DNA of 64,000 nucleotides, from assembly GCF_003730195.1 (NCBI RefSeq), contig NZ_QWGG01000008.1, forward strand, positions 1 to 64,000, read 5' to 3'. Within the stretch, counting starts at the first letter, position 1, and each line of letters begins with the position of its first letter. Positions 1 to 64,000 of this stretch are shown one piece after another. The notes below the pieces were generated by a model. It saw nothing but the letters and a program-made list of their open reading frames with translations. It did not search any database and was not told the DNA's origin. A program made the position numbers and the translations under genes. The DNA is from Halosimplex salinum (GTDB taxonomy: Archaea; Halobacteriota; Halobacteria; Halobacteriales; Haloarculaceae).

Positions 1-1
1 C

Positions 2-1813
2 TCGGCCGAGTTCGACGCCGGGGACTGGGATTCGGCGACGGTCGTCGACGGCCCCGGTGGCGCGCTCGAACCGGGGCGGATCGAACCGATGGGCGTCGTC
101 GACACGTTCGACGCCGAGGTCGTCCGCGACGCCGAGGACGGACCGATCCTCGACTTCGGACAGAACCTCACCGGCTGGCTCGAACTCGAGGTCGAGGGGG
201 CCGAACGAGGCGACGAGATCACCCTCCGCCACGCCGAGGCGCTGACCGACGCGGGGGAACTCTCGACGACGGACCTGCGGAGCGCGGACGCGACCGACAC
301 GTACGTCGCCCGCGGCGACGGGACCGAGACGTACGAACCGAGATTCACGTATCACGGGTTCCGGTACGCGCAGGTCTCGGGCTACCCCGGCGACCTCGAC
401 CCGGCGGACGTGACGGCGAAGGCGGTCCACACCGCGATGGACCGACGCGGGACCTTCGACTGCTCGAATCCCGACCTCGCGCAGGTACAGCACAACGCGG
501 TCTGGGGGCTCCGCGGGAACACCCACTCGATCCCCGAGGACTGCCCCCAGCGCGACGAGCGATTCGGCTGGACCGGCGACGCCCAGATATCGACGCGCGC
601 GCTGCTGTTCAACTTCGCCGCGGTCCGCTTCGACGAGAAGTGGGCCCGCGACCACGACGACGCCGCCTCGGCGATGGGCTACGTCCCCGACGTGATCCCG
701 GACAAGGCCGCCGAGGAGCCCGCGGACCCGACGTGGTCGGTGACGCGAGTGATGGTCCCGTGGTACTGCTACCGCCACGACGGTGACGTGCGAATCCTCC
801 GGGAGCAGTACGAGGGGATGCGCTCGTACGTGGACTACTGGCTCTCGGTCGCCGACGACGGGGTCCTCGGCGACGACTACGGGAAGTACGGTGACTGGCT
901 CGCCTTCGAGAACACGGACGGCCGCCGCGGCCTCCCCCACGACCTCTACAACACCGCCTTCCTCTACCAGGTCACCGAGACGTTCGCGAAGGTAGCGGCG
1001 GTCCTCGGCAACGAGGCCGACGCCGAGCAGTACCGCGAGCACGCGGAGGCCGTTGCGACGGCGTTCACCGACCGCTTCTTCGACGCGAGCGAGGGCGCGT
1101 ACGGCCCGGGAACGCAGTCCTCCTACGCGGTCCCGCTGTTCTTCGGACTGGTTCCCGACGCCGAGGTCGACCGCGTCGCCGCGAACCTCGCCGAGAAGGT
1201 CCGCTCGGACGGCGACAAACTTCGGACCGGGTTCCTCGGGACCCGCCCGCTGATCCACACGCTCGCCGATCACGGCTACCCCGAACTGGCCTACGAGGTC
1301 GTCAGCCAGCCGGAGCGACCGGGCTGGGTGTACATGGCGCGCGAGGGGGCGACGACCATGTGGGAGCGCTGGGACTCGGACGACAGCGTCGGCTCGGGGA
1401 TGAACTCCCTCAACCACTCGCCGTTCACGCACGTCTCGGAGTTCTTCTACGAGGTGCTGGCGGGGATCCGCATCGGCGACCGACCGGTGACCGAACACGT
1501 CACCGTCGCGCCCGCTCTCGTCGCCGACCTCGACTGGGTCGAGGCGAGCGTCGACACGCCGAACGGCTCGGTCGAGAGCGCGTGGGAGCGGACCGACGAC
1601 GGCTACGACTTCTCCGTGTCGGTCCCGTGGAACGCGACGGCGACGGTCCGACTCGCGGACGCCGCCGACGCCGCCGTCGCTGAGTCCGTCACCACCCTGA
1701 CCGACGACGGCGACGAGTTGCCCGACGGGGTCGAATCGGTGACGGTCGACGGCGACGCGCTCGCGGTCGAAGTCGGGGCGGGGGACTACGAGTTCTCGGT
1801 CGTTCGGGAGTAG
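2..1813 (+). CDS. alpha-L-rhamnosidase, GH78 family, 3' portion (5' end outside window)
   Basis: The reading frame is open from the first full codon of the window, so the N-terminus is missing; an internal ATG at 89 is not the true start. GH78 enzymes hydrolyse terminal alpha-L-rhamnose from glycans and glycosides. The hallmark DCPQRDERFGWTGD motif, which carries the catalytic acidic residues, is encoded near 540-580. It is followed by an (alpha/alpha)6-barrel-like region with aromatic-rich motifs (TMWERWDS, SLNHSPFTHVSEF near 1360-1450) and a C-terminal beta-domain. About 600 residues are visible; full members are usually 850-1000. The protein is acidic and has no internal stop. The family assignment is strong. 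Substrate and cellular location cannot be judged without the N-terminus. Confidence 0.9.
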   Translation, partial: SAEFDAGDWDSATVVDGPGGALEPGRIEPMGVVDTFDAEVVRDAEDGPILDFGQNLTGWLELEVEGAERGDEITLRHAEALTDAGELSTTDLRSADATDTYVARGDGTETYEPRFTYHGFRYAQVSGYPGDLDPADVTAKAVHTAMDRRGTFDCSNPDLAQVQHNAVWGLRGNTHSIPEDCPQRDERFGWTGDAQISTRALLFNFAAVRFDEKWARDHDDAASAMGYVPDVIPDKAAEEPADPTWSVTRVMVPWYCYRHDGDVRILREQYEGMRSYVDYWLSVADDGVLGDDYGKYGDWLAFENTDGRRGLPHDLYNTAFLYQVTETFAKVAAVLGNEADAEQYREHAEAVATAFTDRFFDASEGAYGPGTQSSYAVPLFFGLVPDAEVDRVAANLAEKVRSDGDKLRTGFLGTRPLIHTLADHGYPELAYEVVSQPERPGWVYMAREGATTMWERWDSDDSVGSGMNSLNHSPFTHVSEFFYEVLAGIRIGDRPVTEHVTVAPALVADLDWVEASVDTPNGSVESAWERTDDGYDFSVSVPWNATATVRLADAADAAVAESVTTLTDDGDELPDGVESVTVDGDALAVEVGAGDYEFSVVRE

Positions 1814-1947
1814 CCGGGCGTTCGCCGCGGGCGGCGGCAGTCGGAGACGCGGCCCGGCCGACCGCGGAGTTCAACTCGCTCGCGCCCTTTGACATCGGAG
1901 CGTCCTGAACAGTTCGGTGGGGGCGGACCGCACGGCCGTCGCTCGGG

Positions 1948-2196
1948 TCAGTCACCGCCGCGTTTCCGGTACCAGACTCGCTCGCCGACCGGCGACTCCC
2001 CTTTGTCGATCGGGAGTCGACGCACGAACAGGTCGCGGACGGCGAGGGTGACCGTGAGCGACACTGTTTCGTCCGCTGCTGTCCGCACCGTGACGACGCA
2101 GTGGCCGTCCCGTTCCTCGACGGCTTCGATAGTCCCGACTGACCAGCGGTCGACGTGATGACTCGGTTCTCGTGCGTGGATTCGGTCCTGATTCAT
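1948..2196 (-). CDS. small conserved-type hypothetical protein (82 aa)
   Basis: This is a compact soluble protein with alternating beta-strand-like segments (WSVGTIEAVEERDGHCVVTV, then VSLTVTLAVRDLFVRR) ending in a basic tail (WYRKRGGD). It looks like a single small beta-barrel. I prefer the start at 2196 (MNQDRIHAREP), because the 18 residues added by an upstream ATG at 2250 are arginine/proline-rich and uncharacteristic. No catalytic motif or Cys/His metal site is visible. It lies downstream of, and on the same strand as, the PEBP-like lipoprotein gene (72 bp gap). Similar small proteins occur in haloarchaea, but I assign no function. Confidence 0.6.
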   Translation of the reverse strand: MNQDRIHAREPSHHVDRWSVGTIEAVEERDGHCVVTVRTAADETVSLTVTLAVRDLFVRRLPIDKGESPVGERVWYRKRGGD

Positions 2197-2267
2197 GTGG
2201 GTCGGAGTCGGCAGACGGTTCCGCCTCGGTCGTTTCCGTGAGGGGATCATCGGGGTGGTCTCTCCCG

Positions 2268-2840
2268 TCAGTCGGTGTCCGTACCGTCCATCCGGGTGTA
2301 CTCCACAGTGAATCGGTCGCTGGCGAACGTCGCGCCGACGATGGCTTCCGTGGCTGTATCGTGTGTCGCGCCGCCCTCGGTCGAGAGGGAGTCGCCGAGC
2401 GCGTACACCTGGAACCGGTACTCGGACGTCCCGCCCCGGGGCGGACAGGGCGGAGTGTAGCCGACCTCGCCGCCCTCTTCGCGTCCCTGTCGCGCCCCGC
2501 CGAGCGACGGGACGGTCTCCGTCCGCGGGACGGCGGCCGGGATCCGTTCGGTCTCGGGCGGGACGTTCCAGATCGACCAGCGGACCGGTTCGTCGAGCGG
2601 GCCGCCGTCGGTCTCGGCGGTCACCGCGAGCGCCTCGGTCGGCTCCGGGACCCGGCCGACCTCGAACGGCGGCGAAACCCCGTCGCCGTCGCAGGTGAAG
2701 CGGGCCGGGAGCGACTCGCCGGACTCGAACCCGGCCGACGTCTGGAACGCCGGCGTGGTCGTCTCGCGCTCGGCCGAGCAGCCGGCCAGACCACCCGTCG
2801 CGACCGCGCCGACCGATGTCAACAGCTCACGGCGTCGCAT
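2268..2840 (-). CDS. YbhB/YbcL-type PEBP (Raf kinase inhibitor-like) lipoprotein
   Basis: This 190-residue protein starts with a twin-arginine signal (MRRRELLTS) and a lipobox (LAGC, residues about 18-21), so it is predicted to be Tat-exported and lipid-anchored on the outside of the membrane. The mature part carries the PEBP fold markers: FTCDGDGVSPPF (anion-pocket DGxxxSPP), the WSIWNVPPETERIP segment, a YTPPCPPRGG motif and a YRFQVYAL strand. PEBP/YbhB proteins bind anionic ligands; the physiological ligand in archaea is not known. The start at 2840 is chosen because it begins exactly at the signal peptide. The divergent gene at 2940 shares the roughly 100-bp intergenic region. Confidence 0.85.
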   Translation of the reverse strand: MRRRELLTSVGAVATGGLAGCSAERETTTPAFQTSAGFESGESLPARFTCDGDGVSPPFEVGRVPEPTEALAVTAETDGGPLDEPVRWSIWNVPPETERIPAAVPRTETVPSLGGARQGREEGGEVGYTPPCPPRGGTSEYRFQVYALGDSLSTEGGATHDTATEAIVGATFASDRFTVEYTRMDGTDTD

Positions 2841-2939
2841 ACCGCGGGTACGGCTATCGGCCACTTTCCCCCTTCGAAGTCGACTCGCTCCGCCGACCAT
2901 CCACGGGATTTTACCCGGCCGAGCACTCACTCGCCCGCC

Positions 2940-3464
2940 ATGGAGGAGTTCGTCGCCGACAACCTGTCGTCCTACGCCGAGACGCAGGGCGTCCTTCCCG
3001 AGCGCCTCGAGTCGTTCGGCGAGACGTATCGCGAGCAGGGCTACCTGACCCGCGACCAGCTCTACGACGTCGCCTACGAGTCCTCGACACGGAGCGCCTA
3101 TCACGTGGAGTCCAATCCCGAACCCCGCTGTCGCGAGGTGACGGCGAACGTCCTGCGCGTCGAGGGGGACTTCTCGAAGATCCAGCTACTCACCGGGCTG
3201 AGTGGGTTCAAGGCACCGACGGCCTCGTGCGTGCTCGCGGCGCTCGACGGCGACCGACACGCCGTGGTCGACACGCGGGTCTGGGCGTCGCTGGAGCGGA
3301 CGGGGTACCTCGACGGCCGGAAGGAGAGTTTCGACGCCGCAGACTACGTCGAGATGATCGAACCGATCCGCGAGATCGCGGACGAGACGGGGTACACGCC
3401 GGTCGAGGTCGGCTACGCCCTGTTCGCCCACGACGACCGGGTCCGGGAGGGGTCCCTCCACTGA
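2940..3464 (+). CDS. HhH-GPD-like (DNA-glycosylase-fold) uncharacterised protein
   Basis: This 174-residue protein is cytoplasmic. Residues 84-118 (TGLSGFKAPTASCVLAALDG, then RHAVVDTRVWASL) match the layout of the helix-hairpin-helix plus catalytic-Asp region of base-excision DNA glycosylases (the G-x-G-x-x-TAs-x-vL ... VDtr pattern); Asp111 is in the position of the catalytic aspartate. The upstream segment GYLTRDQLYDVAYESSTRS resembles the helix that in relatives begins a WK-x-x-R element. There is no 4Fe-4S cysteine cluster. Family assignment is by motif reading only, and substrate and activity are unknown. The start at 2940 is leaderless, with a TTTTA box about 30 nt upstream (near 2909); a longer upstream extension of the frame is rejected because it overlaps the divergent lipoprotein gene. 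Confidence 0.6.
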   Translation: MEEFVADNLSSYAETQGVLPERLESFGETYREQGYLTRDQLYDVAYESSTRSAYHVESNPEPRCREVTANVLRVEGDFSKIQLLTGLSGFKAPTASCVLAALDGDRHAVVDTRVWASLERTGYLDGRKESFDAADYVEMIEPIREIADETGYTPVEVGYALFAHDDRVREGSLH

Positions 3465-3517
3465 GCGGCGTCTCGGGAGCGACCCCGACTCGACCGAACT
3501 CACTTCCTGTCCCGCTC

Positions 3518-3816
3518 GACTGACCTGTCCGGCTGTCCCGCTCGACTGATCTGTCTAACTACCTTGTCCGGCTGACCTGTCTGGCTATACGAGTCGGCTG
3601 TACGGGTCGACTGCGTAACTCGACTGACCTGTCTGGCTATTCGTGGTAGCTGGGCTGGGTAGTTATTCCGATCAGCTGGCTGACTCAGCTATCTCGATTA
3701 GCTAAGCCAGCCAGCTAATCCACTCAGCTAAGCTACTTAGCTGGGTTCGTCAGCTACGTCAGTCAGCTACCTCGTCTGACTGAGTTTTATGACTGAGTAG
3801 CTCAACTGGGTGGGTA
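3518..3816. repeat. 13-bp phased tandem repeat array (about 23 units), candidate centromere/operator
   Basis: A four-base core recurs exactly every 13 bp: GACT/GGCT/AACT at 3518, 3531, 3544, 3557, 3570, 3583, 3596, 3609, 3622 and 3635; AGCT (AGTT once) at 3648, 3661, 3674, 3687, 3700, 3713, 3726, 3739, 3752 and 3765; then GACT, GACT and AACT at 3778, 3791 and 3804. Units read roughly RRCTRNNYNNNTC, for example GACTGACCTGTCT at 3622. Phase is never lost over 299 bp, while the rest of each unit varies. The last unit abuts the ATG of the ParA-like gene at 3816, and a TATA-like GTTTTAT lies inside the unit starting 3778. Two weaker units may precede (3492, 3505). Iterated sites beside parA genes are typical partition centromeres and autoregulatory operators; that role here is inference. 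Confidence 0.85.
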
Positions 3817-4655
3817 TGCTGGCTTACACGGTGTACTCCGAAGCGGGGGGCGTCGGGAAGACGACGCTCGCCGCGAACCTGGCGAAAGCGGAGGTTCGGG
3901 CGGGCAGAGACGTGCTCGTCGTCGATCTCGACACGCAGGAGGCGTCGCTCTCGCACCTCCTCGACGTGGCCGAGGACCGCGACGACGAGCAGGCCGACAG
4001 CCTCCTCCGGCACATGATCGATCGCCCGCGCGACGACTTCGCGAACCTGATCAAGACGAGCGAGGGGATCGACATCGTCCCCTCGCACAACATCCTCGAG
4101 TACGCGTCGAAACACCTGCGTCGACGCGAAGAGGAGGCCGCGGACTTCGGGGAGTCGTGGAACCCGAACAAGCAACTGCTGCGCGTCCTCCGGGAGGCCG
4201 GGGTCCACGAGCAGTACGACACGCTCATCATCGACCCGCCGGCGACCGCCGACATCAAACTCCACAACGCGATCCACGCGACGCGCCACCTCGTCATCCC
4301 GTTCGAACCCAGCGGGAAGGGGTACGAGTCGGTCCAGGGCCTCGACCAGCTGGTCGGCGGGCTCGAAGACCAGCTCGGCATCGAAGTGGGCGTCCTCGCG
4401 GTCGTCCCGAACCGGTACAAGGGGATGAACGACCAGGACCGCTTCCTCCGGGAGCTCTCGAACGACGGCTGGCAGATCCCGACTCGACTGCGCGAACGCT
4501 CGTCCCTGCTCGAGGGCTGCTGGGCCGAACAATGTACCGCATTTCGCTATATCGACGAGTATCGCGACCGCGAGCGCGACCACGAGATGGAGACCCTGGA
4601 GAAGATCGAGGCGCTCGCCGAACGCGTCCGCGAGACCCAGGCGGTGGAAGCATGA
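3816..4655 (+). CDS. ParA/Soj-family partition-type ATPase
   Basis: This 279-residue P-loop NTPase has Walker A AGGVGKTT at residues 10-17, a ParA-type A' motif VVDLDTQ near residues 37-43 and Walker B LIIDPPA near residue 133. In the ParA/MinD consensus KGGxGK(T/S) the first lysine is the signature lysine that reaches across the dimer; here that position is alanine (SEAGGVGKTT), so the ATP-sandwich mechanism may be altered. The C-terminal third (IPTRLRERSSLLEGCWAEQ) has the usual ParA partner-proximal layout. I prefer the ATG at 3816, 26-32 nt downstream of GTTTTAT, over the in-frame GTG at 3810. The gene overlaps the next by 4 nt (ATGA) and follows the 13-bp repeat array, so a partition cassette is likely. 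Confidence 0.85.
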   Translation: MLAYTVYSEAGGVGKTTLAANLAKAEVRAGRDVLVVDLDTQEASLSHLLDVAEDRDDEQADSLLRHMIDRPRDDFANLIKTSEGIDIVPSHNILEYASKHLRRREEEAADFGESWNPNKQLLRVLREAGVHEQYDTLIIDPPATADIKLHNAIHATRHLVIPFEPSGKGYESVQGLDQLVGGLEDQLGIEVGVLAVVPNRYKGMNDQDRFLRELSNDGWQIPTRLRERSSLLEGCWAEQCTAFRYIDEYRDRERDHEMETLEKIEALAERVRETQAVEA

Positions 4656-5170
4656 AGCAGGGATCGGCGGACGACCCCTTCGCCGAGGAGCCCGCGGAGA
4701 GCGGCGACGACGGCGACGATGATTCGACGGTCGTGGAGTCCGTCGACCCCGACCCCGACCCCGACACCGGTACCGGGGCCGTCCTCGAATCGGAGCCGAC
4801 GGCGGAACCGACGGACGGGCACGAGTCGCCGTCGAGTTCGTCGGGGATCGGATCCGAGCGCCGGGACACTGGGTCGACTGGCACCTCGTCGCTCGATGAC
4901 CGGCGCTCGTCCGGCGGCGAGTCGACACAGCGCCAGTCGCTCCCCTACATCCACGCCAGAGACGGCGTCAAGGACGGGCGCACCCAGCGGCCCGTGTTCC
5001 TCCGGGACCACGTCGAGACGGGGATCGACGACCTCGTCGCCGAGATGGAGGCGGAACTCGGCGAGGACGTCTACAAGACCGACGTGACCGAGGCCGCGAT
5101 GGCCGTGGCCCAGGAGAACCCCGGACTCGTCCTCGCGAAACTCGAGGAGTGGGGCTACGGCTGGACGTAG
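4652..5170 (+). CDS. small acidic ParA partner (candidate ParB-like/centromere-binding protein)
   Basis: This 172-residue protein has its start codon overlapping the parA-like stop by 4 nt, implying coupled translation. The first ~90 residues are low-complexity, Asp/Glu/Ser/Pro-rich and probably disordered (DPDPDPDTGTG, PSSSSGIGSE). The last ~80 are conserved-looking and helical (RDHVETGIDDLVAEMEAELG, then VYKTDVTEAAMAVAQENPG), ending EEWGYGW. No canonical ParB nuclease motif or classical HTH is obvious, so naming it a ParB rests on its position behind a ParA homologue and the adjacent iterated repeats. A disordered arm plus a compact C-terminal DNA-binding domain is common in small partition adaptors, but this is inference. 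Confidence 0.65.
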   Translation: MKQGSADDPFAEEPAESGDDGDDDSTVVESVDPDPDPDTGTGAVLESEPTAEPTDGHESPSSSSGIGSERRDTGSTGTSSLDDRRSSGGESTQRQSLPYIHARDGVKDGRTQRPVFLRDHVETGIDDLVAEMEAELGEDVYKTDVTEAAMAVAQENPGLVLAKLEEWGYGWT

Positions 5171-5233
5171 GCGCGACCGCACCGCTCGTCGACCGCACCG
5201 GAGTCTGCCCGGTCCGTATCAATACCCGGTTCG

Positions 5234-6178
5234 TCACTCCTCGCCGGCGTCGGCGCCCGTCGCGGGCGCCAGCGAACCGTGTTCTTCTTCGACGGCGTCG
5301 ATCGGGACCCCCAGCGTCGTCCGGTCGCTCCCGGCGAACAGCAGGTTCGTGGCGCGGAACCCGTCCTCGCCGTCGATCCCGATCAGGCTGCCGCTGTCGC
5401 CGGCGGCGCTCATCGGCCCGAACACGTCGATCCCCTCGAACACCGTCGGCTCGTCGTGGTACCCGCGGACCTTGATGCGGGCGTCCCGACCGCGCAGGTC
5501 GCCGGTCGTCACGCCGGTCGTCCGACCGCTCTTCGTGAACGTCGCGTCCATCTCGACCTCGGTGAACCCGGCGAACTCGCCGATCCCCAGCACGGTGTCC
5601 GTGAACCGCTCGGGATCGACCGCGACGATGGCGCTGTCGGTCGTGTTCGGCTCGTCGGGACTGATATCGCTCCCCTCGACGAGCGTCCCGATCGCGTCGT
5701 CCTCCGTCCCGCCGTCGGCGGGACCCGGCTGGAGGACGTCGTCCCCCGGTTCCGCGACGTCGATCGGGGCCGCGACGTGAGCGTTGGTCAGCACGACCGT
5801 CGCTCCGTCCTCGGCCTCCAGCGGTGGGCTCCCGAGCGTTCCCGCGGTGATCTCGGGGTGGCCGAACGAGACGCCGGCGGGCGCCGGCCGCCACCGCCGT
5901 TCGCGGTCGGGCCGTTCGGCGGGCTCGGTCGCCGCCGCCTGGAACCGAACGTCCCCGACCTCCTGGACGTCCGTCTTGACGGTCTCGTGGTCGAACTCGA
6001 TCTCGGCCGGGATCCTGTCCGACTCGCCGAGCTGCGCCTCCGGCAGTTTCCGCGAGACGAGGACGATGAGGACCTCCTCGTCGGTGGGCTGGTCGCCGAC
6101 GCGCTTCGGGCCGATGCACGTCCCGACCACGTTCGCACGTGATTCGAGGTCGTCGCGGACCGCATCAGGGATCTCCAT
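5234..6178 (-). CDS. trypsin-like (chymotrypsin-fold) serine peptidase, intracellular
   Basis: This 314-residue protein has a recognisable catalytic triad: His134 in LTNAHVAAP, Asp181 in NTTDSAIV and Ser262 in SAAGDSGS. It also has the GRTTGVTTG strand and a final GSDRTTLGVPIDAV substrate-pocket segment typical of S1-type peptidases in bacteria and archaea. There is no signal peptide or transmembrane helix, so the protein should be cytoplasmic; the ~100-residue N-terminal domain (EEVLIVLVSRKLP) is a separate module. It is divergent from the membrane protein gene at 6255 with 76 bp between them and convergent with the ParA module. The peptidase fold is clear; the substrate is unknown. Confidence 0.85.
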   Translation of the reverse strand: MEIPDAVRDDLESRANVVGTCIGPKRVGDQPTDEEVLIVLVSRKLPEAQLGESDRIPAEIEFDHETVKTDVQEVGDVRFQAAATEPAERPDRERRWRPAPAGVSFGHPEITAGTLGSPPLEAEDGATVVLTNAHVAAPIDVAEPGDDVLQPGPADGGTEDDAIGTLVEGSDISPDEPNTTDSAIVAVDPERFTDTVLGIGEFAGFTEVEMDATFTKSGRTTGVTTGDLRGRDARIKVRGYHDEPTVFEGIDVFGPMSAAGDSGSLIGIDGEDGFRATNLLFAGSDRTTLGVPIDAVEEEHGSLAPATGADAGEE

Positions 6179-6254
6179 ACCTGTCGAATATGTGTCCTGT
6201 AAGATAACCGTTCCGGCCGACAGTATTACACCGTCACCGACACGACTGCGTTAC

Positions 6255-6950
6255 ATGTCAGGTGGAGATACGAACGGCCCGAGCGTGGATGCCCTCCGGA
6301 TCGCCCGGGAGGAGGCGCGGACGACGCTGGACGCGCAGCTCTCGACGCTGGACGACATCGACGCGAAGGCGCTGTCCGTGTTCCGGCTGAACGTCGGTAT
6401 CGTCGGCGTCCTGCTGTCGGCGCTGTCGTTCGCCGCCGCGAGCGACGCGGCCGCGGTCTCGCTCGTGCTCAATCCGGCCGTCGGGATCGGCGTCTGCCTG
6501 TTCGTGCTGTCGGCGGCCGCGGCGGGACTGACCTACGCGACCGCCGGGCAGCGCGTCGGCGCCGACCCCGTCGGACTGGAGGACGCGGCCGACCTCTCCG
6601 AGACGGAGGCGCTCGCGTGGCTCGTCGACAGCTACGCCGACTGGATCCGCCACAACCAGCGGACCAACCTCCGGAAGGCGTTCCTCGTGACCCTCTCTAT
6701 CCTCGGGACCGTCGCCGGCACGCTCGGACTCGGCGTCGGCGTCGTCGCAGCGTTCACCGGGAACATTTACCTCCCGGCGGGCGTCGCCGTCGGCGCCGTC
6801 GTCCTCCTCGCCGCCATCGCCGACCTGCCCGGCCAGATCTACCGCATCGCCGAGAACACCGACACGGTCGGCGGCACCATCGCCATCGAGTCCGTCCGGA
6901 CGGTCATGGCCGGCCAGCGCGCGTTCAAAGGCCGCGATAGTGAGGACTGA
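6255..6950 (+). CDS. four-TM membrane protein with Pycsar-effector-like N-terminal segment
   Basis: This 231-residue protein has an N-terminal soluble helix (ALRIAREEARTTLDAQLSTL), then DDIDAKALSVFRLNVG leading into a TM hairpin (about residues 46-95). A central acidic helix (SETEALAWLVDSYADWIRHN) follows, then a second TM hairpin (about 140-190) and a C-terminal cytosolic tail. A D-x-KA-x-x-x-x-x-N motif just before a TM hairpin resembles the start of Pycsar-type/DUF5706 and SLATT-like membrane effectors, but no nucleotide cyclase is adjacent, so a defence role is speculative. The ATG at 6255 is the first start after the divergent promoter region. Confidence 0.65.
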   Translation: MSGGDTNGPSVDALRIAREEARTTLDAQLSTLDDIDAKALSVFRLNVGIVGVLLSALSFAAASDAAAVSLVLNPAVGIGVCLFVLSAAAAGLTYATAGQRVGADPVGLEDAADLSETEALAWLVDSYADWIRHNQRTNLRKAFLVTLSILGTVAGTLGLGVGVVAAFTGNIYLPAGVAVGAVVLLAAIADLPGQIYRIAENTDTVGGTIAIESVRTVMAGQRAFKGRDSED

Positions 6951-6996
6951 CTGAACGACTGGGTCGACTTTCCGCCGGCGAAACGCTCTTGGGCCC

Positions 6997-7012
6997 GTAT
7001 ATCCGAATATAC
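6997..7012. promoter_or_regulatory. palindromic operator candidate for the VapBC pair
   Basis: GTATAT-CCGA-ATATAC is a 16-bp near-perfect palindrome with 6-bp arms, ending 3 nt before the antitoxin ATG. Antitoxins of this type commonly bind such operators to autorepress; the function here is inferred from position and symmetry. Confidence 0.5.
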
Positions 7013-7015
7013 GAC

Positions 7016-7258
7016 ATGGTCAAAACCATCCGCGTCTCCGAGGAGTACCACGAGTGGCTGACCGCCCACAAGGACGAGGGTGAGACGATGGAGGAGGCGC
7101 TCCGTCGGATGACACGAGGTCCCTCCCCCGACGACGTCGCGGGCCTGCTGACGGACGCGGAGGCCGAGACGGCGAAAGCGGCGGTCGAGGACCTGCGCGG
7201 CCGCGACGAGGACAGACTCTCGGCGGCGAAGGAAGCCTTCGAAGGCGACGACGGATGA
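7016..7258 (+). CDS. VapB-type antitoxin
   Basis: This 80-residue acidic protein starts with a ribbon-helix-helix-like DNA-binding segment (MVKTIRVSEEYHEWLTAHK) followed by a long charged helix (TDAEAETAKAAVEDLRGRDE) likely to wrap the toxin. The TMEEALRRM helix is typical of haloarchaeal VapB proteins. The stop overlaps the toxin start by 4 nt (ATGA), the usual arrangement for type II toxin-antitoxin pairs. An in-frame TTG at 6989 could extend it by nine residues, but those codons lie across the palindrome, so I chose the ATG at 7016. Confidence 0.8.
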   Translation: MVKTIRVSEEYHEWLTAHKDEGETMEEALRRMTRGPSPDDVAGLLTDAEAETAKAAVEDLRGRDEDRLSAAKEAFEGDDG

Positions 7259-7647
7259 TAATCGACTCGTCGTATCTCTTCGACCTGATGGCCGAAGACC
7301 CGGACGCGTTCGAGAAGGGAAGCGAACTGGTCGAACGAGGCGAGATGCAGTGGTTACCGACCCCGGTCGTCGCGGAGACGTACTACGGTGTCGCGACAGC
7401 CAGAAGCGACACGACCGAAGCCGAAGTCCGCAACCGACTCCTCGGGTATCCGCGGGTGGACGTCGACGAGGAAGTCGCGCGAACTGCGGGAACGCTGCAG
7501 GCGGAAGCAGCCGACCGCGGCCAGTCAGGCGGTATCAGCATGAACGACGCGTACATCGCCGCGATGGCAGAGATCCTCGACGACGCAGTGCTCACGGACA
7601 ACGTTCGAGACTTCGAACTACTCGGTGTCGCGGTCGGAACGTACTGA
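7255..7647 (+). CDS. VapC-type PIN-domain ribonuclease toxin
   Basis: This 130-residue protein is a complete PIN domain. Asp4 in MIIDSSYLFDL, Glu in PVVAETYYG (about residue 41), Asp in SMNDAYIAAMAE (about 98) and Asp in VLTDNVRDF (about 116) supply the four-acid metal site expected for an RNase. Family members cleave tRNA or other RNA when released from their antitoxin; the target here is unknown. It is translated from an ATG overlapping the antitoxin stop, and length is normal for VapC. It is probably functional, as all acidic residues are present. Confidence 0.88.
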   Translation: MIIDSSYLFDLMAEDPDAFEKGSELVERGEMQWLPTPVVAETYYGVATARSDTTEAEVRNRLLGYPRVDVDEEVARTAGTLQAEAADRGQSGGISMNDAYIAAMAEILDDAVLTDNVRDFELLGVAVGTY

Positions 7648-7665
7648 CACCCCGCCTCGCCCGAC

Positions 7666-8007
7666 CTACTCGACGCGCGGCGCGGCCTCGTCGGTGCGGC
7701 CCGGGAGTTCGAGTTCGATCTCGAGTTCGGGTTCGCCGACGCCGTCGAAGTCGACCTCCAGTCCGACGGGTTCGCCGAACGCGAACGGGAGTTCCCACTC
7801 GTCGGTCGAGATGGTGAGTTCGTCGCCCGCCTGCAGTTGCTCGCCGAGGTCGACGAGGAAGCGACCCGCCTCCGCGGCGTCGAGTCGGTACTCCTCCTCG
7901 TACGCGCGGCCGTTCCTGATCGTGGTGCGCTCGTCCTCGTGGTCGGTCGTGTCGTCCTCGGGGTCCGTCGATTCGTCCTCGGTCGACGGCGCGTCCGCGT
8001 CGCTCAT
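7666..8007 (-). CDS. amphi-Trp domain protein
   Basis: This 113-residue protein has an acidic disordered first third (STEDESTDPEDDTTDHEDER). The following domain, running from AYEEEYRLDAAEAGRFLVDL through TISTDEWELPFAFGEPVGLE to LEIELELPGR, matches the amphi-Trp family common in haloarchaea. The biochemical role of amphi-Trp proteins is not established. The gene is the second in a two-gene unit: its ATG at 8007 lies 2 nt after the stop of the small CxxC protein gene at 8010-8189. The pair sits behind an iron-box-like operator, so iron-responsive expression is inferred. Confidence 0.8.
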   Translation of the reverse strand: MSDADAPSTEDESTDPEDDTTDHEDERTTIRNGRAYEEEYRLDAAEAGRFLVDLGEQLQAGDELTISTDEWELPFAFGEPVGLEVDFDGVGEPELEIELELPGRTDEAAPRVE

Positions 8008-8009
8008 GG

Positions 8010-8189
8010 CTATCGGCGCACCTCCAGGGTCTCGTCGCTCGCGATCCATCCGTCCGTGTTCCCGGACTCGATGAAGACGGAGCGCCCGGGACAGCTCTCA
8101 CAGGCCGAGATAGCCGGCCGGTCGTCGGCGGTCGGCTCCGGGCCCGCGTCGGAATCGGCGTCGGTGTGTGACTGCGTGCCGGTGGTCAT
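8010..8189 (-). CDS. small CxxC protein (59 aa), first gene of iron-box operon
   Basis: This 59-residue frame reads MTTGTQSHTDADSD, then an acidic linker, ISACESCPGRSVFIES, GNTDGWIASDETLEVRR and stop. A C-x-x-C pair sits in the centre, and the WIASD ending resembles small haloarchaeal proteins of unknown role. It is supported as real by tight coupling to the amphi-Trp gene (2-nt gap), acidic composition, and a TATA-like TTTATCTTTT (minus strand, 8211-8220) about 28 nt upstream of the ATG. No function is assigned; the CxxC could bind metal or act in thiol chemistry. Confidence 0.65.
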   Translation of the reverse strand: MTTGTQSHTDADSDAGPEPTADDRPAISACESCPGRSVFIESGNTDGWIASDETLEVRR

Positions 8190-8197
8190 CGCGTGGG

Positions 8198-8213
8198 TTT
8201 AGGCAAACCTAAA
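8198..8213. promoter_or_regulatory. DtxR/SirR/Idr-type iron box
   Basis: TTTAGG-CAAA-CCTAAA forms an inverted repeat whose TTAGG...CCTAA arms match the consensus of DtxR-family metalloregulators, which include haloarchaeal Idr/SirR proteins. It overlaps the downstream edge of the TATA-like box of the small operon at 8189-7666 (minus strand). A metal-loaded repressor bound here would block transcription. The site is seen directly; iron control is inferred from the family. Confidence 0.6.
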
Positions 8214-8398
8214 AGATAAAGGGCACGGTTCGGGCGGGCCAGCGGAGCGACGGACGATTGCATCCGGGCGGTCCAGCTGCAACTGGCGGCCGTCGAGCAC
8301 TTGCTGACGTGCATCGGGTTGGCTCGAATGTAACGTCGGCTCGAACGCAACGCCGACCGCCGGAACGACTTTGACTCCGCCCGCCGACGGGTCCACGA

Positions 8399-9817
8399 AT
8401 GGCCCTCCGCGTCCTCCACTACGCCGACGTCGAGGCCGCTTACGACGACCCCGAACGCGTCGGGCGACTCGCCGGCCTGATCGACGAGTTGCGCGACGAC
8501 TCGACCGTCGTCACCGGCGGCGGCGACGACACCGGGCCGGGCGTCCTGTCGGTCGTGACCGAGGGGCGTCAGTCGCTCGACTTCTTCCGGAGCGTCGACC
8601 CGGACGCCGAGACGTTCGGCAACCACGACTTCGACCACGGGATCGACGCCTTGCTCTCGGTCGTCGCGGACTCCCCCCAGCCGTGGCTCTGCGCCAACGC
8701 GACGCGAGACGGCGACCCGTTCGCGGCCGCCCAGGGGGCGAGCCCGTGGACCGTCGTCGATGCGGGGGGACGTCGCGTCGGCCTCCTCGGGGTCGCCCAT
8801 CCCGAGACGGCCGAGATCAACCCGAACGCCGCACCGGTCGAGTTTACGGATCCCGTCCCGGCAGCGAGAACGGCCGTCGAGGCGCTTCGAGGTGAGGGCG
8901 TCGACCGGACGGTCGTCGTCTCGCATCTCGGCGACGACACGGACCTGGCCCGGGCCGTCGACGCGGACCTGATCCTCGGCGGCCACGACCACGAGCGTCG
9001 GGTCGACCGCGTCGACGGCACGCTCGTCTGTCGCCCCGGGGGAACGGGCCGATACCTCCTCGAGGTCTCCTTCGAGGGCGACCGCCCGACCGCGACGCAT
9101 CACGCGGTCGACGACACGTCGGTCGACAACGGGCCGGTCGCGACCGACGTCGCCGACGCGATCCGAGAGCGGATGGCGGCGACGGGACTCTCCGACGCGG
9201 TCGCGACCGCCGTCGATCCAGTACCTTGCGACATGCGCGCCTGCAAACGCGGCGAGAGCCGGATCGGGAACCTGATCACGGACGCACATCGGTGGAAAAC
9301 GGGCGCCGACGTGGCAGTCAACTCCGGCGGCGGGTTCCGTCGCCGCCCGCCGCTCGCGGGCGAAGTGACGGCCTTCGATCTGGTCAGCGTCGCGCCGTAC
9401 GCGGCCGATCTCTGCACCCTGCGGATCGACGGAGCGGCGCTGCTGGACACGCTCGGTGCCCTCGCGCTCGACTCGGCCCCGGACGACCTCCCGCGCTGGC
9501 ACTTCGGTCACGTGAGCGGCGCGAGCGTCGTCTGGGACGACGCGGCCGACGAACTCCGGGCGGCACGCGTCGACGGCGACCCCGTCGACCGGAACGCGAC
9601 CTACGAGGTCGCGACCACGCGCTTCTTCGTCGACAGCGACGCGCTCTTCCCGTCGCTCGACCCCGCGAACGTCGTCGAGCGCCACGGCCCGCAGTACGAG
9701 GCGGTCGTCGAGTACGTCCGTGACTGTGGCCTCGACCCGGAACTCGGCGACCGGATCCGCCGGCCCACGCTCGACCCGGCGGCCGTCCGGGATCGGGACT
9801 GGCCACACAGCCCGTGA
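8399..9817 (+). CDS. 5'-nucleotidase/UshA-like bifunctional metallophosphatase
   Basis: This 472-residue protein has an N-terminal calcineurin-like metallophosphatase domain with metal motifs HYADVEA (a D-x-H variant with Asp then Glu), the GGGDDTGPG loop, GNHDFDHG (residues about 75-82), SHLGDDTD and GGHDHER. The C-terminal 5'-nucleotidase domain contains NLITDAHRW, NSGGGFR and the SVAPYAADL substrate-stacking segment. UshA/CpdB relatives hydrolyse nucleotides or nucleotide sugars, usually outside the cell; no signal peptide is visible here, so it may be cytosolic. The first metal motif lacks the usual His (DVE instead of D-x-H), worth noting for activity. The start ATG at 8399 follows an intergenic region shared with the iron-box operon. 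Confidence 0.85.
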   Translation: MALRVLHYADVEAAYDDPERVGRLAGLIDELRDDSTVVTGGGDDTGPGVLSVVTEGRQSLDFFRSVDPDAETFGNHDFDHGIDALLSVVADSPQPWLCANATRDGDPFAAAQGASPWTVVDAGGRRVGLLGVAHPETAEINPNAAPVEFTDPVPAARTAVEALRGEGVDRTVVVSHLGDDTDLARAVDADLILGGHDHERRVDRVDGTLVCRPGGTGRYLLEVSFEGDRPTATHHAVDDTSVDNGPVATDVADAIRERMAATGLSDAVATAVDPVPCDMRACKRGESRIGNLITDAHRWKTGADVAVNSGGGFRRRPPLAGEVTAFDLVSVAPYAADLCTLRIDGAALLDTLGALALDSAPDDLPRWHFGHVSGASVVWDDAADELRAARVDGDPVDRNATYEVATTRFFVDSDALFPSLDPANVVERHGPQYEAVVEYVRDCGLDPELGDRIRRPTLDPAAVRDRDWPHSP

Positions 9818-10099
9818 GCTAGCTGGACGTCGAAACGACTCCCGGTATCTGCGACCACCTCTCACGGAGAGTGAGGGCGAACCGAGCGTGAGGGGGGTGT
9901 GCAAATCGGCGACTCCGAAACAGGAGTACCTCGGGCGTCGGAGGCCGTACGTACGGACAATCACTCCGAACTGGGGAAGGGTCGGTCACCGCGAAGTACC
10001 ACGACCTGCCGGAAGGGATCTGGTTACTGATCGCCGCTGATCCGGGGCCTAATCCTTTAGCCGTGCTGGCTATAGAGACTACCGCTCTCGTATCGGACG
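9818..10099. other. intergenic region without a recognisable gene
   Basis: I see no convincing coding frame. A 12-bp perfect palindrome (CCGTACGTACGG) lies at 9945-9956, and an AT-richer stretch (CCTAATCCTTTAG, about 10050-10062) could be the promoter of the genes that follow. No tRNA fold was found. Confidence 0.5.
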
Positions 10100-10297
10100 A
10101 TGACGTTCAACAGAGTTCCGGAGGTCCCGGCCGCGGAGCCACGTCGAGAGCAGTCACGAGGTAGCGGTCACAGGTCGACGTGCCTCCGCCGCTGCGTTTC
10201 GTGCGACACCTCCGTCGGCGAGGAGACGAGTTCCTGGTCGAACTGTGATAACCTTGCCGAGACCGTCCCCACGGAACACGGTCTCGGACTCCAATGA
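10100..10297 (+). CDS. doubtful small Cys-containing protein (65 aa)
   Basis: The frame contains a C-x-x-C (CVSCDTSVGEETSSWSNC) resembling half of a zinc site, and its TGA overlaps the ATG of the next, better-supported gene by 4 nt (ATGA), which would allow coupling. Against it, the composition is arginine/serine-rich rather than acidic and no family is recognisable. An upstream AT-rich element could equally be the leader of the downstream gene. I list it so the stretch is not left blank. Confidence 0.3.
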   Translation: MTFNRVPEVPAAEPRREQSRGSGHRSTCLRRCVSCDTSVGEETSSWSNCDNLAETVPTEHGLGLQ

Positions 10298-10512
10298 GCC
10301 AGTCCACTCCACCTCGGGAGGAGCCGATCCTCGCTCGCCTCGAGCGCCAGGAGATGGAAATCGAGCGTCTGAAGAACACGCTCAAAGGGGTCGCCAGAGA
10401 AGTCGGGAATCTGTCGATCAGTGGTCGGTGTGAACGGTGTCGTCGGTCGTATCTGCTGGTCAGAGACGGGTACATCTACTGCCCGAAGTGCAAGAACGGC
10501 CACCCGCTCTAG
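10294..10512 (+). CDS. small coiled-coil plus zinc-ribbon protein (72 aa)
   Basis: The first half is a charged amphipathic helix (PILARLERQEMEIERLKNTL) suited to dimerisation. The second half is a zinc ribbon with two CxxC knuckles, CERC and CPKC, separated by RRSYLLVRDGYIY. Such proteins often dock on nucleic acid or other proteins; the specific role is unknown. The ATG at 10294 overlaps the stop of the preceding doubtful frame. It ends 140 bp before a HalOD1 gene on the same strand. Confidence 0.7.
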   Translation: MSQSTPPREEPILARLERQEMEIERLKNTLKGVAREVGNLSISGRCERCRRSYLLVRDGYIYCPKCKNGHPL

Positions 10513-10652
10513 CGGTCGAGAACGCCGAATCCCGCGACTGGACGGACCGACCGGAGTAATAGGCGGTGTCCCGGACGACAGTGTGAGTACCCCCAGTAAT
10601 CCGTTCGTAACGATGTTCACGACTGAAGGTAACTGGACGGGTCGGGCGCTGT

Positions 10653-10925
10653 ATGGAACAGCCCCCAGGTGAGACGACTTTGACCGTGGTCGAGACAGTT
10701 TCTGACGTATTGGGGGGAGAGTACCACGAGTTGCCGCCTCTCTCGGAATCGATCGACCTCGATGTCCTGGAAGCGGCCGTCACGACCGATTCGCCGCCGG
10801 ACGTGACGGTGCTGTTCACGGACGCGGGTCTGCATGTCACCGTGTCTTCGACGGAAACTGTCTACGCGCGGCCGATCGAGCCCGGAAGCGACGTCTCTGT
10901 GGAGACGACTCGTATCGAGGGGTGA
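10653..10925 (+). CDS. HalOD1 output-domain protein
   Basis: This 90-residue protein consists of a single HalOD1 domain, the output module of haloarchaeal sensory and response-regulator proteins. The diagnostic layout is visible: LPPLSESIDLDVLEAAV, then VTVLFTDAGLHVTVSSTETVY. It is stand-alone, with no receiver or PAS domain, as is common for this family. Its molecular output is not known. It ends 5 bp before the stop of the truncated oxidoreductase fragment on the opposite strand. Confidence 0.8.
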   Translation: MEQPPGETTLTVVETVSDVLGGEYHELPPLSESIDLDVLEAAVTTDSPPDVTVLFTDAGLHVTVSSTETVYARPIEPGSDVSVETTRIEG

Positions 10926-10929
10926 CCCC

Positions 10930-11125
10930 TCACTCGGCGTCGTCTCGGAGACTCGGATGCGTCTCCTGCTCGTCGGGATGGGGCTCCGCGAAGTACTCGG
11001 ACATGGCGTCGAGCGACGCGGCTTCCCGCCGTTCGCGCTCGGTCGCGTCGATCTCTTCACAGCCGGGCGGGACCTCGCGGTCCCGGTCGGAGAAGTACCC
11101 TTCCGACGCGACCCAGTCGTGGTAG
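10930..11125 (-). pseudogene. truncated 3' copy of the thioredoxin-reductase-like gene at 15294-16100
   Basis: The minus-strand frame encodes YHDWVASEGYFSDRDREVPP and continues to a Ser-Leu-Arg-Asp-Asp-Ala-Glu end. It is nearly identical, at protein and DNA level, to the last ~65 residues of the intact gene ending at 15294. Similarity stops abruptly at about 11125 (after TCGTGGTAG on the plus strand), where AT-richer DNA begins. Upstream codons in the same frame are not homologous, so this is a 5'-truncated remnant. The two copies have the same orientation and bracket about 4.2 kb, consistent with an old duplication or an integration that carried a 3'-end copy. Confidence 0.8.
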
Positions 11126-11407
11126 GAGAGGAGAGATCTATCAACACGAAGCCACCTGCTGTATTTATTTCGTCTTTGGCAGGGATGAATGGCGTATTCG
11201 ATAGAGCCTGCGTATTGACCGCTGGCCACCTTGTCGAAAATCGGCAGTGTTCTGCGTGTCGTGTTGTATGTATGACTCATATTTAGCATCCGATTGTCTG
11301 TTGTATGATACGAAAGTAACACGGTATCTGGTTTTCCGTGGTGAATGAGGCTCCGTCTTGGGTTCTTACGGCAACTTCATCTCGCGTAGTGCTGTATTGG
11401 TTGGTAG
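11126..11407. other. AT-rich intergenic segment at the left edge of the accessory stretch
   Basis: No coding frame is convincing. Base composition changes sharply at 11126, right at the end of the duplicated gene fragment. Short AT-rich runs (GTATTTATTTCG near 11160, CATATTTAGCAT near 11278) are seen, but no inverted repeats that would define an insertion sequence. Confidence 0.5.
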
Positions 11408-12223
11408 ATGCCCACAGTTCAGACAGGCGAGATTGACACCTACTACGAGGTGAGCGGGAATGGCCCGCCTATCGTCTTCATACACGGCGCTCTATCCGAT
11501 CACTCAGCAGCAGCACAACAGCTGGAGGCATTCAGCGACAGATACACCGCAATTGCATACGATCTCCGAGGCCACGGCAACACCACAAACCCCCAGCACG
11601 CACCGTATTCAATCGACCTGCTGGCAGAAGACCTCCACCGGTTCATCACTGAGATGGGACTTGAACGTCCGGTTCTCTGTGGAGTCTCGATGGGTGGGAT
11701 GATCGCCCAAGTCTACGCAAGTCGCTATCCGGATCCACTCAGCGCCCTTGTGCTCGCCGACACCTTCTCCCCAGCGTTCCTCGGCCGGCGCGACCGCATC
11801 GAGCGATCCAGCCTGATGAATGCCATGGCTGGCCTCATTCGCCTTGTGGGATACAACCGTGCGAAGGGTCTCGTGTTGTGGTTCGGACGCAAACTGGAAC
11901 GGAATCAGACCACAAGTCTCCGTCCCCACGCTTTCCCTGATATGGATACCACGGACGCCGTGAATGCCCTCAAGGCAGTCGCCGGCTTCCACACTACCGA
12001 CATTGACCTTACCTCAATCACCGTCCCGACACTCATCCTCTACGGCGAACACGAAACCTCTATAATCAGCCGTCACGCTCCGACTCTATCCGCACAAATC
12101 CCCGACGCAACTATCCAAGAAGTCCCCGACGCAGGCCACGCATCCCCCTGGGATAATCCCGAGTTCTTCAACAGCACAATTCAAACGTTCATCTCCAGCC
12201 AGACACCACTCAAGACAGAATAG
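11408..12223 (+). CDS. alpha/beta-hydrolase fold protein
   Basis: This 271-residue protein has the oxyanion HG motif (IVFIHGALSD, residues 22-31), YDLRGHGNT, the nucleophile elbow GVSMGG with Ser94, and a terminal DAGHAS with the catalytic His near residue 244. The expected acid lies in the ILYGEHET strand, where the usual Asp may be Glu or shifted. The family includes esterases, haloperoxidase-like enzymes and lactonases; the substrate is unknown and the protein is predicted cytosolic. GC content and codon choice are visibly lower in GC than flanking core genes (for example frequent ACA and CCA), suggesting transfer together with its neighbours. Confidence 0.85.
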   Translation: MPTVQTGEIDTYYEVSGNGPPIVFIHGALSDHSAAAQQLEAFSDRYTAIAYDLRGHGNTTNPQHAPYSIDLLAEDLHRFITEMGLERPVLCGVSMGGMIAQVYASRYPDPLSALVLADTFSPAFLGRRDRIERSSLMNAMAGLIRLVGYNRAKGLVLWFGRKLERNQTTSLRPHAFPDMDTTDAVNALKAVAGFHTTDIDLTSITVPTLILYGEHETSIISRHAPTLSAQIPDATIQEVPDAGHASPWDNPEFFNSTIQTFISSQTPLKTE

Positions 12224-12369
12224 AACAACGCTTGTCTTGCTGGACACCACTCTAGAATTGGCTCGGCTCCGCTATCTGGAGATAGATTCGTGGGTGAAGG
12301 CCGTGTTGATATATACTATCTATATAACTTGGCCGGGTAGAGCTTTTCTTCACGGGGCATACAGCAATC

Positions 12370-12747
12370 TCACCGGTCAGGCTTCGTAGTTGTACGGAAC
12401 AGTTGTAGAAGTACAAGAATGAGCACGACTTGAATCACTTTATCAAGGACACCGATCCAGAGCGGCCCGAGTGGCAGCAGAAGGTAGCCGACGATTTGTG
12501 CAAGAACGAACAGCACTCCGGCCGGATAAAGCCAGTGGCGGTACCGCGGCAGCGCGATCAGGACGCCGACCGCACCCAGGAAGCCCACACCGGCGAGCAA
12601 GAAGGGGAGCCAGTCTTCGGTCGTGAACAGGTACAGGTGGATCACGGCTGTCGCGAGGGCTAGGACTATCGCAGTCCAATCAAGGGTTCTGAGCGAAGCG
12701 ATGCCGTACGACAGCGTGGAGCGTTGCTGTTGACCCTCGGTTGCCAT
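12370..12747 (-). CDS. four-TM haloarchaeal membrane protein (125 aa)
   Basis: After a short polar N-terminus (MATEGQQQRSTLSYG) four hydrophobic segments follow at roughly residues 25-42, 46-64, 71-90 and 93-117, ending in a basic tail (FRTTTKPDR). It has no charged catalytic residues inside the membrane. The family resembles small haloarchaeal DUF-type membrane proteins; the function is unknown. It is convergent with the alpha/beta-hydrolase; between them (12224-12369) lies an AT-rich stretch (ATATATACTATCTATATAAC near 12309). Confidence 0.7.
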   Translation of the reverse strand: MATEGQQQRSTLSYGIASLRTLDWTAIVLALATAVIHLYLFTTEDWLPFLLAGVGFLGAVGVLIALPRYRHWLYPAGVLFVLAQIVGYLLLPLGPLWIGVLDKVIQVVLILVLLQLFRTTTKPDR

Positions 12748-12920
12748 GGTCCCTCCTCGGGCAGCGAACGACTTCGTTACTCAGGCGGTATTACCGGTAA
12801 GTCGAGCGTCGTCGCCGGCACTGGTAGGTCTCCTTATCAAGCCCGCCACCGAGCCGCTGTGGCCCCGCTCCCTGCGAGTAAGCGGATCATAGTAATCGGC
12901 GTCGAAGCCGCCGCTGTGGT

Positions 12921-13400
12921 ATGGGAATCGACCGCCGAAAGTTTCTCCGGGCCACCGGCGGAACCGTCGCCGGCGGAGTGCTCGCTGGCTGCCCGGACGG
13001 AAACGGCACCGAGACCGACAGGGACAGACCGTATCTCGACGCAGAACCCAACTATCGCGGCTGGTTCGACAATGTGAGTAACTACGAGGGAACCCGCGAT
13101 TATCGCGGGGAGTCGTCAGTGACTATTCAGGTCGGCGTCGAAGGCGGGATTGGATACTTCAAGTATGGACCGCCAGCAATAGCTGTCTCCGCAGGGACAG
13201 AAGTCGTCTGGGAGTGGACCGGCCGGGGTGGGGCCCATAACGTCGTGGCCGAGCAAGGTCGATTCGATAGCGGGGACCCGGTTGATGCCGACGACGAGAC
13301 ATTTACTCATACGTTCGACGATCCAGCGATCTATCGCTACTTATGCGAGCCTCATCTAAGTCAAAACATGCTCGGAGCAGTGTTCGTCGGGCTTGGCTAG
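12921..13400 (+). CDS. halocyanin-type blue-copper lipoprotein
   Basis: This 159-residue protein has a twin-arginine signal (MGIDRRKFLRATGG) and a lipobox (LAGC, Cys24), so it is exported folded and anchored outside. The cupredoxin domain has the type-1 copper ligands: His106 in GGAHNVV and Cys142, His145 and Met150 in YLCEPHLSQNM. Halocyanins are plastocyanin-like electron carriers of haloarchaeal respiratory chains. No oxidase gene is adjacent, so its partner is unknown. It has the lower-GC style of the surrounding accessory stretch. Confidence 0.9.
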   Translation: MGIDRRKFLRATGGTVAGGVLAGCPDGNGTETDRDRPYLDAEPNYRGWFDNVSNYEGTRDYRGESSVTIQVGVEGGIGYFKYGPPAIAVSAGTEVVWEWTGRGGAHNVVAEQGRFDSGDPVDADDETFTHTFDDPAIYRYLCEPHLSQNMLGAVFVGLG

Positions 13401-13784
13401 TCAGGGTGAGGGAGACAACGGAGTCTACCGACCAGATAGCTTTCAAGGAGTATTACTGGAGCTATGCTCTGCATTCAGCACGAGATTGTTGACAACAGTT
13501 GGAGAGACAGCACTCTACAGCGGTAGGTCGATTACCTGTACTGACCGATACCTGCGCCACCTATATTGAGCGGGTCGAGGGAGCAAAGGATGGATACGAG
13601 ACGCCTGTACGACGTCTTCTGTCGGTAGCGAGACTTCGTTGTGGTCAGCGGCTGTGAGGCGTGACCGTTTCTATGTTCACCGTACGACGACTGGAAAACC
13701 AGTTCCGATTAGCCAATTCTAGAATAGCCTATTCTGTATTTGGTTATTCGAGCGTTTTATTCGGTTGGGGCCCAGCGATAGCGT
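13401..13784. other. intergenic region upstream of the AAA-DUF234 ATPase
   Basis: There is no gene-like frame. Near the 3' end lie short symmetric elements (ATTCTAGAAT around 13716-13726) and a TATA-like GCGTTTTATT at 13752-13761, 24-33 nt upstream of the ATPase ATG, which is the likely promoter. A TTGTTGACAACA palindrome occurs near 13486. It may hold transposon debris, but no terminal repeats could be paired. Confidence 0.5.
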
Positions 13785-15179
13785 ATGGAGCGATTCGTGG
13801 ATCGGGAGGACGAACTCGGCCGGCTTCGGGACTGTTACGAGTCGGACGACGCCGATATGGTCGTGATATTCGGGCGTCGCCGTCTCGGGAAGACTGAACT
13901 CGTCCGAGAGTCGCTCGCGGACCGCGACGACGCGATTCTGTACCAGGCGACTGAAACGACCCGGCAGGTCCAACTGGACGCGTTCGAGGACGTGGCAGCG
14001 GAGTCGTTTCCCGGGATCGACCGGATCGAGAGCGAGTGGGAGTCGCTGCTCGGGTATCTCGCCGACCAGGATGCAGTCGTCGTGCTGGACGAATTCCCGT
14101 ACCTGATCGACGCCGACGAGAGTCTCCCGTCGGTGATCCAGCGACTGTGGGACCAGGAGTTACGCGGAACCGGGGTGACACTCGTGCTCGTCGGGTCCTC
14201 TATCAGCATGATGGAAGAGGCGACGCTCCTCGGAAACAGCCCGCTGTACGGCCGGTTTTCCGAGAAGATCGATCTCCGCCAGCTCGATTTCGCCGCCGCG
14301 CGCACGTTCTTCCCCGAGAGCTACACCCCCGAGCAACTGTTCCTCGCGTGGGGTATCTTCGGTGGGACGCCGTACTATCTGGACGGCATCGACCTGGACG
14401 ACGACCTCGGAACAGTCATTCAGGAGTCGCTGCTGTCACGGCAGGGGTTCCTGCACGACGAGCCGGAGTACGTGCTCCGAACCGAACTGACGGAGCCGAA
14501 CCGGTACTTTGCTATCCTGAAGGCGATCGCGGCCGGGAACACGACGTCGAACGAGATCGCGCAGACGGTCGGGATAGACGGCAAGCAGATCTCGACGTAC
14601 ACGCAGAAACTAGAGCGACTGCGGCTGGTCGAACGTGAAGTCCCGGTCACGGAGGACGAGACGAAGTCACGCCGGGGTCGGTACCGGATTCTCGATCCGT
14701 TGTTCAGGTTCTGGTTCCGGTTCGTCTACGGGAACGAAGACCGCTACGAGCGACTGGGTGCCGACGCGTACGGGACGGTCATCGAACCCGAGCTGGCGGA
14801 CTTCGTGAGCGGGGCGTTCGAAACGCGGTGTCAGGATATCCTGCCCGAACTGTATCCCGACACGACGTTCACCGATATCGGCCGCTGGTGGTACAACGAG
14901 CACGAGGTGGACGTCGTCGGACTCTCCGCAGATGGGACCATGGTGACGGGCGAATGCAAGTTCACGTCCGCGCCACTCGATTACAGCGCACTCGCCTCAC
15001 TCGAAGCGCATACCGAGGAGATCCGGTGGTCCCCCGATGGGACGGACGTAGCGCACGAGTTCGCGCTGTTCGCCCGAAGCGGGTTCACGCAGTCTGTTCG
15101 TGACGCGGCCGCCGATCGCGACGACCTGCGACTGTTCGACCTCGAACAGATCGTCGAGCCGGCTCCCTCGAGAGCGTAG
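13785..15179 (+). CDS. archaeal AAA ATPase fused to DUF234 (PD-(D/E)xK-like) domain
   Basis: This 464-residue protein has an archaeal-ATPase module (PF01637 type) with Walker A FGRRRLGKTEL at residues 29-39 and Walker B AVVVLDEFP at 97-105, plus a sensor-like LVLVGSSISMM strand. A winged-helix segment (NTTSNEIAQTVGIDGKQIST) follows. The C-terminal DUF234 domain contains EVDVVGLSADG...VTGECKF, resembling the D...ExK core of restriction-type nucleases. Members of this family occur in mobile and accessory regions of archaea; no activity is established. The gene sits in the stretch bracketed by the two oxidoreductase 3' ends. A TATA-like box lies 24-33 nt upstream of the ATG. Confidence 0.88.
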   Translation: MERFVDREDELGRLRDCYESDDADMVVIFGRRRLGKTELVRESLADRDDAILYQATETTRQVQLDAFEDVAAESFPGIDRIESEWESLLGYLADQDAVVVLDEFPYLIDADESLPSVIQRLWDQELRGTGVTLVLVGSSISMMEEATLLGNSPLYGRFSEKIDLRQLDFAAARTFFPESYTPEQLFLAWGIFGGTPYYLDGIDLDDDLGTVIQESLLSRQGFLHDEPEYVLRTELTEPNRYFAILKAIAAGNTTSNEIAQTVGIDGKQISTYTQKLERLRLVEREVPVTEDETKSRRGRYRILDPLFRFWFRFVYGNEDRYERLGADAYGTVIEPELADFVSGAFETRCQDILPELYPDTTFTDIGRWWYNEHEVDVVGLSADGTMVTGECKFTSAPLDYSALASLEAHTEEIRWSPDGTDVAHEFALFARSGFTQSVRDAAADRDDLRLFDLEQIVEPAPSRA

Positions 15180-15293
15180 TTGCACCCGCCGCCCGGGCGG
15201 CGTTTCCGAGCGAGAGGCGTCCGAAACCGAGATCGACGGCACCGTGGAGCCAGCGTCATCGCAGAGACTGGCTCGAACTGACGTTCCGCCTTC

Positions 15294-16100
15294 TCACTCG
15301 CTCTCTTCGCGCAGACTCGGGTGGGTCTCCTGCTCGTCGGGATGGGGCTCGGCGAAGTACTCGGACATGGCGTCGAGCGATGCGGCTTCCCGCTGCTCGC
15401 GTTCGGCCGCGTCGATCTCTTCACAGCCGGGCGGGACCTCGCGGTCTCGGTCCGAGAAGTACCCTTCGGGCGCGACCCAGTCGTGGTAGAACCCCCGGTC
15501 GGCGTCCTCGAGCAGGGTGACCGCCACCTCGGCGCCGTGGCCGGCACAGACGATCGCCTGGTGGGGTTTCTCGGCGAGTCGGCCGGCCGCGTAGAGGCCG
15601 TCGACGCCCGTGCGCCCGCGCTCGTCCGTGTCGACGTACGACTTCCCGCGGTCGACGATCCCGACGCCCTCGATGCCGTCGAGGTAGTCCGTGATGTTCT
15701 TCGTCGCCGCGATCACGTACTGCGAACGGTACCGCTGGCCGTCGACCGTCTCGACGACGAAGCCGTGGCCGTCGGACTCGCTGGGCTCGTCAGTATCGCT
15801 GGTCTCGACGGTCTCGACCGTCGCAGTCTGTCGGTCGGCGCCGGCGGTCTCGGCCTGGTCGCCGAGCATCTCCAGCAGGAGTCTGGCGTTGACCCCCGCG
15901 GGGAACCCCGGGAAGTTCTCCAGGTGGGCGTTACGCCGCAGGATCGACTCGCCCGCGTCGAGCACGAGCGTCGACAGTCCGTCGCGAGCGGTGAACGTGC
16001 TCGCCGAGAGCCCGGCGACGCCGCCGCCGACGACCGCGACGTCGTACTCGTCGTCGGTTCGACTTTTCGTCTCGCGCTCCGCGTCGGGTCCGTTCGTCAT
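15294..16100 (-). CDS. FAD-dependent thioredoxin-reductase-like oxidoreductase without CxxC
   Basis: This 268-residue protein has an N-terminal Rossmann dinucleotide motif (DVAVVGGGVAGLSAS, about residues 20-34), NAHLENFPGFP typical of the thioredoxin-reductase FAD domain, and a second FAD motif in GVDGLYAAGRLAEKPHQ. The NAD(P)H domain and redox-active CxxC of true thioredoxin reductases are absent, so it is a single-domain, TrxR-like flavoprotein. The C-terminal ~70 residues form an acidic helical tail (EREQREAASLDAMSEYFAEP) that is also present in the truncated fragment at 10930. The start at 16100 avoids an upstream extension without homology. It is divergent from the gene at 16204. Confidence 0.85.
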   Translation of the reverse strand: MTNGPDAERETKSRTDDEYDVAVVGGGVAGLSASTFTARDGLSTLVLDAGESILRRNAHLENFPGFPAGVNARLLLEMLGDQAETAGADRQTATVETVETSDTDEPSESDGHGFVVETVDGQRYRSQYVIAATKNITDYLDGIEGVGIVDRGKSYVDTDERGRTGVDGLYAAGRLAEKPHQAIVCAGHGAEVAVTLLEDADRGFYHDWVAPEGYFSDRDREVPPGCEEIDAAEREQREAASLDAMSEYFAEPHPDEQETHPSLREESE

Positions 16101-16203
16101 GGTCGCCGGTTCACCGAACCCGTCAATGAAGATTGCGGTGGGGGCGGCCGCCGCGCCGTCCCGGAGCCAACACATATACGCCAGGGGACGACAAGGTGAT
16201 GCA

Positions 16204-17547
16204 ATGGCCGGCACCGGCGATGGTCGAGTGTACTACGTGATAAGCGACCTCCACGTGGGCGGCGACGAGCAACTGGAGGAGGCGGAGTTCCTCGACGAAC
16301 TGCTGGACTTTCTCGAACGCGTCGAGCGGACCGACGAGGACGCGGAACTGGTGATAAACGGCGACGCGTTCGGGCTCTGGGAGTTCACCACCGTCGAGGG
16401 CACCGAGAAGTTCGACGTCCTCGAGGAGACGTACCCGGACCTGTTCGAACAGCTCCGCGCGACCGGCGAGACCGTCACCATCACGCTGGTCCCGGGCAAC
16501 CACGACCACGAACTCGCCGCCTACGACGAGTACGTCGACCGGTTCGCCGAGTACAACGTCGACCTCGTCCAGGAACAGTCGATCACTCGACCGGTCGGCG
16601 ACCGCACGATCCACTTCGAGCACGGCAACCAGCAGGACGACAACAACCGGATCGAGGACTGGGGCGACCCCCACGCGACGCCGCTGGGCTACTACTACAA
16701 CACGCTCGTCGTCAGCCGCGCGGGACAGCTCTCCGACCGGGGCCGGTACAACTGGCTGAAGGATGTCCAGGCCGTCACGCCGACCGAACGGATGCCCGCG
16801 TGGCTCCTCTCGAAGTACTTCTACCGGGAGATGAACCCCCTCATCCGCTACGCGCTGGTCCCGTTCCTGTTGCTGTTCAACGTCAGCGCGCTGCTCGCGG
16901 TGCTCGCGGGACTCGACCTCGCGGGCGTCTGGTCGACGCCGATCGACGGCGCCACCGCGTTCCTCGGGCAGTTCGGCACCGCGGGGACGGCGGTCTGGTT
17001 CGTGCTCGCGATCAACGTCGCCGTCGCGGGACTGCTCGTGCTCGTCGGAATCCCGCTGTACTTCCTCCGGCGGGACGTGCGCAAGACCATCGACCGCTTC
17101 GGCGTCTTCGAGACCGGACTCACCGTCGACGCCGAGGGGCCCTACGAGCAGGCCGCTCGCGAGGTGTTCGCCGAGGACCCGGAGACGTCGATATTCTGCT
17201 ACGGGCACACCCACCGACCGGCGAACAGGCGAGTCGACGGCGGCCTGCTCGTCAACAGCGGGACGTGGCTCAAACGCCTCCACAGGCGCGACGGTATCAT
17301 CGGCGTCCTCCCGCCGGTGTTCTACCCGTCCTACCAGCTGTGTGCCGTCCGGATCGCCGACGAACCCGGGGGCGTGACGGTCGAACACGAGGCCATCGAG
17401 AAGCCGACCCCGAGCCCGGAGGAGCTCACGCTGACCGAACGCCTCCTCACCCTCGGTCGGAAGCCCGACCCGGAGCTACCCGAGGGGACCGTCCTCGAGT
17501 CCGAGACGGCCGAGACACCCGCCTCGCCGCCCGAGGCGGAGGACTGA
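16204..17547 (+). CDS. membrane-anchored calcineurin-like metallophosphoesterase
   Basis: This 447-residue protein carries all five phosphoesterase blocks: ISDLHVGGD (residues about 13-21), INGDAFGLWE, VPGNHDHE, HFEHGNQQD and, after a membrane region, CYGHTHRP. Two long hydrophobic segments (about residues 215-240 and 258-285) interrupt the phosphatase fold between the fourth and fifth blocks. They would place a TM hairpin within the domain, an unusual layout also seen in haloarchaeal relatives. The substrate is unknown. A TATA-like CATATACG lies ~28 nt upstream of the ATG at 16204. Confidence 0.85.
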   Translation: MAGTGDGRVYYVISDLHVGGDEQLEEAEFLDELLDFLERVERTDEDAELVINGDAFGLWEFTTVEGTEKFDVLEETYPDLFEQLRATGETVTITLVPGNHDHELAAYDEYVDRFAEYNVDLVQEQSITRPVGDRTIHFEHGNQQDDNNRIEDWGDPHATPLGYYYNTLVVSRAGQLSDRGRYNWLKDVQAVTPTERMPAWLLSKYFYREMNPLIRYALVPFLLLFNVSALLAVLAGLDLAGVWSTPIDGATAFLGQFGTAGTAVWFVLAINVAVAGLLVLVGIPLYFLRRDVRKTIDRFGVFETGLTVDAEGPYEQAAREVFAEDPETSIFCYGHTHRPANRRVDGGLLVNSGTWLKRLHRRDGIIGVLPPVFYPSYQLCAVRIADEPGGVTVEHEAIEKPTPSPEELTLTERLLTLGRKPDPELPEGTVLESETAETPASPPEAED

Positions 17548-17623
17548 GCGACTCGACCGCCGGTCCGCGCTCCCTGCCGCCCGGAACAGCGGGCCTTAAC
17601 TCGCTGGCCGAGCGAGACCCGGT

Positions 17624-18241
17624 ATGGACCCGGAGGACAACCGCCGCACCTGGGCCGAGCGCTCGGCGGACTTCTCTCCCGAGTACTACGCGGAGATCGG
17701 CCCCAACGAGGTGAGCGAGACGCTCGCGACGGTGCTCGACTACTACGCCGCCGACGACGCGCGGATCCTCGAGATCGGCTGTGGCTCCGGCCGCCATCTC
17801 GCGCATCTCCGCGACCAGGGGTTCGAGCGGCTCGCCGGCGTCGACATCAACGACGACTCGTTCGACGTGATGGCCGAGCACTACCCACGTCTCGCGGAGA
17901 CGGGTACGTTCCGTACCGGCGCCATCGAGGACGTGCTCCCGGAGTACGAGGACGACGCCTTCGACGTGATCTTCTCCGTCGAGACGCTCCAGCACGTCCA
18001 CCCCGACGACGAGTGGGTGTTCGAGGAACTGACGCGCGTCACGAGCGATCTCCTGATCACCGCGGAGAACGAGGGCAACAGCCCGGACCGCGGTCGCTTC
18101 GACGGGGAGGTGAGCGTCGTCGACGACGAGTTCCCGCTGTACCACCGCGACTGGAAGCGCGTGTTCACCGACCTCGGCCTGGCGCAACTGGTTCGTGAGG
18201 GCGGCGAGCGCGACACGATTCGGGTCTTTCGAGTGGTCTGA
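17624..18241 (+). CDS. class I SAM-dependent methyltransferase
   Basis: This 205-residue protein has motif I ILEIGCGSGRHLAHL (about residues 48-62), the acidic loop GVDINDDS, motif II GAIEDVLPEYEDDAFDVIFS and a post-motif LQHVHPDDEWVFEEL helix. This is a standard Methyltransf_11-type Rossmann fold. No substrate-determining element is recognisable. It lies 76 bp after the phosphoesterase and is convergent with the regulator gene at 18250 (8-bp gap). Confidence 0.85.
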   Translation: MDPEDNRRTWAERSADFSPEYYAEIGPNEVSETLATVLDYYAADDARILEIGCGSGRHLAHLRDQGFERLAGVDINDDSFDVMAEHYPRLAETGTFRTGAIEDVLPEYEDDAFDVIFSVETLQHVHPDDEWVFEELTRVTSDLLITAENEGNSPDRGRFDGEVSVVDDEFPLYHRDWKRVFTDLGLAQLVREGGERDTIRVFRVV

Positions 18242-18249
18242 GTGGGCGC

Positions 18250-19065
18250 CTACTCCTCGGCGGCGTCGACGACCTCGTAGCTGACGTTCTGGTCCCGGAG
18301 TTTGTCCGTGTGCGTCGACAGCGCGTCCGTCGCGGAGAGCAGGAGTACGTCGAGTCCCTTCGTCGCGGCTTCCTGAACGGCGGCGGGGCTCCCGAACCTG
18401 ATGTCCGGGTCGAGGTCCGCGGCGTCCGCCGCGGCGACGGCCTCGACGCCGGCGACCGCGAGCAGGTCGTGTGCGTCGGCGAGGTCGGCGACCCGCTCGG
18501 CGTCGACGACGGCGCTCCCGCCGTTCTGGACCTGCGGGACCGAGACGGCCGTCACCGTCCCCAGATCGTAGTCGACGACTCCCTCGAAGTTCGTGATCCC
18601 GACGTCTCGCCCGGCCTCGGCGTCGGTCACGGCGACCGCGGTCGCGCTTCCCGTGTCGCCGGCCATCGCCCTGAGCACGCCGTCGCGCATCGTCAGCGAG
18701 ACGGTCTCGCCCTCGGCGACGTCGGTGGTCGCGATCGCGGTCTCGATCTCGACCTGCCCGATGACGTCCTCGGAGACGTGTCGGACGAAGGTGCGTAGCT
18801 CGTCGGTCTGCGAGATGAGCCAGTCGACGCCCTCCTTCGTGACCTCGTAGCGGCCGCGGCCGTGCTTGTCGACGTACCCCTGCCCGACGAGGTCCTGGAG
18901 GTAGTCGCTCACGGCCTGTGCGGTGATCCCGATCGCGTCGGCGATCTCCTGCTGGTTCACCGCCGGCTGTCGCTCCGCGATCTCGACCAGGATCTGATAC
19001 CGCGTCGCGTTCCGCTTGCTCCGAAGGACACCGAACCTGTCGGCGTCGTCCGCGTCGTTCGCCAT
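18250..19065 (-). CDS. winged-HTH transcriptional regulator beside the cobalamin operon
   Basis: This 271-residue protein has residues 10-75 forming a winged HTH (YQILVEIAERQPAVNQQEIA, then ITAQAVSDYLQDLVGQGYVD). A C-terminal ~190-residue domain contains repeated Asp/Ala-rich strands (AVAVTDAEAGRDVGITNFEG, LDPDIRFGSPAAVQEAA) that could bind a small molecule. It is transcribed divergently from cbiT with shared promoter DNA at 19066-19213 carrying the motif ACACCAAWKT on each side. Control of the cobalamin genes, perhaps with a corrinoid or cobalt effector, is inferred from this position. The start at 19065 excludes an upstream extension crossing the promoter. Confidence 0.75.
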   Translation of the reverse strand: MANDADDADRFGVLRSKRNATRYQILVEIAERQPAVNQQEIADAIGITAQAVSDYLQDLVGQGYVDKHGRGRYEVTKEGVDWLISQTDELRTFVRHVSEDVIGQVEIETAIATTDVAEGETVSLTMRDGVLRAMAGDTGSATAVAVTDAEAGRDVGITNFEGVVDYDLGTVTAVSVPQVQNGGSAVVDAERVADLADAHDLLAVAGVEAVAAADAADLDPDIRFGSPAAVQEAATKGLDVLLLSATDALSTHTDKLRDQNVSYEVVDAAEE

Positions 19066-19095
19066 TGCCCCATCTCGGTCCTTCGAAGTAAAGTA

Positions 19096-19158
19096 ACTTT
19101 GGTGTAGAACATCTCCAATTGCGCCGCCCGGCGCGTTCTCGCCCGAGAACACCAATTT
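19096..19158. promoter_or_regulatory. two ACACCAA boxes in the divergent regulator/cbiT promoter
   Basis: ACACCAAAGT lies on the minus strand at 19096-19105, facing the regulator gene. ACACCAATTT lies on the plus strand at 19149-19158 and runs into a TTTATTTG TATA-like box facing cbiT. The same ACACCAATTT decamer recurs on the minus strand at 35600-35609 before the cbiX-like gene. Each copy faces its own gene here, suggesting a shared binding site; the binding factor is inferred. Confidence 0.5.
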
Positions 19159-19165
19159 ATTTGCT

Positions 19166-19189
19166 CTAAAACAACCAAAATTGTTTTAG
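19166..19189. promoter_or_regulatory. perfect 9-bp inverted repeat upstream of cbiT
   Basis: CTAAAACAA and TTGTTTTAG are separated by 6 nt (CCAAAA), lying 25-48 nt before the cbiT ATG, just downstream of the TATA-like element. The position suits an operator that blocks transcription start. It could also be a short hairpin in the leader, but the AT-only arms favour protein binding. Confidence 0.55.
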
Positions 19190-19213
19190 GGACTACGGGA
19201 GTTGTGTTCGACC

Positions 19214-19804
19214 ATGGTCTCGCTCCCTCGCGACGCGAAGGCCGGTCCGACGAAGCCGGAGGTCAGGGCCGTCCTGCAGTGGAAACTCGCGCTCGACCCG
19301 TCCGACCACTTCGCGGAGGTCGGTTCCTGTACCGGCGCGGTCACGGTCGAGGCGGCCCGACGCGCGGGTCGCGTCACCGCGCTCGAACGGAAGCCCGACC
19401 GACTGGCGGTCACGGAGCACAACCTCGCCGCGAACGAGACGACCGCGGACGTCGAACTCCGGGCGGCAGAAGCCCCGGAGGGACTCCCCCCGGACGCGGA
19501 CGCGCTCTTCCTCGGCGGCAGTCGCAACTACGAGGCGGTGCTCGACCACGCGGTCGAGACCGGCGTCGACCGGGTCGTCATGAACGTCTCGCGACTGGAA
19601 GTCGCTGGCGCGGCGACCGAGGCGTTCCGCGAACGTGACCTGCTCGACGACGTGATCCAGTTCCAGGTGAGTCGCGGCTACGAACTCGCCGGCGCGACGA
19701 GTTTCGACTCGGACAACCCGGTGTACATGCTCGTCGGCGGCGTCGACGGGGGCGCGAATTCGACGGGCGGTGCAGACGCCGCGACCGACGGAGGGCGACG
19801 GTGA
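19214..19804 (+). CDS. cbiT: cobalt-precorrin-6B/7 C15-methyltransferase, decarboxylating subunit CbiT
   Basis: This 196-residue SAM methyltransferase has motif I AEVGSCTGAVTVEAARR (about residues 35-51), preceded by the CbiT-typical AGPTKPEVRAVLQWKLAL. DALFLGGSRNY and VVMNVSRLE complete the family pattern. In the cobalamin pathway CbiT methylates C15 and decarboxylates the C12 acetate of the corrin ring, usually together with CbiE, which is not encoded in this window. It is the first gene of the long cbi operon; its TGA overlaps the GTG of cbiL (GGTGA). Confidence 0.85.
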   Translation: MVSLPRDAKAGPTKPEVRAVLQWKLALDPSDHFAEVGSCTGAVTVEAARRAGRVTALERKPDRLAVTEHNLAANETTADVELRAAEAPEGLPPDADALFLGGSRNYEAVLDHAVETGVDRVVMNVSRLEVAGAATEAFRERDLLDDVIQFQVSRGYELAGATSFDSDNPVYMLVGGVDGGANSTGGADAATDGGRR

Positions 19805-20670
19805 CCCTCTACGGCGTCGGGCTCGGTCCCGGCGACGCGGACCTGGTGACGGTCCGCGGCAAGGCGGTCCTGCAAGACGCCGACGTGGTGTACTCGCCCG
19901 GTCGCCTCTCCCGCTCGGTCGCCACCGAACACGTGCCCGCGGAGCGGATCGGGGATCTGGACTTCCCGATGACCCGCGACGAGGACGAACTCCGGCGGGC
20001 GTGGAAGGCGGCCGCGAGCGAGATCGCGCCGCGGGCCCGCGAGGGCACGGCCGCGTTCGTCACGCTCGGCGACCCGAACGTCTACTCGACGTTCGGCCAC
20101 CTGCGGCGGACGCTCGACGCCTTCCACCCCGAGGTCGACGTGGAGACGGTCCCCGGCGTGAGCGCCGTGACCGCGTTCACGACGGCGCTGGGCGTCGAGG
20201 TCGCCGCCGGGTCGACGCTGGCGCTCCGCGAGGCCGCTCGCGGGACGGCCCCGACCGGCCCGGATCGGATGGTCCTGTTCAAGGTCACCGACGCGCCCGC
20301 AACCCACGAGAAACTCGTCGACGCCGGCTACGACGTGGTGTACGGCCGACGCCTCTACATGGAGCAGGGCGAGACGGTCGTGACGGACGACCCCGGGGCG
20401 CTCGCCGACCGCGACTACTACACGCTCGCCTACGCGGAGCGAGACGACGTGGACGCGACGCCGGCGACAGCGACGTTCGCGGAGACCGAGGACGACGGCG
20501 AATCGAGTACCGAACGGCTCCGCACCGACGGCGGCGTGAACGACGGCGACCAGCCGAAATCGGGCCACGCTCGGGACGACGACCCGACGACCGAGCGCGA
20601 GCGCGAGCGTCTGGAACGCGCCGAGGGCGAGGCCTGCGGCGACGAGTTTCCCGGGGCGGTCGGCCGATGA
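19801..20670 (+). CDS. cbiL: cobalt-factor II C20-methyltransferase CbiL
   Basis: This tetrapyrrole methylase has the N-terminal glycine loop YGVGLGPGDADLVTVRG (residues 4-20), ALVTLGDPNVYSTFGH-type SAM motif (AFVTLGDPNVYSTF) and VETVPGVSAVTAF. It methylates C20 of cobalt-factor II. The last ~55 residues are an acidic extension (TEDDGESSTERLR, then DDDPTTERERERLER) beyond the normal fold. GTG is the start, overlapping the cbiT stop by 4 nt; the stop overlaps the cbiF ATG (ATGA). No alternative downstream ATG would keep the glycine loop. Confidence 0.87.
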   Translation: MTLYGVGLGPGDADLVTVRGKAVLQDADVVYSPGRLSRSVATEHVPAERIGDLDFPMTRDEDELRRAWKAAASEIAPRAREGTAAFVTLGDPNVYSTFGHLRRTLDAFHPEVDVETVPGVSAVTAFTTALGVEVAAGSTLALREAARGTAPTGPDRMVLFKVTDAPATHEKLVDAGYDVVYGRRLYMEQGETVVTDDPGALADRDYYTLAYAERDDVDATPATATFAETEDDGESSTERLRTDGGVNDGDQPKSGHARDDDPTTERERERLERAEGEACGDEFPGAVGR

Positions 20671-21542
20671 CCGACCCGCAGGACGCCATCGACGCCGAGA
20701 CGGCCCAATGGGCGACCGAACGCGACCCTCGCGTCGCGGAACACACTGCCGGCGAGGTGCAGGAGGGAATCCCATTCGTCGGCGCCGGGCCCGGCGATCC
20801 CGGACTGCTGACCGTCACCGGGAAGGAACTCGTCGAGGCCGCCGACCTCGTCGTCCACGCGGGGTCGCTGGTCAACAGCGACCTCCTGACGGAGTACTGC
20901 GCCGACGCCGAGCAGGTGTCGAGCATCGGCAAGGACCTCGAGGAACTCGTCCCGCTGCTGCGTGACGCCTACGAGAGCGGACGCGAGGTCGTCCGCCTGC
21001 ACAGCGGCGACCCCGCCGTCTACGGTGCGGCCGTCGAGCAGATGGACGCGCTCGAACACGAGGGCGTTCCCACCTATATCGTCCCGGGCGTCACCTCGGC
21101 GTTCGCCGCGAGCGCGACGCTGCGGACCCAGTTGACCCTCAACGGCGTCGCTAACCACGTCGCGTTCACCCGTCCGCAGGGGAAGACGCTCGACCCCGAG
21201 TCGGACCACGTCGGCGAGTTCGTCGAGATGGGCGACGTGACCACCTGTCTCTACCTCGGTACCCACGCCGTCGCCGAGACGATGGACCGCCTCGTCGACG
21301 ACGGACACGACCCCGACACGCCGGTCGCGGTCGTCTATCACGCTTCCTGGCCGGACGAGGACGTGATCGAGGGGACCATCGAAACCATCGGCGAGCGAGT
21401 CGCGGACGCGGGCTACCGCGCGTCGGCGATGGTCGTGATCGGCGACGCCGCCCGCAAGGCCGGCTACGAGCGCTCCTACCTGTACGGCGGGTTCGCGAAC
21501 GGGGAGCGTCCGGACGATTCCCAGCAGGAGGCGGACGACTGA
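20667..21542 (+). CDS. cbiF: cobalt-precorrin-4 C11-methyltransferase CbiF
   Basis: This 291-residue tetrapyrrole methylase has IPFVGAGPGDPGLLTVTGKE (about residues 34-53), VVHAGSLVN (CbiF-type), RLHSGDPAVYGA and the PGVTSAFAASATL loop. CbiF/CobM methylates C11 of cobalt-precorrin-4. An acidic 30-residue N-terminal lead precedes the catalytic domain, as is usual in halophiles. It overlaps the upstream gene by 4 nt and is followed after 2 nt by cbiG. Confidence 0.9.
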   Translation: MTDPQDAIDAETAQWATERDPRVAEHTAGEVQEGIPFVGAGPGDPGLLTVTGKELVEAADLVVHAGSLVNSDLLTEYCADAEQVSSIGKDLEELVPLLRDAYESGREVVRLHSGDPAVYGAAVEQMDALEHEGVPTYIVPGVTSAFAASATLRTQLTLNGVANHVAFTRPQGKTLDPESDHVGEFVEMGDVTTCLYLGTHAVAETMDRLVDDGHDPDTPVAVVYHASWPDEDVIEGTIETIGERVADAGYRASAMVVIGDAARKAGYERSYLYGGFANGERPDDSQQEADD

Positions 21543-21544
21543 CA

Positions 21545-22555
21545 ATGAGTACGGATACAGACGACACCGATACGACGGAGACGGACGACGCATCGGACGG
21601 CTCGAACGACTCCGGCGGCCACTGTTCCACGCCCGACTCGGACGGGGAAGTGGCCGAGGAGATCGCGATCGTTTCCTTCGAGCGAAAGTGGGAGACCGCG
21701 CGGGAGATCGAGGCCGAACTCGGCGACCGCTACGAGTCGATCGACCTCGTCGAGTACCACGGCGAGGTGTTCGCGGAGCGCTGGGGCGAGTACGACTGCT
21801 TCGTCGGGCTGATGGCCTCGGGGATCGCGATGCGCAAGACCGCACCCCTGCTGGACGACAAGTGGGACGACCCCGCCATCGTCGTCGTCGACGAGGAACT
21901 GACGTGGGCCATCCCCATCACCGGCGGCCACCACGGCGCCAACCAGGTCGCACACGACCTCTCGCGACTCGGCGCGGTCCCGGCGATGACGACGGCGAGC
22001 GAGGCGGCCGGGAAACAGGGCGTCGAGAGCAAGGCCAAAGCCCTGGACACCCACGTCGTCAACGGCGACTCCACCGTCGCGACGAACCTCGCCGTCCTGA
22101 ACGACGAACTCGGACCGGTCGCCCGTCTCGACGGCCCGCGTGCCGTCCTCGTCGGCGACGACGTCACAGTACTGAGACGCAACGCCGAGGAGGGCGTCGT
22201 CCTCGGGACCGGCACCGTCTCCGGCGTCGACGCCGACCAGGTCGTCGACGCGTGGGAGCAAGCCCTCGCCGACCTCGACCTGACCGTCGACGACGTGGAC
22301 TTCGTCGCGACCGGGACCAGAAAGGAGGGCGAGGAGGGCCTCTACGAGGCCGCCGAGTCCATCGGCGCCGGGGTCGTCCTCTTCGAGAAGGAGACGCTGG
22401 AGCGCTTCGAGGGTCCCTCGCCGTCGCGCTCGAAGGAACTCATCGGCTGGCCGGGCATCGCGGAGGCGTCGGCCATCGCCGGCGGGCGCGAGCACGACCT
22501 CGCCCGCGAGAAGGAGCGCTTCGACGACGCCGTCACCGTCGCGGTGGGGCGGTAG
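21545..22555 (+). CDS. cbiG: cobalt-precorrin-5A hydrolase CbiG
   Basis: This 336-residue protein has an acidic N-terminus (about 40 residues), then the CbiG N and core regions: EEIAIVSFERKWETAREIEA, a DCFVGLMASGIAMRKTAPLL motif, and DEELTWAIPITGGHHGANQV. The C-terminal domain includes FVATGTRKEGEEGLYEAAES and SKELIGWPGIAEASAI. CbiG opens the delta-lactone ring and releases acetaldehyde during ring contraction. It starts 2 nt after the cbiF stop and is followed after 1 nt by the first cbiH. Confidence 0.9.
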   Translation: MSTDTDDTDTTETDDASDGSNDSGGHCSTPDSDGEVAEEIAIVSFERKWETAREIEAELGDRYESIDLVEYHGEVFAERWGEYDCFVGLMASGIAMRKTAPLLDDKWDDPAIVVVDEELTWAIPITGGHHGANQVAHDLSRLGAVPAMTTASEAAGKQGVESKAKALDTHVVNGDSTVATNLAVLNDELGPVARLDGPRAVLVGDDVTVLRRNAEEGVVLGTGTVSGVDADQVVDAWEQALADLDLTVDDVDFVATGTRKEGEEGLYEAAESIGAGVVLFEKETLERFEGPSPSRSKELIGWPGIAEASAIAGGREHDLAREKERFDDAVTVAVGR

Positions 22556-22556
22556 G

Positions 22557-23498
22557 ATGGCCGAGGCCGACACCAGCCACACCAGCGACGGCGACGACGC
22601 GATGGGCACCCTCTACGTCGTCGGGATCGGGCCGGGACTGCCCCACGCGATGACCCAGCGCGCCGTCGAGGTCGTCTCGACCGCCGACTGCGTCGTCGCG
22701 TCGAACCTCTACCAGGAGTTCCTCCGGCGCGACGGGACGCTGCCCCCGGAGAGCGCCGAAGTGGCGGCGGCCGACGCCGCGACCGACGGCGGCCCCGCGA
22801 CCGACGACGGTGCAACGGCCTGGTCCGAGTCCGGGACCGTCCTCGAACGGCCCAACGGCACCAGGCAGACCCTCGTCCGCTCGTCGATGGGGCGACAGGT
22901 CGAACTCGCCAGGGAGGCGTTCGAGCGAGTCCGCGCCGGCCAGACCGTCGCGCACGTCTCCGGCGGCGACCCGAACGTCTACGGCAAGAGCGATCTGCTG
23001 TTCACGATGGCCGAGGAGGAGGGAGCCGAGGACGTGCCCATCGAGGTGATACCGGGCGTCACCGCGGCGCTCGGCGGCGCGGCGAACCTCGGCGCGCCGC
23101 TCTCGAACGACTTCTGCACCGTCTCGCTCTCGGACAAGTGGCGCGGCTGGGACGAGATCGAGGAGAAGCTCCGGGCGGCCGCGATCTCGGGGTTCGTGAT
23201 CGTCCTCTACAACTGCTGGCGCGACTACGAGCGCGCGATCGAGGTGATCCGCGAGGAGCGGGCCGACGACGTTCCGGTGGGGATCTTCAACGACGCCGGC
23301 CGCGGCGACGCCGGCCGGAATCTCGACGACGAGACCCACACGATCACCACCCTCGGCGAGGCGACCGAGTACGACGAGGACGTCGGCGGGATGGGCACCT
23401 CCATCCTCGTCGGGAACCACGAGACTGCGGTCTGGGAGAACGACCACGGCGAACACCTCGTCACCCCGCGCGGCGGGCGTGACGTCGACGATTTCTGA
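22557..23498 (+). CDS. precorrin-3B C17-methyltransferase-family CbiH, copy 1
   Basis: This 313-residue tetrapyrrole methylase has LYVVGIGPGLPHAMTQRAVE (about residues 18-37), AHVSGGDPNVYGKSDLLF and VIPGVTAALGGAANLGAPLS. The family makes the C17 methylation and ring contraction. An Ala/Asp-rich insertion of ~45 residues (about 65-110) separates the first two motifs. A second CbiH-like enzyme follows immediately; haloarchaea often carry this pair, but which one contracts the ring is not resolved from sequence. Its start is 1 nt after cbiG. Confidence 0.83.
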   Translation: MAEADTSHTSDGDDAMGTLYVVGIGPGLPHAMTQRAVEVVSTADCVVASNLYQEFLRRDGTLPPESAEVAAADAATDGGPATDDGATAWSESGTVLERPNGTRQTLVRSSMGRQVELAREAFERVRAGQTVAHVSGGDPNVYGKSDLLFTMAEEEGAEDVPIEVIPGVTAALGGAANLGAPLSNDFCTVSLSDKWRGWDEIEEKLRAAAISGFVIVLYNCWRDYERAIEVIREERADDVPVGIFNDAGRGDAGRNLDDETHTITTLGEATEYDEDVGGMGTSILVGNHETAVWENDHGEHLVTPRGGRDVDDF

Positions 23499-23500
23499 CC

Positions 23501-24454
23501 ATGAGTACGGACGACACTACTGACACGACGGACACCACGACGGAAGCGAGCACAGACGCGGAATCGACCTGCGGCGGCGCTTCGAACGCCGACGCCGGCA
23601 CGGCGTCGTCCTGCGGCGCCTCGACTGACGACGCTTCGACCGACGAGAACGTCGGCGCGAGCGTCGGCGACTTCGACGCCGACCCCGGCCGACTCGTCGC
23701 GGTCGGCCTCGGTCCCGGCCAACCGGAGGGGATGACCCAGCGCGCCCGCGGCGCGCTGCTGGACGCCGACCACATCGTCGGCTACACGACCTACGTCGAC
23801 CTCCTGCCCGAGGACGTCCGCGAGGACGCCGAGGAACTGTACGACACGCCGATGTGCGGCGAAGTCTCGCGCACCGAGGAGGCCATCGACCGCGCGCTCG
23901 CGGGTCACGACGTGGCGATCGTCGGGAGCGGCGACCCGAACGTCTACGCGCTGGCGGGACTCACACTGGAGATTCTCGAGTCGAAGGGCGCGACGGCGTC
24001 GATGGTCGAGTTCGACGTGGTGCCGGGCGTCCCGGCCGCCCAGTCCTGCGGCGCTCGGCTCGGCGCGCCACTGGTGAACGACACTGTCAGCATCTCGCTA
24101 TCCGACCACCTCACGGACATGCCGACGATCGAGTCGCGCCTCCACGCCGCCGCGAAAGAGGGGTTCACGATCTCGATCTACAACCCCTGGAGCCGCAAAC
24201 GCCGCGAGAACTTCCAGAAGTGCTGCGAGATCCTCGAAGAACACCGCGACGCCGACACCCCCGTCGGGGTCGTTCACGGCGCCGGCCGCGAGGACGAGGC
24301 GGTCGAGATCGTCGAACTCGCGGACCTCGCGGACCTCGGCGAGACAGACCTGGTCGACATGACGACGACGCTCATCGTCGGCAACGCGGAGACGTACGTC
24401 TGGGACGACCGGATGGTCACGCCGCGGGGCTACGAGTCGAAGTATGACTACTGA
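23501..24454 (+). CDS. precorrin-3B C17-methyltransferase-family CbiH, copy 2
   Basis: This 317-residue protein has a Thr/Ser/Asp-rich N-terminal ~60 residues with three cysteines (CGGAS, SCGAS), then VAVGLGPGQPEGMTQRARGA, AIVGSGDPNVYALAG, VVPGVPAAQSCGARLGAPLV and YNPWSRKRRENFQ. The NPWSRKR segment is typical of CbiH/CobJ. It begins 2 nt after copy 1 and overlaps the ferredoxin gene by 11 nt. Compared with copy 1 it lacks the internal insertion. The cysteines in the disordered arm could bind a metal or cluster; that is speculation. Confidence 0.85.
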   Translation: MSTDDTTDTTDTTTEASTDAESTCGGASNADAGTASSCGASTDDASTDENVGASVGDFDADPGRLVAVGLGPGQPEGMTQRARGALLDADHIVGYTTYVDLLPEDVREDAEELYDTPMCGEVSRTEEAIDRALAGHDVAIVGSGDPNVYALAGLTLEILESKGATASMVEFDVVPGVPAAQSCGARLGAPLVNDTVSISLSDHLTDMPTIESRLHAAAKEGFTISIYNPWSRKRRENFQKCCEILEEHRDADTPVGVVHGAGREDEAVEIVELADLADLGETDLVDMTTTLIVGNAETYVWDDRMVTPRGYESKYDY

Positions 24455-24701
24455 GTACCGCGTCCGCCTCGACAGGGCGGCCTGCGACGGCGTCTTCGCC
24501 TGCCTCGTCCGCGACGACCGGTTCGTCGAGGCCGACGACGGCTTCGCGACGTTCGACGGGGCGGTCGAGCGCGAGTGCGACGGCGAGTCCGCCGGTGCGC
24601 TCGTCGCCACCGTCGACGACGACCGACTGGCCGACGCCCAGCAGGCCGCGAGCGCCTGTCCGCTCGACGCCATCGACGTGACGGTGGTCGACGATGCGTG
24701 A
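24444..24701 (+). CDS. small ferredoxin, probably [3Fe-4S]-type
   Basis: This 85-residue protein has DRAACDGVFACLVRDDRF near the start and ACPLDAI at the end, the pattern of short Fe-S ferredoxins. Only three cluster cysteines are visible (C14, C20 and the CP near residue 73); a fourth is absent, which favours a [3Fe-4S] cluster. It is probably the electron donor for a reductive step in corrin synthesis. Its ATG lies within the end of the second cbiH (11-nt overlap), so the two are translationally coupled. Confidence 0.75.
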   Translation: MTTEYRVRLDRAACDGVFACLVRDDRFVEADDGFATFDGAVERECDGESAGALVATVDDDRLADAQQAASACPLDAIDVTVVDDA

Positions 24702-25392
24702 GACCGACCACTCGACGCCCGACGCCGCAGAGGACCTGCTCGCGGCGACGCCGGCGACCGCGTACTTCTGGGGCCGGGTCGCGGGCGACGGGGAACTCGT
24801 CGAGCACTGCGTGACCGTCCGGGCCGGCGACGAGCGGGCGGCCGACGCGCTGGCGGCAGTCGCCGGCGCGAACCGGAGAGCTCACCGCGTCGCGGCCCGC
24901 GAGTCGGCCCACGACGCGTCGATCGTCCGCTACGAGGACGAGTACGAACTCCGGGTGCTGGGCGCGCCCGCGGAGCGCGCCAGCGCGGCGCTCGGTCTCC
25001 CGCTGGACGGCCAGCCCGGCGGCTACCGCTTCGACGCCTTCGCCGACCACCGCGCGCCGCTCCTCCGCGGCCTCCTCGAAGCCTGCGGCACCGTCTGCTT
25101 CCGCGAGTCCGCGGGCTCGGTCGGCGTCTCGTTCGTCCACGACGACGAGCGCCTGCTCGAGACGACCCGGTCGCTGCTCGCCGACGCAGAGCCCCACGCC
25201 CCAACGGACGACCTCTCGGAGACGTCCTCGGGCGGCTACTGGTTCGGGCTGGCCGACGAGGCGGATACGGCCGGGTTCGCGGACTGGGTGTACGACGGGA
25301 GCGAGGACTCGGGGCTGTACGCCGGCGACCGACGGCGGAAACTCCGGCGGAGCGTCGAGCGCGCGACCGGGACGGCGGTGGGAGAGCTGTGA
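24694..25392 (+). CDS. cobalamin-cluster protein with two LAGLIDADG-like motifs
   Basis: This 232-residue protein overlaps the ferredoxin by 8 nt and the cbiX GTG by 4 nt, so it belongs to the operon. Two segments look like LAGLIDADG homing-endonuclease helices: YFWGRVAGDGELVEHCVTVR (residues 24-43) and LLRGLLEACGTVCFRESAGS (123-142). Each is followed by beta-strand and helix, as in the saddle fold. A C-terminal GLYAGDRRRKLRRSVE resembles the basic helix of such proteins. In the second motif the catalytic acid position is Cys (EACG). Haloarchaeal homologues are labelled cobalamin biosynthesis proteins by context only. A DNA- or RNA-binding regulatory role or a re-purposed fold is inference. 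Confidence 0.65.
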   Translation: MRETDHSTPDAAEDLLAATPATAYFWGRVAGDGELVEHCVTVRAGDERAADALAAVAGANRRAHRVAARESAHDASIVRYEDEYELRVLGAPAERASAALGLPLDGQPGGYRFDAFADHRAPLLRGLLEACGTVCFRESAGSVGVSFVHDDERLLETTRSLLADAEPHAPTDDLSETSSGGYWFGLADEADTAGFADWVYDGSEDSGLYAGDRRRKLRRSVERATGTAVGEL

Positions 25393-26612
25393 CCGCCACC
25401 CAGTCCGCGCCCGCCGGTCTGGACGACGAGGCGGTCCTGCTCGTCGGCCACGGCTCGCGCCGCGAGAAGTCCAACGAACAGGTCCGCACGCTCGCCGCCG
25501 ACCTCGAGGACCGACTCGGCGTCCCCGTCGACGCGGGCTTCCTCGAACTCGCCGAACCGGCCATCCCGGAGGCCATCGCGGGACTCGCGACCGTCGTCTC
25601 GCGGGTCTCGGTCGTCCAGCTATCGCTGTTCGCCGCCAGCCACGTCAAGACCGACGTGCCGCTGGCGGTCGAGCAGGCCCGCGCCGACCACGAGGGGACG
25701 ACCATCCACAGCGGCGCGCATCTGGGCGTCCACCCGGCCATCGTGGACCTGCTCGACGACCGGGCGGCCGCCGTCGAGGCGTCGCTGGGCGTCGACCGCG
25801 AGTCCGACGACGTTGCGGTCGTCCTCTGTGCCCGCGGGTCGTCTGACCCCGACGCCAACGGCGACGCGCACAAACTCGCGCGACTGCTCTACGAGGGCCG
25901 GGCGTTCGACCGCGTCGAGGCGAGCTTCGTCGGCGTCACGGAACCGGTCCTCGAGGAGACGCTGCACACCGTCGCGAAGGGGCGGCCCGACGCCGTCGTC
26001 GTCCTCCCGTACATGCTCGGTGACGGCGTCCTGACGGGACGGATCCGCGACGGAACTGACGAGTTCGACGCGGAGTACCCGTACGTCGACGCGGCGGCGG
26101 GCGACCCGCTCGGGACGGACGCTCGACTGCTCGACGTGCTCGGCGACCGCTGGCAGGCGGCCCGCACGGACAGCGTCGACATGTCCTGTGACACGTGCAA
26201 GTACAAGGTCGAACTCGACGGCTACGAGGCGGACGTGGGCGGCGCCCGCGCGATGTTGCGGGCGCTGACTCATCGGGCGGAACACGCCGACCGCGAGGAC
26301 GTGGACGACGACCCGCACGGCCACGACGCGCCGGAGAAACACGTCGCGGTCTGCACGAACCAGACCTGCGCGGCCGACGGCGCCCCCGCCGTCCTCGAAC
26401 GCCTGCGGCAGGCCGCCCGCGACTCGGAGGCCTGCGACGCTCGCATCACCCGCTCGTCCTGCCTCGGTCGCTGTGGCGAGGGGCCGATGGTCGCCGTCTA
26501 CCCCGACGGCGTCTGGTACGGCGGCGTCGCGGCCGACGACGCCGACCGCATCGTCTCCTCGCACCTCGACCGCGACCGAATCGTCTCCGACATCGTCGAC
26601 CAGACGCTCTGA
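25389..26612 (+). CDS. cbiX: sirohydrochlorin cobaltochelatase CbiX with C-terminal 2Fe-2S domain
   Basis: This 407-residue protein has two CbiX-type halves. The first has LLVGHGSRREKSN (His21) and SLFAASHVKTDVP with the second metal-binding His. The second half (VVLCARGSSDPDAN, VVLPYMLGDG) lacks a GHG His. From ~275 a Cys/Asp-rich linker leads to a thioredoxin-like [2Fe-2S] domain with CTNQTCAADG and SSCLGRCGEGP. CbiX inserts Co2+ into sirohydrochlorin as the entry to the anaerobic pathway, and the fused cluster is characteristic of haloarchaea. GTG start overlaps the previous stop. A CDTC motif lies in the linker (about residues 265-270). Confidence 0.9.
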   Translation: MTATQSAPAGLDDEAVLLVGHGSRREKSNEQVRTLAADLEDRLGVPVDAGFLELAEPAIPEAIAGLATVVSRVSVVQLSLFAASHVKTDVPLAVEQARADHEGTTIHSGAHLGVHPAIVDLLDDRAAAVEASLGVDRESDDVAVVLCARGSSDPDANGDAHKLARLLYEGRAFDRVEASFVGVTEPVLEETLHTVAKGRPDAVVVLPYMLGDGVLTGRIRDGTDEFDAEYPYVDAAAGDPLGTDARLLDVLGDRWQAARTDSVDMSCDTCKYKVELDGYEADVGGARAMLRALTHRAEHADREDVDDDPHGHDAPEKHVAVCTNQTCAADGAPAVLERLRQAARDSEACDARITRSSCLGRCGEGPMVAVYPDGVWYGGVAADDADRIVSSHLDRDRIVSDIVDQTL

Positions 26613-26649
26613 ATCGCGAATATCGACGCCATACACCCAATCCACGCCA

Positions 26650-27021
26650 ATGAGCTGCTACGAACTCGAAGCCCTACGACTCGGACTGATGAACGTCCTC
26701 GGCACGGACGACGACCACGCCCGCGAACACGCGGAGCAGGAACTGGAGGGCCGTCGCGACGGCCCGATCGGCGCGCTCGCCGACGCGGAGACGCTCTCGG
26801 CGGTCGAACGCCACCTCGACGCCGCGCTCGTCGACCTGGAAGAGACGGTCGCCGCGACCGACGCCGACGACCCCGAGTACGACTACCTGCGCGGGCGACT
26901 CGTCGCGGTCCGCGACGCGGAACGGGCCGTCCACCGACTCACGGCGCAGGGCGAGAGCGTCCGCGACGGGCTCGGCGAGGCGCACGACGTGCTTCACGAG
27001 GCGTTCCCGGTGGAGGACTGA
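26650..27021 (+). CDS. DUF3209 family protein
   Basis: This 123-residue all-helical acidic protein begins MSCYELEALRLGLMNVLG and carries HAREHAEQEL and LVDLEETVAATDADDPEYDY helices. DUF3209 proteins are found in haloarchaeal cobalamin clusters beside cbiX; the biochemical role is unknown. The ATG at 26650 lies 37 bp after the cbiX stop, so it is likely the last gene of the operon. Cys3 is the only cysteine. Confidence 0.75.
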   Translation: MSCYELEALRLGLMNVLGTDDDHAREHAEQELEGRRDGPIGALADAETLSAVERHLDAALVDLEETVAATDADDPEYDYLRGRLVAVRDAERAVHRLTAQGESVRDGLGEAHDVLHEAFPVED

Positions 27022-27182
27022 CGGACCGCCCGTTCCCGGCCGTGCTCGTCTTCGCCGTCTGGCGGCGCGCGTACCCGGACGACGGCTAGCCGACGGCCAC
27101 CCGTTCGGAGTCGCGGCGGCCGCGTCGAGCGCTGCTCCGAACGGCGACGGCTCGGGTCCGTCCTTCCCGCTCGCCCGTCCGG

Positions 27183-27542
27183 TCAGTCGCTGCCAGTCGC
27201 CGGCGCGTCGCTGCCGACGTTCAGCCGATCCGCGTCCGGTCCGAACTCCCCCTCCAGGAGCGCAGGGACGTCCCCGGGACGAACGTCGGAGTACCACCGG
27301 CCGCGCGGGTGAATCGCGACGGCGGTCCCGTCGGCGCTACAGAGGCCGAGACAGCTCGTCTCGGCGACGTGGACGCGCGACCAGAACACGTCCCGCTCGC
27401 GGAGCCACGCCGTCACCTCATCGTATACGTCGTCACACTGCGTATCCGCACAGGCGGCGTACTCGGAGTCGCGGTCGTTCGTACACACCAGCACGTGGTC
27501 GGTGAAGCCGCGTTCGCGGACCTCCTCGGTTCGGTCGCGCAT
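27183..27542 (-). CDS. thioredoxin-like [2Fe-2S] ferredoxin
   Basis: This 119-residue protein has HVLVCTNDRDSEYAACADTQ and ETSCLGLCSADG, the four-cysteine layout of the shared CbiX C-terminal domain (thioredoxin-like 2Fe-2S). AVAIHPRGRWYSDV also aligns with VAVYPDGVWYGGV of CbiX. It overlaps cbtA by 1 nt and follows cbtB-cbtA, so it may serve cobalt uptake or insertion. The C-terminal ~20 residues are a polar tail. Confidence 0.8.
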   Translation of the reverse strand: MRDRTEEVRERGFTDHVLVCTNDRDSEYAACADTQCDDVYDEVTAWLRERDVFWSRVHVAETSCLGLCSADGTAVAIHPRGRWYSDVRPGDVPALLEGEFGPDADRLNVGSDAPATGSD

Positions 27543-28342
27543 CAGTCCGCCGTCACCGCCGAGTCGATCTGGTCCGCGTCGACCGGACTCCCCCGCTCCG
27601 CCGTCGCGCGGCGGTGGAGCCGCGCGTATGTCGCCGCGAGGACGGTCCAGAGGAGAACCTGTCCGAGGACGACCAGCCCGACGAGACCAGTAGCCAGCCC
27701 TGACGGCAAGGAGTGCGTCACCGCGGTCGACGGCGAGAGCGCGACCGGCACGGAGAGGAGGCCGAACGGAGTCAGCGCCGCGGCTCCGGCGACGATTCGT
27801 CCCAGGTCCGCATGGAGTCGGCCGTACACGGCCCCGGCGAGCAGACAGACCAGTGCACCGAGGAGCACCATTCCGGCGTAGAGCGGGAGTCTCGTCTCTG
27901 CGGGGAGCGCCTGCTCGACCCCCGGCGGCTGTGGCGGGAACACGAGCCACGGCGCCCCGGAGACGGAGACGAAGCCGGCGGCGGCGAGAACGTAGCTCTT
28001 GCTCGTGCCGGTGCCCGGGATCGCCGGCTCCAGGAAGTAGAACCCGGCACCGAAGACGACGGCACCCAGAAGGACGCCCCAGAGGACGCCGGAGACGACG
28101 CTCACGCCGTTCGTGACCGCCGCCGAGACGGCGGGACCCTCGTGGGAACCGCTCGTCGTCCCGTCGTGATGGCCGTCGGTGTCGGCCTCGCGGTGGTCGC
28201 CAGTCGCTCGCGTCTCCCCCTCGTGACCGAACTCGTCCGCGAACGCGACGAGGGGGTTGGCGACGAGCGCGACGAGCAGGCCGAACGCGAGGCCGGCGAC
28301 CAGCCCGGCTTTCACCCCCCGCGTCACGTAGTCGACGAGCAT
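27542..28342 (-). CDS. cbtA: CbtA, predicted cobalt transporter subunit
   Basis: This 266-residue membrane protein has about five to six TM segments. A His-rich loop lies near residues 51-70 (GDHREADTDGHHDGTTSGSH), and hydrophobic runs lie at 8-30, 80-105, 115-135, 150-170, 178-200 and 215-240. CbtA and the small CbtB form a cobalt uptake unit predicted from genomic context in bacteria and archaea. The external histidine loop suits Co2+ capture. It starts 2 bp after cbtB and shares a base with the downstream ferredoxin. Confidence 0.82.
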   Translation of the reverse strand: MLVDYVTRGVKAGLVAGLAFGLLVALVANPLVAFADEFGHEGETRATGDHREADTDGHHDGTTSGSHEGPAVSAAVTNGVSVVSGVLWGVLLGAVVFGAGFYFLEPAIPGTGTSKSYVLAAAGFVSVSGAPWLVFPPQPPGVEQALPAETRLPLYAGMVLLGALVCLLAGAVYGRLHADLGRIVAGAAALTPFGLLSVPVALSPSTAVTHSLPSGLATGLVGLVVLGQVLLWTVLAATYARLHRRATAERGSPVDADQIDSAVTAD

Positions 28343-28344
28343 CG

Positions 28345-28533
28345 TCAGTGACAGGTGACCCCCGTCGCGTGTCGGAAGTTGTGCATCGCGTCGTGCATCG
28401 TCGGTTCCTGGACGAACAGGAGCGCGAACCCGAGCGCGGCGACGACTCCGAGCCCCGCGGCCATCTGCGTCGGCGTCAGTTCCGTGCCGGCCCGTTCGAT
28501 CCGTCCGTGAACGCTGTCGTTGGCAGTCGCCAT
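28345..28533 (-). CDS. cbtB: CbtB, small cobalt transporter subunit
   Basis: This 62-residue protein has one TM helix (AAGLGVVAALGFALLFVQEP) followed by a metal-binding tail MHDAMHNFRHATGVTCH with four His and a Cys. The HDAMHNFRH motif is diagnostic of CbtB. It is the first gene of the cbtB-cbtA-ferredoxin unit. Upstream, GTTTTACAATC (minus strand, around 28568-28575) is a possible TATA-like element. Confidence 0.85.
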   Translation of the reverse strand: MATANDSVHGRIERAGTELTPTQMAAGLGVVAALGFALLFVQEPTMHDAMHNFRHATGVTCH

Positions 28534-28585
28534 CTGAAAGTACGTTTGCAGTAGATCAACTTAGATTGTAAAACTTGCGCACCTG

Positions 28586-30730
28586 CTAAAGCTGAGTTTC
28601 GCGTGCGGTGCCGACGGCGGCGTCGACGCGGTCGGCAGAGAGCGCGGAGAGGGGGACGCGGACCGCGTCGGTCTCGTCGGCGACCAGCCCGTTCAGGCCG
28701 GTCTCCGTCTCGTCGGCGTCGACCACGACGACGTGGGGGTCGAGGCCGGCCAGTCGGCGCGCGGCCTCGCGCGTCTCGCCGACCGGGCTCTCCGTCGCGA
28801 CGTTCGCCCGTCCGTCGGTGACGAGGACGACACAGCCGGCGTCGGGGTCCGCCCGCTCGATCACGTCGCCGGTCGTCCGAAGCGCGTCGGGAAGCGGCGT
28901 CCGGTCGCCCGTCGGCAGGTCCTTGAGGTGCCGTGCGGCGCGCGTGACGCTGTCGGTCGGCGGCAGGAGCACGTCCGCGTCCTCGCCGGCGAAGGCGACG
29001 AACGCTACCTCGTCGCGCTGCCGGTAGGCGTCCTTCAGCAGCTCCAGTACCGTCCCCTTCGCCGCCCGCATCGCCGGTCGCATCGACGCGCTCGCGTCGA
29101 CTGCGAACACAACCAGGGCACCGGTCTCGCTCTGCCGGACGGAGCGGCGAAGATCTCTCGATTCCACGGACGACCCGCCCCGCGTCGCGGCCGCTCGTAT
29201 CGACGCCGCGGCGTCGACGGACCCGTTCGGATCAGTCCGCTCCGTCCGTACCCGCGGCCCGTCGGCGTCGGCCGACGGTCGCGCTCGCGCTCGACGCCCG
29301 TTGCGTGCACTCTCGCCGTCGAGCGCCTCCGGATCACCCACGTCTGGCGCTCGCCCGTCCCCGATCGACGCCCGACTCTGTCCCGGGACGAGCGGCGTCG
29401 CGTCCGACGGCTCGCCGCCGTCCCCGGTGTCCGGTTCGTCGTCGGCCGTTGCCCGGTCTGCTCCGGCCGCTTCGGACCCCAGTCCATCGTTCCCGTCCTC
29501 GGACCCGTCGTTCGGGCCGTCCGCCCTCCCGCCGTCGGGATCGGGGACTGGGTCGGGCCCGTCCCGACCAGCCGACCGTTCGGGGGCGTCGCGGTCCGCC
29601 GACCCGTCGGCGTCCCCGTCCTTCGACTGCTCGTTACTCTGCGTCCCGTCGTCGTCGCCGCCCGCTTCGTCGGCGTTCTGGCCGTCTTCGCCGTCACCAC
29701 CGTCGAACTGTTCGTCGATCAGGTCGTCCGGGTCGGGCGCGTCCTCGAAGGGCCGCGACCGGAGGCGGTGCGGGAGCGCGAGCGACGCCGCCCGCCGAAC
29801 GTCGGACTCGATCACCTTCGAACGACCGTCGAGGGCGGCGACCGTCCGCGCGGCGCGCGCGGTAGCGATGTCTCCGCGATGGCCGTCGACGCCAGCGTCC
29901 CGACACAGTTCGGCGATCTCCGCGGCGAACTCGGCGGGGAGGTCGACCTCGGAGAGCCGTTCGCGGGCGGCCGTGAGCTGTCGCCGCCGCGCGTCGTCGC
30001 CGTCGCCCGTACTGTCCGTCCGGCCGCCCTCTCGACCGAGTGCCCGGTCGATGATCGCGACCCGGTCGTCGAGGTCGTCACAGCCGGTGACGGTCACGCC
30101 GAGGGCGAACCGGTCGCGCAGTTGCGGTCGCAGGTCGCCCTCCTCGGGGTTCATCGTTCCGACGAGCGTGAACTCGGCGGGGTGGGTGACGCTCACGCCG
30201 TCGCGTTCGACGCGGTTGACGCCGCTCGCGGCGGCGTCGAGGAGCACGTCCACCAGGTGGTCGTCGAGGAGGTTGATCTCGTCGACGTAGAGGACCCCGC
30301 GGTTCGCGCGAGCGAGCAGTCCCGGGTCGAACTCGTGGTCGCCGGCCAGCGCGTCGGCCGTCGAGAGCGTCCCGACGACCCGCTCTCGCGTCGCGCCGAG
30401 CGGGAGCGTCACGAACGGTACCGACCGCTCCGTCGTCGGCGGGTCCGCCCGCTCGCGGCAGTCGGCACACTGCGCGTCCGACTCGTTCGGCGGACAGCCG
30501 TACCGACAGTCCGCCACGGCCTCCTGGTCGGGCAGGAGCCCCGCCAGCGCCCGCACCGCTGTCGACTTCGCCGTTCCCTTCTCCCCCCGGACGAGGAGCC
30601 CGTCGAGGTCGTCGTTCGCACCCACGGCGAGAACGGCCCGTTTGAGCCCCTCTTGCCCCACGATCCCCGAGAGCGACGGCCGGTCCCCCCGGCCGTGCAA
30701 AGCATTTATACTTTCGCCGTAATCAAGCAT
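28586..30730 (-). CDS. ChlI/ChlD-type chelatase AAA-plus-VWA subunit (cobalt chelatase partner)
   Basis: This 714-residue protein has an AAA+ ATPase domain with Walker A VRGEKGTAKSTAVRA (about residues 46-60), a four-cysteine insert (CRYGCPPNESDAQCADC), Walker B GVLYVDEINLLDDHLVDVLL and GTMNPEEGDLRPQLRDR. A ~180-residue acidic Asp/Gly/Ser-rich linker follows, then a VWA domain with MIDAS VFAVDASASMRPAM. This is the fused I/D subunit of Mg- or Co-chelatases; beside cobN it should drive ATP-dependent cobalt insertion. The start at 30730 gives MLDYGESINALHGRG and lies back-to-back with cobN. Confidence 0.87.
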   Translation of the reverse strand: MLDYGESINALHGRGDRPSLSGIVGQEGLKRAVLAVGANDDLDGLLVRGEKGTAKSTAVRALAGLLPDQEAVADCRYGCPPNESDAQCADCRERADPPTTERSVPFVTLPLGATRERVVGTLSTADALAGDHEFDPGLLARANRGVLYVDEINLLDDHLVDVLLDAAASGVNRVERDGVSVTHPAEFTLVGTMNPEEGDLRPQLRDRFALGVTVTGCDDLDDRVAIIDRALGREGGRTDSTGDGDDARRRQLTAARERLSEVDLPAEFAAEIAELCRDAGVDGHRGDIATARAARTVAALDGRSKVIESDVRRAASLALPHRLRSRPFEDAPDPDDLIDEQFDGGDGEDGQNADEAGGDDDGTQSNEQSKDGDADGSADRDAPERSAGRDGPDPVPDPDGGRADGPNDGSEDGNDGLGSEAAGADRATADDEPDTGDGGEPSDATPLVPGQSRASIGDGRAPDVGDPEALDGESARNGRRARARPSADADGPRVRTERTDPNGSVDAAASIRAAATRGGSSVESRDLRRSVRQSETGALVVFAVDASASMRPAMRAAKGTVLELLKDAYRQRDEVAFVAFAGEDADVLLPPTDSVTRAARHLKDLPTGDRTPLPDALRTTGDVIERADPDAGCVVLVTDGRANVATESPVGETREAARRLAGLDPHVVVVDADETETGLNGLVADETDAVRVPLSALSADRVDAAVGTARETQL

Positions 30731-30747
30731 ACCTGAATTAGTGCAAT

Positions 30748-30753
30748 GGAGGT
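30748..30753 (+). promoter_or_regulatory. Shine-Dalgarno-like GGAGGT before cobN
   Basis: GGAGGT lies 12 nt before the ATG at 30765 and supports that start over an in-frame GTG at 30741 that is upstream of it. This is a leadered gene, unlike many leaderless starts in the window. Confidence 0.6.
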
Positions 30754-30764
30754 TTAACAACGTT

Positions 30765-33700
30765 ATGCCAACGAACGGCCTGTACACAGCGACGGAGAAC
30801 GAACTGGGTGCCGTCCAGCGCGCCGCGGGCGAGTGCGACGTGGACCTGGTCGTCCGGTCGGAGAGCGACCTCGACGACGGCGCCGACGTGGACGCGTTCG
30901 TGGACGAGATCGGGGACGCGACGGCAGCGGTCTTCTGGCTCCACGGGGCCGACGAGAGCATGCCGGGCTACGACTACGCGGTCGAATCCCTGACCGAAGC
31001 AGGCGTCCCGCTGGTCGTGAAGTCGACCGGCGACGCCTACGCCGTCGAGGACACGTCGGTCCCGGCGGCCGACCGCGACCGCGTCTACGAGTATCTCGAC
31101 CGCGGGGGGACCAGCAACGTCGCGAACTGTATCCGCTTTCTCGCCGATGAGTACGGCGAGGAGTCCCGCGAGTACGACGACCCTGTCGCCCTGCCAACCG
31201 AAGGGGTCTACCACCCCGACCACCCCGCGGCGTCCTACGAGGAACTCCGTGCGACCCACGACCCCGACGCGCCGACCGTCGCGGTGTGGTTCTACGAGTC
31301 CCACTGGACCCACGAGAACACCCGCTACGTCGACGCGCAGGTCCGCGCCATCGAGCGAGAGGGCGCGAACGCGCTCCCGATATTCTGCAACCCGGCGACC
31401 GAGGACGGCGAGGGCTGGGACGCCGAGCGGGTCACCGACGAGTGGCTCCTCGACGGCGGCGACCCGGTCGTCGACGCCGTGCTCTCCTCGTTCATGTTCT
31501 CGCTCTCGATGGACGAGCGCGGTCGTTCGGCGAGCGGAGCGGGCGAGAGCGCCGAGGACGTGTTCCTCGACCGCCTCGGCGTTCCGGTGATCCAGACGGT
31601 GACGACGATGCGCTCGCGCTCGCGCTACGACGGCAGCGAGACTGGCGTGATGGGCTTCGAACTCGCCCTCTCCGTCGCGCTCCCGGAGTTCGACGGCAAC
31701 GTGATCACCCACCCCATCTCGGGCAAGGAGCGCACCGAGGACGAGGCCGGGATCGGGAGCGCGCCGAAACAGCACTTCCCGATCGACGACCGCGTCGACC
31801 ACGCCGCTCGACTCGCGGTCAACTGGGCCGAACTCCGTCACACCCCGAACGAGGAGAAGCGGGTCGCGGTCGTCCTCCATAACTACCCGCCGAGCGACGA
31901 CGGCATCGGCACCGCGTTCGGCCTCGACTCGCCCGAGAGCACGGTGAACCTGCTCGACGAACTCGCCGCTCGCGGCTACGACCTCGGGGGACAGACGCCC
32001 CGGAGCGGCCAGTCGCTCGTCGAACGGCTCACCGCACAGCTCACCCTCGACGACCGCTGGGTCGCGCCGGAAGACGTCCGCGCGAGCCACGCGAGCGCGG
32101 GCTCGACGGACTCGTCCGTCGGTGTGCGCGATCTGAGCGTCGACACCGTCGCAACGGGCCAGTACCGCGAGTGGTTCGACGCGCTCGACCCGGAGTTCCG
32201 CGAGAACGTCCTCGACGAGTGGGGTGACCCGCCCGAGCGACCGTTCGCCATCCCGGGCGTCGAGTTCGGGAACGTCCTCGTCACCGTCCAGCCCCCGCGC
32301 GGGTTCGGGATGGACCCCTCCAAGGTGTACCACGACTCGGCCCTCCAGCCGCCCCACGACTACGTCGCCTTCTACCGCTGGCTGCGGAACGAGTACGAGA
32401 GTGACGCCGTCGTCCACCTCGGTACCCACGGCAGTCTGGAGTGGCTCCCCGGCAAGACCGTCGGCCTCGACGGCGAGAGCGCGCCCGACCAGCTGATCGA
32501 CGACATCCCGAACGTCTACCCCTACATCGTCAACAACCCCGGCGAGGGCACGCAGGCGAAACGGCGCTCCTACGCGGCCATCGTCGACTACCTGACGCCG
32601 GTGATGGACACCGCCGGCACCTACGACGAACTCGCCGACCTGGAGGAGCTCTCCGACCGCTACCGCGAGGCCGGGATGGAAGACGCCCGCACCGACGACG
32701 GCGAGCACCTCGAAGCCCTGATCCGCGAGGCCGTCGACGAACTCGATCTCGCGGTCGAACTGGGGATTTCCGGTGAAATAGACGAGAGAGCGGCCGTTCG
32801 CGGGCCCGACGAAGCCGGAACCACGCTCGCCGAAGGAGAAGTGAGCGGCGACGACCTGCCCATCGACGCCCTCGTCGAGCGCGTCCACGAGTACCTCACG
32901 GACGTGAAGACCACGCAGATCCGCAAGGGCCTGCACACGATGGGCGAACCGCCCGCGGGCGACCGACTCGTCGAGTACCTCGTCGCGCTCACTCGGCTGG
33001 AGAACCCCGGTGCCCCGAGCCTCCGCGAGAGCGTCGCCGGCGTCCTCGGCGTCGACTACGACGCGATGCGGAACAGCCCGGGCGAATACGACGAGGCGCT
33101 GGGGACGACCTACGCGGGGGCGGCCGACGAAGTGTACGAGACGAGCCGCGACCTCGTCGAGACGCTGGCCGCACACGACTTCGACCTGCCGGCGAGCGAG
33201 GTCGAGGCGGGTCCCGACGACGAGACGACGATGAACCTGATCGTGGTCGACATCGACCCGCTCGGGGACGCACGCGCCCAGTCCGGCGCTCACGACGACC
33301 TGCGCGACGTTCTCGGGTTCGTCTGCGAGGAGGCCGCGCCGCGCGTGCAGGGCGCCGAGGACGAGATCCCACGAACTGCGGACGCGCTCGCCGGCGAGTA
33401 CGTCCCGCCGGGCGGGAGCGGCGCCCCGACTCGCGGCGGCGTCGACCTCCTCCCGACCGCGCGGAACTTCTACACGCTCGACCCGCGGAAGGTGCCCGCG
33501 AAGTCCGCGTGGGAAGTCGGGAGCGAGGTCGCCCACGGCGTCGCCGAACGGCACCGCGACGAAGCCGGCGAGTACCCCGAGGAGGTCGGCGTCGTCGCGT
33601 GGGGAACTCCCACGGTTCGGACCCGCGGCGAGACCATCGCACAGGTGCTCGCGCTGCTGGGCGTCGAACCGGTGTGGACCGACGCCGGGCGCGTCGACGG

Positions 33701-34700
33701 CGTGGAACCGATCCCCCTCGACGAACTCGGGCGGCCGCGCATCGACGTGACGACGCGCGTCTCCGGCCTCTTCCGGGACGCGTTCCCGCAGGCCGCCAGC
33801 GTCGTCCACGACGCCGTCGACGCCGTCGTCGCCCTCGACGAACCGCACGAGCGAAACTACGTCAAGAAGCACGTCGAGGAAGACACGGCGGAGCTGGCAG
33901 CCGAGGGGATGGACGAGAGCGACGCCGAATCCGCGGCGAGACACCGCGTGTTCACGACGCGACCGGGCGGTTACGGCGCCGGGACGAACAAGGCCGTCGA
34001 CGAGGGCAACTGGGACGACCGCTCGGATCTCGCGGACGTGTACGTCCAGTGGGGCGGCTACGCGCTCGGCTCCCGCGGGAAGACGACCGAGGCACACGCG
34101 TCGTTCGAGCGCCGCCTCGGCACCGTCGAGGCGACCGTCAAGATCGAGGACACGGCCGAACAGGACGAGTTCGACTCCTCGGACTGGTACGCGTTCCACG
34201 GCGGGTTCATCACTGCGGTCACGGAGGCCGCCGGCGAGGAGCCCGCGTCCTACGTGGGCGACTCCTCGGACCCCGACGACGTCGACGTGTACACCAACGA
34301 GGAGAAGGTGCGGAAGGCGATGCGCGCCCGCGTCCTCAACCCGGACTGGCTCGATTCGATGGCGGAACACGACTACAAGGGCGCCGGCGACCTCTCGTCG
34401 ACGGTCGACGTGGTGCTTGGCTGGGACGCCACGACGGGCGTCGTCAGCGACGCGCTCTGGGCGTCCGTCGCCGAGCGCTACGCGTTCGACGAGGAGCGTC
34501 AGGACTGGCTCCGGGACGTGAACCCGTGGGCGCTCGACTCGATCACGGACACGCTCCTCGAAGCGATCGACCGCGGCCTCTGGGACGCCGACGACGAGAC
34601 GCGCGACCGACTCCGCGACCTGCACCTCGAAGTCGACGGCGACCTCGAAGCGCGTTCGGGGAGCGCAGGCCCGAAGGAGGTGCCGAGCGATGACGACTGA
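30765..34700 (+). CDS. cobN: cobaltochelatase large subunit CobN
   Basis: This 1311-residue protein has the CobN/BchH/ChlH layout: an N-terminal domain, FWLHGADESMPGYDYA, then the central segments NPATEDGEGWDAERVTDEWL, VMGFELALSVALPEF, VVLHNYPPSDDGIGTAFGLD and WGDPPERPFAIPGVEFGNVL. DAVVHLGTHGSLEWLPGKTV is the classical CobN signature. The C-terminal part includes ETIAQVLALLGVEPVWTDAG, YVQWGGYALGSRGK, DWYAFHGGFITAV and MRARVLNPDWLDSMAEHDYK. CobN binds the tetrapyrrole and receives cobalt with ATP-driven partner subunits. Length is normal. It ends 11 nt inside the start of cbiC. Confidence 0.93.
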   Translation: MPTNGLYTATENELGAVQRAAGECDVDLVVRSESDLDDGADVDAFVDEIGDATAAVFWLHGADESMPGYDYAVESLTEAGVPLVVKSTGDAYAVEDTSVPAADRDRVYEYLDRGGTSNVANCIRFLADEYGEESREYDDPVALPTEGVYHPDHPAASYEELRATHDPDAPTVAVWFYESHWTHENTRYVDAQVRAIEREGANALPIFCNPATEDGEGWDAERVTDEWLLDGGDPVVDAVLSSFMFSLSMDERGRSASGAGESAEDVFLDRLGVPVIQTVTTMRSRSRYDGSETGVMGFELALSVALPEFDGNVITHPISGKERTEDEAGIGSAPKQHFPIDDRVDHAARLAVNWAELRHTPNEEKRVAVVLHNYPPSDDGIGTAFGLDSPESTVNLLDELAARGYDLGGQTPRSGQSLVERLTAQLTLDDRWVAPEDVRASHASAGSTDSSVGVRDLSVDTVATGQYREWFDALDPEFRENVLDEWGDPPERPFAIPGVEFGNVLVTVQPPRGFGMDPSKVYHDSALQPPHDYVAFYRWLRNEYESDAVVHLGTHGSLEWLPGKTVGLDGESAPDQLIDDIPNVYPYIVNNPGEGTQAKRRSYAAIVDYLTPVMDTAGTYDELADLEELSDRYREAGMEDARTDDGEHLEALIREAVDELDLAVELGISGEIDERAAVRGPDEAGTTLAEGEVSGDDLPIDALVERVHEYLTDVKTTQIRKGLHTMGEPPAGDRLVEYLVALTRLENPGAPSLRESVAGVLGVDYDAMRNSPGEYDEALGTTYAGAADEVYETSRDLVETLAAHDFDLPASEVEAGPDDETTMNLIVVDIDPLGDARAQSGAHDDLRDVLGFVCEEAAPRVQGAEDEIPRTADALAGEYVPPGGSGAPTRGGVDLLPTARNFYTLDPRKVPAKSAWEVGSEVAHGVAERHRDEAGEYPEEVGVVAWGTPTVRTRGETIAQVLALLGVEPVWTDAGRVDGVEPIPLDELGRPRIDVTTRVSGLFRDAFPQAASVVHDAVDAVVALDEPHERNYVKKHVEEDTAELAAEGMDESDAESAARHRVFTTRPGGYGAGTNKAVDEGNWDDRSDLADVYVQWGGYALGSRGKTTEAHASFERRLGTVEATVKIEDTAEQDEFDSSDWYAFHGGFITAVTEAAGEEPASYVGDSSDPDDVDVYTNEEKVRKAMRARVLNPDWLDSMAEHDYKGAGDLSSTVDVVLGWDATTGVVSDALWASVAERYAFDEERQDWLRDVNPWALDSITDTLLEAIDRGLWDADDETRDRLRDLHLEVDGDLEARSGSAGPKEVPSDDD

Positions 34701-35409
34701 CGGCGAAGGGACGGCCGCTGCCACCGCAGACGCCGTCGACGAGTACGCCGACCTCGGCGCCACCACCGAGGACGCCATGGACATCGCCGAGACGAGCATG
34801 GACCGCGTGCGCGAACTCGTCCCGGACGAGACGCTCGCCGACCGGGTCCGCCAGAAGTCCGTCCACGCGACCGCCGACCCGGAGTTCCAGCACCTCGTGC
34901 GCTTCACCGGCGAGTCCGCGGACGAACCGGTCGTCGCCGGCGCGCGGGCGGTCCGAGACGAACGACCGATCGTCTGCGACATCACGATGGTGAAAGCCGG
35001 GATCACCGGCCGCGGTCACGACTGTCCCGTCAGGAAGGCTATCGGGAACGGGTCGGAACTGGCCGCGGAGACCGGGATGACCCGGACGGCGGCGTCCGTG
35101 CTCGAACTCGACCGGGAGGGCGTCTACGACGGCGCACTCGCCGTGGTCGGGAACGCGCCGACGGCGGCGCTCGCGCTCGCCGACTGCATCGAGGACGGGA
35201 CGCGACCGGCCGTCGTCGTCGCCACGCCGGTCGGGTTCGTCAAAGCCGCCGAGAGCCGGGACCGACTCCGTGAGGTCGCGGACGCCCACGGCGTCCCCGC
35301 CATCACCAACGTCGGCCGCCGCGGCGGGAGCGGCCTCGCCGCCGGCCTGACGAACGAACTCGTCCACGTCGCCAGCGACGCGCGAGACGGGGCTGTCGAC
35401 CTCGACTGA
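34690..35409 (+). CDS. cbiC: cobalt-precorrin-8 methylmutase CbiC
   Basis: This 239-residue protein has the CbiC/CobH pattern: EDAMDIAETSMDRVRELVPD, KSVHATADPEFQHLVRF with the catalytic His, VCDITMVKAGITGRGHDCPV and VVGNAPTAALALADCI, ending with TPVGFVKAAESRD and an ITNVGRRGGSGLAA loop. It moves the C11 methyl to C12 to give cobyrinate-series product. A 20-residue acidic lead precedes the core. It overlaps cobN by 11 nt, so it is co-transcribed. Confidence 0.9.
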   Translation: MTTDGEGTAAATADAVDEYADLGATTEDAMDIAETSMDRVRELVPDETLADRVRQKSVHATADPEFQHLVRFTGESADEPVVAGARAVRDERPIVCDITMVKAGITGRGHDCPVRKAIGNGSELAAETGMTRTAASVLELDREGVYDGALAVVGNAPTAALALADCIEDGTRPAVVVATPVGFVKAAESRDRLREVADAHGVPAITNVGRRGGSGLAAGLTNELVHVASDARDGAVDLD

Positions 35410-35599
35410 CCCGGCGGCCCCGCTTGACCCGGCGGCCCCGACTGTCGAGCCGTCGGATGCAGGGGTGACCGCGCATCCGGGAATGGACCGATTCGGCCGC
35501 TCTGACCGACTCACTGCGCCTTTCGCGCTGACTCTCTGGACCGCCGACCGGACCCACCACAACTTATTTGGAAGTCGCTCTCGACGAATAACACAAGCC

Positions 35600-35609
35600 A
35601 AATTGGTGT
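35600..35609 (-). promoter_or_regulatory. ACACCAATTT box upstream of the second cbiX-like gene
   Basis: This exact decamer on the minus strand matches that facing cbiT at 19149-19158 and nearly that facing the regulator at 19096-19105. It lies 32-41 nt upstream of the ATG at 35642. In this copy it is on the strand opposite the downstream gene. Confidence 0.45.
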
Positions 35610-35641
35610 AGTTAAACTATGATTGAATTAACGGGGCGGAC

Positions 35642-36433
35642 ATGACGACGGAGACGGTCCTGCTCGTCGGTCGCGAGCGGCGAAACGGGCGCGCGGTGTT
35701 ACGGACCCACGCCGAGCGGCTCCGCGAGCGGGGACTCGCGGACCGGGTCGCCGTCGCGACCTACGAGCGCGACCCGGCGATCGAGCTGTCCGAGCAGTTC
35801 GCGGAGATGACGGCCGACACGGTGTACGCCGTTCCGATGTGTGCCGCCCACTCGCACGAGACGACGGAGGCGGTCCCGAGCGCGCTCGCGTCCCTAACCG
35901 GTGGCGTTCGGTACTGTGACCCCGTGGGCGCGAGCCCGGCGGTCACCGACGTCATCGAGGAACGCGGCGCGGACCTCGTGGCGGGGGACGAGGACGTATC
36001 GCTCGTGCTGGTCGGGTTCGGGAGCAGTTCGAAACCGTACCACCGACGGACGGTCGACTATCACGCGACTCGCCTCCGCGAGCGGACCGACTACGGCGAG
36101 GTCGTCACCTGCTATCTCCTGCAGAATCCGGCGGTGGAATGCGTCAGGTACAACGTCTCCAACGACTCGGCCGTCGCCGTCCCGCTCTTCCTGACGCGGA
36201 CCGAAGCCACCGAGGAACGGGTGCCCGCGGAGCTCGAACTCGACCGCGGCGGGATGGCGTACGCCGACCCCTTCGGCACGCACCCGCGAGTCACCGACGC
36301 CGTGTCCGCCGAGGTAGAGAAACAGCGCGCACTCGCGTCGGCGGGCGGCGCGGGGTCCGTTTCCGTCGACGCGACTCCGGGCGGGCCCCCTCGGCCCGTC
36401 GCGACGGACGGCGACGGCGGCCGGCGTCGCTGA
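35642..36433 (+). CDS. CbiX-like protein with degenerate metal site
   Basis: This 263-residue protein has two CbiX-fold halves: TVLLVGRERRNGRAVLRTH and VSLVLVGFGSSSKPYHRRTV. In both, the GHG catalytic histidine of CbiX is replaced (GRE, GFG); only the second-site His in VPMCAAHSHETTEAVP remains. Other marks are YVEVVTCYLLQNPAVE-like VVTCYLLQNPAVECVRYNV and a Gly/Pro/Asp-rich tail. It may hold or deliver cobalt rather than insert it, or act as a pathway regulator; both are inference. It stands alone behind its own promoter with the ACACCAA box. Confidence 0.7.
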   Translation: MTTETVLLVGRERRNGRAVLRTHAERLRERGLADRVAVATYERDPAIELSEQFAEMTADTVYAVPMCAAHSHETTEAVPSALASLTGGVRYCDPVGASPAVTDVIEERGADLVAGDEDVSLVLVGFGSSSKPYHRRTVDYHATRLRERTDYGEVVTCYLLQNPAVECVRYNVSNDSAVAVPLFLTRTEATEERVPAELELDRGGMAYADPFGTHPRVTDAVSAEVEKQRALASAGGAGSVSVDATPGGPPRPVATDGDGGRRR

Positions 36434-36496
36434 TCGGTCGCGCTCCGTACTCGCTGGACCAGTGCGCTTTACCGGCAGCAGCCCCCGGACTACTCC

Positions 36497-37645
36497 ATGC
36501 GAAACTACACCATCGCGAATGTCTGGGGGATCCCTATCAGGATCAGCGTCTCTCTGCTGGTCTTCCTCCCCATCCTCGCCTGGATCATCGGGAGCGGGAC
36601 GCAGATCGACGTCTACGCGGGCATCGTCGACACGTTCGCTCCGAACCCGGTCGACGTGTCGGTCCTGCGAGACGGGTCGACGCCGTGGATCGTCGGGGCC
36701 AGTGCCGCGCTCGGACTGTTCGTCAGCGTCGGCATCCACGAACTCGGCCACGCGTGGGCGGCCAGGCGGTACGGTATCGGCACCGAGTCGATCACGCTCT
36801 GGCTCCTCGGCGGGATCGCCGCGCCCGAGTCGATGCCCCGGGAGTGGAACCGGGAGTTCTGGATCGCCATCGCCGGGCCGATCACGAGCGTCCTCACCGG
36901 CGTCGCCTGCTATCTGGTCGTGCTCGCGCTCCCGGCCTCGACGCCCGTCCTCACCTTCGTCTTCGGCTGGCTCGTCGTCACGAACGTCATCCTCGCGGTG
37001 TTCAACCTGCTCCCCGCCTTCCCGATGGACGGCGGCCGGATCCTGCGCGCGCTCCTCGCCCGCTCGCAGCCCTACGAGGTCGCGACCCGCTCGGCCGCTC
37101 GCTTCGGCACCGCCTTCGCGCTCCTGTTCGCCGTCGTCGGCGTCCTCAACTTCGCGCCGATGCTGATCCTCCTCTCGCTGTTCATCTACGGCGCGGCCTC
37201 CTCGGAGTCCCGGAGCGTCGCGCTCCAGGGTCTGCTGGCCGGTCTCACGGTGGACGACGTCGCGACTCTCGACCTGGACCCGGTCGACGCCGACGCCTCG
37301 GTCGCCGAGTTCACCGACCGGATGGTCCGGGACCGCCGGACCGTCTACCCGGTGACCGACGCCGGCGAGTTCGTCGGCGTCGTCACGCTCGACGCGATGC
37401 GCCGGTCGAACGCGGACGAGCACGACACGACGTCGGTCCGGGAGATCATGGTCGGTGATCTGCCCACGATCGCCCTCGACACGGACGCCTTCGAAGGGTT
37501 CGCCCAGTTGAGCCAGCACCCCTCGGGCTACGCGCTCGTCGAGCGCGACGGCGAGGTGGTCGGCGTCGTCACGGTGGACGATTTCTCGCAGGTCCTTCGG
37601 TTCCGCCGCGAGGGCGTCGGCGTCGCCCCGAGAGAGGCGCTCTGA
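36497..37645 (+). CDS. site-2 protease-like zinc metallopeptidase with CBS pair (M50)
   Basis: This 382-residue protein has six-plus TM segments in its first ~235 residues with HELGHAW (His81, Glu82, His85) and the second zinc-site loop NLLPAFPMDGGRIL (Asp178). The C-terminal ~130 residues hold two CBS motifs (VDDVATLDLDPVDADASVAE; VREIMVGDLPTIALDTDAFE), which usually sense adenine nucleotides. S2P enzymes cleave TM segments of anti-sigma factors, receptors or regulators. The target is not apparent. Length is normal for haloarchaeal S2P-CBS proteins. Confidence 0.9.
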   Translation: MRNYTIANVWGIPIRISVSLLVFLPILAWIIGSGTQIDVYAGIVDTFAPNPVDVSVLRDGSTPWIVGASAALGLFVSVGIHELGHAWAARRYGIGTESITLWLLGGIAAPESMPREWNREFWIAIAGPITSVLTGVACYLVVLALPASTPVLTFVFGWLVVTNVILAVFNLLPAFPMDGGRILRALLARSQPYEVATRSAARFGTAFALLFAVVGVLNFAPMLILLSLFIYGAASSESRSVALQGLLAGLTVDDVATLDLDPVDADASVAEFTDRMVRDRRTVYPVTDAGEFVGVVTLDAMRRSNADEHDTTSVREIMVGDLPTIALDTDAFEGFAQLSQHPSGYALVERDGEVVGVVTVDDFSQVLRFRREGVGVAPREAL

Positions 37646-37734
37646 CGGGTTCCCCTCCCGGTTCACGGCAGCGACCCGGACGGTAGTCGGGTGGCTATTT
37701 ACGGACGTTTTCCCAACGGACGGACGTTCTACCG

Positions 37735-39123
37735 ATGACCGACCGCTGGCTCTACTCCTGGGCGCTCGGGTCCGTCTCGTTCGGCGGGGCGTCGCTCCTC
37801 GTCCCGCTCTATCTCGTCCAGCTCGGGGCCTCGCCGCTCCAGTTGGGCTACCTCGCGGCGTCGGCGGCGCTCGTCGGCGCCCCCGGCGCGGTCCTGTTCG
37901 GCCGCCTCGCCAACAGAGTCAGCCACCGCCGGTCGCTCGTCCTGGTGACGCTGGCGACCGTCGCGCTCGCGCTGGCCGCGATCCCGCTCTCGACGAACGT
38001 CACGGTCGTCATCGCCGCCAACGCGGCCCTCTGGCTGGTCGTGGCGTCCGTCGCGCCGGTCCTGACCATGCTCGTCGTCGACGACGCCCCGGAGTCGGCG
38101 TGGAGCGAACGCATCGGGCTCCTGAACAAGTACCAGGGGTACGGCTGGGCCGGCGGCCTCGTCCTCGGTACCGTGTGGCCGCTCGTCGGCGTCCGACTCG
38201 TCGGCGCGGCGTCGGCCACGCGCGCCCTGTTCTGGGTGCTCGCGGCCTGTGCGGGAGCGAGCGTCCTCGGCGCCGTCAGGTCGCTCCCCGACCCCGCTCC
38301 CGGCGAGCACGTCACGAGCGAGCGCGAGGTCCGCCGGATCGCGCGCCTCGTCTCGGGGTCGCGCCGGGGGATCAAGGGCGCTACGTTCGCGTTCTCCCCC
38401 AACCGGCTGTACTGGACGACGCGCGAGTTCTCGCCGCGGGCGGTGCTCGCACGACTCGACACGGCGCTCGCGACGTACCTGATCGCGGCCGTGCTCTTCT
38501 TCACCGGGTTCGCGGCGTTCTGGGCACCGCTCCCGCTCTTCCTCACGGACGCCGGGTTCGACTCCGGTCGGGTGTTCGGCCTGTATCTGGTCTCCAGTCT
38601 CGCCTCGGCCGTCCTCTACGAGGGCGCGGGGCGGGTCGCGTCGCGCTCCGACGTGCGACTGCTCCAGTCCGGCGCGCTCGTGGTCCGGGGCGTCCTCTTT
38701 CCGATGGTCGCGCTCGTCACCGGGTTCGGTGCGCTGTCGGTCGGACTCGTCGCCGTCGGTGTCGTCCTCTCGATGATCGGGCTGACGTGGGCAGTCATCG
38801 CCGTCGTCGGGACGGCCATCGTCACGCGACTCGCACCCCCGACCGTCCGCGGCGAGGTCCTCGGCATCCACACCGCGCTGGGCGCGGTCGCCGGCGGCGT
38901 CGGCGGCGTGCTCGGCGGCTGGACCGCGACGTTCGGCTACGCGACGGCGTTCGCCCTCGCGGGCGGACTCGTCCTCCTCGGTGCCGGACTCGTCCTGTCG
39001 CTCGGGGCGCTCTCGGGCGGCGCTCGCGCGGTCGAACCGGGGGCGGACGCGGGGCCGGACGCCGTCGAGAGCAGGCTCTCACCGACGACGGCGACCGACG
39101 GAGACGGTCCCCGGACGGACTGA
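37735..39123 (+). CDS. MFS transporter
   Basis: This 462-residue protein has about twelve hydrophobic segments. The intracellular loop after TM2 (FGRLANRVSHRRSLVL) and the charged mid-loop (REVRRIARLVSGSRRGIKGA) are typical of the major facilitator superfamily. A 30-residue polar tail follows the last TM. No substrate marker is recognisable. It lies 89 bp after the S2P gene, possibly under its own promoter (TATTTACGG near 37695). Confidence 0.8.
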   Translation: MTDRWLYSWALGSVSFGGASLLVPLYLVQLGASPLQLGYLAASAALVGAPGAVLFGRLANRVSHRRSLVLVTLATVALALAAIPLSTNVTVVIAANAALWLVVASVAPVLTMLVVDDAPESAWSERIGLLNKYQGYGWAGGLVLGTVWPLVGVRLVGAASATRALFWVLAACAGASVLGAVRSLPDPAPGEHVTSEREVRRIARLVSGSRRGIKGATFAFSPNRLYWTTREFSPRAVLARLDTALATYLIAAVLFFTGFAAFWAPLPLFLTDAGFDSGRVFGLYLVSSLASAVLYEGAGRVASRSDVRLLQSGALVVRGVLFPMVALVTGFGALSVGLVAVGVVLSMIGLTWAVIAVVGTAIVTRLAPPTVRGEVLGIHTALGAVAGGVGGVLGGWTATFGYATAFALAGGLVLLGAGLVLSLGALSGGARAVEPGADAGPDAVESRLSPTTATDGDGPRTD

Positions 39124-39312
39124 GCCGGCCCGGGGCCGTGTGACTCCCGGAGCGCGATTCCGAACGGTCTCAGCGCACTGCGAGCCGGAATCGCACTCGT
39201 CGAGACCGCCCTGTCCGGGGTCGTCCCCTTCGGACCGTCGGTCCGTCGCGACCTCGACGACAGACCGTTCGGATCGCAAACAATAACTACATGTAAACCG
39301 ATTGTAACTCGT

Positions 39313-39642
39313 ATGGGACTGATCGACTTCACCATCGGAAAGCCGACGTCGGATCGAACCGACCCCGCCGAGAGCGACGACGCCGAGCCGTCGACCGTCG
39401 AGGTCGAACCCGAACCCGAACCCGCGGCCGAACCGGAGCCCGAACCCGATCGAGCGGCCGAGCCGGGCGGGCGTCTCCGTCGGGCCGCTCGCCTCACCGG
39501 GTTCCTCGCAGTCGGCGTGGTCGGCCTCCTCACCGTTCGGAAACTCCGGAGCAGGCGAGCGGAGACCGGTCGTGACGACGACCCGATGGAGAGTCGCTTC
39601 GACGACGCTGCCGAGAGTAGTATCGACGAACCGACCGAGTAG
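39313..39642 (+). CDS. small acidic protein with one TM helix
   Basis: This 109-residue protein has an acidic E-P repeat run (EPEPEPAAEPEPEPDRAAEP, residues about 36-55), then a basic segment and one TM helix (LTGFLAVGVVGLLTVRKL), with an acidic C-terminus. The PE-rich stretch could be a spacer. No family is recognisable. Upstream, TACATGTAAACCG is an AT-rich promoter candidate. Confidence 0.65.
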   Translation: MGLIDFTIGKPTSDRTDPAESDDAEPSTVEVEPEPEPAAEPEPEPDRAAEPGGRLRRAARLTGFLAVGVVGLLTVRKLRSRRAETGRDDDPMESRFDDAAESSIDEPTE

Positions 39643-39706
39643 CGGTCGCGAGCCGCGACGCCCCGGAGAAAGCGGTTCCGCCCTTTCTGGCGGACGAATC
39701 GCCAGT

Positions 39707-39946
39707 CTACTCCTCGACGCTGCCGAGTCCCGACATCGGGGTCGCGCCGGCGACGATGGCGCCCGTCGCCAGGATCGCGGCCGACAGTACGATGAAGTCG
39801 CCCTCGAGCGAGCCGTACCCCGCGAGTCCAGCGCCGGCCTGCACGATGAACACCGTCACGAAGAAGCTGAGGATGGCGAACACGAGCAGGACGACCGACG
39901 CGACGATACTACTGAGTAGCGCACCGAACGAATCGAGGATTCCCAT
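39707..39946 (-). CDS. small membrane protein, two TM helices (79 aa)
   Basis: This 79-residue protein has MGILDSFGALLSSIVASVVL and continues in a long hydrophobic stretch, then a short loop (GYGSLEGD) and a second TM (FIVLSAAILATGAIVAGATP). No catalytic motifs are present. The start at 39946 is chosen because codons upstream are low quality. Convergent with the preceding gene. Function unknown. Confidence 0.65.
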   Translation of the reverse strand: MGILDSFGALLSSIVASVVLLVFAILSFFVTVFIVQAGAGLAGYGSLEGDFIVLSAAILATGAIVAGATPMSGLGSVEE

Positions 39947-40242
39947 GAGTCTGATGCCTCGATCAGTTCCACCGCGGGCTACCGGAAAAGACCCCGTGGT
40001 ACTGTCGGGCCTGTGACTAAAGGATGGGGCCACCGCAAAGAGACCATTTCGTCTGTTCCCGGAAAACTGAAAATTGATTGGTATATGGGGTAGTAGACGA
40101 CACGGCCGCCCGGATCGTCCTCGACCGATCTGGACGTCGTCGTGCTCCCGGAAGCGCGGGACGCGTTCGTCGAGTCCGTCTCGGCCCGCTGACCTCGTCC
40201 ACATCCCAACGTACTTTGCCCTCACAGCGGTCGGTACGACCG

Positions 40243-41424
40243 ATGACCGAGCGTTCCGAACCGGACGCCCGGGTCACTGACCGGGTCCGGGCCGTCGAGC
40301 CCCAGGGGATCCGCGAGATGTTCGAACTCGCGGCACAAGCGGACGGCGACCTGGTCCACCTGGAGTTCGGCGAGCCCGACTTCGACACGCCAGAGCACGT
40401 CGTCGACGCCGCCCACGAGGCAGCGACCAGCGGCCAGACGAACTACACGTCCAACGCCGGCGTCCCGGAACTCAGAACTGCGATCGCGGCGTTTCTCGCT
40501 CGCGACGGCGGTCCGCGACCCGACCCTGACTCCGAGGTGGTCGTCACCACCGGCGGTGTCGAGGCGATCCATCTCGCGATCCACACGGTCGCGAACCCGG
40601 GCGAGGAAGTCGTCGTCCCGACGCCGGCGTGGCCAAACCCCATCTCGCAGGCGCGACTGGCCGACGCCGTCCCGGTCGAGGTGCCCATGCCCGCCGAGGA
40701 CGGGTTCGCGCCCGACGCCGAACGCATCGTCGACGCCATCGGCCCGGACACTGCCGCCGTCCTGCTGACCTCGCCCGCGAATCCGACCGGACGGGTGTTC
40801 ACGGCCGACGCGATGGAGCGGGTGGTCGCCGCCGCCGCGGCCCACGACGCGTTCGTGATCGCCGACGAGGTGTATCGGCAGCTCACCTACGGCGACCCGG
40901 AGCCGCGCGTCGCGGCGGTGACCGACCGCGAGGAGTGGGTGCTGTCGGTCGGGTCCGTCTCGAAGGCCTACGCGATGACCGGCTGGCGCGTCGGCTGGCT
41001 CGCCGGCCCGGCGGACGTCTGTTCGCAGGTGACGAAGATCCACGAGAGCACGACCTCCTGTGTCAACACGCCGGCCCAGTACGCCGCGATCGCGGCGCTC
41101 ACCGGGCCCCAGGAGCCCGTCGACAGGATGCAGTCCGCCTTCCGTGCGCGACGGGACTTCGTCTTCGACCGCCTCGACGCCGTCGAGGGCGTGTCGGCCG
41201 CCAGACCGGAAGGCGCCTTCTACGCGTTCGTCGACGTGAGCGCGCTCGCGGGCTCGAGCACCGAGATCGCGAAGCGCCTCCTCTCGGAGCACGGGGTCGT
41301 GACCGCACCGGGGTCGGCCTTCGGCGCCGGCGGCGAGGGCTACCTCCGGCTGAGCTTCGCGAACGGTCGCGATCGGCTCGAACTCGGCCTCGACCGGCTC
41401 GAAGCGATGGTCGAGAGCGCGTGA
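40243..41424 (+). CDS. class I/II PLP-dependent aminotransferase
   Basis: This 393-residue fold-type I aminotransferase has HLEFGEPDFDTPEHVVDA near the N-terminus, TNYTSNAGVPELR, VVTTGGVEAIHLAIH, SPANPTGRVF with the PLP-binding Asn, and VIADEVYRQLTYG. SVGSVSKAYAMTGWRVGW carries the Schiff-base Lys. RLSFANGRDRLELGLDRL ends it with the substrate-binding Arg. Aspartate/alanine-type substrates are likely, but specificity is not read from sequence. The start at 40243 is chosen because earlier codons are atypical. Confidence 0.9.
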   Translation: MTERSEPDARVTDRVRAVEPQGIREMFELAAQADGDLVHLEFGEPDFDTPEHVVDAAHEAATSGQTNYTSNAGVPELRTAIAAFLARDGGPRPDPDSEVVVTTGGVEAIHLAIHTVANPGEEVVVPTPAWPNPISQARLADAVPVEVPMPAEDGFAPDAERIVDAIGPDTAAVLLTSPANPTGRVFTADAMERVVAAAAAHDAFVIADEVYRQLTYGDPEPRVAAVTDREEWVLSVGSVSKAYAMTGWRVGWLAGPADVCSQVTKIHESTTSCVNTPAQYAAIAALTGPQEPVDRMQSAFRARRDFVFDRLDAVEGVSAARPEGAFYAFVDVSALAGSSTEIAKRLLSEHGVVTAPGSAFGAGGEGYLRLSFANGRDRLELGLDRLEAMVESA

Positions 41425-41769
41425 GTCGGACCGAAGCGCGTGTGAGTCCGCTCGAAGAGCGCGGGGAGCCCGAAGGACGCAACTCCGGAAGCTCTCGGTA
41501 AACTCAGCCGGTGGGCGAGTATCGACGGACCGTCCCCGTCCGACGCTCGACACCTTCCGCCCCCCGATAGCGCCACTCACACCCGCTCACAGGCCGATAC
41601 TCTCACCCGCCGTGCAGGCTCGTACACGACCGGAAGTTGCGAGTGGGTTCTCGATGCTCGCGGTCGGATTCGACGGTTGGACGCCAATCGTTTTCCCGTA
41701 CTCCCCCCTCGGTCGAACTGTATCGACCGCAGAGCACGTCGCGTCGACCCCGTTTACAGATAGCAACGT
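41425..41769. other. intergenic region, no gene seen
   Basis: No frame has protein-like composition on either strand. The end carries a likely promoter for the membrane/HTH pair (GTTTACAGA about 20 nt before the ATG at 41770). Confidence 0.5.
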
Positions 41770-42057
41770 ATGCCACTCGCGCAACTCCTCGAACAGTACG
41801 TCAGTCTCGGTATCTTCGTCCTCGCAGCGGGGCTCAGCGTCCTCAGCTTCCTCGCGTGGCGACGGGAACGCGATCGTCGAATGCGGATCGTCACGTTCGG
41901 GTACGCGATGTTCGCCGTCTACGGACTCGTCGTGTTCCTCGAATACCCGCTGCTTCCGTACTTCCCGCACGCCACGCTCGAGTTGCTCGAACACGGGAGT
42001 GCGATCCTCGTCCTGGGTGGGCTCCTGGCATTTTTCGTCGCTCTGACGCGGGACTGA
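41770..42057 (+). CDS. three-TM membrane protein cotranscribed with HTH regulator
   Basis: This 95-residue protein has hydrophobic segments at about 10-28, 42-60 and 72-92, separated by a basic loop (RRERDRRMR). It ends exactly where the HTH gene begins (stop at 42055-42057, GTG at 42058). The pair resembles haloarchaeal membrane-protein/regulator units of unknown signal. No catalytic motif is visible. Confidence 0.75.
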   Translation: MPLAQLLEQYVSLGIFVLAAGLSVLSFLAWRRERDRRMRIVTFGYAMFAVYGLVVFLEYPLLPYFPHATLELLEHGSAILVLGGLLAFFVALTRD

Positions 42058-42582
42058 GTGATGTCGGACCCGGATCTCGAACTGGCGTCGCGGCGGGCGA
42101 TCTACCAGCGGATAGCCGACACGCCGGGCGTTCACTTTCGCGCGCTCCTCGACGACCTCGAGTACGCGCAGGGGACGCTCCAGTATCACCTCCGGTGGCT
42201 CGCTGACGAGGGGATCGTCGAGGTTTCGGACGACGGCAAGTACACGCGGTACTACCCCGCCACCGAGTTCGACGAAGCCGACCGGGCAGTGCTGAACGCG
42301 TTACGACGAGAGTACAGTCGCCGAATTCTCGCGCACCTCCTCACGGACGGCCCGCTCTCGACGACCGAGCTCAGCGACCGCATCGACAAGGCGCAATCGA
42401 CCGTCTCGTGGCACCTTTCGACCCTCGCCGAGGCCGACCTCGTCACGAAGGAGCGGGCGGGTCGGAGCGTCGTCTACGAGGTCAGCGACCCCGACCGCGT
42501 CGAGTACCTGTACACGGTCCACCGGCGCTCGTTCACCGACAGAGCCGTCGACCGGATTCTGGGCCTCTGGGACAGCTACTAA
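42058..42582 (+). CDS. tandem winged-HTH transcriptional regulator
   Basis: This 174-residue protein has two ArsR/MarR-like winged helices: FRALLDDLEYAQGTLQYHLR (about 27-46) with the wing VEVSDDGKYTRYY, then LSTTELSDRIDKAQSTVSWH (about 101-120) with the wing KERAGRSVVYEV. GTG at 42058 and ATG at 42061 are equally plausible starts. Coupled with the membrane protein upstream, it may relay a membrane signal. It ends overlapping the convergent operon by 4 nt. Confidence 0.83.
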   Translation: MMSDPDLELASRRAIYQRIADTPGVHFRALLDDLEYAQGTLQYHLRWLADEGIVEVSDDGKYTRYYPATEFDEADRAVLNALRREYSRRILAHLLTDGPLSTTELSDRIDKAQSTVSWHLSTLAEADLVTKERAGRSVVYEVSDPDRVEYLYTVHRRSFTDRAVDRILGLWDSY

Positions 42583-43121
42583 CTCGTCGTCGGGTTCGAG
42601 GGTATCCCGTGAAGCACCAGCAAGCGCAACAGGAGCACGTACACCAGAAACGCGACCGAGGGCCCCAGCAGGGGGCGGACGAGTCCCGTCAGATCGGTGC
42701 CGATCGCTGCGGCGTGGACCGTCCCGAACGCGAACCCGGCGTACGCGAACGAGTGGACGACGCGAGGCCCCCACGGGCGCTCGAAGCGGTTCGCGTCGGT
42801 AAAGCCCAGCACCGCGACGACGAGCAGCAGCAGCGCGCCCGCGCCGACGGCGAGACCGCCGAGGAAGTACGGCGTCGAGAACACCGGCGCCGGGACCTGT
42901 CCGGTGACGACGGACCACGCGTCGAGGACTCCGAGGCCCGCGTGCAGTAGCGTGACGATCATCGCGAACACGGACAGTTCGACGTGGACGCGTCGGGCGG
43001 CGTCGTGCAACACACCGAACGACTCCGTGTTGTAGAGGACGCCGGTGAGGACCGCCAGATACAGCGACGGATACGCGACGAGCGCGGCGCCGCGGTCGAG
43101 TAGCCAGACGAGCTGTGACAT
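42579..43121 (-). CDS. predicted b-heme ferric-reductase-like membrane protein
   Basis: This 180-residue protein has about five TM helices with two His pairs at heme-bundle spacing: His46/His60 in RVHVELSVFAMIVTLLHAG and His123/His136 in VVHSFAYAGFAFGTVHAA. Together these are consistent with two b-hemes across the membrane, as in the FRD/YedZ group. It is the last gene of a four-gene operon with apbE, so it could carry electrons from quinol or cytosolic donors to an external flavin. That role is inference. Its ATG overlaps the preceding stop by one base (TGATG). Confidence 0.7.
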   Translation of the reverse strand: MSQLVWLLDRGAALVAYPSLYLAVLTGVLYNTESFGVLHDAARRVHVELSVFAMIVTLLHAGLGVLDAWSVVTGQVPAPVFSTPYFLGGLAVGAGALLLLVVAVLGFTDANRFERPWGPRVVHSFAYAGFAFGTVHAAAIGTDLTGLVRPLLGPSVAFLVYVLLLRLLVLHGIPSNPTTS

Positions 43122-43408
43122 CACGACGCTCCCGTCGTCTCCACGACGTCGGGACACCCGTCCGCGTCCTGGTACCCGTTCACCGACTCCGGTCGGGTCG
43201 GACATCTGTCGGCGGCGTCGTCGACGCTATCCCCGTCGTAATCTGCCGGCGCCCGTCTCTCCGAGACGGTCTGCTCGACGAGGTCGCTCCGTGTGTCTTC
43301 GGTCGCCTGTGTGGCACGGATGTCTCCGATCTGCCAGAGGACGGGAACGGTCACGACCAGGACGACGATGGCGACGACAGTGACTCGCTGCTTATGCGTC
43401 CACGACAT
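43121..43408 (-). CDS. membrane-anchored thrombospondin type-3-like calcium-binding protein
   Basis: This 95-residue protein has an N-terminal TM anchor (VTVVAIVVLVVTVPVLWQIG) and an external acidic part ending in DYDGDSVDDAADRCPTRPES, then NGYQDADGCPDVVE. This is a single type-3 repeat with two cysteines, the D-x-D-x-D calcium loop being clear. It is inside the apbE operon, overlapping both neighbours (17 nt and 1 nt). It may organise the external part of an electron-transfer complex; function inferred. Confidence 0.7.
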   Translation of the reverse strand: MSWTHKQRVTVVAIVVLVVTVPVLWQIGDIRATQATEDTRSDLVEQTVSERRAPADYDGDSVDDAADRCPTRPESVNGYQDADGCPDVVETTGAS

Positions 43409-44270
43409 GTGTCTCGAACCCCTTAGTCGTATGAAAGACGCCGCCGTGAACGACGAGCGCCTCTACCCCGTCCCACTCCGTCGCTAATCGCCGTGCCTCG
43501 GCGAGTGGGAGCGCGGCCAGCGTCGTCGCCAGGGCGTCGGCTTCCAGACAGTCCCGGCGCGCGAGGACAGTAACGGACTCGTGACGTGACCCGAGCGATT
43601 CGGTCGTCGGATCGTACACGTGATCCGTGCCGTTCCGCGAGCGTCGATATCCGCCGGACGTCGCGACGTTCCAGTCCGTCTCCAGGACTTTTAGCGGCGT
43701 GTCGTCGCCGTACGGGCTCTCGATGGCGACCGGGCCCGTGGGCGGTGACATGTCTCCGCCACCGCTGACGAACCCGTGTCGGCCGACCCCCGCGAGCGCC
43801 TCGGCGGTTCGGTCGACGACGTATCCCTTGGCGAGCCCGTTGAGATCGAGTTCGACGTCGGCGGTGACGTCGGCGTCGTCGACGCTGACGGTCCCGGTGT
43901 CGAACGTCGACGGCAGTGCGTCGCTGTCCCCACGCAGGAAGGCTTTGAGGTCGTGTTCGACGCGGCCATGGTGGATGTCGAACACCCCGTCTGTCCGGTT
44001 GTAGTATTCGAGTCCGCGGCGGACGATACGGGCGACGTGTCCGTTCGTGACCTCTCCCTCGCGGTTGAGGCGGCCGACGGCGCTCGTCGGGTCGAAGGCG
44101 TTCAGCTGCGCTTCGAGCGACTCGGCCGCATCCCGACCCGCAGTCACTGCGGCGTCGGCACGGACACCCGTCGCCCGGACGAGAAACGTCGTATCACAGC
44201 AGTCGAACTCGCGGTGTGTCTCCCCGAACCGCTCGTAGACCGATGCGAGCGATCCCGTCATCTCGGTCAC
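43392..44270 (-). CDS. apbE: ApbE-family FAD:protein FMN transferase
   Basis: This 292-residue protein has the ApbE core: VGRLNREGEVTNGHVARIVR, VFDIHHGRVEHDLKAF, VELDLNGLAKGYVVDRTAEA, FVSGGGDMSPPTG and DHVYDPTTESLG with a threonine-rich final third. ApbE attaches FMN to a Thr/Ser of partner proteins using FAD. No signal peptide or lipobox is visible, so the location is uncertain. Its start overlaps the upstream small anchored protein by 4 nt, making that the natural candidate substrate. Confidence 0.85.
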   Translation of the reverse strand: MTEMTGSLASVYERFGETHREFDCCDTTFLVRATGVRADAAVTAGRDAAESLEAQLNAFDPTSAVGRLNREGEVTNGHVARIVRRGLEYYNRTDGVFDIHHGRVEHDLKAFLRGDSDALPSTFDTGTVSVDDADVTADVELDLNGLAKGYVVDRTAEALAGVGRHGFVSGGGDMSPPTGPVAIESPYGDDTPLKVLETDWNVATSGGYRRSRNGTDHVYDPTTESLGSRHESVTVLARRDCLEADALATTLAALPLAEARRLATEWDGVEALVVHGGVFHTTKGFETHVVDA

Positions 44271-44605
44271 TCTTCCTCCTCGTGGTCTTCGTGGTCCTCG
44301 TCTTCCTCGTCTTCGTCTTCCTCGTGGTCTTCGCCGTCTTCCGCTTCGTGCTCTTCCTCGTGGTCCTCGTCCTCGTAGCCGGACCGGGTCTGGACCGCTG
44401 GCGTGAACTCCTGGTTGGGCGTCGGAGCATCGGCGTCGACCTGTTGTGACGCGTTCGACACGGTTGTCCCGGCCGAGTCAGTTCGTTCGCCAGCCTGCGA
44501 GAGGCCGCCGCCGGGCACCGCGAGGGCACCAGCCACGATGGCCGTGAGGAGTGCACCTGCGAGCGTGAAGGCGACGAGTTTGTTGGTGGGGACTGGAACG
44601 CGCAT
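44267..44605 (-). CDS. small anchored acidic/His-rich protein, first gene of the ApbE operon
   Basis: This 112-residue protein has a TM anchor at residues 9-30 (KLVAFTLAGALLTAIVAGAL) and then TDSAGTTVSNASQ (42-54), which faces the outside. The tail (77-112) is almost wholly Asp/Glu/His (HEEEHEAEDGEDHEEDEDEE). TDSAGTTV resembles the D-x-x-(S/T)-G-A-T flavinylation site of ApbE targets, with Thr48 as possible acceptor, but it is one residue shorter and not exact. The His/Asp tail could bind metals. A minimal FMN-carrier role is an inference from adjacency to apbE and the motif. Confidence 0.65.
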   Translation of the reverse strand: MRVPVPTNKLVAFTLAGALLTAIVAGALAVPGGGLSQAGERTDSAGTTVSNASQQVDADAPTPNQEFTPAVQTRSGYEDEDHEEEHEAEDGEDHEEDEDEEDEDHEDHEEEE

Positions 44606-44736
44606 ACTCAGCCGCACCTCGTTTCGGAATCGGTCGCGTCGGCGTGTCGGTCTTCGATTGCTGCCATTGCAGGTACTGGGAGAAGACGTTCTCAGTAAGC
44701 CGTTCGCGTCCAACAATCGAATCTTCGTACAGCTAT

Positions 44737-44783
44737 CGAATCGATTCGAACCGAACCGAATCGGGTCGAATCGAATCGATTCG
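44737..44783. repeat. pentamer-rich repeat with two copies of CGAATCGATTCG palindrome
   Basis: Two perfect 12-bp palindromes, CGAATCGATTCG, lie at 44737-44748 and 44772-44783, 35 bp apart, within a GAATC/GAACC-rich run. The stretch lies upstream of the ApbE operon start (44605, minus strand) and before the TA pair at 44895. It could be a regulatory site or simple-sequence expansion. Confidence 0.6.
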
Positions 44784-44894
44784 GAGCGCTCTCGTCGGGC
44801 AAACACCGCCAGTAGTTGAGACTGGTCGTCTCAATGCATATGGCATTCTGGCGCAGTTCATAAATAGTATGAAGCCGTAGTCACGGATAGAACG

Positions 44895-45263
44895 ATGGCA
44901 CGAATTACCGGCTCTTACCCAGATGACCTCGACCTCCTCATCGAGGGTGCTGTTGAGGCTGGTGTGTTTGGTGGCAAGAGCGATGCATTGCGAGAGTTCG
45001 TGCGTGAATACTTCGAGGACCACGAGAACGAACGTATTGCAGCTGCGGTGGCCCTCTACGAACGCGAGCGTATCACGCTCGGTGATGCCGCGAGACTCGC
45101 TGATGTCGATCGGTGGACGATGCGTGACATCCTCCGTGAGCACGGTGTTGAACTCCGCCTCGGACTCGTTGACGAAGACGACGCAGCGTACGAGGTGGAG
45201 GCAGCACGCGAACTCGAATTCGATGATAAGGACTCGGGCAACGAGGGATCGTCTGCGAAATGA
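44895..45263 (+). CDS. UPF0175-type antitoxin
   Basis: This 122-residue protein has an RHH-like N-terminus (ARITGSYPDDLDLLIEGAVE, then GGKSDALREFVREYF) and a UPF0175 HTH-like middle: RIAAAVALYERERITLGDAA, then RLADVDRWTMRDILREHGVE. It ends in a charged toxin-binding tail. The stop overlaps the PIN gene by 4 nt. UPF0175/DUF3368-type pairs act as toxin-antitoxin modules. Lower GC marks the island start. Confidence 0.8.
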   Translation: MARITGSYPDDLDLLIEGAVEAGVFGGKSDALREFVREYFEDHENERIAAAVALYERERITLGDAARLADVDRWTMRDILREHGVELRLGLVDEDDAAYEVEAARELEFDDKDSGNEGSSAK

Positions 45264-45766
45264 CCGGTGATGATATTCCAGCGAACCCGAGCGTCTTGAA
45301 CACGACTGTCCTCTCGAATTTCGCCTACATCGACCAGCTGTGGGTAGTTGCTGACCTCTCTGGAATCTGTACGGTACCAGTCGTTCGTGAGGAGCTCGAA
45401 CACGGCGTTGATAACCACCCATATCTCCAGGAAGCACTCGATACGCTTGATAACGAAATCCCAGTCGCGACGATTTCGGATACTGTCGCAAACAGAGAAG
45501 CCGTTGTTGGTGCGCATCTCGATCCCGGGGAAGCACAGGCGTTCGCCCTTGCCGACGCACACGACGGTCGACTGCTCACAGATGACGGAGATGCCCGGTT
45601 GTTTGCGAAAGACCAGGGCGTGACCGTTGTCGGGTCGGTCGGAGTTCTGTTGGCTGCAATCGATGCTGGAAAGATCGATGAAGCGACTGCTGACGTGTGG
45701 CTGTCGACCTGGATCGATGAAATTGGGTACTACGTCCCGTATCGTACGATCTCGGAGTATCGATGA
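45260..45766 (+). CDS. PIN-domain (DUF3368-type) toxin
   Basis: This 168-residue protein has the PIN acidic set: N-terminal SVLNTTVLSNFAYI (Asn for the first Asp), VVREELEHGV (Glu), LDPGEAQAFALADAHDGRLL with Glu/Asp, and LTDDGDARLFA. DUF3368 members pair with UPF0175 antitoxins; the first acid is replaced by Asn in many. The target RNA is unknown. The ATG overlaps the antitoxin stop (ATGA). Confidence 0.8.
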   Translation: MTGDDIPANPSVLNTTVLSNFAYIDQLWVVADLSGICTVPVVREELEHGVDNHPYLQEALDTLDNEIPVATISDTVANREAVVGAHLDPGEAQAFALADAHDGRLLTDDGDARLFAKDQGVTVVGSVGVLLAAIDAGKIDEATADVWLSTWIDEIGYYVPYRTISEYR

Positions 45767-45825
45767 CGGGCTTGCTCGAAGTTCGAAACGCCTGATTAGT
45801 GTGACCGTGAACACGTCTATTACCA

Positions 45826-46734
45826 ATGAGTGAAGCCGACAGACGGCTGTCCGAAGAGAGTGAACAACGGTTTCTTGACCTGTACGCCCACCTATTGGTG
45901 TACGTCAACGATCGGTTCGATGTCATCGAAGAGATCGAAACGGTCGCTGATCTCGAACAGCACTATACTGACGAGCTTCTGCCGCTCCGAAACACGCTGT
46001 ACAACGAGTCAACGGCGGATCTGATAGAGGACTTCGTTGAACAGAACCCTGCTGACCTGTCGGAGGCTGATCTCGAGCAGGTCGCAGCGTGGACTGACTT
46101 TGTCGCCGGTGAGTTCGTCGTCGTCCGCTATCGCGAGGACGACGCGATCTTCCTCGATTGGACAGAACCGCCGCAAGCCTACGCAGTCTGTCCGGCTCGG
46201 CTTCCATTCGCCGACCTGTGGGATGAATCCGCACTTCCAGTCCCGGTTTCGAGTGTCGCTCTGCTACCGTTCGAGGATCAGATCGTCTACGACGGGTGGA
46301 TCGGAGTTAAGAATATCATTTTCGGGGGCTCGCTCAGTACTGACATCGACGACGAGTACGAGGAGGCCAAACATCGCTTCGGCATAATCGACTTGCTTCC
46401 AGCACCCGAGGAAGACGAAAAGACGGACGCCGAGGAGTTGCGCTTCTACATGAAGAACAAGCGTAACCGAGAGCGATATGCGTCGAAGATCGAGCAGTTG
46501 CGGGAGAAAACCGACGAACTGGAGCGGATTTATCACCAGGAGATGGGGAAGGCCCGAGCTCGAAGCTTGGGTCGCGAACTGCGCGAGTTGGGACTTAACG
46601 ATGCCTATGTAGCGATCTACGACGATCGGATTATCACTAGTGCTCCCTCCGAATCCGAGGTTCGCAAGCTACTCGAAGAGATTATGCCCGCTGGGAAGGC
46701 TGACCACCCCTATATCTACCACTTCGATCCCTGA
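45826..46734 (+). CDS. unrecognised island protein (302 aa)
   Basis: The N-terminal half is helical (RFLDLYAHLLVYVNDRFDVI) and the middle has a beta-rich segment (FVVVRYREDDAIFLDW, then PVSSVALLPFEDQIVYDGWI). The C-terminal ~90 residues form a coiled-coil region (NRERYASKIEQLREKTDELE) ending RSLGRELRELGLNDAYVAIY. I recognise no family. It is 60 bp after the PIN toxin on the same strand in lower-GC DNA, so it likely travelled with the island. Coiled coils suggest partner binding. Confidence 0.7.
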   Translation: MSEADRRLSEESEQRFLDLYAHLLVYVNDRFDVIEEIETVADLEQHYTDELLPLRNTLYNESTADLIEDFVEQNPADLSEADLEQVAAWTDFVAGEFVVVRYREDDAIFLDWTEPPQAYAVCPARLPFADLWDESALPVPVSSVALLPFEDQIVYDGWIGVKNIIFGGSLSTDIDDEYEEAKHRFGIIDLLPAPEEDEKTDAEELRFYMKNKRNRERYASKIEQLREKTDELERIYHQEMGKARARSLGRELRELGLNDAYVAIYDDRIITSAPSESEVRKLLEEIMPAGKADHPYIYHFDP

Positions 46735-46749
46735 ACGAGAGTCCACAGC

Positions 46750-47109
46750 TTACGACTGGAGTTGCGTGACAATCGACACAATTTCGCTTTTGGTCGGTTC
46801 GCCGGAGAACTCAAACACCCTGTCTCCGATACCGAAGGCGTACCTCTGGTAGGAGACGTCAACGTGAATCCAGCATTCGACATTGCTGTCTGTCGCCTCA
46901 TACTCGGCTTCACCTGTATTCTCTTCGTGCTTCAGCACATCGAGCAGGTATTCTTCGATACGTGGCGCATTCGCGATTCGTAGGAGATGGTCGGCAGCGA
47001 CGTTCTCCAACACGTCTGCTGGGGTTCCGTATCCTTCGCCGATGAGATAGAACTCGCCATCGTACTCGTGTGACTCGATCTGAACACGGAGTGCGTACGT
47101 CTCAGCCAT
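46750..47109 (-). CDS. hypothetical island protein (119 aa)
   Basis: This frame has protein-like composition: YALRVQIESHEYDGEFYLIG, then HLLRIANAPRIEEYLLDVL and VECWIHVDVSYQRYAFGIGD. It looks like a mixed alpha/beta small domain. It sits on the opposite strand between the two larger island genes with short gaps (15 and 105 bp). No family is recognised. Confidence 0.6.
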   Translation of the reverse strand: MAETYALRVQIESHEYDGEFYLIGEGYGTPADVLENVAADHLLRIANAPRIEEYLLDVLKHEENTGEAEYEATDSNVECWIHVDVSYQRYAFGIGDRVFEFSGEPTKSEIVSIVTQLQS

Positions 47110-47214
47110 ATCGGTAGTTCCGAAGAAACACGTATCAGACTATCTGTTACGAACACCACCCATGTGGCCGCGTTGTGAACAAGATTTAGTCGGAATGACG
47201 CACAACCACAGCAT

Positions 47215-48186
47215 ATGTCTTTCACCGCCAGCTGGCACACGCTTCTCGACGAACTCGACGATCTTCCCGAGAGTGCGACGCTCATCACGCCGCTCTCGCA
47301 TCAGCGATTTCGTATTACTGACGTACAAGAAGCTCGCGTCATCATTCACTTCGAAGACAAAGGTGAGACGCGGCCGCTCCAGCGCGATCAGTTCGAAACG
47401 CTCTATCGCCGAATCGAGGACGCCCCTGATGGGTTTGACCTCGATCGTCTCCCGGCGGATGCGGCTCCATACCCTGCGGTGTTGAGTGTCCATCCACGGT
47501 TCGAGGTTGATGAGGACGCTGGCGTCATCACACAATCAGAGGTCGCGACGGCGACGCAGGTGGTGGGCGCGGAACAGGAACCCACAGACGAGGAACGAAC
47601 AGAACCCGACGGACTGGATGTCTACTCGGACGCGCTCCTCCTCATCGACGCACTCGAACGTCACGATGTGACAGATCTCCCTGAACTAGAGACGAACGCG
47701 TTGGTGAATCTTTACACACTGCTTTCGGATGTGCAGCGAGATGCCAATGATTTCCGCCAGGAGGTCGCGGATGTCCTCCTCGCTCGACTCCATCACGACC
47801 GCCCAGTGTCCGGGCAGTACGGCTCTGTCCAACGGACGAGTCGCCGCAATCGCTCGCTCAAAGACGACGAGAAGGTGCTGGAACGGCTCGAGAACGCTGG
47901 CATCGACCGTGAGCGTGTACTGAGCGTCGACCGCTCGAAAGTCGATGAAGCACTTGAAGTCACTACGCTCTCCGACTCCGATGTGTACGAGGTCGGAGAA
48001 AGCGAATACGTTCGCAAAGCGGAGGTCGATGAAGATGTGAAAGAATCCCGGCTCCAGGGGCTGAAGGACCGACTCGCTGCTAGCGAGGACGATGAGGCGA
48101 ACCAGCTCCGAGCGGAGATCGAAGAGCTCGAACAGCGTATCGACGATCTCACCAGTTTCCGCACAGGTACGGAGATGCAAGGATGA
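47215..48186 (+). CDS. unrecognised island protein with C-terminal coiled coil (323 aa)
   Basis: The N-terminal part (SFTASWHTLLDELDDLPESA, TLITPLSHQRFRITDVQEAR, VIIHFEDKGETRPLQRDQFE) resembles a small beta-domain. The middle has LLLIDALERHDVTDLPELET and VQRDANDFRQEVADVLLARL helices. The end is a coiled coil (DEANQLRAEIEELEQRIDDL). Its stop overlaps the next ATG by 4 nt, so it is coupled to the pRiA4b-like gene. The function is unknown. Confidence 0.72.
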   Translation: MSFTASWHTLLDELDDLPESATLITPLSHQRFRITDVQEARVIIHFEDKGETRPLQRDQFETLYRRIEDAPDGFDLDRLPADAAPYPAVLSVHPRFEVDEDAGVITQSEVATATQVVGAEQEPTDEERTEPDGLDVYSDALLLIDALERHDVTDLPELETNALVNLYTLLSDVQRDANDFRQEVADVLLARLHHDRPVSGQYGSVQRTSRRNRSLKDDEKVLERLENAGIDRERVLSVDRSKVDEALEVTTLSDSDVYEVGESEYVRKAEVDEDVKESRLQGLKDRLAASEDDEANQLRAEIEELEQRIDDLTSFRTGTEMQG

Positions 48187-49067
48187 CTGCCTACCGCTTT
48201 CGCGTCAAGTTCGACCCCGATCCGACGTCACTGTGGCGGGATATCGTTGTCGGCGCAGATAGAACGATCACCGAGTTTCAGTCGGCGATCAACCCTGCAG
48301 TCGGGCTTGACCAGGGCCACCTCTGGTTCGTCGGAGAGGGTGAAGATTACTGGGACAGCGCCGTCAAATACCAGTGCCCGCAAGAGTACGAGGAGTCGCT
48401 TGGTGGCGATCCGGTATTGCGTACCGAGCGGATCGAGAACGCCGGTGAGGTGACGATCGGCGAGATGACCCGCCAGCTCGGTCTCGAACAATACGATCGA
48501 ATCTGCTATCTCTACGACTACGGCGATGAATGGCGGTTCTACGCCATCTTGAAGGAGGTTCTCAGTGATGAGCCGAGCGACAAACCACCGGAGGTCGTGA
48601 AAGAGAAAGGCGAGTCCATCGACGACCAGTACGACGCGCCAGGAACCGCTGAAATCGATTCGCCACTCCCTGACCCACTCTATTCAGTGCTCCCTGAAAC
48701 TGCTGTCCCCGTTGCGGATCTTCGTGAGTTGGAGAAACGGGATGATATCGTCCACGTCATTCCATTACTCAGTATTGAAACGGGGTTCGGGGCGGTCTGC
48801 GAGCGGTTCGCGATTCAGTTCGAAGAGAGGGGATACGTCCTCGAAAACTTCCAGCCGGGGTGGCAGGTCGTTGAGGAAGTCGATGGGGTAGACAAGACGG
48901 AGAAAGAACTCCTCGCGGCCCTTGCGGACGCAGTACGTGAGTGGCACGCTGAAATCGCAGAGATATCAGGTGCCATGACGGGACAGCATTTCGGTGAAGA
49001 GACGGTTGAAGCGATGCACGTCGAATTGGAAGCAGAACTCGAACGGAAGGGATACGGCCACCTGTAG
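48183..49067 (+). CDS. plasmid pRiA4b ORF-3-like protein
   Basis: This 294-residue protein opens with TAYRFRVKFDPDPTSLWRDI, then TITEFQSAINPAVGLDQGHL and IGEMTRQLGLEQYDRICYLY with YDYGDEWRFYAIL, the pattern of the pRiA4b ORF-3/IS1096 TnpR-like domain. These domains are common on plasmids and in islands; their activity is not known. The C-terminal half is helical and acidic. It is translationally coupled to the upstream gene. Confidence 0.75.
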   Translation: MTAYRFRVKFDPDPTSLWRDIVVGADRTITEFQSAINPAVGLDQGHLWFVGEGEDYWDSAVKYQCPQEYEESLGGDPVLRTERIENAGEVTIGEMTRQLGLEQYDRICYLYDYGDEWRFYAILKEVLSDEPSDKPPEVVKEKGESIDDQYDAPGTAEIDSPLPDPLYSVLPETAVPVADLRELEKRDDIVHVIPLLSIETGFGAVCERFAIQFEERGYVLENFQPGWQVVEEVDGVDKTEKELLAALADAVREWHAEIAEISGAMTGQHFGEETVEAMHVELEAELERKGYGHL

Positions 49068-49132
49068 TCTGCTCTCTTGACTGTCCGTCGAAGAGAACGA
49101 GTTCTTGGCTGTGAAATGTCCAGCGTCCCGTA

Positions 49133-50809
49133 GTGGCACCAACCTGTGAGTCTCGGCGCAGCGTCTTTCGTCGGATCGCACACCAGCAGCACGTCGAGTG
49201 GCCCACATATGACTCGACACCGCTGTACGATCGAACCTCGCTCGCCGGGGTAGAATCGGACGTTCGAGTCGTCTCAAGTGTCTGGTTTACGCACCCTGAC
49301 CATGACTCACTCGAACAGTTCGTCTGCTCGATTCCTCTGGCCTACTTCCGCTTCGAGGCCCACGACTGCTACGGAAGTTCGACACACTACGAGATGGATA
49401 CCCTCTTTCGCGTCTTCGTGCTGAAAGAACTCCACGGATGGAAGCACGAAACATCTCTCGTCGAGTACCTCGATAGCCACCCCGCACTCTGCGGACGCCT
49501 AGAGTTGGGGACGGTGCCTGATCAATCGACACTGTGGCGCAGCTGGAACGAGCGCTTCACGCGAGATCTCCGCGAGACGGTCCAGAAAGCGGCTCGAACG
49601 ATCCTCATCAAAGCGCAAAACGCGGATGTCGCCGTACCACGCGAACCAGAACAAAACCTCCCGCATCGAGGCCACGATGCCGCTGAATCGAACCCTGACG
49701 ACCAGGCCATTCTCGACAAGGCAGAGACGATTACCAAGCACGTCAGTCGCGTTGTGTCCCCCGCGTTCTCGCTCAACCGTGGCGAGGGCTGTGAGATTCC
49801 CGAGAACGCCTACTGGGGCTTACAGACCTACTTAGGACTCCGTGAGAACTTGGCCGCCAACGAGGGCGCTCGCAGCTTCATCCACGAGTCGACACGTGAT
49901 CGAACACCACTCGGGCATGGTCATCGTGACCAGATTCGTGATCTCCCTATCGAGCAGATTCGTGAGATGTACCGACAGGCAATCCGGCAACTCATCAACG
50001 AGCTCGCGGAGACGGAGGAGTTCTTCCGCGCAGGTATCGTTGCCATCGACATCACCGAGGACGATCCCTTCACGGGCGATAGGACGGACCACGAGGACGA
50101 GATTATCGGAACGAAGGAGAAGAACGACGAGTACGCCTACCAGTGGGCGACAGTCCAGCTGGTTGGGAATGCCGTCCCAATCGTGCTAGACGCACGGCCA
50201 GTACGCAAAGGCGATACGCGTAAGGAGATCGTCGAGGACCTCTTGGACTCAGCAGAGACCCTCGTTCACGTCGATAACGTCCTGATGGACAGGGAGTTCG
50301 ACAGTCAGCACGTCCTAGAGATGATCAGCCAGCGCGGGCTCTCCTACGTCGTCCCAAAGCGGATGCAGACCAGCGAGAAAGCCCAAGCCAAGCGCCTTCT
50401 CAAGCGAGGGAAGGATCGCTACGAAACTGATCGAAAACTGCACTTGGGCGACAACGAGTGGCACTCGACGACGCTGATCTACCGTCGGAAAGAGAACTCC
50501 GAACACGACGACCACCGGCAATATTCGGTGTTCATGACGAACCGAGGAAGTGGCCTTCTCACTGAGTATGGCTATCGGTGGGAGATCGAGAGCGGCTACA
50601 AGTCGATTAAACGATTCATGGCGGCGACGACCTCGAAGAATTTTGGACTGCGATTCTTCTACTTCGCGTTCGCCTGTTTGCTGTACTCGATCTGGCGAGC
50701 GGTCGATCTACTCGTGCAGGTCGAGTTGAACGGTGAGTATGAACACTCGCCGATCGTGACGGCTGATAACACGCTGACGCTGGTGAAGAAGGAAACCGGA
50801 ATCGGATAG
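49133..50809 (+). CDS. IS4-type DDE transposase
   Basis: This 558-residue protein carries DDE acids: Asp in GIVAIDITEDDPFTG, Asp in VLMDREFDSQHVLE and Glu in YGYRWEIESGYKSIK. The last shows the Y(2)R(3)E(6)K signature of the IS4 superfamily. The N-terminal third (MDTLFRVFVLKELHGWKHET, PDQSTLWRSWNERFTRD) is DNA-binding-like. GTG at 49133 is the longest start; a later ATG (49392) is possible. No internal stop or frameshift is seen, so it may be active. Terminal inverted repeats could not be defined. Confidence 0.85.
   Translation: MAPTCESRRSVFRRIAHQQHVEWPTYDSTPLYDRTSLAGVESDVRVVSSVWFTHPDHDSLEQFVCSIPLAYFRFEAHDCYGSSTHYEMDTLFRVFVLKELHGWKHETSLVEYLDSHPALCGRLELGTVPDQSTLWRSWNERFTRDLRETVQKAARTILIKAQNADVAVPREPEQNLPHRGHDAAESNPDDQAILDKAETITKHVSRVVSPAFSLNRGEGCEIPENAYWGLQTYLGLRENLAANEGARSFIHESTRDRTPLGHGHRDQIRDLPIEQIREMYRQAIRQLINELAETEEFFRAGIVAIDITEDDPFTGDRTDHEDEIIGTKEKNDEYAYQWATVQLVGNAVPIVLDARPVRKGDTRKEIVEDLLDSAETLVHVDNVLMDREFDSQHVLEMISQRGLSYVVPKRMQTSEKAQAKRLLKRGKDRYETDRKLHLGDNEWHSTTLIYRRKENSEHDDHRQYSVFMTNRGSGLLTEYGYRWEIESGYKSIKRFMAATTSKNFGLRFFYFAFACLLYSIWRAVDLLVQVELNGEYEHSPIVTADNTLTLVKKETGIG
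49133..50809 (+). mobile_element. insertion sequence, IS4 superfamily (ends not defined)
   Basis: This marks the transposase-bearing element. Only the coding part is delimited; the true element extends beyond both sides to unknown inverted repeats. Its position at the right of the lower-GC island suggests that island gained material by transposition. Confidence 0.65.
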
Positions 50810-51624
50810 TAATGGGGCTCTCCCCGTGGTAGCGCAGCGTCTGAGTGGCAACGCTGTCGGACGTCTCCGAAATTCGCGTATATGGTTGTAAGTTCAACAA
50901 GACGGGCCGTTTGGTGAGCAATCTGAGTCAGTCTCCACTAATTGAACCGGCCGAAACCACGCATCACAGGCCCGCTAAACCCGCCATAGTCTCAACTTCA
51001 CGAACACCGCAATTGTATATCGCTTTATATGGTTTATGAACTCTCTCGAACCCGATATCGAGACGGCAAAGCGTCTAAAACGGTCGAATAGCGGAGGATC
51101 GACCGGGCGCGAGATTGGTCTTGATTACTCTGATAATCACGACCACTTTTGCAATCCTCCCGACCGGGGGGTAGCGCACGAATTCCGTGGCCACATCGCG
51201 ACGCCGCTTCCCGGGGATCGGGAGCCGAGCTTACGGAAACGACGGGAGACAGCGGATGCCGTAGCGCACGGTGGCGGTCGGTGGACTCGACAACGTCGCC
51301 GATCTCGCCGACGGTCAGTGGCCCCCGGCCTCGACGAGCGCCCGGAAGCACCCCCGTCGAGTTCCCCGAGACCGTGGAACCACTCCGACAGCCCCTCGCA
51401 ACACGTCCCGAGTGAGCTGTTCGGGCAGCGGGTCCGGCGTTCGTATCGGTGCTACGGAGACACCGGACAAGAACACACTATTGTACGTGTTACACAATTT
51501 TGCGACGAACCAGACTTAGTCGGAACGGTGACAACGCGCACGCGCTGTGTCGTCTAACTCGGCGGTCTCAGGCAGAATAGACGCGCGTCCAGACGAAAGC
51601 GAGTAGCGGTGTGAGGGAACCGGA
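50810..51624. other. long intergenic/degenerate stretch after the transposase
   Basis: About 815 bp without a convincing gene. The first ~300 bp are AT-richer with TTGTATATCGCTTTATATGG near 51012-51031. GC returns near 51140. Arg-rich frames here (for example 51036-51557) lack acidic composition. It may contain the right end of the IS and decayed coding DNA. Confidence 0.5.
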
Positions 51625-52692
51625 TCAGTCCGCGGTGGACGTCTGCTTGCGACGCGTCACACGGAGCGAGGAGATCGTCGTATACACGATCGCGAACGCG
51701 ACCACGACCGCCGCGCCGATGACGAGCACCAGTCCGAGCAGTTCGAGGGTCGAGTTACCGAGGTAGGAGCCGATCTCCCCGACGCCCACTGCGGTGGCGC
51801 CGATCAGTAGCATCCCGCCGAAGTAGATCTTGATGCCGTCGGCGTCGACGACGGCGGTCGCGGCGGAGCCGATGCGAGCGCCGAGTGCGCTGCCGAAGAG
51901 CAGCGGAGCGACGATACCGAGGTCGACGCCGCCGCCCTGCCCGTAGAGGTAACTCCCGAGACCGCCGGAGAAGACGATCTCGAAGAGGTCCGTCCCGACG
52001 GCGACGGGTACCGGGACGCCGATCGCGTAGATCATCGCGGGCATTCGGATAAAGCCGCCACCGACGCCGAGGAAGCCCGACAGGAGGCCGGTCGCGAAGG
52101 CGACGGCCGTGATGACCCACGCGGAGACGCGGACGTCACCGCGAAGCGTCACCATCGGTGGGATCCGAACCGTCCGCTGGATCGTCTTCGCGATCTCGGG
52201 AATCTCGTACTCGCTGAGGTCCTTGTCGGCCGCCTCGTGGTCGATGCCACCGCCGCCGTCGCCGTTCAGGGCGTCGCGGGTGACCATCGCTCCGACGCCG
52301 CCGAGCAGGACGACGTAGGCGATACTGATGATACCGCCGGCGAGTCCCAGCGATTCGAGGTAGTAGACGCTGGCGCGTCCGACCTCGATACCGATGGTCG
52401 TCCCGGTGATCATGATCACGCCGAGCTTGTAGTCGACCTGACCGAGGTCGTGATGTTTCAGGGTCGCGATGACGGCAGTCCCGAAGACGAACGCCATCCC
52501 GCTGCCGACCGCGACGGGCGCCGGATAGTCCAGCATGAGCAGGGCGGGGGTAACGAGGAACGACCCGCCCATGCCGAAGAATCCGAACAGGACGCCGACG
52601 ACGAGCCCGAATCCGACGAACAGGACCAGCATCTCGGGGCTCGTCCCCAGGATCCCGAGCCCGTCGAGCAGGCTATCGAGCACTCTCTTCAC
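51625..52692 (-). CDS. TauE/SafE-family sulfite/sulfur-anion exporter
   Basis: This 355-residue membrane protein has two TauE/SafE halves: VGVLFGFFGMGGSFLVTPAL near residue 35 and GLLSGFLGVGGGFIRMPAMI near 213. Each half has about four TM helices; a cytoplasmic linker of ~50 residues (GIDHEAADKDLSEYEIPEIA) joins them. The family exports sulfite, sulfoacetate or other sulfur anions. It overlaps the small DUF7512-like gene by 20 nt and is the leftmost member of the sulfur island. Confidence 0.88.
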   Translation of the reverse strand: MKRVLDSLLDGLGILGTSPEMLVLFVGFGLVVGVLFGFFGMGGSFLVTPALLMLDYPAPVAVGSGMAFVFGTAVIATLKHHDLGQVDYKLGVIMITGTTIGIEVGRASVYYLESLGLAGGIISIAYVVLLGGVGAMVTRDALNGDGGGGIDHEAADKDLSEYEIPEIAKTIQRTVRIPPMVTLRGDVRVSAWVITAVAFATGLLSGFLGVGGGFIRMPAMIYAIGVPVPVAVGTDLFEIVFSGGLGSYLYGQGGGVDLGIVAPLLFGSALGARIGSAATAVVDADGIKIYFGGMLLIGATAVGVGEIGSYLGNSTLELLGLVLVIGAAVVVAFAIVYTTISSLRVTRRKQTSTAD

Positions 52693-52837
52693 CTCCGACC
52701 AGGAGTCTCATGAGATAGGGCCCGAAGAGCCGTTCGAGACCACCGTAGCCCGCGTACAACACGATCGCTTCCAGCAGGATCGTGCCGATGAGCACGGCTG
52801 TCTCCGGGTCCCACGTGGGAATCCCTACTCCTGCCAT
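52673..52837 (-). CDS. 54-residue single-TM protein upstream of TauE
   Basis: The frame begins MAGVGIPTWDPETAVLIGTI, continues through one TM (ILLEAIVLYAGYGGLERLF) and ends GPYLMRLLVGGEESAR. It overlaps the TauE start by 20 nt and is on the same strand, so it is likely coupled. Small proteins of this type precede TauE/SafE genes in haloarchaea (DUF7512-like, from memory). It may be a transporter subunit. Confidence 0.7.
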   Translation of the reverse strand: MAGVGIPTWDPETAVLIGTILLEAIVLYAGYGGLERLFGPYLMRLLVGGEESAR

Positions 52838-52938
52838 CGATTCTCACTCGGGCCTTCGAACTCGGAATTTCGGTGTTGGCACATTTCTGTTCACCGTCCC
52901 CTACCCGATACGTGCCTATAACGGTTTTGGGACTAGCG

Positions 52939-52947
52939 CACAATACT
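52939..52947 (-). promoter_or_regulatory. AGTATTGTG motif upstream of the TauE operon
   Basis: On the minus strand this reads ATATAGTATTGTGCG and lies ~100 nt before the small-protein start, just upstream of a TATA-like CGTTATAGG. It matches two other copies in the island (58780-58788, 58918-58926), all on the coding strand of the downstream unit. The shared factor is inferred. Confidence 0.5.
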
Positions 52948-53109
52948 ATATTCGAGTAACCCCCGCTGCACTATCCATAACGTACACGGAACGTATCGCG
53001 CTTCGTCGCCTCCTCGACCCGGCCGGTGCGAGTCCAGCCCGTCGGTCGCGCGCGGAGTACTCAACTTTCGAACAAAACCGTGTTGTCGTCGGTCGACGAA
53101 GCGAGCCAC

Positions 53110-53955
53110 ATGAGGGCCCTGTGTGCGACCGACCTCTCGGCGGCCAGTGAGGCGACGATACAGAACGAGACGTGCCTCGCGTGTCTGGGCCGTATCGGCG
53201 TCGATACGATCCATCTCGTGACTGTCGTTCCGGCGAACGTCCACTCCGGGATGCCCGGCGTCGACTTCGACGAGCGACGCCGACAGGGGCTGGACCGATA
53301 CCGGAGCGTGATAGAAGCCGCCGGGTTCGACGTCGAGACCCACGTCGTCCGCGGGACGCCCTATCGCCGTATCAACGGCATCGCCGAAACCGTCAAGGCG
53401 GACGTTTCGGTCGTCGGATCGCGGGGCCAGAGCCCGCTGGAGAACCGTATCATCGGCTCGACCGCGCGCAACCTCGCCCGGACGACCGTCGTTCCGCTAC
53501 TGGTCAATCGCGTCGAGCGGGCGACGGACGAACCCGACGTCCTCCGCGAACACCTCTTTCGGCGTATCCTCTTCGCGACGGACTTTTCGGAGCACGCCGA
53601 CCGAGCGTTCGACGCGTTCTCGTACCTCCGCCACGCGACCGAGGAGGCGACACTCGTTCACGTCCGGTCGCCGAAAGACGAGGGCGCCGACGCCGACGTC
53701 GACCCGCGCGAGCGGCTGGCCGAGCACGCGAGCACGCTCGAGAACTGGGACATCGAGACGCGGATCGAGGTCCGGCAGGGCGACCCCGCCGACGAGATCC
53801 TCGCCGTCGAAGCGGAAGTGACCCCGTCGACGATACTCGTCGGTTCGAAGGGGCGAAGCCGCATCCGACGGCTCTTGCTGGGCAGCGTCTCGGAGGAGAT
53901 CGTCGCGCGGGCGACGGGAAACGTCTTCCTCGTCCCGCCGCCCCGGGCGGTCTGA
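53110..53955 (+). CDS. tandem universal stress protein (UspA x2)
   Basis: This 281-residue protein has two Usp domains. The first has LCATDLSAASEATIQ and VVGSRGQSPLENRIIGSTAR. The second has ILFATDFSEHADRAF and ILVGSKGRSRIRRLLLGSVS. Both keep the G-2x-G-9x-G(S/T) ATP-binding pattern. C-x-x-C (CLAC) lies in the first domain. The location in the sulfur island suggests a stress role there. It is divergent from the TauE operon. Confidence 0.85.
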   Translation: MRALCATDLSAASEATIQNETCLACLGRIGVDTIHLVTVVPANVHSGMPGVDFDERRRQGLDRYRSVIEAAGFDVETHVVRGTPYRRINGIAETVKADVSVVGSRGQSPLENRIIGSTARNLARTTVVPLLVNRVERATDEPDVLREHLFRRILFATDFSEHADRAFDAFSYLRHATEEATLVHVRSPKDEGADADVDPRERLAEHASTLENWDIETRIEVRQGDPADEILAVEAEVTPSTILVGSKGRSRIRRLLLGSVSEEIVARATGNVFLVPPPRAV

Positions 53956-54087
53956 GCCGGGCAGACCAACGACAGCACGACGGTCACGCTGTGGTCGAGC
54001 GCCGGCAGCGCCCGCCGCAGCCCCCCACTCAGGTCGCACGTGGCGTCCCACGTGACGAGGCCGGCAGGCGGGGACCGTCACGGCTGG

Positions 54088-55377
54088 TCAGTCTTCCGGG
54101 GTGACCGTTGCGGGCCCGGACGTCGCAGGCGCTGGTGGCTCGTGAGTGCCGAACTCGGGATGGGTCTCCTCCATCCAGAGGTACACCACGGCGCCGGAGA
54201 CGAACATCAGGCCGGCAGTCATGTAGAAGGCGGCTTCGGCGCTCACGAACTCCATCGAGAGGCCGATCAGGATCGCTCCAACCGCGTACCCGGAGTCGCG
54301 CCACATCCGGTAGACGCCCATCCCCGCCGAGCGCCACGTCGGGTGGGCCGCGTCGCTGGGGACTGTCATCAGATTCGGGTACAGCAGCGCCATCCCGAGC
54401 CCGGACACGCCAGCGAGGACGGCCCACAGCAGGTAGCTATCGACCAGTACCATCCCGAGGACCCCGGCTCCCGCCAGGAACATCCCCACTATAACAGGGA
54501 CCCGGCGACCGATCCGGTCCGCGAGCCCACCGGTCGCGATCTGGAGGAAGTACATCGCGCTGTGGACGCCGACCACGACCCCGACCGCCGCGATGTCGAG
54601 CCCCTGGCTTATCAGATAGAGCGGGACGGCGATCCAGAACAGCGTGTCGACGAAGTTCTCGATGTGGCCGGCCTGCGCCGCGGCGAACAGCGTCTTGTCG
54701 CCGTAGGTAGCCCGTTTCAGCACCTCGTCGAACGGGAGGTTCGCGTCGTGGTGGTCGTCGTCACCCTCGGCCTGCGCGTACTGAACGGTCTCCTTGATCA
54801 GGAAGACCGAAACGAGGAACGCTAACACCACGACGATCGCGAGGAAGTAGAACGGCTCTGGCCGGAGGCTCCACTGACTAGCGATGACGCCCGTGATCCA
54901 GGCACCGACGGCGACACCGGTGTACCCGAACGACTCGTCGATGCCGACCGCGAGGCCGCGCTGGTCGGGGCCCGCAAGGTCGATCTTCGCGTTGATCGCC
55001 ATACTCCAGGTCAACGCCTGGTTGATACCCAGCAGGACGTTCCCGACCGTGATCCAGCCCCAGGTGGGCGCGAAGATGAGGATGATCGGCAGGGGGAGCG
55101 CCGTCGCCCACCCGGCGACGAGGACTGGCTTGCGGCCGTACTCCTCGCCCCACTTGCCGGCGTAGAGGTTGAGGATCGACTTCACGATCCCGAACGAGAC
55201 GACGAACGAACCGATAACCAGGAAGGACTTGACGCCGAGTACCTCCTCTCCCAGAACGGGGACGACGGTGCGTTCGGACCCGATGGTCAGCCCCGTCGCG
55301 AACACGAGCAGGACGTGCAGCGAGAACTGCCCGAGGTGTTCGCGGATTCCCTGTTCGAGTTCAGTTGCCGTCCTCAT
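54088..55377 (-). CDS. MFS transporter of the sulfur island
   Basis: This 429-residue protein has about twelve TM segments, with YAGKWGEEYGRKPVLVAGWA after TM2 and GGLADRIGRRVPVIVGMFLA after TM8 as MFS loop motifs. A histidine-rich mid-loop (GDDDHHDANLPFDEVL) lies between halves. The substrate is unknown; context favours a sulfur compound. It is 3 bp downstream of the first rhodanese-MBL gene and so part of its operon. Confidence 0.83.
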   Translation of the reverse strand: MRTATELEQGIREHLGQFSLHVLLVFATGLTIGSERTVVPVLGEEVLGVKSFLVIGSFVVSFGIVKSILNLYAGKWGEEYGRKPVLVAGWATALPLPIILIFAPTWGWITVGNVLLGINQALTWSMAINAKIDLAGPDQRGLAVGIDESFGYTGVAVGAWITGVIASQWSLRPEPFYFLAIVVVLAFLVSVFLIKETVQYAQAEGDDDHHDANLPFDEVLKRATYGDKTLFAAAQAGHIENFVDTLFWIAVPLYLISQGLDIAAVGVVVGVHSAMYFLQIATGGLADRIGRRVPVIVGMFLAGAGVLGMVLVDSYLLWAVLAGVSGLGMALLYPNLMTVPSDAAHPTWRSAGMGVYRMWRDSGYAVGAILIGLSMEFVSAEAAFYMTAGLMFVSGAVVYLWMEETHPEFGTHEPPAPATSGPATVTPED

Positions 55378-55380
55378 GAC

Positions 55381-56493
55381 TCACTCGGCCGCACAGTTGT
55401 TCGGCCCCAGTTCCAGCTCGGCCAGTTCGTCCGCCGGAACCGACTCCTGGCCCACGTTCGTGCGCTTGACGCGCTCGAAGTTCGGCGGGTGGTCCGGGAT
55501 GTCGGACGCGAGTTCCTCGACGAACGCCTCGCGGTCGCGGCCGAGGTCCGCGTTGGTGGCTCTGACTTCCGCGAGAGTCGCGGCCACCGGCGGTTCGGGC
55601 GAGCCCGGATCGTGTGCGGGCAGCACGACCGCGTCGTCCGACCGGTCCAGTAGCCGCTGGAGGCTCTCGTAGAGCGTCGCGGCGTTCCCCTCGACGTCGG
55701 AGTCCTCGATGCCGGCTTCGACGCCGAGTTCGACCCGGCCGACGCTGTCGTGGAACAGGGTGTCTCCCGTGAGCAACGCCGCACCGCCGACGTCGAACGA
55801 GACGCTTCCCTCGCTGTGACCGGGGGTGTGGACGACCTCGATATCGAGTCGACCGACGGTCAGGAGTGTCCCGTCCTCCAGCGGCGTCGCGTCGAGCGCG
55901 AGTGCGTCCTTCGGGTGGAGGTAGTACGGGACGTCGTGACGGTCAGCGAGTTCCGCAGCGCCCGAGACGTGGTCCGCGTGGGCGTGCGTGTCGAAGACGC
56001 CGACGAGCTCGGCGTCGTACTCGTCGAGGACTGCCTCGTACTCGTCGAGGTAGTGCGACGGGTCGAAGACGGCGGCGTGACCGTCGGAGACGAGGACGTG
56101 CGAGAGACAGCCCTTCCCGGGACGCGCGACCTGGACGAGCGCGCCCTCGACGTCGACTGGGACCTCTGCGTGCCGGTGGACGCGGCTCCAGCCCTCCATC
56201 CCGTCTGTCAGGGTCACCGCATCGTAGCCCAGCTCCCGGAGGACGTCGGTCGCGGTCTGTGAGACGACGCCCGCGGCACAGACAGTGACCACCTGTTCGT
56301 CACGAGGGAGCTCAGAGAGGGCGTCTTTGGCTCGTTCCGGGTCGTTGGTCAGTTCGTCGTAGACGTCGACGTTGCGACTCCCCGGGACGTGCCACTCCTC
56401 GAAGTCCTCTCGGTGGCGAATATCGAGGACGAGCGGCTCGCCATCGCCGTCCTGTAACCGTTCGCTCAGTTCGTCCGGCGGTATCTCTTGCAT
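55381..56493 (-). CDS. rhodanese-metallo-beta-lactamase fusion (persulfide dioxygenase-like), copy 1
   Basis: This 370-residue protein has an N-terminal rhodanese domain (VLDIRHREDFEEWHVPGSRN; active loop VTVCAAGVVS, where the usual CxxGxR Arg is Val) and an MBL domain (DTHAHADHVSG, then VHTPGHSEGSVSF and LTGDTLFHDSVGR). The C-terminal part ends in LELGPNNCAAE. ETHE1-type MBL enzymes oxidise glutathione persulfide; with fused rhodanese they handle sulfane sulfur. Operon with the MFS gene. A palindromic site lies upstream. Confidence 0.87.
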   Translation of the reverse strand: MQEIPPDELSERLQDGDGEPLVLDIRHREDFEEWHVPGSRNVDVYDELTNDPERAKDALSELPRDEQVVTVCAAGVVSQTATDVLRELGYDAVTLTDGMEGWSRVHRHAEVPVDVEGALVQVARPGKGCLSHVLVSDGHAAVFDPSHYLDEYEAVLDEYDAELVGVFDTHAHADHVSGAAELADRHDVPYYLHPKDALALDATPLEDGTLLTVGRLDIEVVHTPGHSEGSVSFDVGGAALLTGDTLFHDSVGRVELGVEAGIEDSDVEGNAATLYESLQRLLDRSDDAVVLPAHDPGSPEPPVAATLAEVRATNADLGRDREAFVEELASDIPDHPPNFERVKRTNVGQESVPADELAELELGPNNCAAE

Positions 56494-56530
56494 CGATGTC
56501 CTCGAATAGCAGGCGTAGTTGTAAGCGGGT

Positions 56531-56552
56531 ACTGCCGGACATGACCGGCAGT
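56531..56552. promoter_or_regulatory. 22-bp inverted repeat between copy 1 and the HTH gene
   Basis: ACTGCCGG and CCGGCAGT are perfect 8-bp arms separated by 6 nt (ACATGA). It lies between divergent genes (56493 and 56583), 31 nt upstream of the regulator ATG. The position fits an operator; the HTH protein next door is the obvious candidate. Confidence 0.55.
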
Positions 56553-56582
56553 GTTAATCACGTCTGGACCGAAGTCGTCCGT

Positions 56583-57317
56583 ATGAGTCTCTACGAAGCT
56601 TCGATCCGGGTCAAACACGAGTGCCCGTACCGGGAGATTTCGGAGCGGCACCCGGATCTGACGATACGCGAGTGGCCGCTGAGCGACTGCCAGGTGCTCG
56701 AGATCACCTCGGAGGCGACCCCGACCGACGAACTGCTCGAGGATATCAGTCAGATCGGGACGATTCTCCACGAGACGGAGGACGACGACGGATACCACGT
56801 CGTCACGCAGTCGTGTCTCTGTTCGCTCGACGCGTCTATCATCGACCGCTTCGAGAACCACAACTGTCTGTATCAGTCGCCGACGATCTACCGCCAGGGC
56901 TGGGAGCACTACACGGTGGTCGCGTTCGACGATGCGGACATTCGAGAACTGCTCGGTGATCTACGGGCCGACAGGGATATCGAACTGCTCTCGAAGACCT
57001 CGATCTCGGACACGCAGATCCCACACAGCATGCTCGCTCCGGCGAGTCACCTGTTCGAGAACATCACCGACCGTCAGTTAGCAGCACTCCAGTTAGCGCT
57101 GGAACGCGGGTACTACAAGCAACCGCGGAAGACGTCGCTGCGGGAGTTAGCCGACCAGACGGCCGTCGCTCGCTCGACCTACGAGGAACACCTCCGAAAG
57201 GCAGAGAACAAACTGCTCACGAACGCGGGACAGTTCCTGCGACTGGTCACCGCGACCTCGACAGCTGACCCTCTGGGGGTGGGCGGCCAACAGAGACGCG
57301 AACAGACTGCGGACTGA
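56583..57317 (+). CDS. bacterio-opsin-activator-type HTH regulator
   Basis: This 244-residue protein has an N-terminal sensor-like region (LYEASIRVKHECPYREISER) and a C-terminal HTH_10 domain: LTDRQLAALQLALERGYYKQ-like (ITDRQLAALQLALERGYYKQ), then TSLRELADQTAVARSTYEEH. Cys residues in CPYRE, DCQVLE and QSCLCS could sense thiol or persulfide state. It is central to the sulfur island, so control of its genes is inferred. Confidence 0.85.
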   Translation: MSLYEASIRVKHECPYREISERHPDLTIREWPLSDCQVLEITSEATPTDELLEDISQIGTILHETEDDDGYHVVTQSCLCSLDASIIDRFENHNCLYQSPTIYRQGWEHYTVVAFDDADIRELLGDLRADRDIELLSKTSISDTQIPHSMLAPASHLFENITDRQLAALQLALERGYYKQPRKTSLRELADQTAVARSTYEEHLRKAENKLLTNAGQFLRLVTATSTADPLGVGGQQRREQTAD

Positions 57318-57523
57318 CCCGCGGTGGTCGGCCGAGTCGCCACTCGCTCCTCGAACCGGACCGCCTCGAAGCAAAATCCAGACCGAGCGGGCGAACGACC
57401 CTGCCCAGGTTCCCACCGTCACGAGAATTCGGGACGCTGGCGATGGAAAACGCAGTGTCACCGCGAAGGCGACCCAGGAGACGGCTGCCCGGGCCGGGAC
57501 TGGATCGATTTCTACCGACGTCG

Positions 57524-58717
57524 TCAGTCGCCCGCGAGCGACTCCTGGCTCGCCGCGCAGTTGTTCGGGCCGAGTTCCAGGGTGAACGCCTCGTCGTCGT
57601 CGACGGCGTTCTGCCCGAGGTTCGTCGCGATGATCTCCTCGTAGTTGGACGGACGGGGCGGCATGTCCGAGAGGATCAGGTCGACGAAGTCGCCCGCCTG
57701 CATCGTGAGTGCGTCCATCTCGTCGACGAGGCCCCCGATCGGCGCGGTGTACGTGCCGTCCTCGGCCGGTTCCGCGGCGTCGCTGTAGTGGGCGCCGCCG
57801 ACGAGCGTGTCGTCGGGGAGCGCGAGCACGCGCTCCTGGAGCGATTCGTAGAGCATGCGGGCGGCGTCGGGTGCGCCTTCGTCGCCCTCTTCGAGGTCGG
57901 GGCGAGCGACGCTCTCGACGAACAGGCCGTCGCCGGTCGCGAGCAGGCTGTCGTCGACCAGGTAGGAGGTCATCCCGGTCGTGTGACCGGGCGTGTAGAC
58001 GACCTCGATGGTTGCGTTGCCGACCTGGAACGTGTCGCCGTCTTCCGCAGTCGTCAGTTCGTCGGCGTAGGTGACGCCGCGGTCGACGGCGGCCGCCGGG
58101 ATCACGCCCTCGACGCCCTCCTCGTCGAGGTCGCGCACGCCCGAGATGTGGTCGGCGTGGACGTGCGTGTCGAGCGCGTACTCGAGGTCGACACCGAGGT
58201 CGGCAGCGTCCGACAGATAGCGGTCGGTGAACGCTCGAAGCGGGTCGACGATGGCGGCTTCGCCGTCGTCGTAGAGCAGGTAGCCCAGACACCCCGAGGA
58301 GGGGCGCTGGTACTGCAGCAGCGTGCCGGCGCCGTCGTAGTCGGTGACCTCGACGGCCTCGTAGATGCTCGCCCAGCCGTTCATGCCGTCCTCGAGGTGA
58401 TGGACGTCGTAGCCGCGCTCGGCCAGGGAACCGGCGACGAACTCGCTCGCACCGCCCTTCGCACAGAGGACCGTGACCTCGCGGTCGTCCGGGATCTGTT
58501 CCAGGACGGCGTCGTCGATCTCGTCCTCGAGGAACTGGAAGTACGGGACGTTGATCGACGTAACAGTCTCACCGTCGATCCGCCACTCCTCGTAGTCCGC
58601 GCTCATCCGGGCGTCGAGGAGCGTGACGTCTTCGCCGTCGTCGATTCGGGCCTTCAGCGTTTCCGGGTCGATGCTCTCGACGTCGACGTCGGGCGTCGGG
58701 AAGTCTTCGGCGTTCAT
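57524..58717 (-). CDS. rhodanese-metallo-beta-lactamase fusion, copy 2
   Basis: This 397-residue protein has a rhodanese domain (LLDARMSADYEEWRIDGETV; active loop VLCAKGGASEF, Arg replaced) and an MBL domain with DTHVHADHISG, VYTPGHTTGMTSY and LATGDGLFVESVARPDL. The end LELGPNNCAASQE matches copy 1. Overall it is a diverged paralogue. ATG at 58717 is preferred to 58726 by three residues. The AGTATTGTG motif and a TATA-like TTTTTGTAATTC lie upstream. Confidence 0.87.
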   Translation of the reverse strand: MNAEDFPTPDVDVESIDPETLKARIDDGEDVTLLDARMSADYEEWRIDGETVTSINVPYFQFLEDEIDDAVLEQIPDDREVTVLCAKGGASEFVAGSLAERGYDVHHLEDGMNGWASIYEAVEVTDYDGAGTLLQYQRPSSGCLGYLLYDDGEAAIVDPLRAFTDRYLSDAADLGVDLEYALDTHVHADHISGVRDLDEEGVEGVIPAAAVDRGVTYADELTTAEDGDTFQVGNATIEVVYTPGHTTGMTSYLVDDSLLATGDGLFVESVARPDLEEGDEGAPDAARMLYESLQERVLALPDDTLVGGAHYSDAAEPAEDGTYTAPIGGLVDEMDALTMQAGDFVDLILSDMPPRPSNYEEIIATNLGQNAVDDDEAFTLELGPNNCAASQESLAGD

Positions 58718-58779
58718 GTTGTACACCCCAGGATAGCGGGTAGAATTACAAAAAGGTTTGCATAGATTTTCCCAGACTA

Positions 58780-58788
58780 CACAATACT
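58780..58788 (-). promoter_or_regulatory. AGTATTGTG motif facing rhodanese-MBL copy 2
   Basis: On the minus strand the context is ATACAGTATTGTGTAG, 63-71 nt before the ATG and ~25 nt upstream of the TATA-like box. This is one arm of the divergent promoter shared with tusA. Confidence 0.5.
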
Positions 58789-58917
58789 GTATCGTGCACG
58801 CGACCGTGCCGCAGGAGCGGATATCTGGGGCAAGTCACGGCGAACGTGCGATAAGAAAGTCAAATCTCACTTAATTCCGAGACCGATACCGACCGATACG
58901 CTTTTACACTGCTCCAT

Positions 58918-58926
58918 AGTATTGTG
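58918..58926 (+). promoter_or_regulatory. AGTATTGTG motif facing tusA
   Basis: The context is CCATAGTATTGTGTTATA, 37-45 nt before the tusA ATG. It forms an exact inverted 10-mer pair with the 58779-58788 site and agrees with the TauE operon copy at 52939-52947. Confidence 0.5.
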
Positions 58927-58962
58927 TTATAGCTCCAATATAGAACACGGAGCGGATACCCA

Positions 58963-59208
58963 ATGAGTTCGAAATACGATATTACGGAGACGCTGGACGT
59001 GAAAGGCGCATCGTGCCCCATGCCGGTCGTGAAAACCAAGTCGGCCATCGACGACCTCGCCGCTGGCGAGGTACTCGAGGTGCTGGCGACCGACTCCGGC
59101 AGCATGAGCGACATCGCCGGCTGGGCGGACGGCACCGCCGGTGTCGAACTGCTGAGTCAAGAGGAGGGCGACGGCGTGTACAGGCACTACGTCCGCAAGG
59201 CGGAGTGA
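58963..59208 (+). CDS. tusA: TusA-family sulfur carrier protein
   Basis: This 81-residue protein has the TusA signature ETLDVKGASCPMPVVKTKSA, with the persulfide-carrying Cys in CPMP, and EVLEVLATDSGSMSDIAGWA. TusA relays sulfane sulfur between donors such as rhodanese and acceptors. Located next to DsrE2 (2-bp gap), it forms a transfer pair. Its promoter shares an AGTATTGTG copy. Confidence 0.88.
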   Translation: MSSKYDITETLDVKGASCPMPVVKTKSAIDDLAAGEVLEVLATDSGSMSDIAGWADGTAGVELLSQEEGDGVYRHYVRKAE

Positions 59209-59210
59209 CC

Positions 59211-59792
59211 ATGAGTACGGACACATCCAGCGGGTCGGCCGAGGAGACGCCCTCCCGCGCGGAACTCGCCGCACGCGTCGACGAACTCGAGGAGCAACTC
59301 GCCGCGGTGAGCGCCGACAGCGACGACGACGACGGCAAGAAGATGTCGATCATCGCGACGAAAGGCACTCTCGACATGGCCTACCCGCCGCTGATCCTCG
59401 CGAGCACGGCCGCCGCGTTCGGCTACGAAGTCACGGTGTTCCACACGTTCTGGGGACTCGACATCCTCCACGAGGAACGCTCGAGGGACCTCCAGCTCAG
59501 TTCCGTCGGCAACCCCAACATGCCCGTCCCGAACGTCGTCGGCGCGCTCCCCGGCATGGACCGCGTGACGACGAAACTGATGGAAAAGCGGATCGACGAC
59601 AACGAGACGGCCACCATCGAAGAACTCATCGAAACCTCCCTCGAGATGGGCGTGGAGTTCCAGGCCTGCCAGATGACCATCGAGTTGATGGACTACGACG
59701 AAGCCGACTTCTACGACGGCGTCACCACCGGCGTCGGCGCCGCCACCGCCATCCAGGACATGGCCGACGCCGACATCCAGCTCCTGATCTAG
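59211..59792 (+). CDS. DsrE/DsrF-like (DsrE2) sulfur transfer protein
   Basis: This 193-residue protein has an N-terminal helical part (SRAELAARVDELEEQLAAVS) followed by KMSIIATKGTLDMAYPPLIL and HTFWGLDILHEERSRDLQLS, the DsrE2 (COG2210) pattern. Cys in VEFQACQMTIELMDYDEADF is the expected sulfur-binding residue. It works with TusA in sulfur oxidation/relay. It ends the transcript. Confidence 0.85.
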   Translation: MSTDTSSGSAEETPSRAELAARVDELEEQLAAVSADSDDDDGKKMSIIATKGTLDMAYPPLILASTAAAFGYEVTVFHTFWGLDILHEERSRDLQLSSVGNPNMPVPNVVGALPGMDRVTTKLMEKRIDDNETATIEELIETSLEMGVEFQACQMTIELMDYDEADFYDGVTTGVGAATAIQDMADADIQLLI

Positions 59793-59902
59793 CGCACCGA
59801 CGAGATCCGCCCGCCTGTCGTCGGCCCCTACGAAGACTTCGACGGGGCCCACAGTCCAGGATCTTGCGATACACTTAATCGGGTCCGTCGAGAAGGTGCA
59901 GG

Positions 59903-59933
59903 TGACGCTTCGTCTTGGAGGGCCGAAGCGTCA
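59903..59933. terminator. 10-bp perfect stem-loop, possible terminator or sRNA hairpin
   Basis: TGACGCTTCG pairs with CGAAGCGTCA across an 11-nt loop. It lies 111 bp after the dsrE2 stop. Archaeal termination normally uses T-runs, and none follows closely, so an RNA structural element is equally likely. Confidence 0.35.
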
Positions 59934-59958
59934 GCGGGGACCAACTCAGGGCGGTATC

Positions 59959-59977
59959 ACGGCCGATTTTCGGCCGT
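59959..59977. terminator. 7-bp GC-rich stem-loop with TTTT in the loop
   Basis: ACGGCCG pairs with CGGCCGT around ATTTT. It is the second of two adjacent hairpins downstream of the sulfur transcript. Its role is uncertain. Confidence 0.35.
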
Positions 59978-60165
59978 GTACCACTCCGTTTTCCGACTGT
60001 CCCGGACCAGCGAGTACTGCTCACGTTCGACCTACCAGCCCCTGCTTCGAAGAAATCAGCGCCGAGGCCCGACTGGCCTGTTCTGTCGTGACCGAGCGGG
60101 ATTCGCCGGCCGTCCGTGCAGTCACTCCTCGTCGCTCGGGACCAGCATCCAGCGACGCCAGACGG

Positions 60166-60573
60166 CTAGAGACCCTCACCGATCCTGCTGACGAGCCGTT
60201 CGGGGTCGTGGTCCGCCAGGCGCTCCCGCGACAGCGAGAGGCCGAGTCCGTCGCCCTCGAACCGCGGCAGGAGGTGCAGGTGGGCGTGTTCGACGTTGCC
60301 GACGAGCCCGCCGGTCGTGTGGAAGACGCTGAACCCGTCCGGGCGAAGCGTTTCGCGCATCGCGAGCGCGACGGCCCGCGCCGTCTCGGACACCGCTCTC
60401 GCCGTGGACTCGTCGGCGAGGAGCACGTCGTCGACGTGCGCTCGCGGCACGACGAGCGTGTGCCCTCTGACCGCCGGGTTCGCGTCGAGAAAGGCGACTA
60501 CCTCCTCGCCCTCGTACAGGAGATGAGCGGACTCGTCTCCCTCGACGATGTGACAGAACGTGCAGTCTTCCAT
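60166..60573 (-). CDS. HIT-family nucleotide-binding hydrolase
   Basis: This 135-residue protein has CTFCHIVEGDE at the N-terminus (CxxC zinc knuckle typical of Hint/Fhit-like archaeal proteins) and the triad EHAHLHLLPRF (H-x-H-x-H). HVDDVLLAD-type loops are normal. HIT enzymes hydrolyse nucleotide phosphoramidates or dinucleoside polyphosphates. The start at 60573 gives the CxxC near the N-terminus. Length is normal. Confidence 0.9.
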   Translation of the reverse strand: MEDCTFCHIVEGDESAHLLYEGEEVVAFLDANPAVRGHTLVVPRAHVDDVLLADESTARAVSETARAVALAMRETLRPDGFSVFHTTGGLVGNVEHAHLHLLPRFEGDGLGLSLSRERLADHDPERLVSRIGEGL

Positions 60574-60846
60574 GGGTGGCCGACGACGCGTGCCGTAATA
60601 GAAGTGCCGACGGGGCGGTTCCGGCCGTTCTTCGTGAAAACGGGTGTCGCGCCTGAAGTTTGACACCAGAGCGATGTGAGCGGTCCAGTGAACGCTCGAA
60701 CCGCGAGTCGCCCGTCCGATACGCTGTTCGTGACACCGGATTTCCGGTGACTCGAACGGGGTACCGTCCACGACAGACGGGGGTCCGTTCGACAGGCGAC
60801 GGGAATCGCCAGCAAATTGAAACGCGCACGGATCGTATCAACTGAT

Positions 60847-61269
60847 ATGTGCGATACGATCCTGGTCGCGACCGACGGGAGCGCCGACGCGAACCGCGCG
60901 GCGACGCACGCGCTGGAGCAGGCCGAACAGCACGGGGCGGAACTGCACGCGATCTTCGTGGTCGACACCGACCGCTACTCGGAGCCGGCGCTGAGCAGCG
61001 TCGAACTCGAGACCACCGAGATGGAGGATTGGGGGAACGAGCAGCTGTCGGAGGTCGCCGAGCGCGCCGAAGGACTGGGGTTCGAGGTCACCGCCCGGTG
61101 CTGTCACGGAAAGCCGTACGTGGAGATCGTCAGCGACGCCGACGAGATCGACGCCGACCTGATCGTCCTGGGCTACCACGGCCACTCTCACACCGACCCG
61201 AACCAGATCGGGAGCGTGGCCGACCGGGTCGTTCAGAACGCGGGCAGGCCCGTGCTGGTGGCCGCCTGA
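60847..61269 (+). CDS. universal stress protein (UspA), single domain
   Basis: This 140-residue protein has TILVATDGSADANRAATHAL and LIVLGYHGHSHTDPNQIGSVADRVV, i.e. the ATP-binding G-x-x-G-9x-G-S variant. CCHG marks a central Cys pair. It is one of three Usp genes within 3 kb. The start at 60847 avoids a basic ten-residue extension. Confidence 0.88.
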   Translation: MCDTILVATDGSADANRAATHALEQAEQHGAELHAIFVVDTDRYSEPALSSVELETTEMEDWGNEQLSEVAERAEGLGFEVTARCCHGKPYVEIVSDADEIDADLIVLGYHGHSHTDPNQIGSVADRVVQNAGRPVLVAA

Positions 61270-61355
61270 TCCACTGGGTGTGAACACGTCCGAGCACGTG
61301 CACCGAGAACCCGCTGTCCCCACCGTGTCTCGATCCGCGGGCGAATTCGGGGCCC

Positions 61356-62096
61356 TCACTCGCTGTCCGGTTCGTCGTCGTCAGAAGTGGCCTGCTGGAC
61401 GACGAGCACGGGGCCGAGGAACTGCTTCGCGACCTGGTCCGCGCTCATCCCGAACAGGAGCGTCGTCACCGACGGGTCGGACTCCCCCATGACGACCGCG
61501 TCGTGGTCGCTGGCGGCGTCGACGATCATCGCCCGGGGATTTTTGCCACGCTCGATTTCGATATCGATCGAGTCGGAGCGCAGTCCCTCCTCGGAGAGGC
61601 GGCTCGCGATCCCGTCGAGCAGCGTCTCCGCGTCCGCCTCCGTTTCGCCGGTTCCGGCGACGTGGTAGAGCGTGACCCCGACGTCACTGGCGGCGAACAG
61701 CCCCGACACCACGTGGACGAACCGGTCCGTGCCGACGATGCCGCGGACCGCGACGAGCACGGTCTCGATCGGTCTCGTCGCGTTCGGAATCAACACCGCG
61801 AGGCAGTCGTACTTCTCGCTCGTCCGGTCGATCGTTTGCTGGCCGTCGTGGGTGAACACGAGGTGTGATTCGACCGTCGCACCCGCGTGCTCGAGCATCG
61901 ACGTGAAATCGTCGAGACGGCGGACGGCCTGGTCTTCGAACTGGCTTCGCGCCTGGTCGGTCGAGGTCTGGTCCGGGACGACGTGGTAGCCGAGCAGGAC
62001 GACGTGTGCGTTCGAGAGGAGTTCGGGCACACCTTCCGGGATCGATTCACCTTCGAGGACACGGATCGGAACCAGGACGGTGGGACTGTCTTGCAT
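61356..62096 (-). CDS. UspA-like protein, tandem, degenerate second site
   Basis: This 246-residue protein has a first Usp-like domain (TVLVPIRVLEGESIPEGVPE, where the usual DGS is replaced) and a second (VLVAVRGIVGTDRFVHVVSG, then VVMGESDPSVTTLLFGMSAD). The G-x-x-G motif is disrupted, so it may not bind ATP. Some resemble haloarchaeal K+/amino-acid transporter-linked Usp domains. Function unknown. Confidence 0.75.
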   Translation of the reverse strand: MQDSPTVLVPIRVLEGESIPEGVPELLSNAHVVLLGYHVVPDQTSTDQARSQFEDQAVRRLDDFTSMLEHAGATVESHLVFTHDGQQTIDRTSEKYDCLAVLIPNATRPIETVLVAVRGIVGTDRFVHVVSGLFAASDVGVTLYHVAGTGETEADAETLLDGIASRLSEEGLRSDSIDIEIERGKNPRAMIVDAASDHDAVVMGESDPSVTTLLFGMSADQVAKQFLGPVLVVQQATSDDDEPDSE

Positions 62097-62703
62097 TCTC
62101 TGAGTTCTCCGTTGATTCTGGCCGGACTAGCGTCGCATCGAACTGTGAGAGCCGCGTCGGTCGCGGTGCCGAACTGCTTCGGCTCTCGATCGCACGGCAG
62201 AGATCGAAGCGCCCCGCGGACGCGGTCGGCTCGCCCGGTCGGGTTCGCCGCTCGCCGCGGCAGCCACCGACTCGAACGCGATGGGTTGGCGCACAGGTAT
62301 TTATACAATCAGTTGACCAATCAAGCTTACGGCGCGTCCTTCACGCGGCGGGCCGCCCGCCCACGGACCGAGTGCCACGAGCGTCACCCCGATGCCGAAC
62401 GACGACGCGCAGTTCCGACGGTCGCCCGGTTCGACTGGCGATGTCGAACACACCCTGCACCCGTGGACGCCGACGACATCGTTTCGGACGGGTCCCGGAG
62501 GTATGTACTCGGTACTTACAGAAGTATATATGTAATCACATTTCGAGCCAGATCGGAGGACGGCGGGCGGGCGTCACGCGTCGACCATCGCTCGGCTCCG
62601 CTTCGCAGACGGGATCGGCTTAGGAGCGGGTTATCGCCGCAGTCGCCGCCACTCACGCGGGCCCTGTGTCACCTGCTGCGGTCAGTCTCCGTCGGGGCGT
62701 GAG
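62097..62703. other. 607-bp intergenic region, no gene seen
   Basis: No frame here has the acidic, low-Arg composition of real genes. AT-rich points are GTATTTATACAATCAG near 62298 and GAAGTATATATGTAATCACA near 62520, either of which may be a promoter or remnant. No tRNA or hairpin array was found. Confidence 0.5.
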
Positions 62704-63576
62704 TTAGTCTTGGTCTGGGAGTGAGACTGTCAGCACCGGTGGCTCCGTGACGCGGACGACCTTTTCGGCGACGCTACCGAGGAGGTGTCGGTCCAGGCCG
62801 GTCCGGCCGTGGGTGCCGATCACGACGAAGTCGACGTCGCGGACGTCCGCGTACTCGATTATCGAGCGGGCAGGGGTGCCGCTCATGACAGACGCTTCGA
62901 CGGACCGCACGCCAGCCGCCTCCGCGCGGTCGACGACGCTTTCGACGGCTCGCTTCCCCTCCGCTTCCAGCGCGTCGAGAACTGCAGCGCTGTCGATCTC
63001 ACCCCAGATCCCGGTGATATCGACCACGTGAACGACGTGTAACGCGGCGTCGAGGTCGGCGGCGAGGGTGACGGCGTGGTCGGCGGCCGCTTCCGCCGTC
63101 TCGCTCCCGTCGGTCGGGACGAGTATCGTGTCGAGTTCGGGGTCGAACGCCGTCCCCTCGTGGACCGTGAGGACGGGTGCCGGCGAGATGCGGAGGGTGT
63201 GTTCGGTGACGCTCCCGAGGACGAACTGGTGTAACCCGGTCCGGCCGTGCGTCCCCATCACGAGGAGGTCGGCCTCGCGGTCCCGAACGGCGTCCGCGAC
63301 CGCGCGATGGACCGGTTCGCCCGTCTCGAGTATCTCGGTGTGGACTGTCACGTCCCGCTCCGCACCCCGGTCGGCGATCGTCTGCAGAACCGACGCGACG
63401 TCGGTTTCGAGGGCGGCCCGGGTGTCCGCGTCGATGTCGCCGGGGAGCCTGTCGAGTTCGAGCACGTGCACCGCGTGAAGCGACGCGCCGAACCGCTCGG
63501 CGAGCGCTAGCCCGGCGTCGACGGCCGCCTCCGCGGCCGCGCTTCCGTCGGTCGGGACGAGGATCGTTTCGTACAT
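62704..63576 (-). CDS. tandem universal stress protein (UspA x2)
   Basis: This 290-residue protein has two complete Usp domains: TILVPTDGSAAAEAAVDAGL with VMGTHGRTGLHQFVLGSVTE, and TILVPTDGSETAEAAADHAV with VIGTHGRTGLDRHLLGSVAE. Both sites are intact for ATP. The start at 63576 gives MYETILVPTDGS, the standard Usp N-terminus. Confidence 0.92.
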   Translation of the reverse strand: MYETILVPTDGSAAAEAAVDAGLALAERFGASLHAVHVLELDRLPGDIDADTRAALETDVASVLQTIADRGAERDVTVHTEILETGEPVHRAVADAVRDREADLLVMGTHGRTGLHQFVLGSVTEHTLRISPAPVLTVHEGTAFDPELDTILVPTDGSETAEAAADHAVTLAADLDAALHVVHVVDITGIWGEIDSAAVLDALEAEGKRAVESVVDRAEAAGVRSVEASVMSGTPARSIIEYADVRDVDFVVIGTHGRTGLDRHLLGSVAEKVVRVTEPPVLTVSLPDQD

Positions 63577-63756
63577 CCTGGGCTCACCCGTGATTACGAG
63601 CTCCAGGAGTGTCAAATCGACCCAAGGTCACGCCGAGAGAGAACGGGAGCCGTCTCGGGAGCCTCGCACTCTTAAACCGGACGACCGGGGGCGGACCGGA
63701 GACTCTCGCGGCCGCTCCACTCCGCCTGTCGATTCACCGTGCGACGGCTCTCCCGT

Positions 63757-64000
63757 TCACCGTTCGTCGAACAGTCCGAGAAGCGCGTCGCGATAGCGGT
63801 ACGCGACGACCGAGACGCCGGTGACCAGCGCCGCGAGCAGGACCCCGGCACCGACCCGACCGGCTTCGAAGAACGCTCCGACGACGTTGACGAGGAAGAA
63901 CACGGGCGCTCTGCCGAGAACTGCGATCGCGACGAGCTGCCGGAGCGGGAGTCTGGTGAGACCACCGACGAAGCACAGGGCGTCGTCGGGCAACCCCGGG
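63757..64000 (-). CDS. TVP38/TMEM64-family membrane protein, 3' portion
   Basis: The frame is open to the window edge, so the 5' end is missing. Visible are the PGLPDDALCFVGGLTRLPLR motif of the VTT (DedA-like) domain, FFLVNVVGAFFEAG, and two TM segments ending with YRYRDALLGLFDER. Family members act in lipid or membrane homeostasis. An internal ATG at 63993 should not be taken as the start. Confidence 0.8.
   Translation of the reverse strand, partial: PGLPDDALCFVGGLTRLPLRQLVAIAVLGRAPVFFLVNVVGAFFEAGRVGAGVLLAALVTGVSVVAYRYRDALLGLFDER

Follow-up and report, generated by a model that had tools for sequence, protein, structure and literature searches.

Gene X, embedded in the cobalamin (B12) biosynthesis cluster of Halosimplex salinum, is predicted to encode a non-catalytic protein of the LAGLIDADG fold, and its occurrence in haloarchaea follows that of cbiG almost one to one. 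Tentatively, X is envisaged here as an accessory to the cobaltochelatase CbiX, with cobalt, a corrinoid or a redox partner as its ligand.

The gene lies in a window of 64,000 nucleotides (the whole stretch of DNA that was analysed, to which all coordinates refer unless a locus is named), where its open reading frame was found exactly at 24694-25392 on the forward strand and codes for 232 amino acids. Its start overlaps by 8 nt the 3' end of the gene for the single-cluster ferredoxin fdx1 (Fer4_15 by Pfam; 24444-24701, forward), while its TGA stop codon runs into cbiX (25389-26612, forward), which starts with GTG at 25389 and whose product combines an MxCxxC motif with a C-terminal thioredoxin-like [2Fe-2S] ferredoxin domain. 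Both overlaps are seen in the sequence, as expected from the initial annotation, which had described X as a tightly overlapped operon member between a ferredoxin and cbiX. The full gene order is cbiT-cbiL-cbiF-cbiG-cbiH1-cbiH2-fdx1-X-cbiX-DUF3209, with the core operon spanning 19202-24454 on the forward strand (starts at 19202 for cbiT, 19801 for cbiL, 20664 for cbiF, 21545 for cbiG, 22557 for cbiH1 and 23501 for cbiH2) and the helical DUF3209 protein encoded at 26650-27021 on the same strand (Pfam match obtained on the longer open reading frame 26473-27021). The Pfam score of cbiT is weak, and the gene was named from its similarity and from the conservation of its place. Antiparallel to the operon, a CbtA-like cobalt transporter gene was observed at 27183-28342 on the reverse strand, with a ferredoxin-like open reading frame directly downstream of it.

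The AlphaFold2 model of X, computed from a 24-sequence alignment, showed a mean pLDDT of 87.5 and a pTM of 0.87, and consists of two alpha-beta-beta-alpha-beta-beta-alpha repeats packed via their motif helices, the LAGLIDADG order being thus predicted twice. The first repeat comprises helices at residues 20-32, 47-57 and 92-100, and the second one helices at 113-131, 152-163 and 192-200 followed by a further helix at 211-225, with strand pairs in between. The features to which the initial annotation had called attention were all found, namely the motif FWGRVAGDG (residues 25-33) at the first LAGLIDADG-like helix (20-32; 24751-24789, forward), the motif LLRGLLEACG (123-132), whose LLRGLLEAC closes the second such helix (113-131; 25030-25086, forward), and a basic C-terminal helix (residues 209-225; 25318-25368, forward).

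In Foldseek comparisons the best 29 PDB matches of the model, down to E = 0.04, were all LAGLIDADG proteins, and the first unrelated entry appeared only at E = 0.23. I-Tsp061I (2dch, E = 1.9e-6) was the best match, and WhiA (3hyj, E = 2.8e-5; 8dy7, E = 1.2e-3), I-DmoI, PI-SceI, the bI3 maturase and I-SceI were also among the hits. Viral structure matches, with TM-scores up to 0.70, were mostly homing endonucleases and intein-bearing proteins, and motif helices, hairpins and the site at which the acid is replaced all coincide with the LAGLIDADG fold. Global TM-scores versus PDB entries ranged from 0.4 to 0.5, which points to X as a distant or distorted member of this group. Regarding sequence comparisons, Pfam and NCBIfam scans of X gave no match at E <= 1, LAGLIDADG and HTH models included, a PDB sequence-profile search produced just a chance lectin match, hhalign against the LAGLIDADG region of one haloarchaeal intein aligned the right motif region without reaching significance, the internal repeat was likewise not significant by hhalign, and plasmid and phage searches for more LAGLIDADG comparators returned too few useful ones. 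The fold claim therefore derives from structure prediction rather than from sequence profiles. Since the predicted structure contains the LAGLIDADG topology, in two repeats, and its top 29 matches belong to one superfamily, the modelling supports the fold that the earlier reading had proposed for X.

An alignment of 120 unique X sequences, with some columns counted over 117 or 119 of them, indicated that the second repeat is the most strongly constrained part of the family. The initial annotation had noted a Cys in place of the second catalytic acid, and this residue proved to be a family trait, Cys131 being found in 117/120 sequences and Ala or Ser, never an acid, in the rest. On the contrary, D32 at the first acid position, whose conservation was queried together with that of C131, is kept in just 70/117 sequences and is otherwise mostly replaced by Ser, Gly or Asn. 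In addition, Cys135 (codon at 25096-25098, forward), placed on the first strand beyond the second helix, is invariant, as are R125, G126, E129, G132, G144 and S146 (all 120/120). H73 is found in 118/119, a Lys or Arg at position 137 in 119/120, and R213 and K216 of the basic C-terminal helix in 119/119. This helix carries a mean net charge of +3.7 over the family and is the only clearly basic element considered, whereas the saddle strands are, on average, neutral or acidic. Residues 135 and 137 would face the saddle interior if the I-CreI numbering is transferred to X. The absence of a catalytic acid pair supports the X family not being a nuclease, and, judging from the alignment, its old active site appears devoid of catalysis yet not free to drift. 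Regarding individual sequences, the X of genome G298 (locus L066, gene near 7815-8504) contains a short tandem duplication (ITRTEDEYTLSI twice), and in that of G066 (L062) a SNAT repeat insert separates the two LAGLIDADG repeats.

Among 391 haloarchaeal genomes, X homologues were detected in 204 and CbiG_N in 210. When the lists were compared by hand, 202 genomes had both, eight had CbiG only (G043, G045, G060, G094, G296, G342, G341 and G383) and two had X only (G340 and G363, the contig of the latter beginning at X), so X is near one-to-one with cbiG in haloarchaea. A motif match by chance, which would have undermined the earlier reading, is at odds with homologues in more than half of these genomes and with the predicted topology, and the presence of X in 202/210 cbiG-bearing genomes with conserved synteny agrees with its description as a domesticated, fixed operon member. 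A phylum sample of 295 genomes gave 24 X matches, all from the same order, and viral contigs contained no X homologue. A scan with CbiG added 80 named loci, 73 with X and seven without it. X, fdx1, a CbiX with the [2Fe-2S] tail and DUF3209 were found together in 71/71 uncut X-bearing clusters, the remaining two being cut by a contig end. As for the seven named loci in which X is missing, a contig end truncates four of them, and in another (L157) the cluster is scattered over separate places of its contig. The other two, from a Halodesulfurarchaeum MAG and from Halorhabdus amylolytica, are genuinely lean clusters. A divergent X of about 35% identity was located outside the B12 cluster in G044 (L060:6448-9454), in a row of co-directional genes that also includes a rhodanese-like gene and two cation-efflux (CDF)-like genes (named by eye). 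The dCTP deaminase gene of the same genome (L060:11362-13440) is split by an insert that resembles an intein and includes a LAGLIDADG-like stretch.

The lean clusters of G043, G045, G060, Halodesulfurarchaeum and Halorhabdus consist of cbiT-L-F-G-H1-H2-cbiX and jointly lack fdx1, X, the CbiX ferredoxin tail and DUF3209, fdx1 being missing wherever the whole module is; in G341 and G383 cbiX too is absent from its usual place. Their CbiG sequences form one clade (support 91/86) that spans several families, so that the simultaneous lack of all module parts counts as little more than a single evolutionary event, and the distribution of this lineage across families suggests horizontal transfer. A lean cbi lineage with a His-tailed CbiX (L080, L081, L082, L086, L087 and L173) is common to Halodesulfurarchaeum, Halorhabdus and others. 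The module is missing in four genomes without heme-copper oxidase (G043, G045, G060 and the Halodesulfurarchaeum MAG), three of which retain cytochrome bd. Strict anaerobiosis was considered as an explanation and discarded, because Halorhabdus and genus g95 also lack the module and have a heme-copper oxidase. Considering these oxidase-bearing exceptions, the cytochrome bd and the single lean clade, the link to oxygen is only suggestive.

The tail of CbiX differs between both kinds of cluster. Its [2Fe-2S] motif was present in 88/89 X-bearing loci, where His makes up at most 7% of the tail, and in the exception, L062, the ferredoxin tail is present at 80% identity. On the contrary, all seven X-less loci with a CbiX include a His-rich form of it, with His making up 21-28% of the tail. 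For large CbiX proteins, a role of the His-rich region in storing and delivering metal has been suggested, this region being dispensable for chelation (PMC7689651). Genome G094, placed by its CbiG among the X-bearing lineages, has lost X while retaining fdx1, the long CbiX and DUF3209. The site of X, between fdx1 and the long cbiX, is exactly where this genome encodes an additional, His-tailed CbiX (L083:11703-12641). This paralogue does not cluster with the CbiX proteins of lean clusters, and, as X alone was lost, this single case ties X itself, beyond the module, to the His tail.

Regarding the other module members, DUF3209 shows invariant C3, E5, E7, H27, H55, H112 and H116, residues that could bind a metal. 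The family is unnamed in the literature searched, and a relative has been solved, TTHB059 of Thermus thermophilus (2ehw). In Thermus, DUF3209 lies directly 3' of a CbiX with a similar Cys-rich ferredoxin-like tail as judged by sequence, and it likewise follows a CbiX gene in Leptospira. The Thermus region with CbiX and DUF3209 showed no X. The pair as such thus does without X, and, the pair being more widespread than X, fdx1 and X appear as the haloarchaeal additions.

The initial annotation had also considered a WhiA-like regulator. A 24-bp palindrome, CTAAAACAACCAAAATTGTTTTAG, lies upstream of cbiT at 19166-19189, reading CTAAAACAA-CCAAAA-TTGTTTTAG, with its core obtained by motif search and its arms read from the sequence. 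De novo motif search recovered ACAA-N6-TTGTTTT upstream of cbiT in 97/97 clusters, 88/88 X-bearing and 9/9 X-less. Divergent from the operon, a winged-helix protein with MarR_2 and DUF7839 domains is encoded at 18253-19059 on the reverse strand; it is likely the reader of this operator and a candidate B12 repressor, a relative of its gene being present within 36/97 X-bearing loci and 0/9 X-less ones. Weaker operator copies were seen at 12222, 28553 and 35593, the last one just upstream of a second CbiX-like gene at 35642, and a GTTGT element between operator and cbiT (19192-19208) occurs in 31/88 X-bearing and 0/9 X-less clusters. Since the operator does not vanish where X is absent, X is not needed to explain it and was rejected as its reader. 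These data, together with the non-basic saddle strands, weaken the proposal of a WhiA-like regulator of the cbi operon and suggest that X is not the operon's switch. It is possible, though rather doubtful, that X is a nucleic-acid-binding regulator, WhiA-like in spirit, whose saddle would sit on DNA or mRNA and whose Cys131 and Cys135 would sense redox state, cobalt or a corrinoid, perhaps via the ferredoxin. The known members of the fold bind nucleic acids, WhiA itself is among the matches, the basic C-terminal helix has its invariant R213 and K216, and K/R137 belongs to the strand that follows the second helix; against this stand the operator in X-less clusters, the separate winged-helix regulator, the charge of the saddle and the lack of a WhiA-type HTH. 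X acting on RNA or on genes outside the cbi operon is possible.

The other suggestion made for X was that of a new fold for an enzyme of corrin chemistry. CbiD and CbiJ were absent from 16/16 haloarchaeal genomes tested, with or without X, in line with reports describing haloarchaea without both proteins (PMC8305020, PMC6719526), and four unassigned cluster genes, HVO_B0055 of Haloferax volcanii included, are put forward in PMC8305020 as gap fillers. X performing the CbiD (EC 2.1.1.195) or CbiJ (EC 1.3.1.106) step with ferredoxin as electron donor would accommodate these two orphan steps, that proposal and the invariant Cys, Glu and Arg and conserved His of X, but is improbable considering that G043, G045, G060 and G094 keep the core pathway while lacking X, CbiD and CbiJ. 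The proposal of X as a missing CbiD or CbiJ loses weight, because genomes without X show these gaps as well. To our knowledge, no enzyme of small-molecule metabolism has a LAGLIDADG fold. X as the missing enzyme on its own is unlikely, which modifies the suggestion made for the cluster genes in PMC8305020, and a non-catalytic accessory role fits better. A resemblance to LAGLIDADG proteins by chance topology, with X an unrelated alpha/beta fold, would agree with TM-scores of just 0.4-0.5, the missing profile-level match and the non-significant internal repeat, but is very improbable when 29/29 top PDB matches fall in one superfamily ahead of the first unrelated one, viral LAGLIDADG-type proteins reach a TM of 0.70, and motif helices, hairpins and replaced acid coincide. 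Finally, a homing endonuclease still or recently mobile that landed in the operon would account for the fold only; lacking the acid pair, any viral homologue and an intein or intron context, and fixed in nearly all clusters, X is hardly conceivable as such an element, which its conservation pattern refutes in practice.

The tentatively preferred accessory role would be reached as follows. An ancestral LAGLIDADG protein would have lost both catalytic acids and become fixed as an accessory part of the cobalt-early B12 pathway of haloarchaea. In the predicted structure, Cys131 and Cys135 are at one old active-site position with the conserved K/R137 adjacent, and the groove may bind cobalt, a cobalt-corrinoid or a redox partner instead of cutting DNA. 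In this role, X would cooperate with two partners, the ferredoxin encoded by the overlapping gene and CbiX, whose ferredoxin tail takes the position occupied by a His-rich tail in lean clusters, and together they would either deliver cobalt to the chelatase or hold cobalt and early intermediates in the right redox state. Considering (i) the predicted fold and the catalytic loss accompanied by invariant cysteines, (ii) the linkage to cbiG, the CbiX tail pattern and the exchange in G094, and (iii) the proposal for the His region (PMC7689651), the CDF-like neighbours in G044 and the non-basic saddle strands, the accessory role has several points in its favour. On the other side, the lean clusters are close to one event and G094 is a single case, the CbiX/DUF3209 pair exists without X in Thermus, and known LAGLIDADG proteins bind nucleic acid, with X retaining a basic C-terminal helix. 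That the fold was repurposed from nucleic-acid cleavage to a metal- or corrinoid-binding accessory via the Cys pair at its former active site is a conceivable, still more tentative proposition. Mutual exclusion with the His-rich CbiX tail provides circumstantial grounds for X as a candidate Co(II) metallochaperone of the chelatase.

When compared with known systems, X shares predicted helix and strand order, motif-helix positions and size with I-Tsp061I (2dch) and I-DmoI (2vs8), two-repeat archaeal homing endonucleases, but, unlike them, it lacks the catalytic acid pair, with Cys at the second acid position, and is a stand-alone protein fixed in a metabolic operon, with no intron or intein. 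WhiA (DUF199; 3hyj, 8dy7) resembles X in combining a LAGLIDADG fold and a lost nuclease function with the status of a stable host gene. Nonetheless, WhiA is bacterial and has a C-terminal HTH, whereas X ends after its second repeat without one, is part of a biosynthetic operon and contains an invariant Cys pair. The C-terminal extension of large CbiX proteins of the Bacillus megaterium type, with a 4Fe-4S centre and a His-rich region, may be a functional counterpart of X, an analogy drawn from the His-tailed CbiX of X-less clusters between non-homologous elements. Judged by gene order, HVO_B0055 is the X orthologue of Haloferax volcanii (cbiH2 - HVO_B0056 - HVO_B0055 - cbiX1), an order repeated in other Haloferax clusters; the main text of PMC8305020 lists it as 'function unassigned' and a gap-filler candidate and notes no fold.

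A fold and testable residues are now given for one of the few unassigned genes of haloarchaeal B12 clusters, and the question of how B12 is synthesized without CbiD and CbiJ is narrowed, X being argued not to be the missing enzyme. Haloferax volcanii being genetically tractable, the question of X is directly addressable there. If binding of cobalt or corrinoid were true, X would be unusual among proteins with a homing-endonuclease fold in having moved away from nucleic acids.
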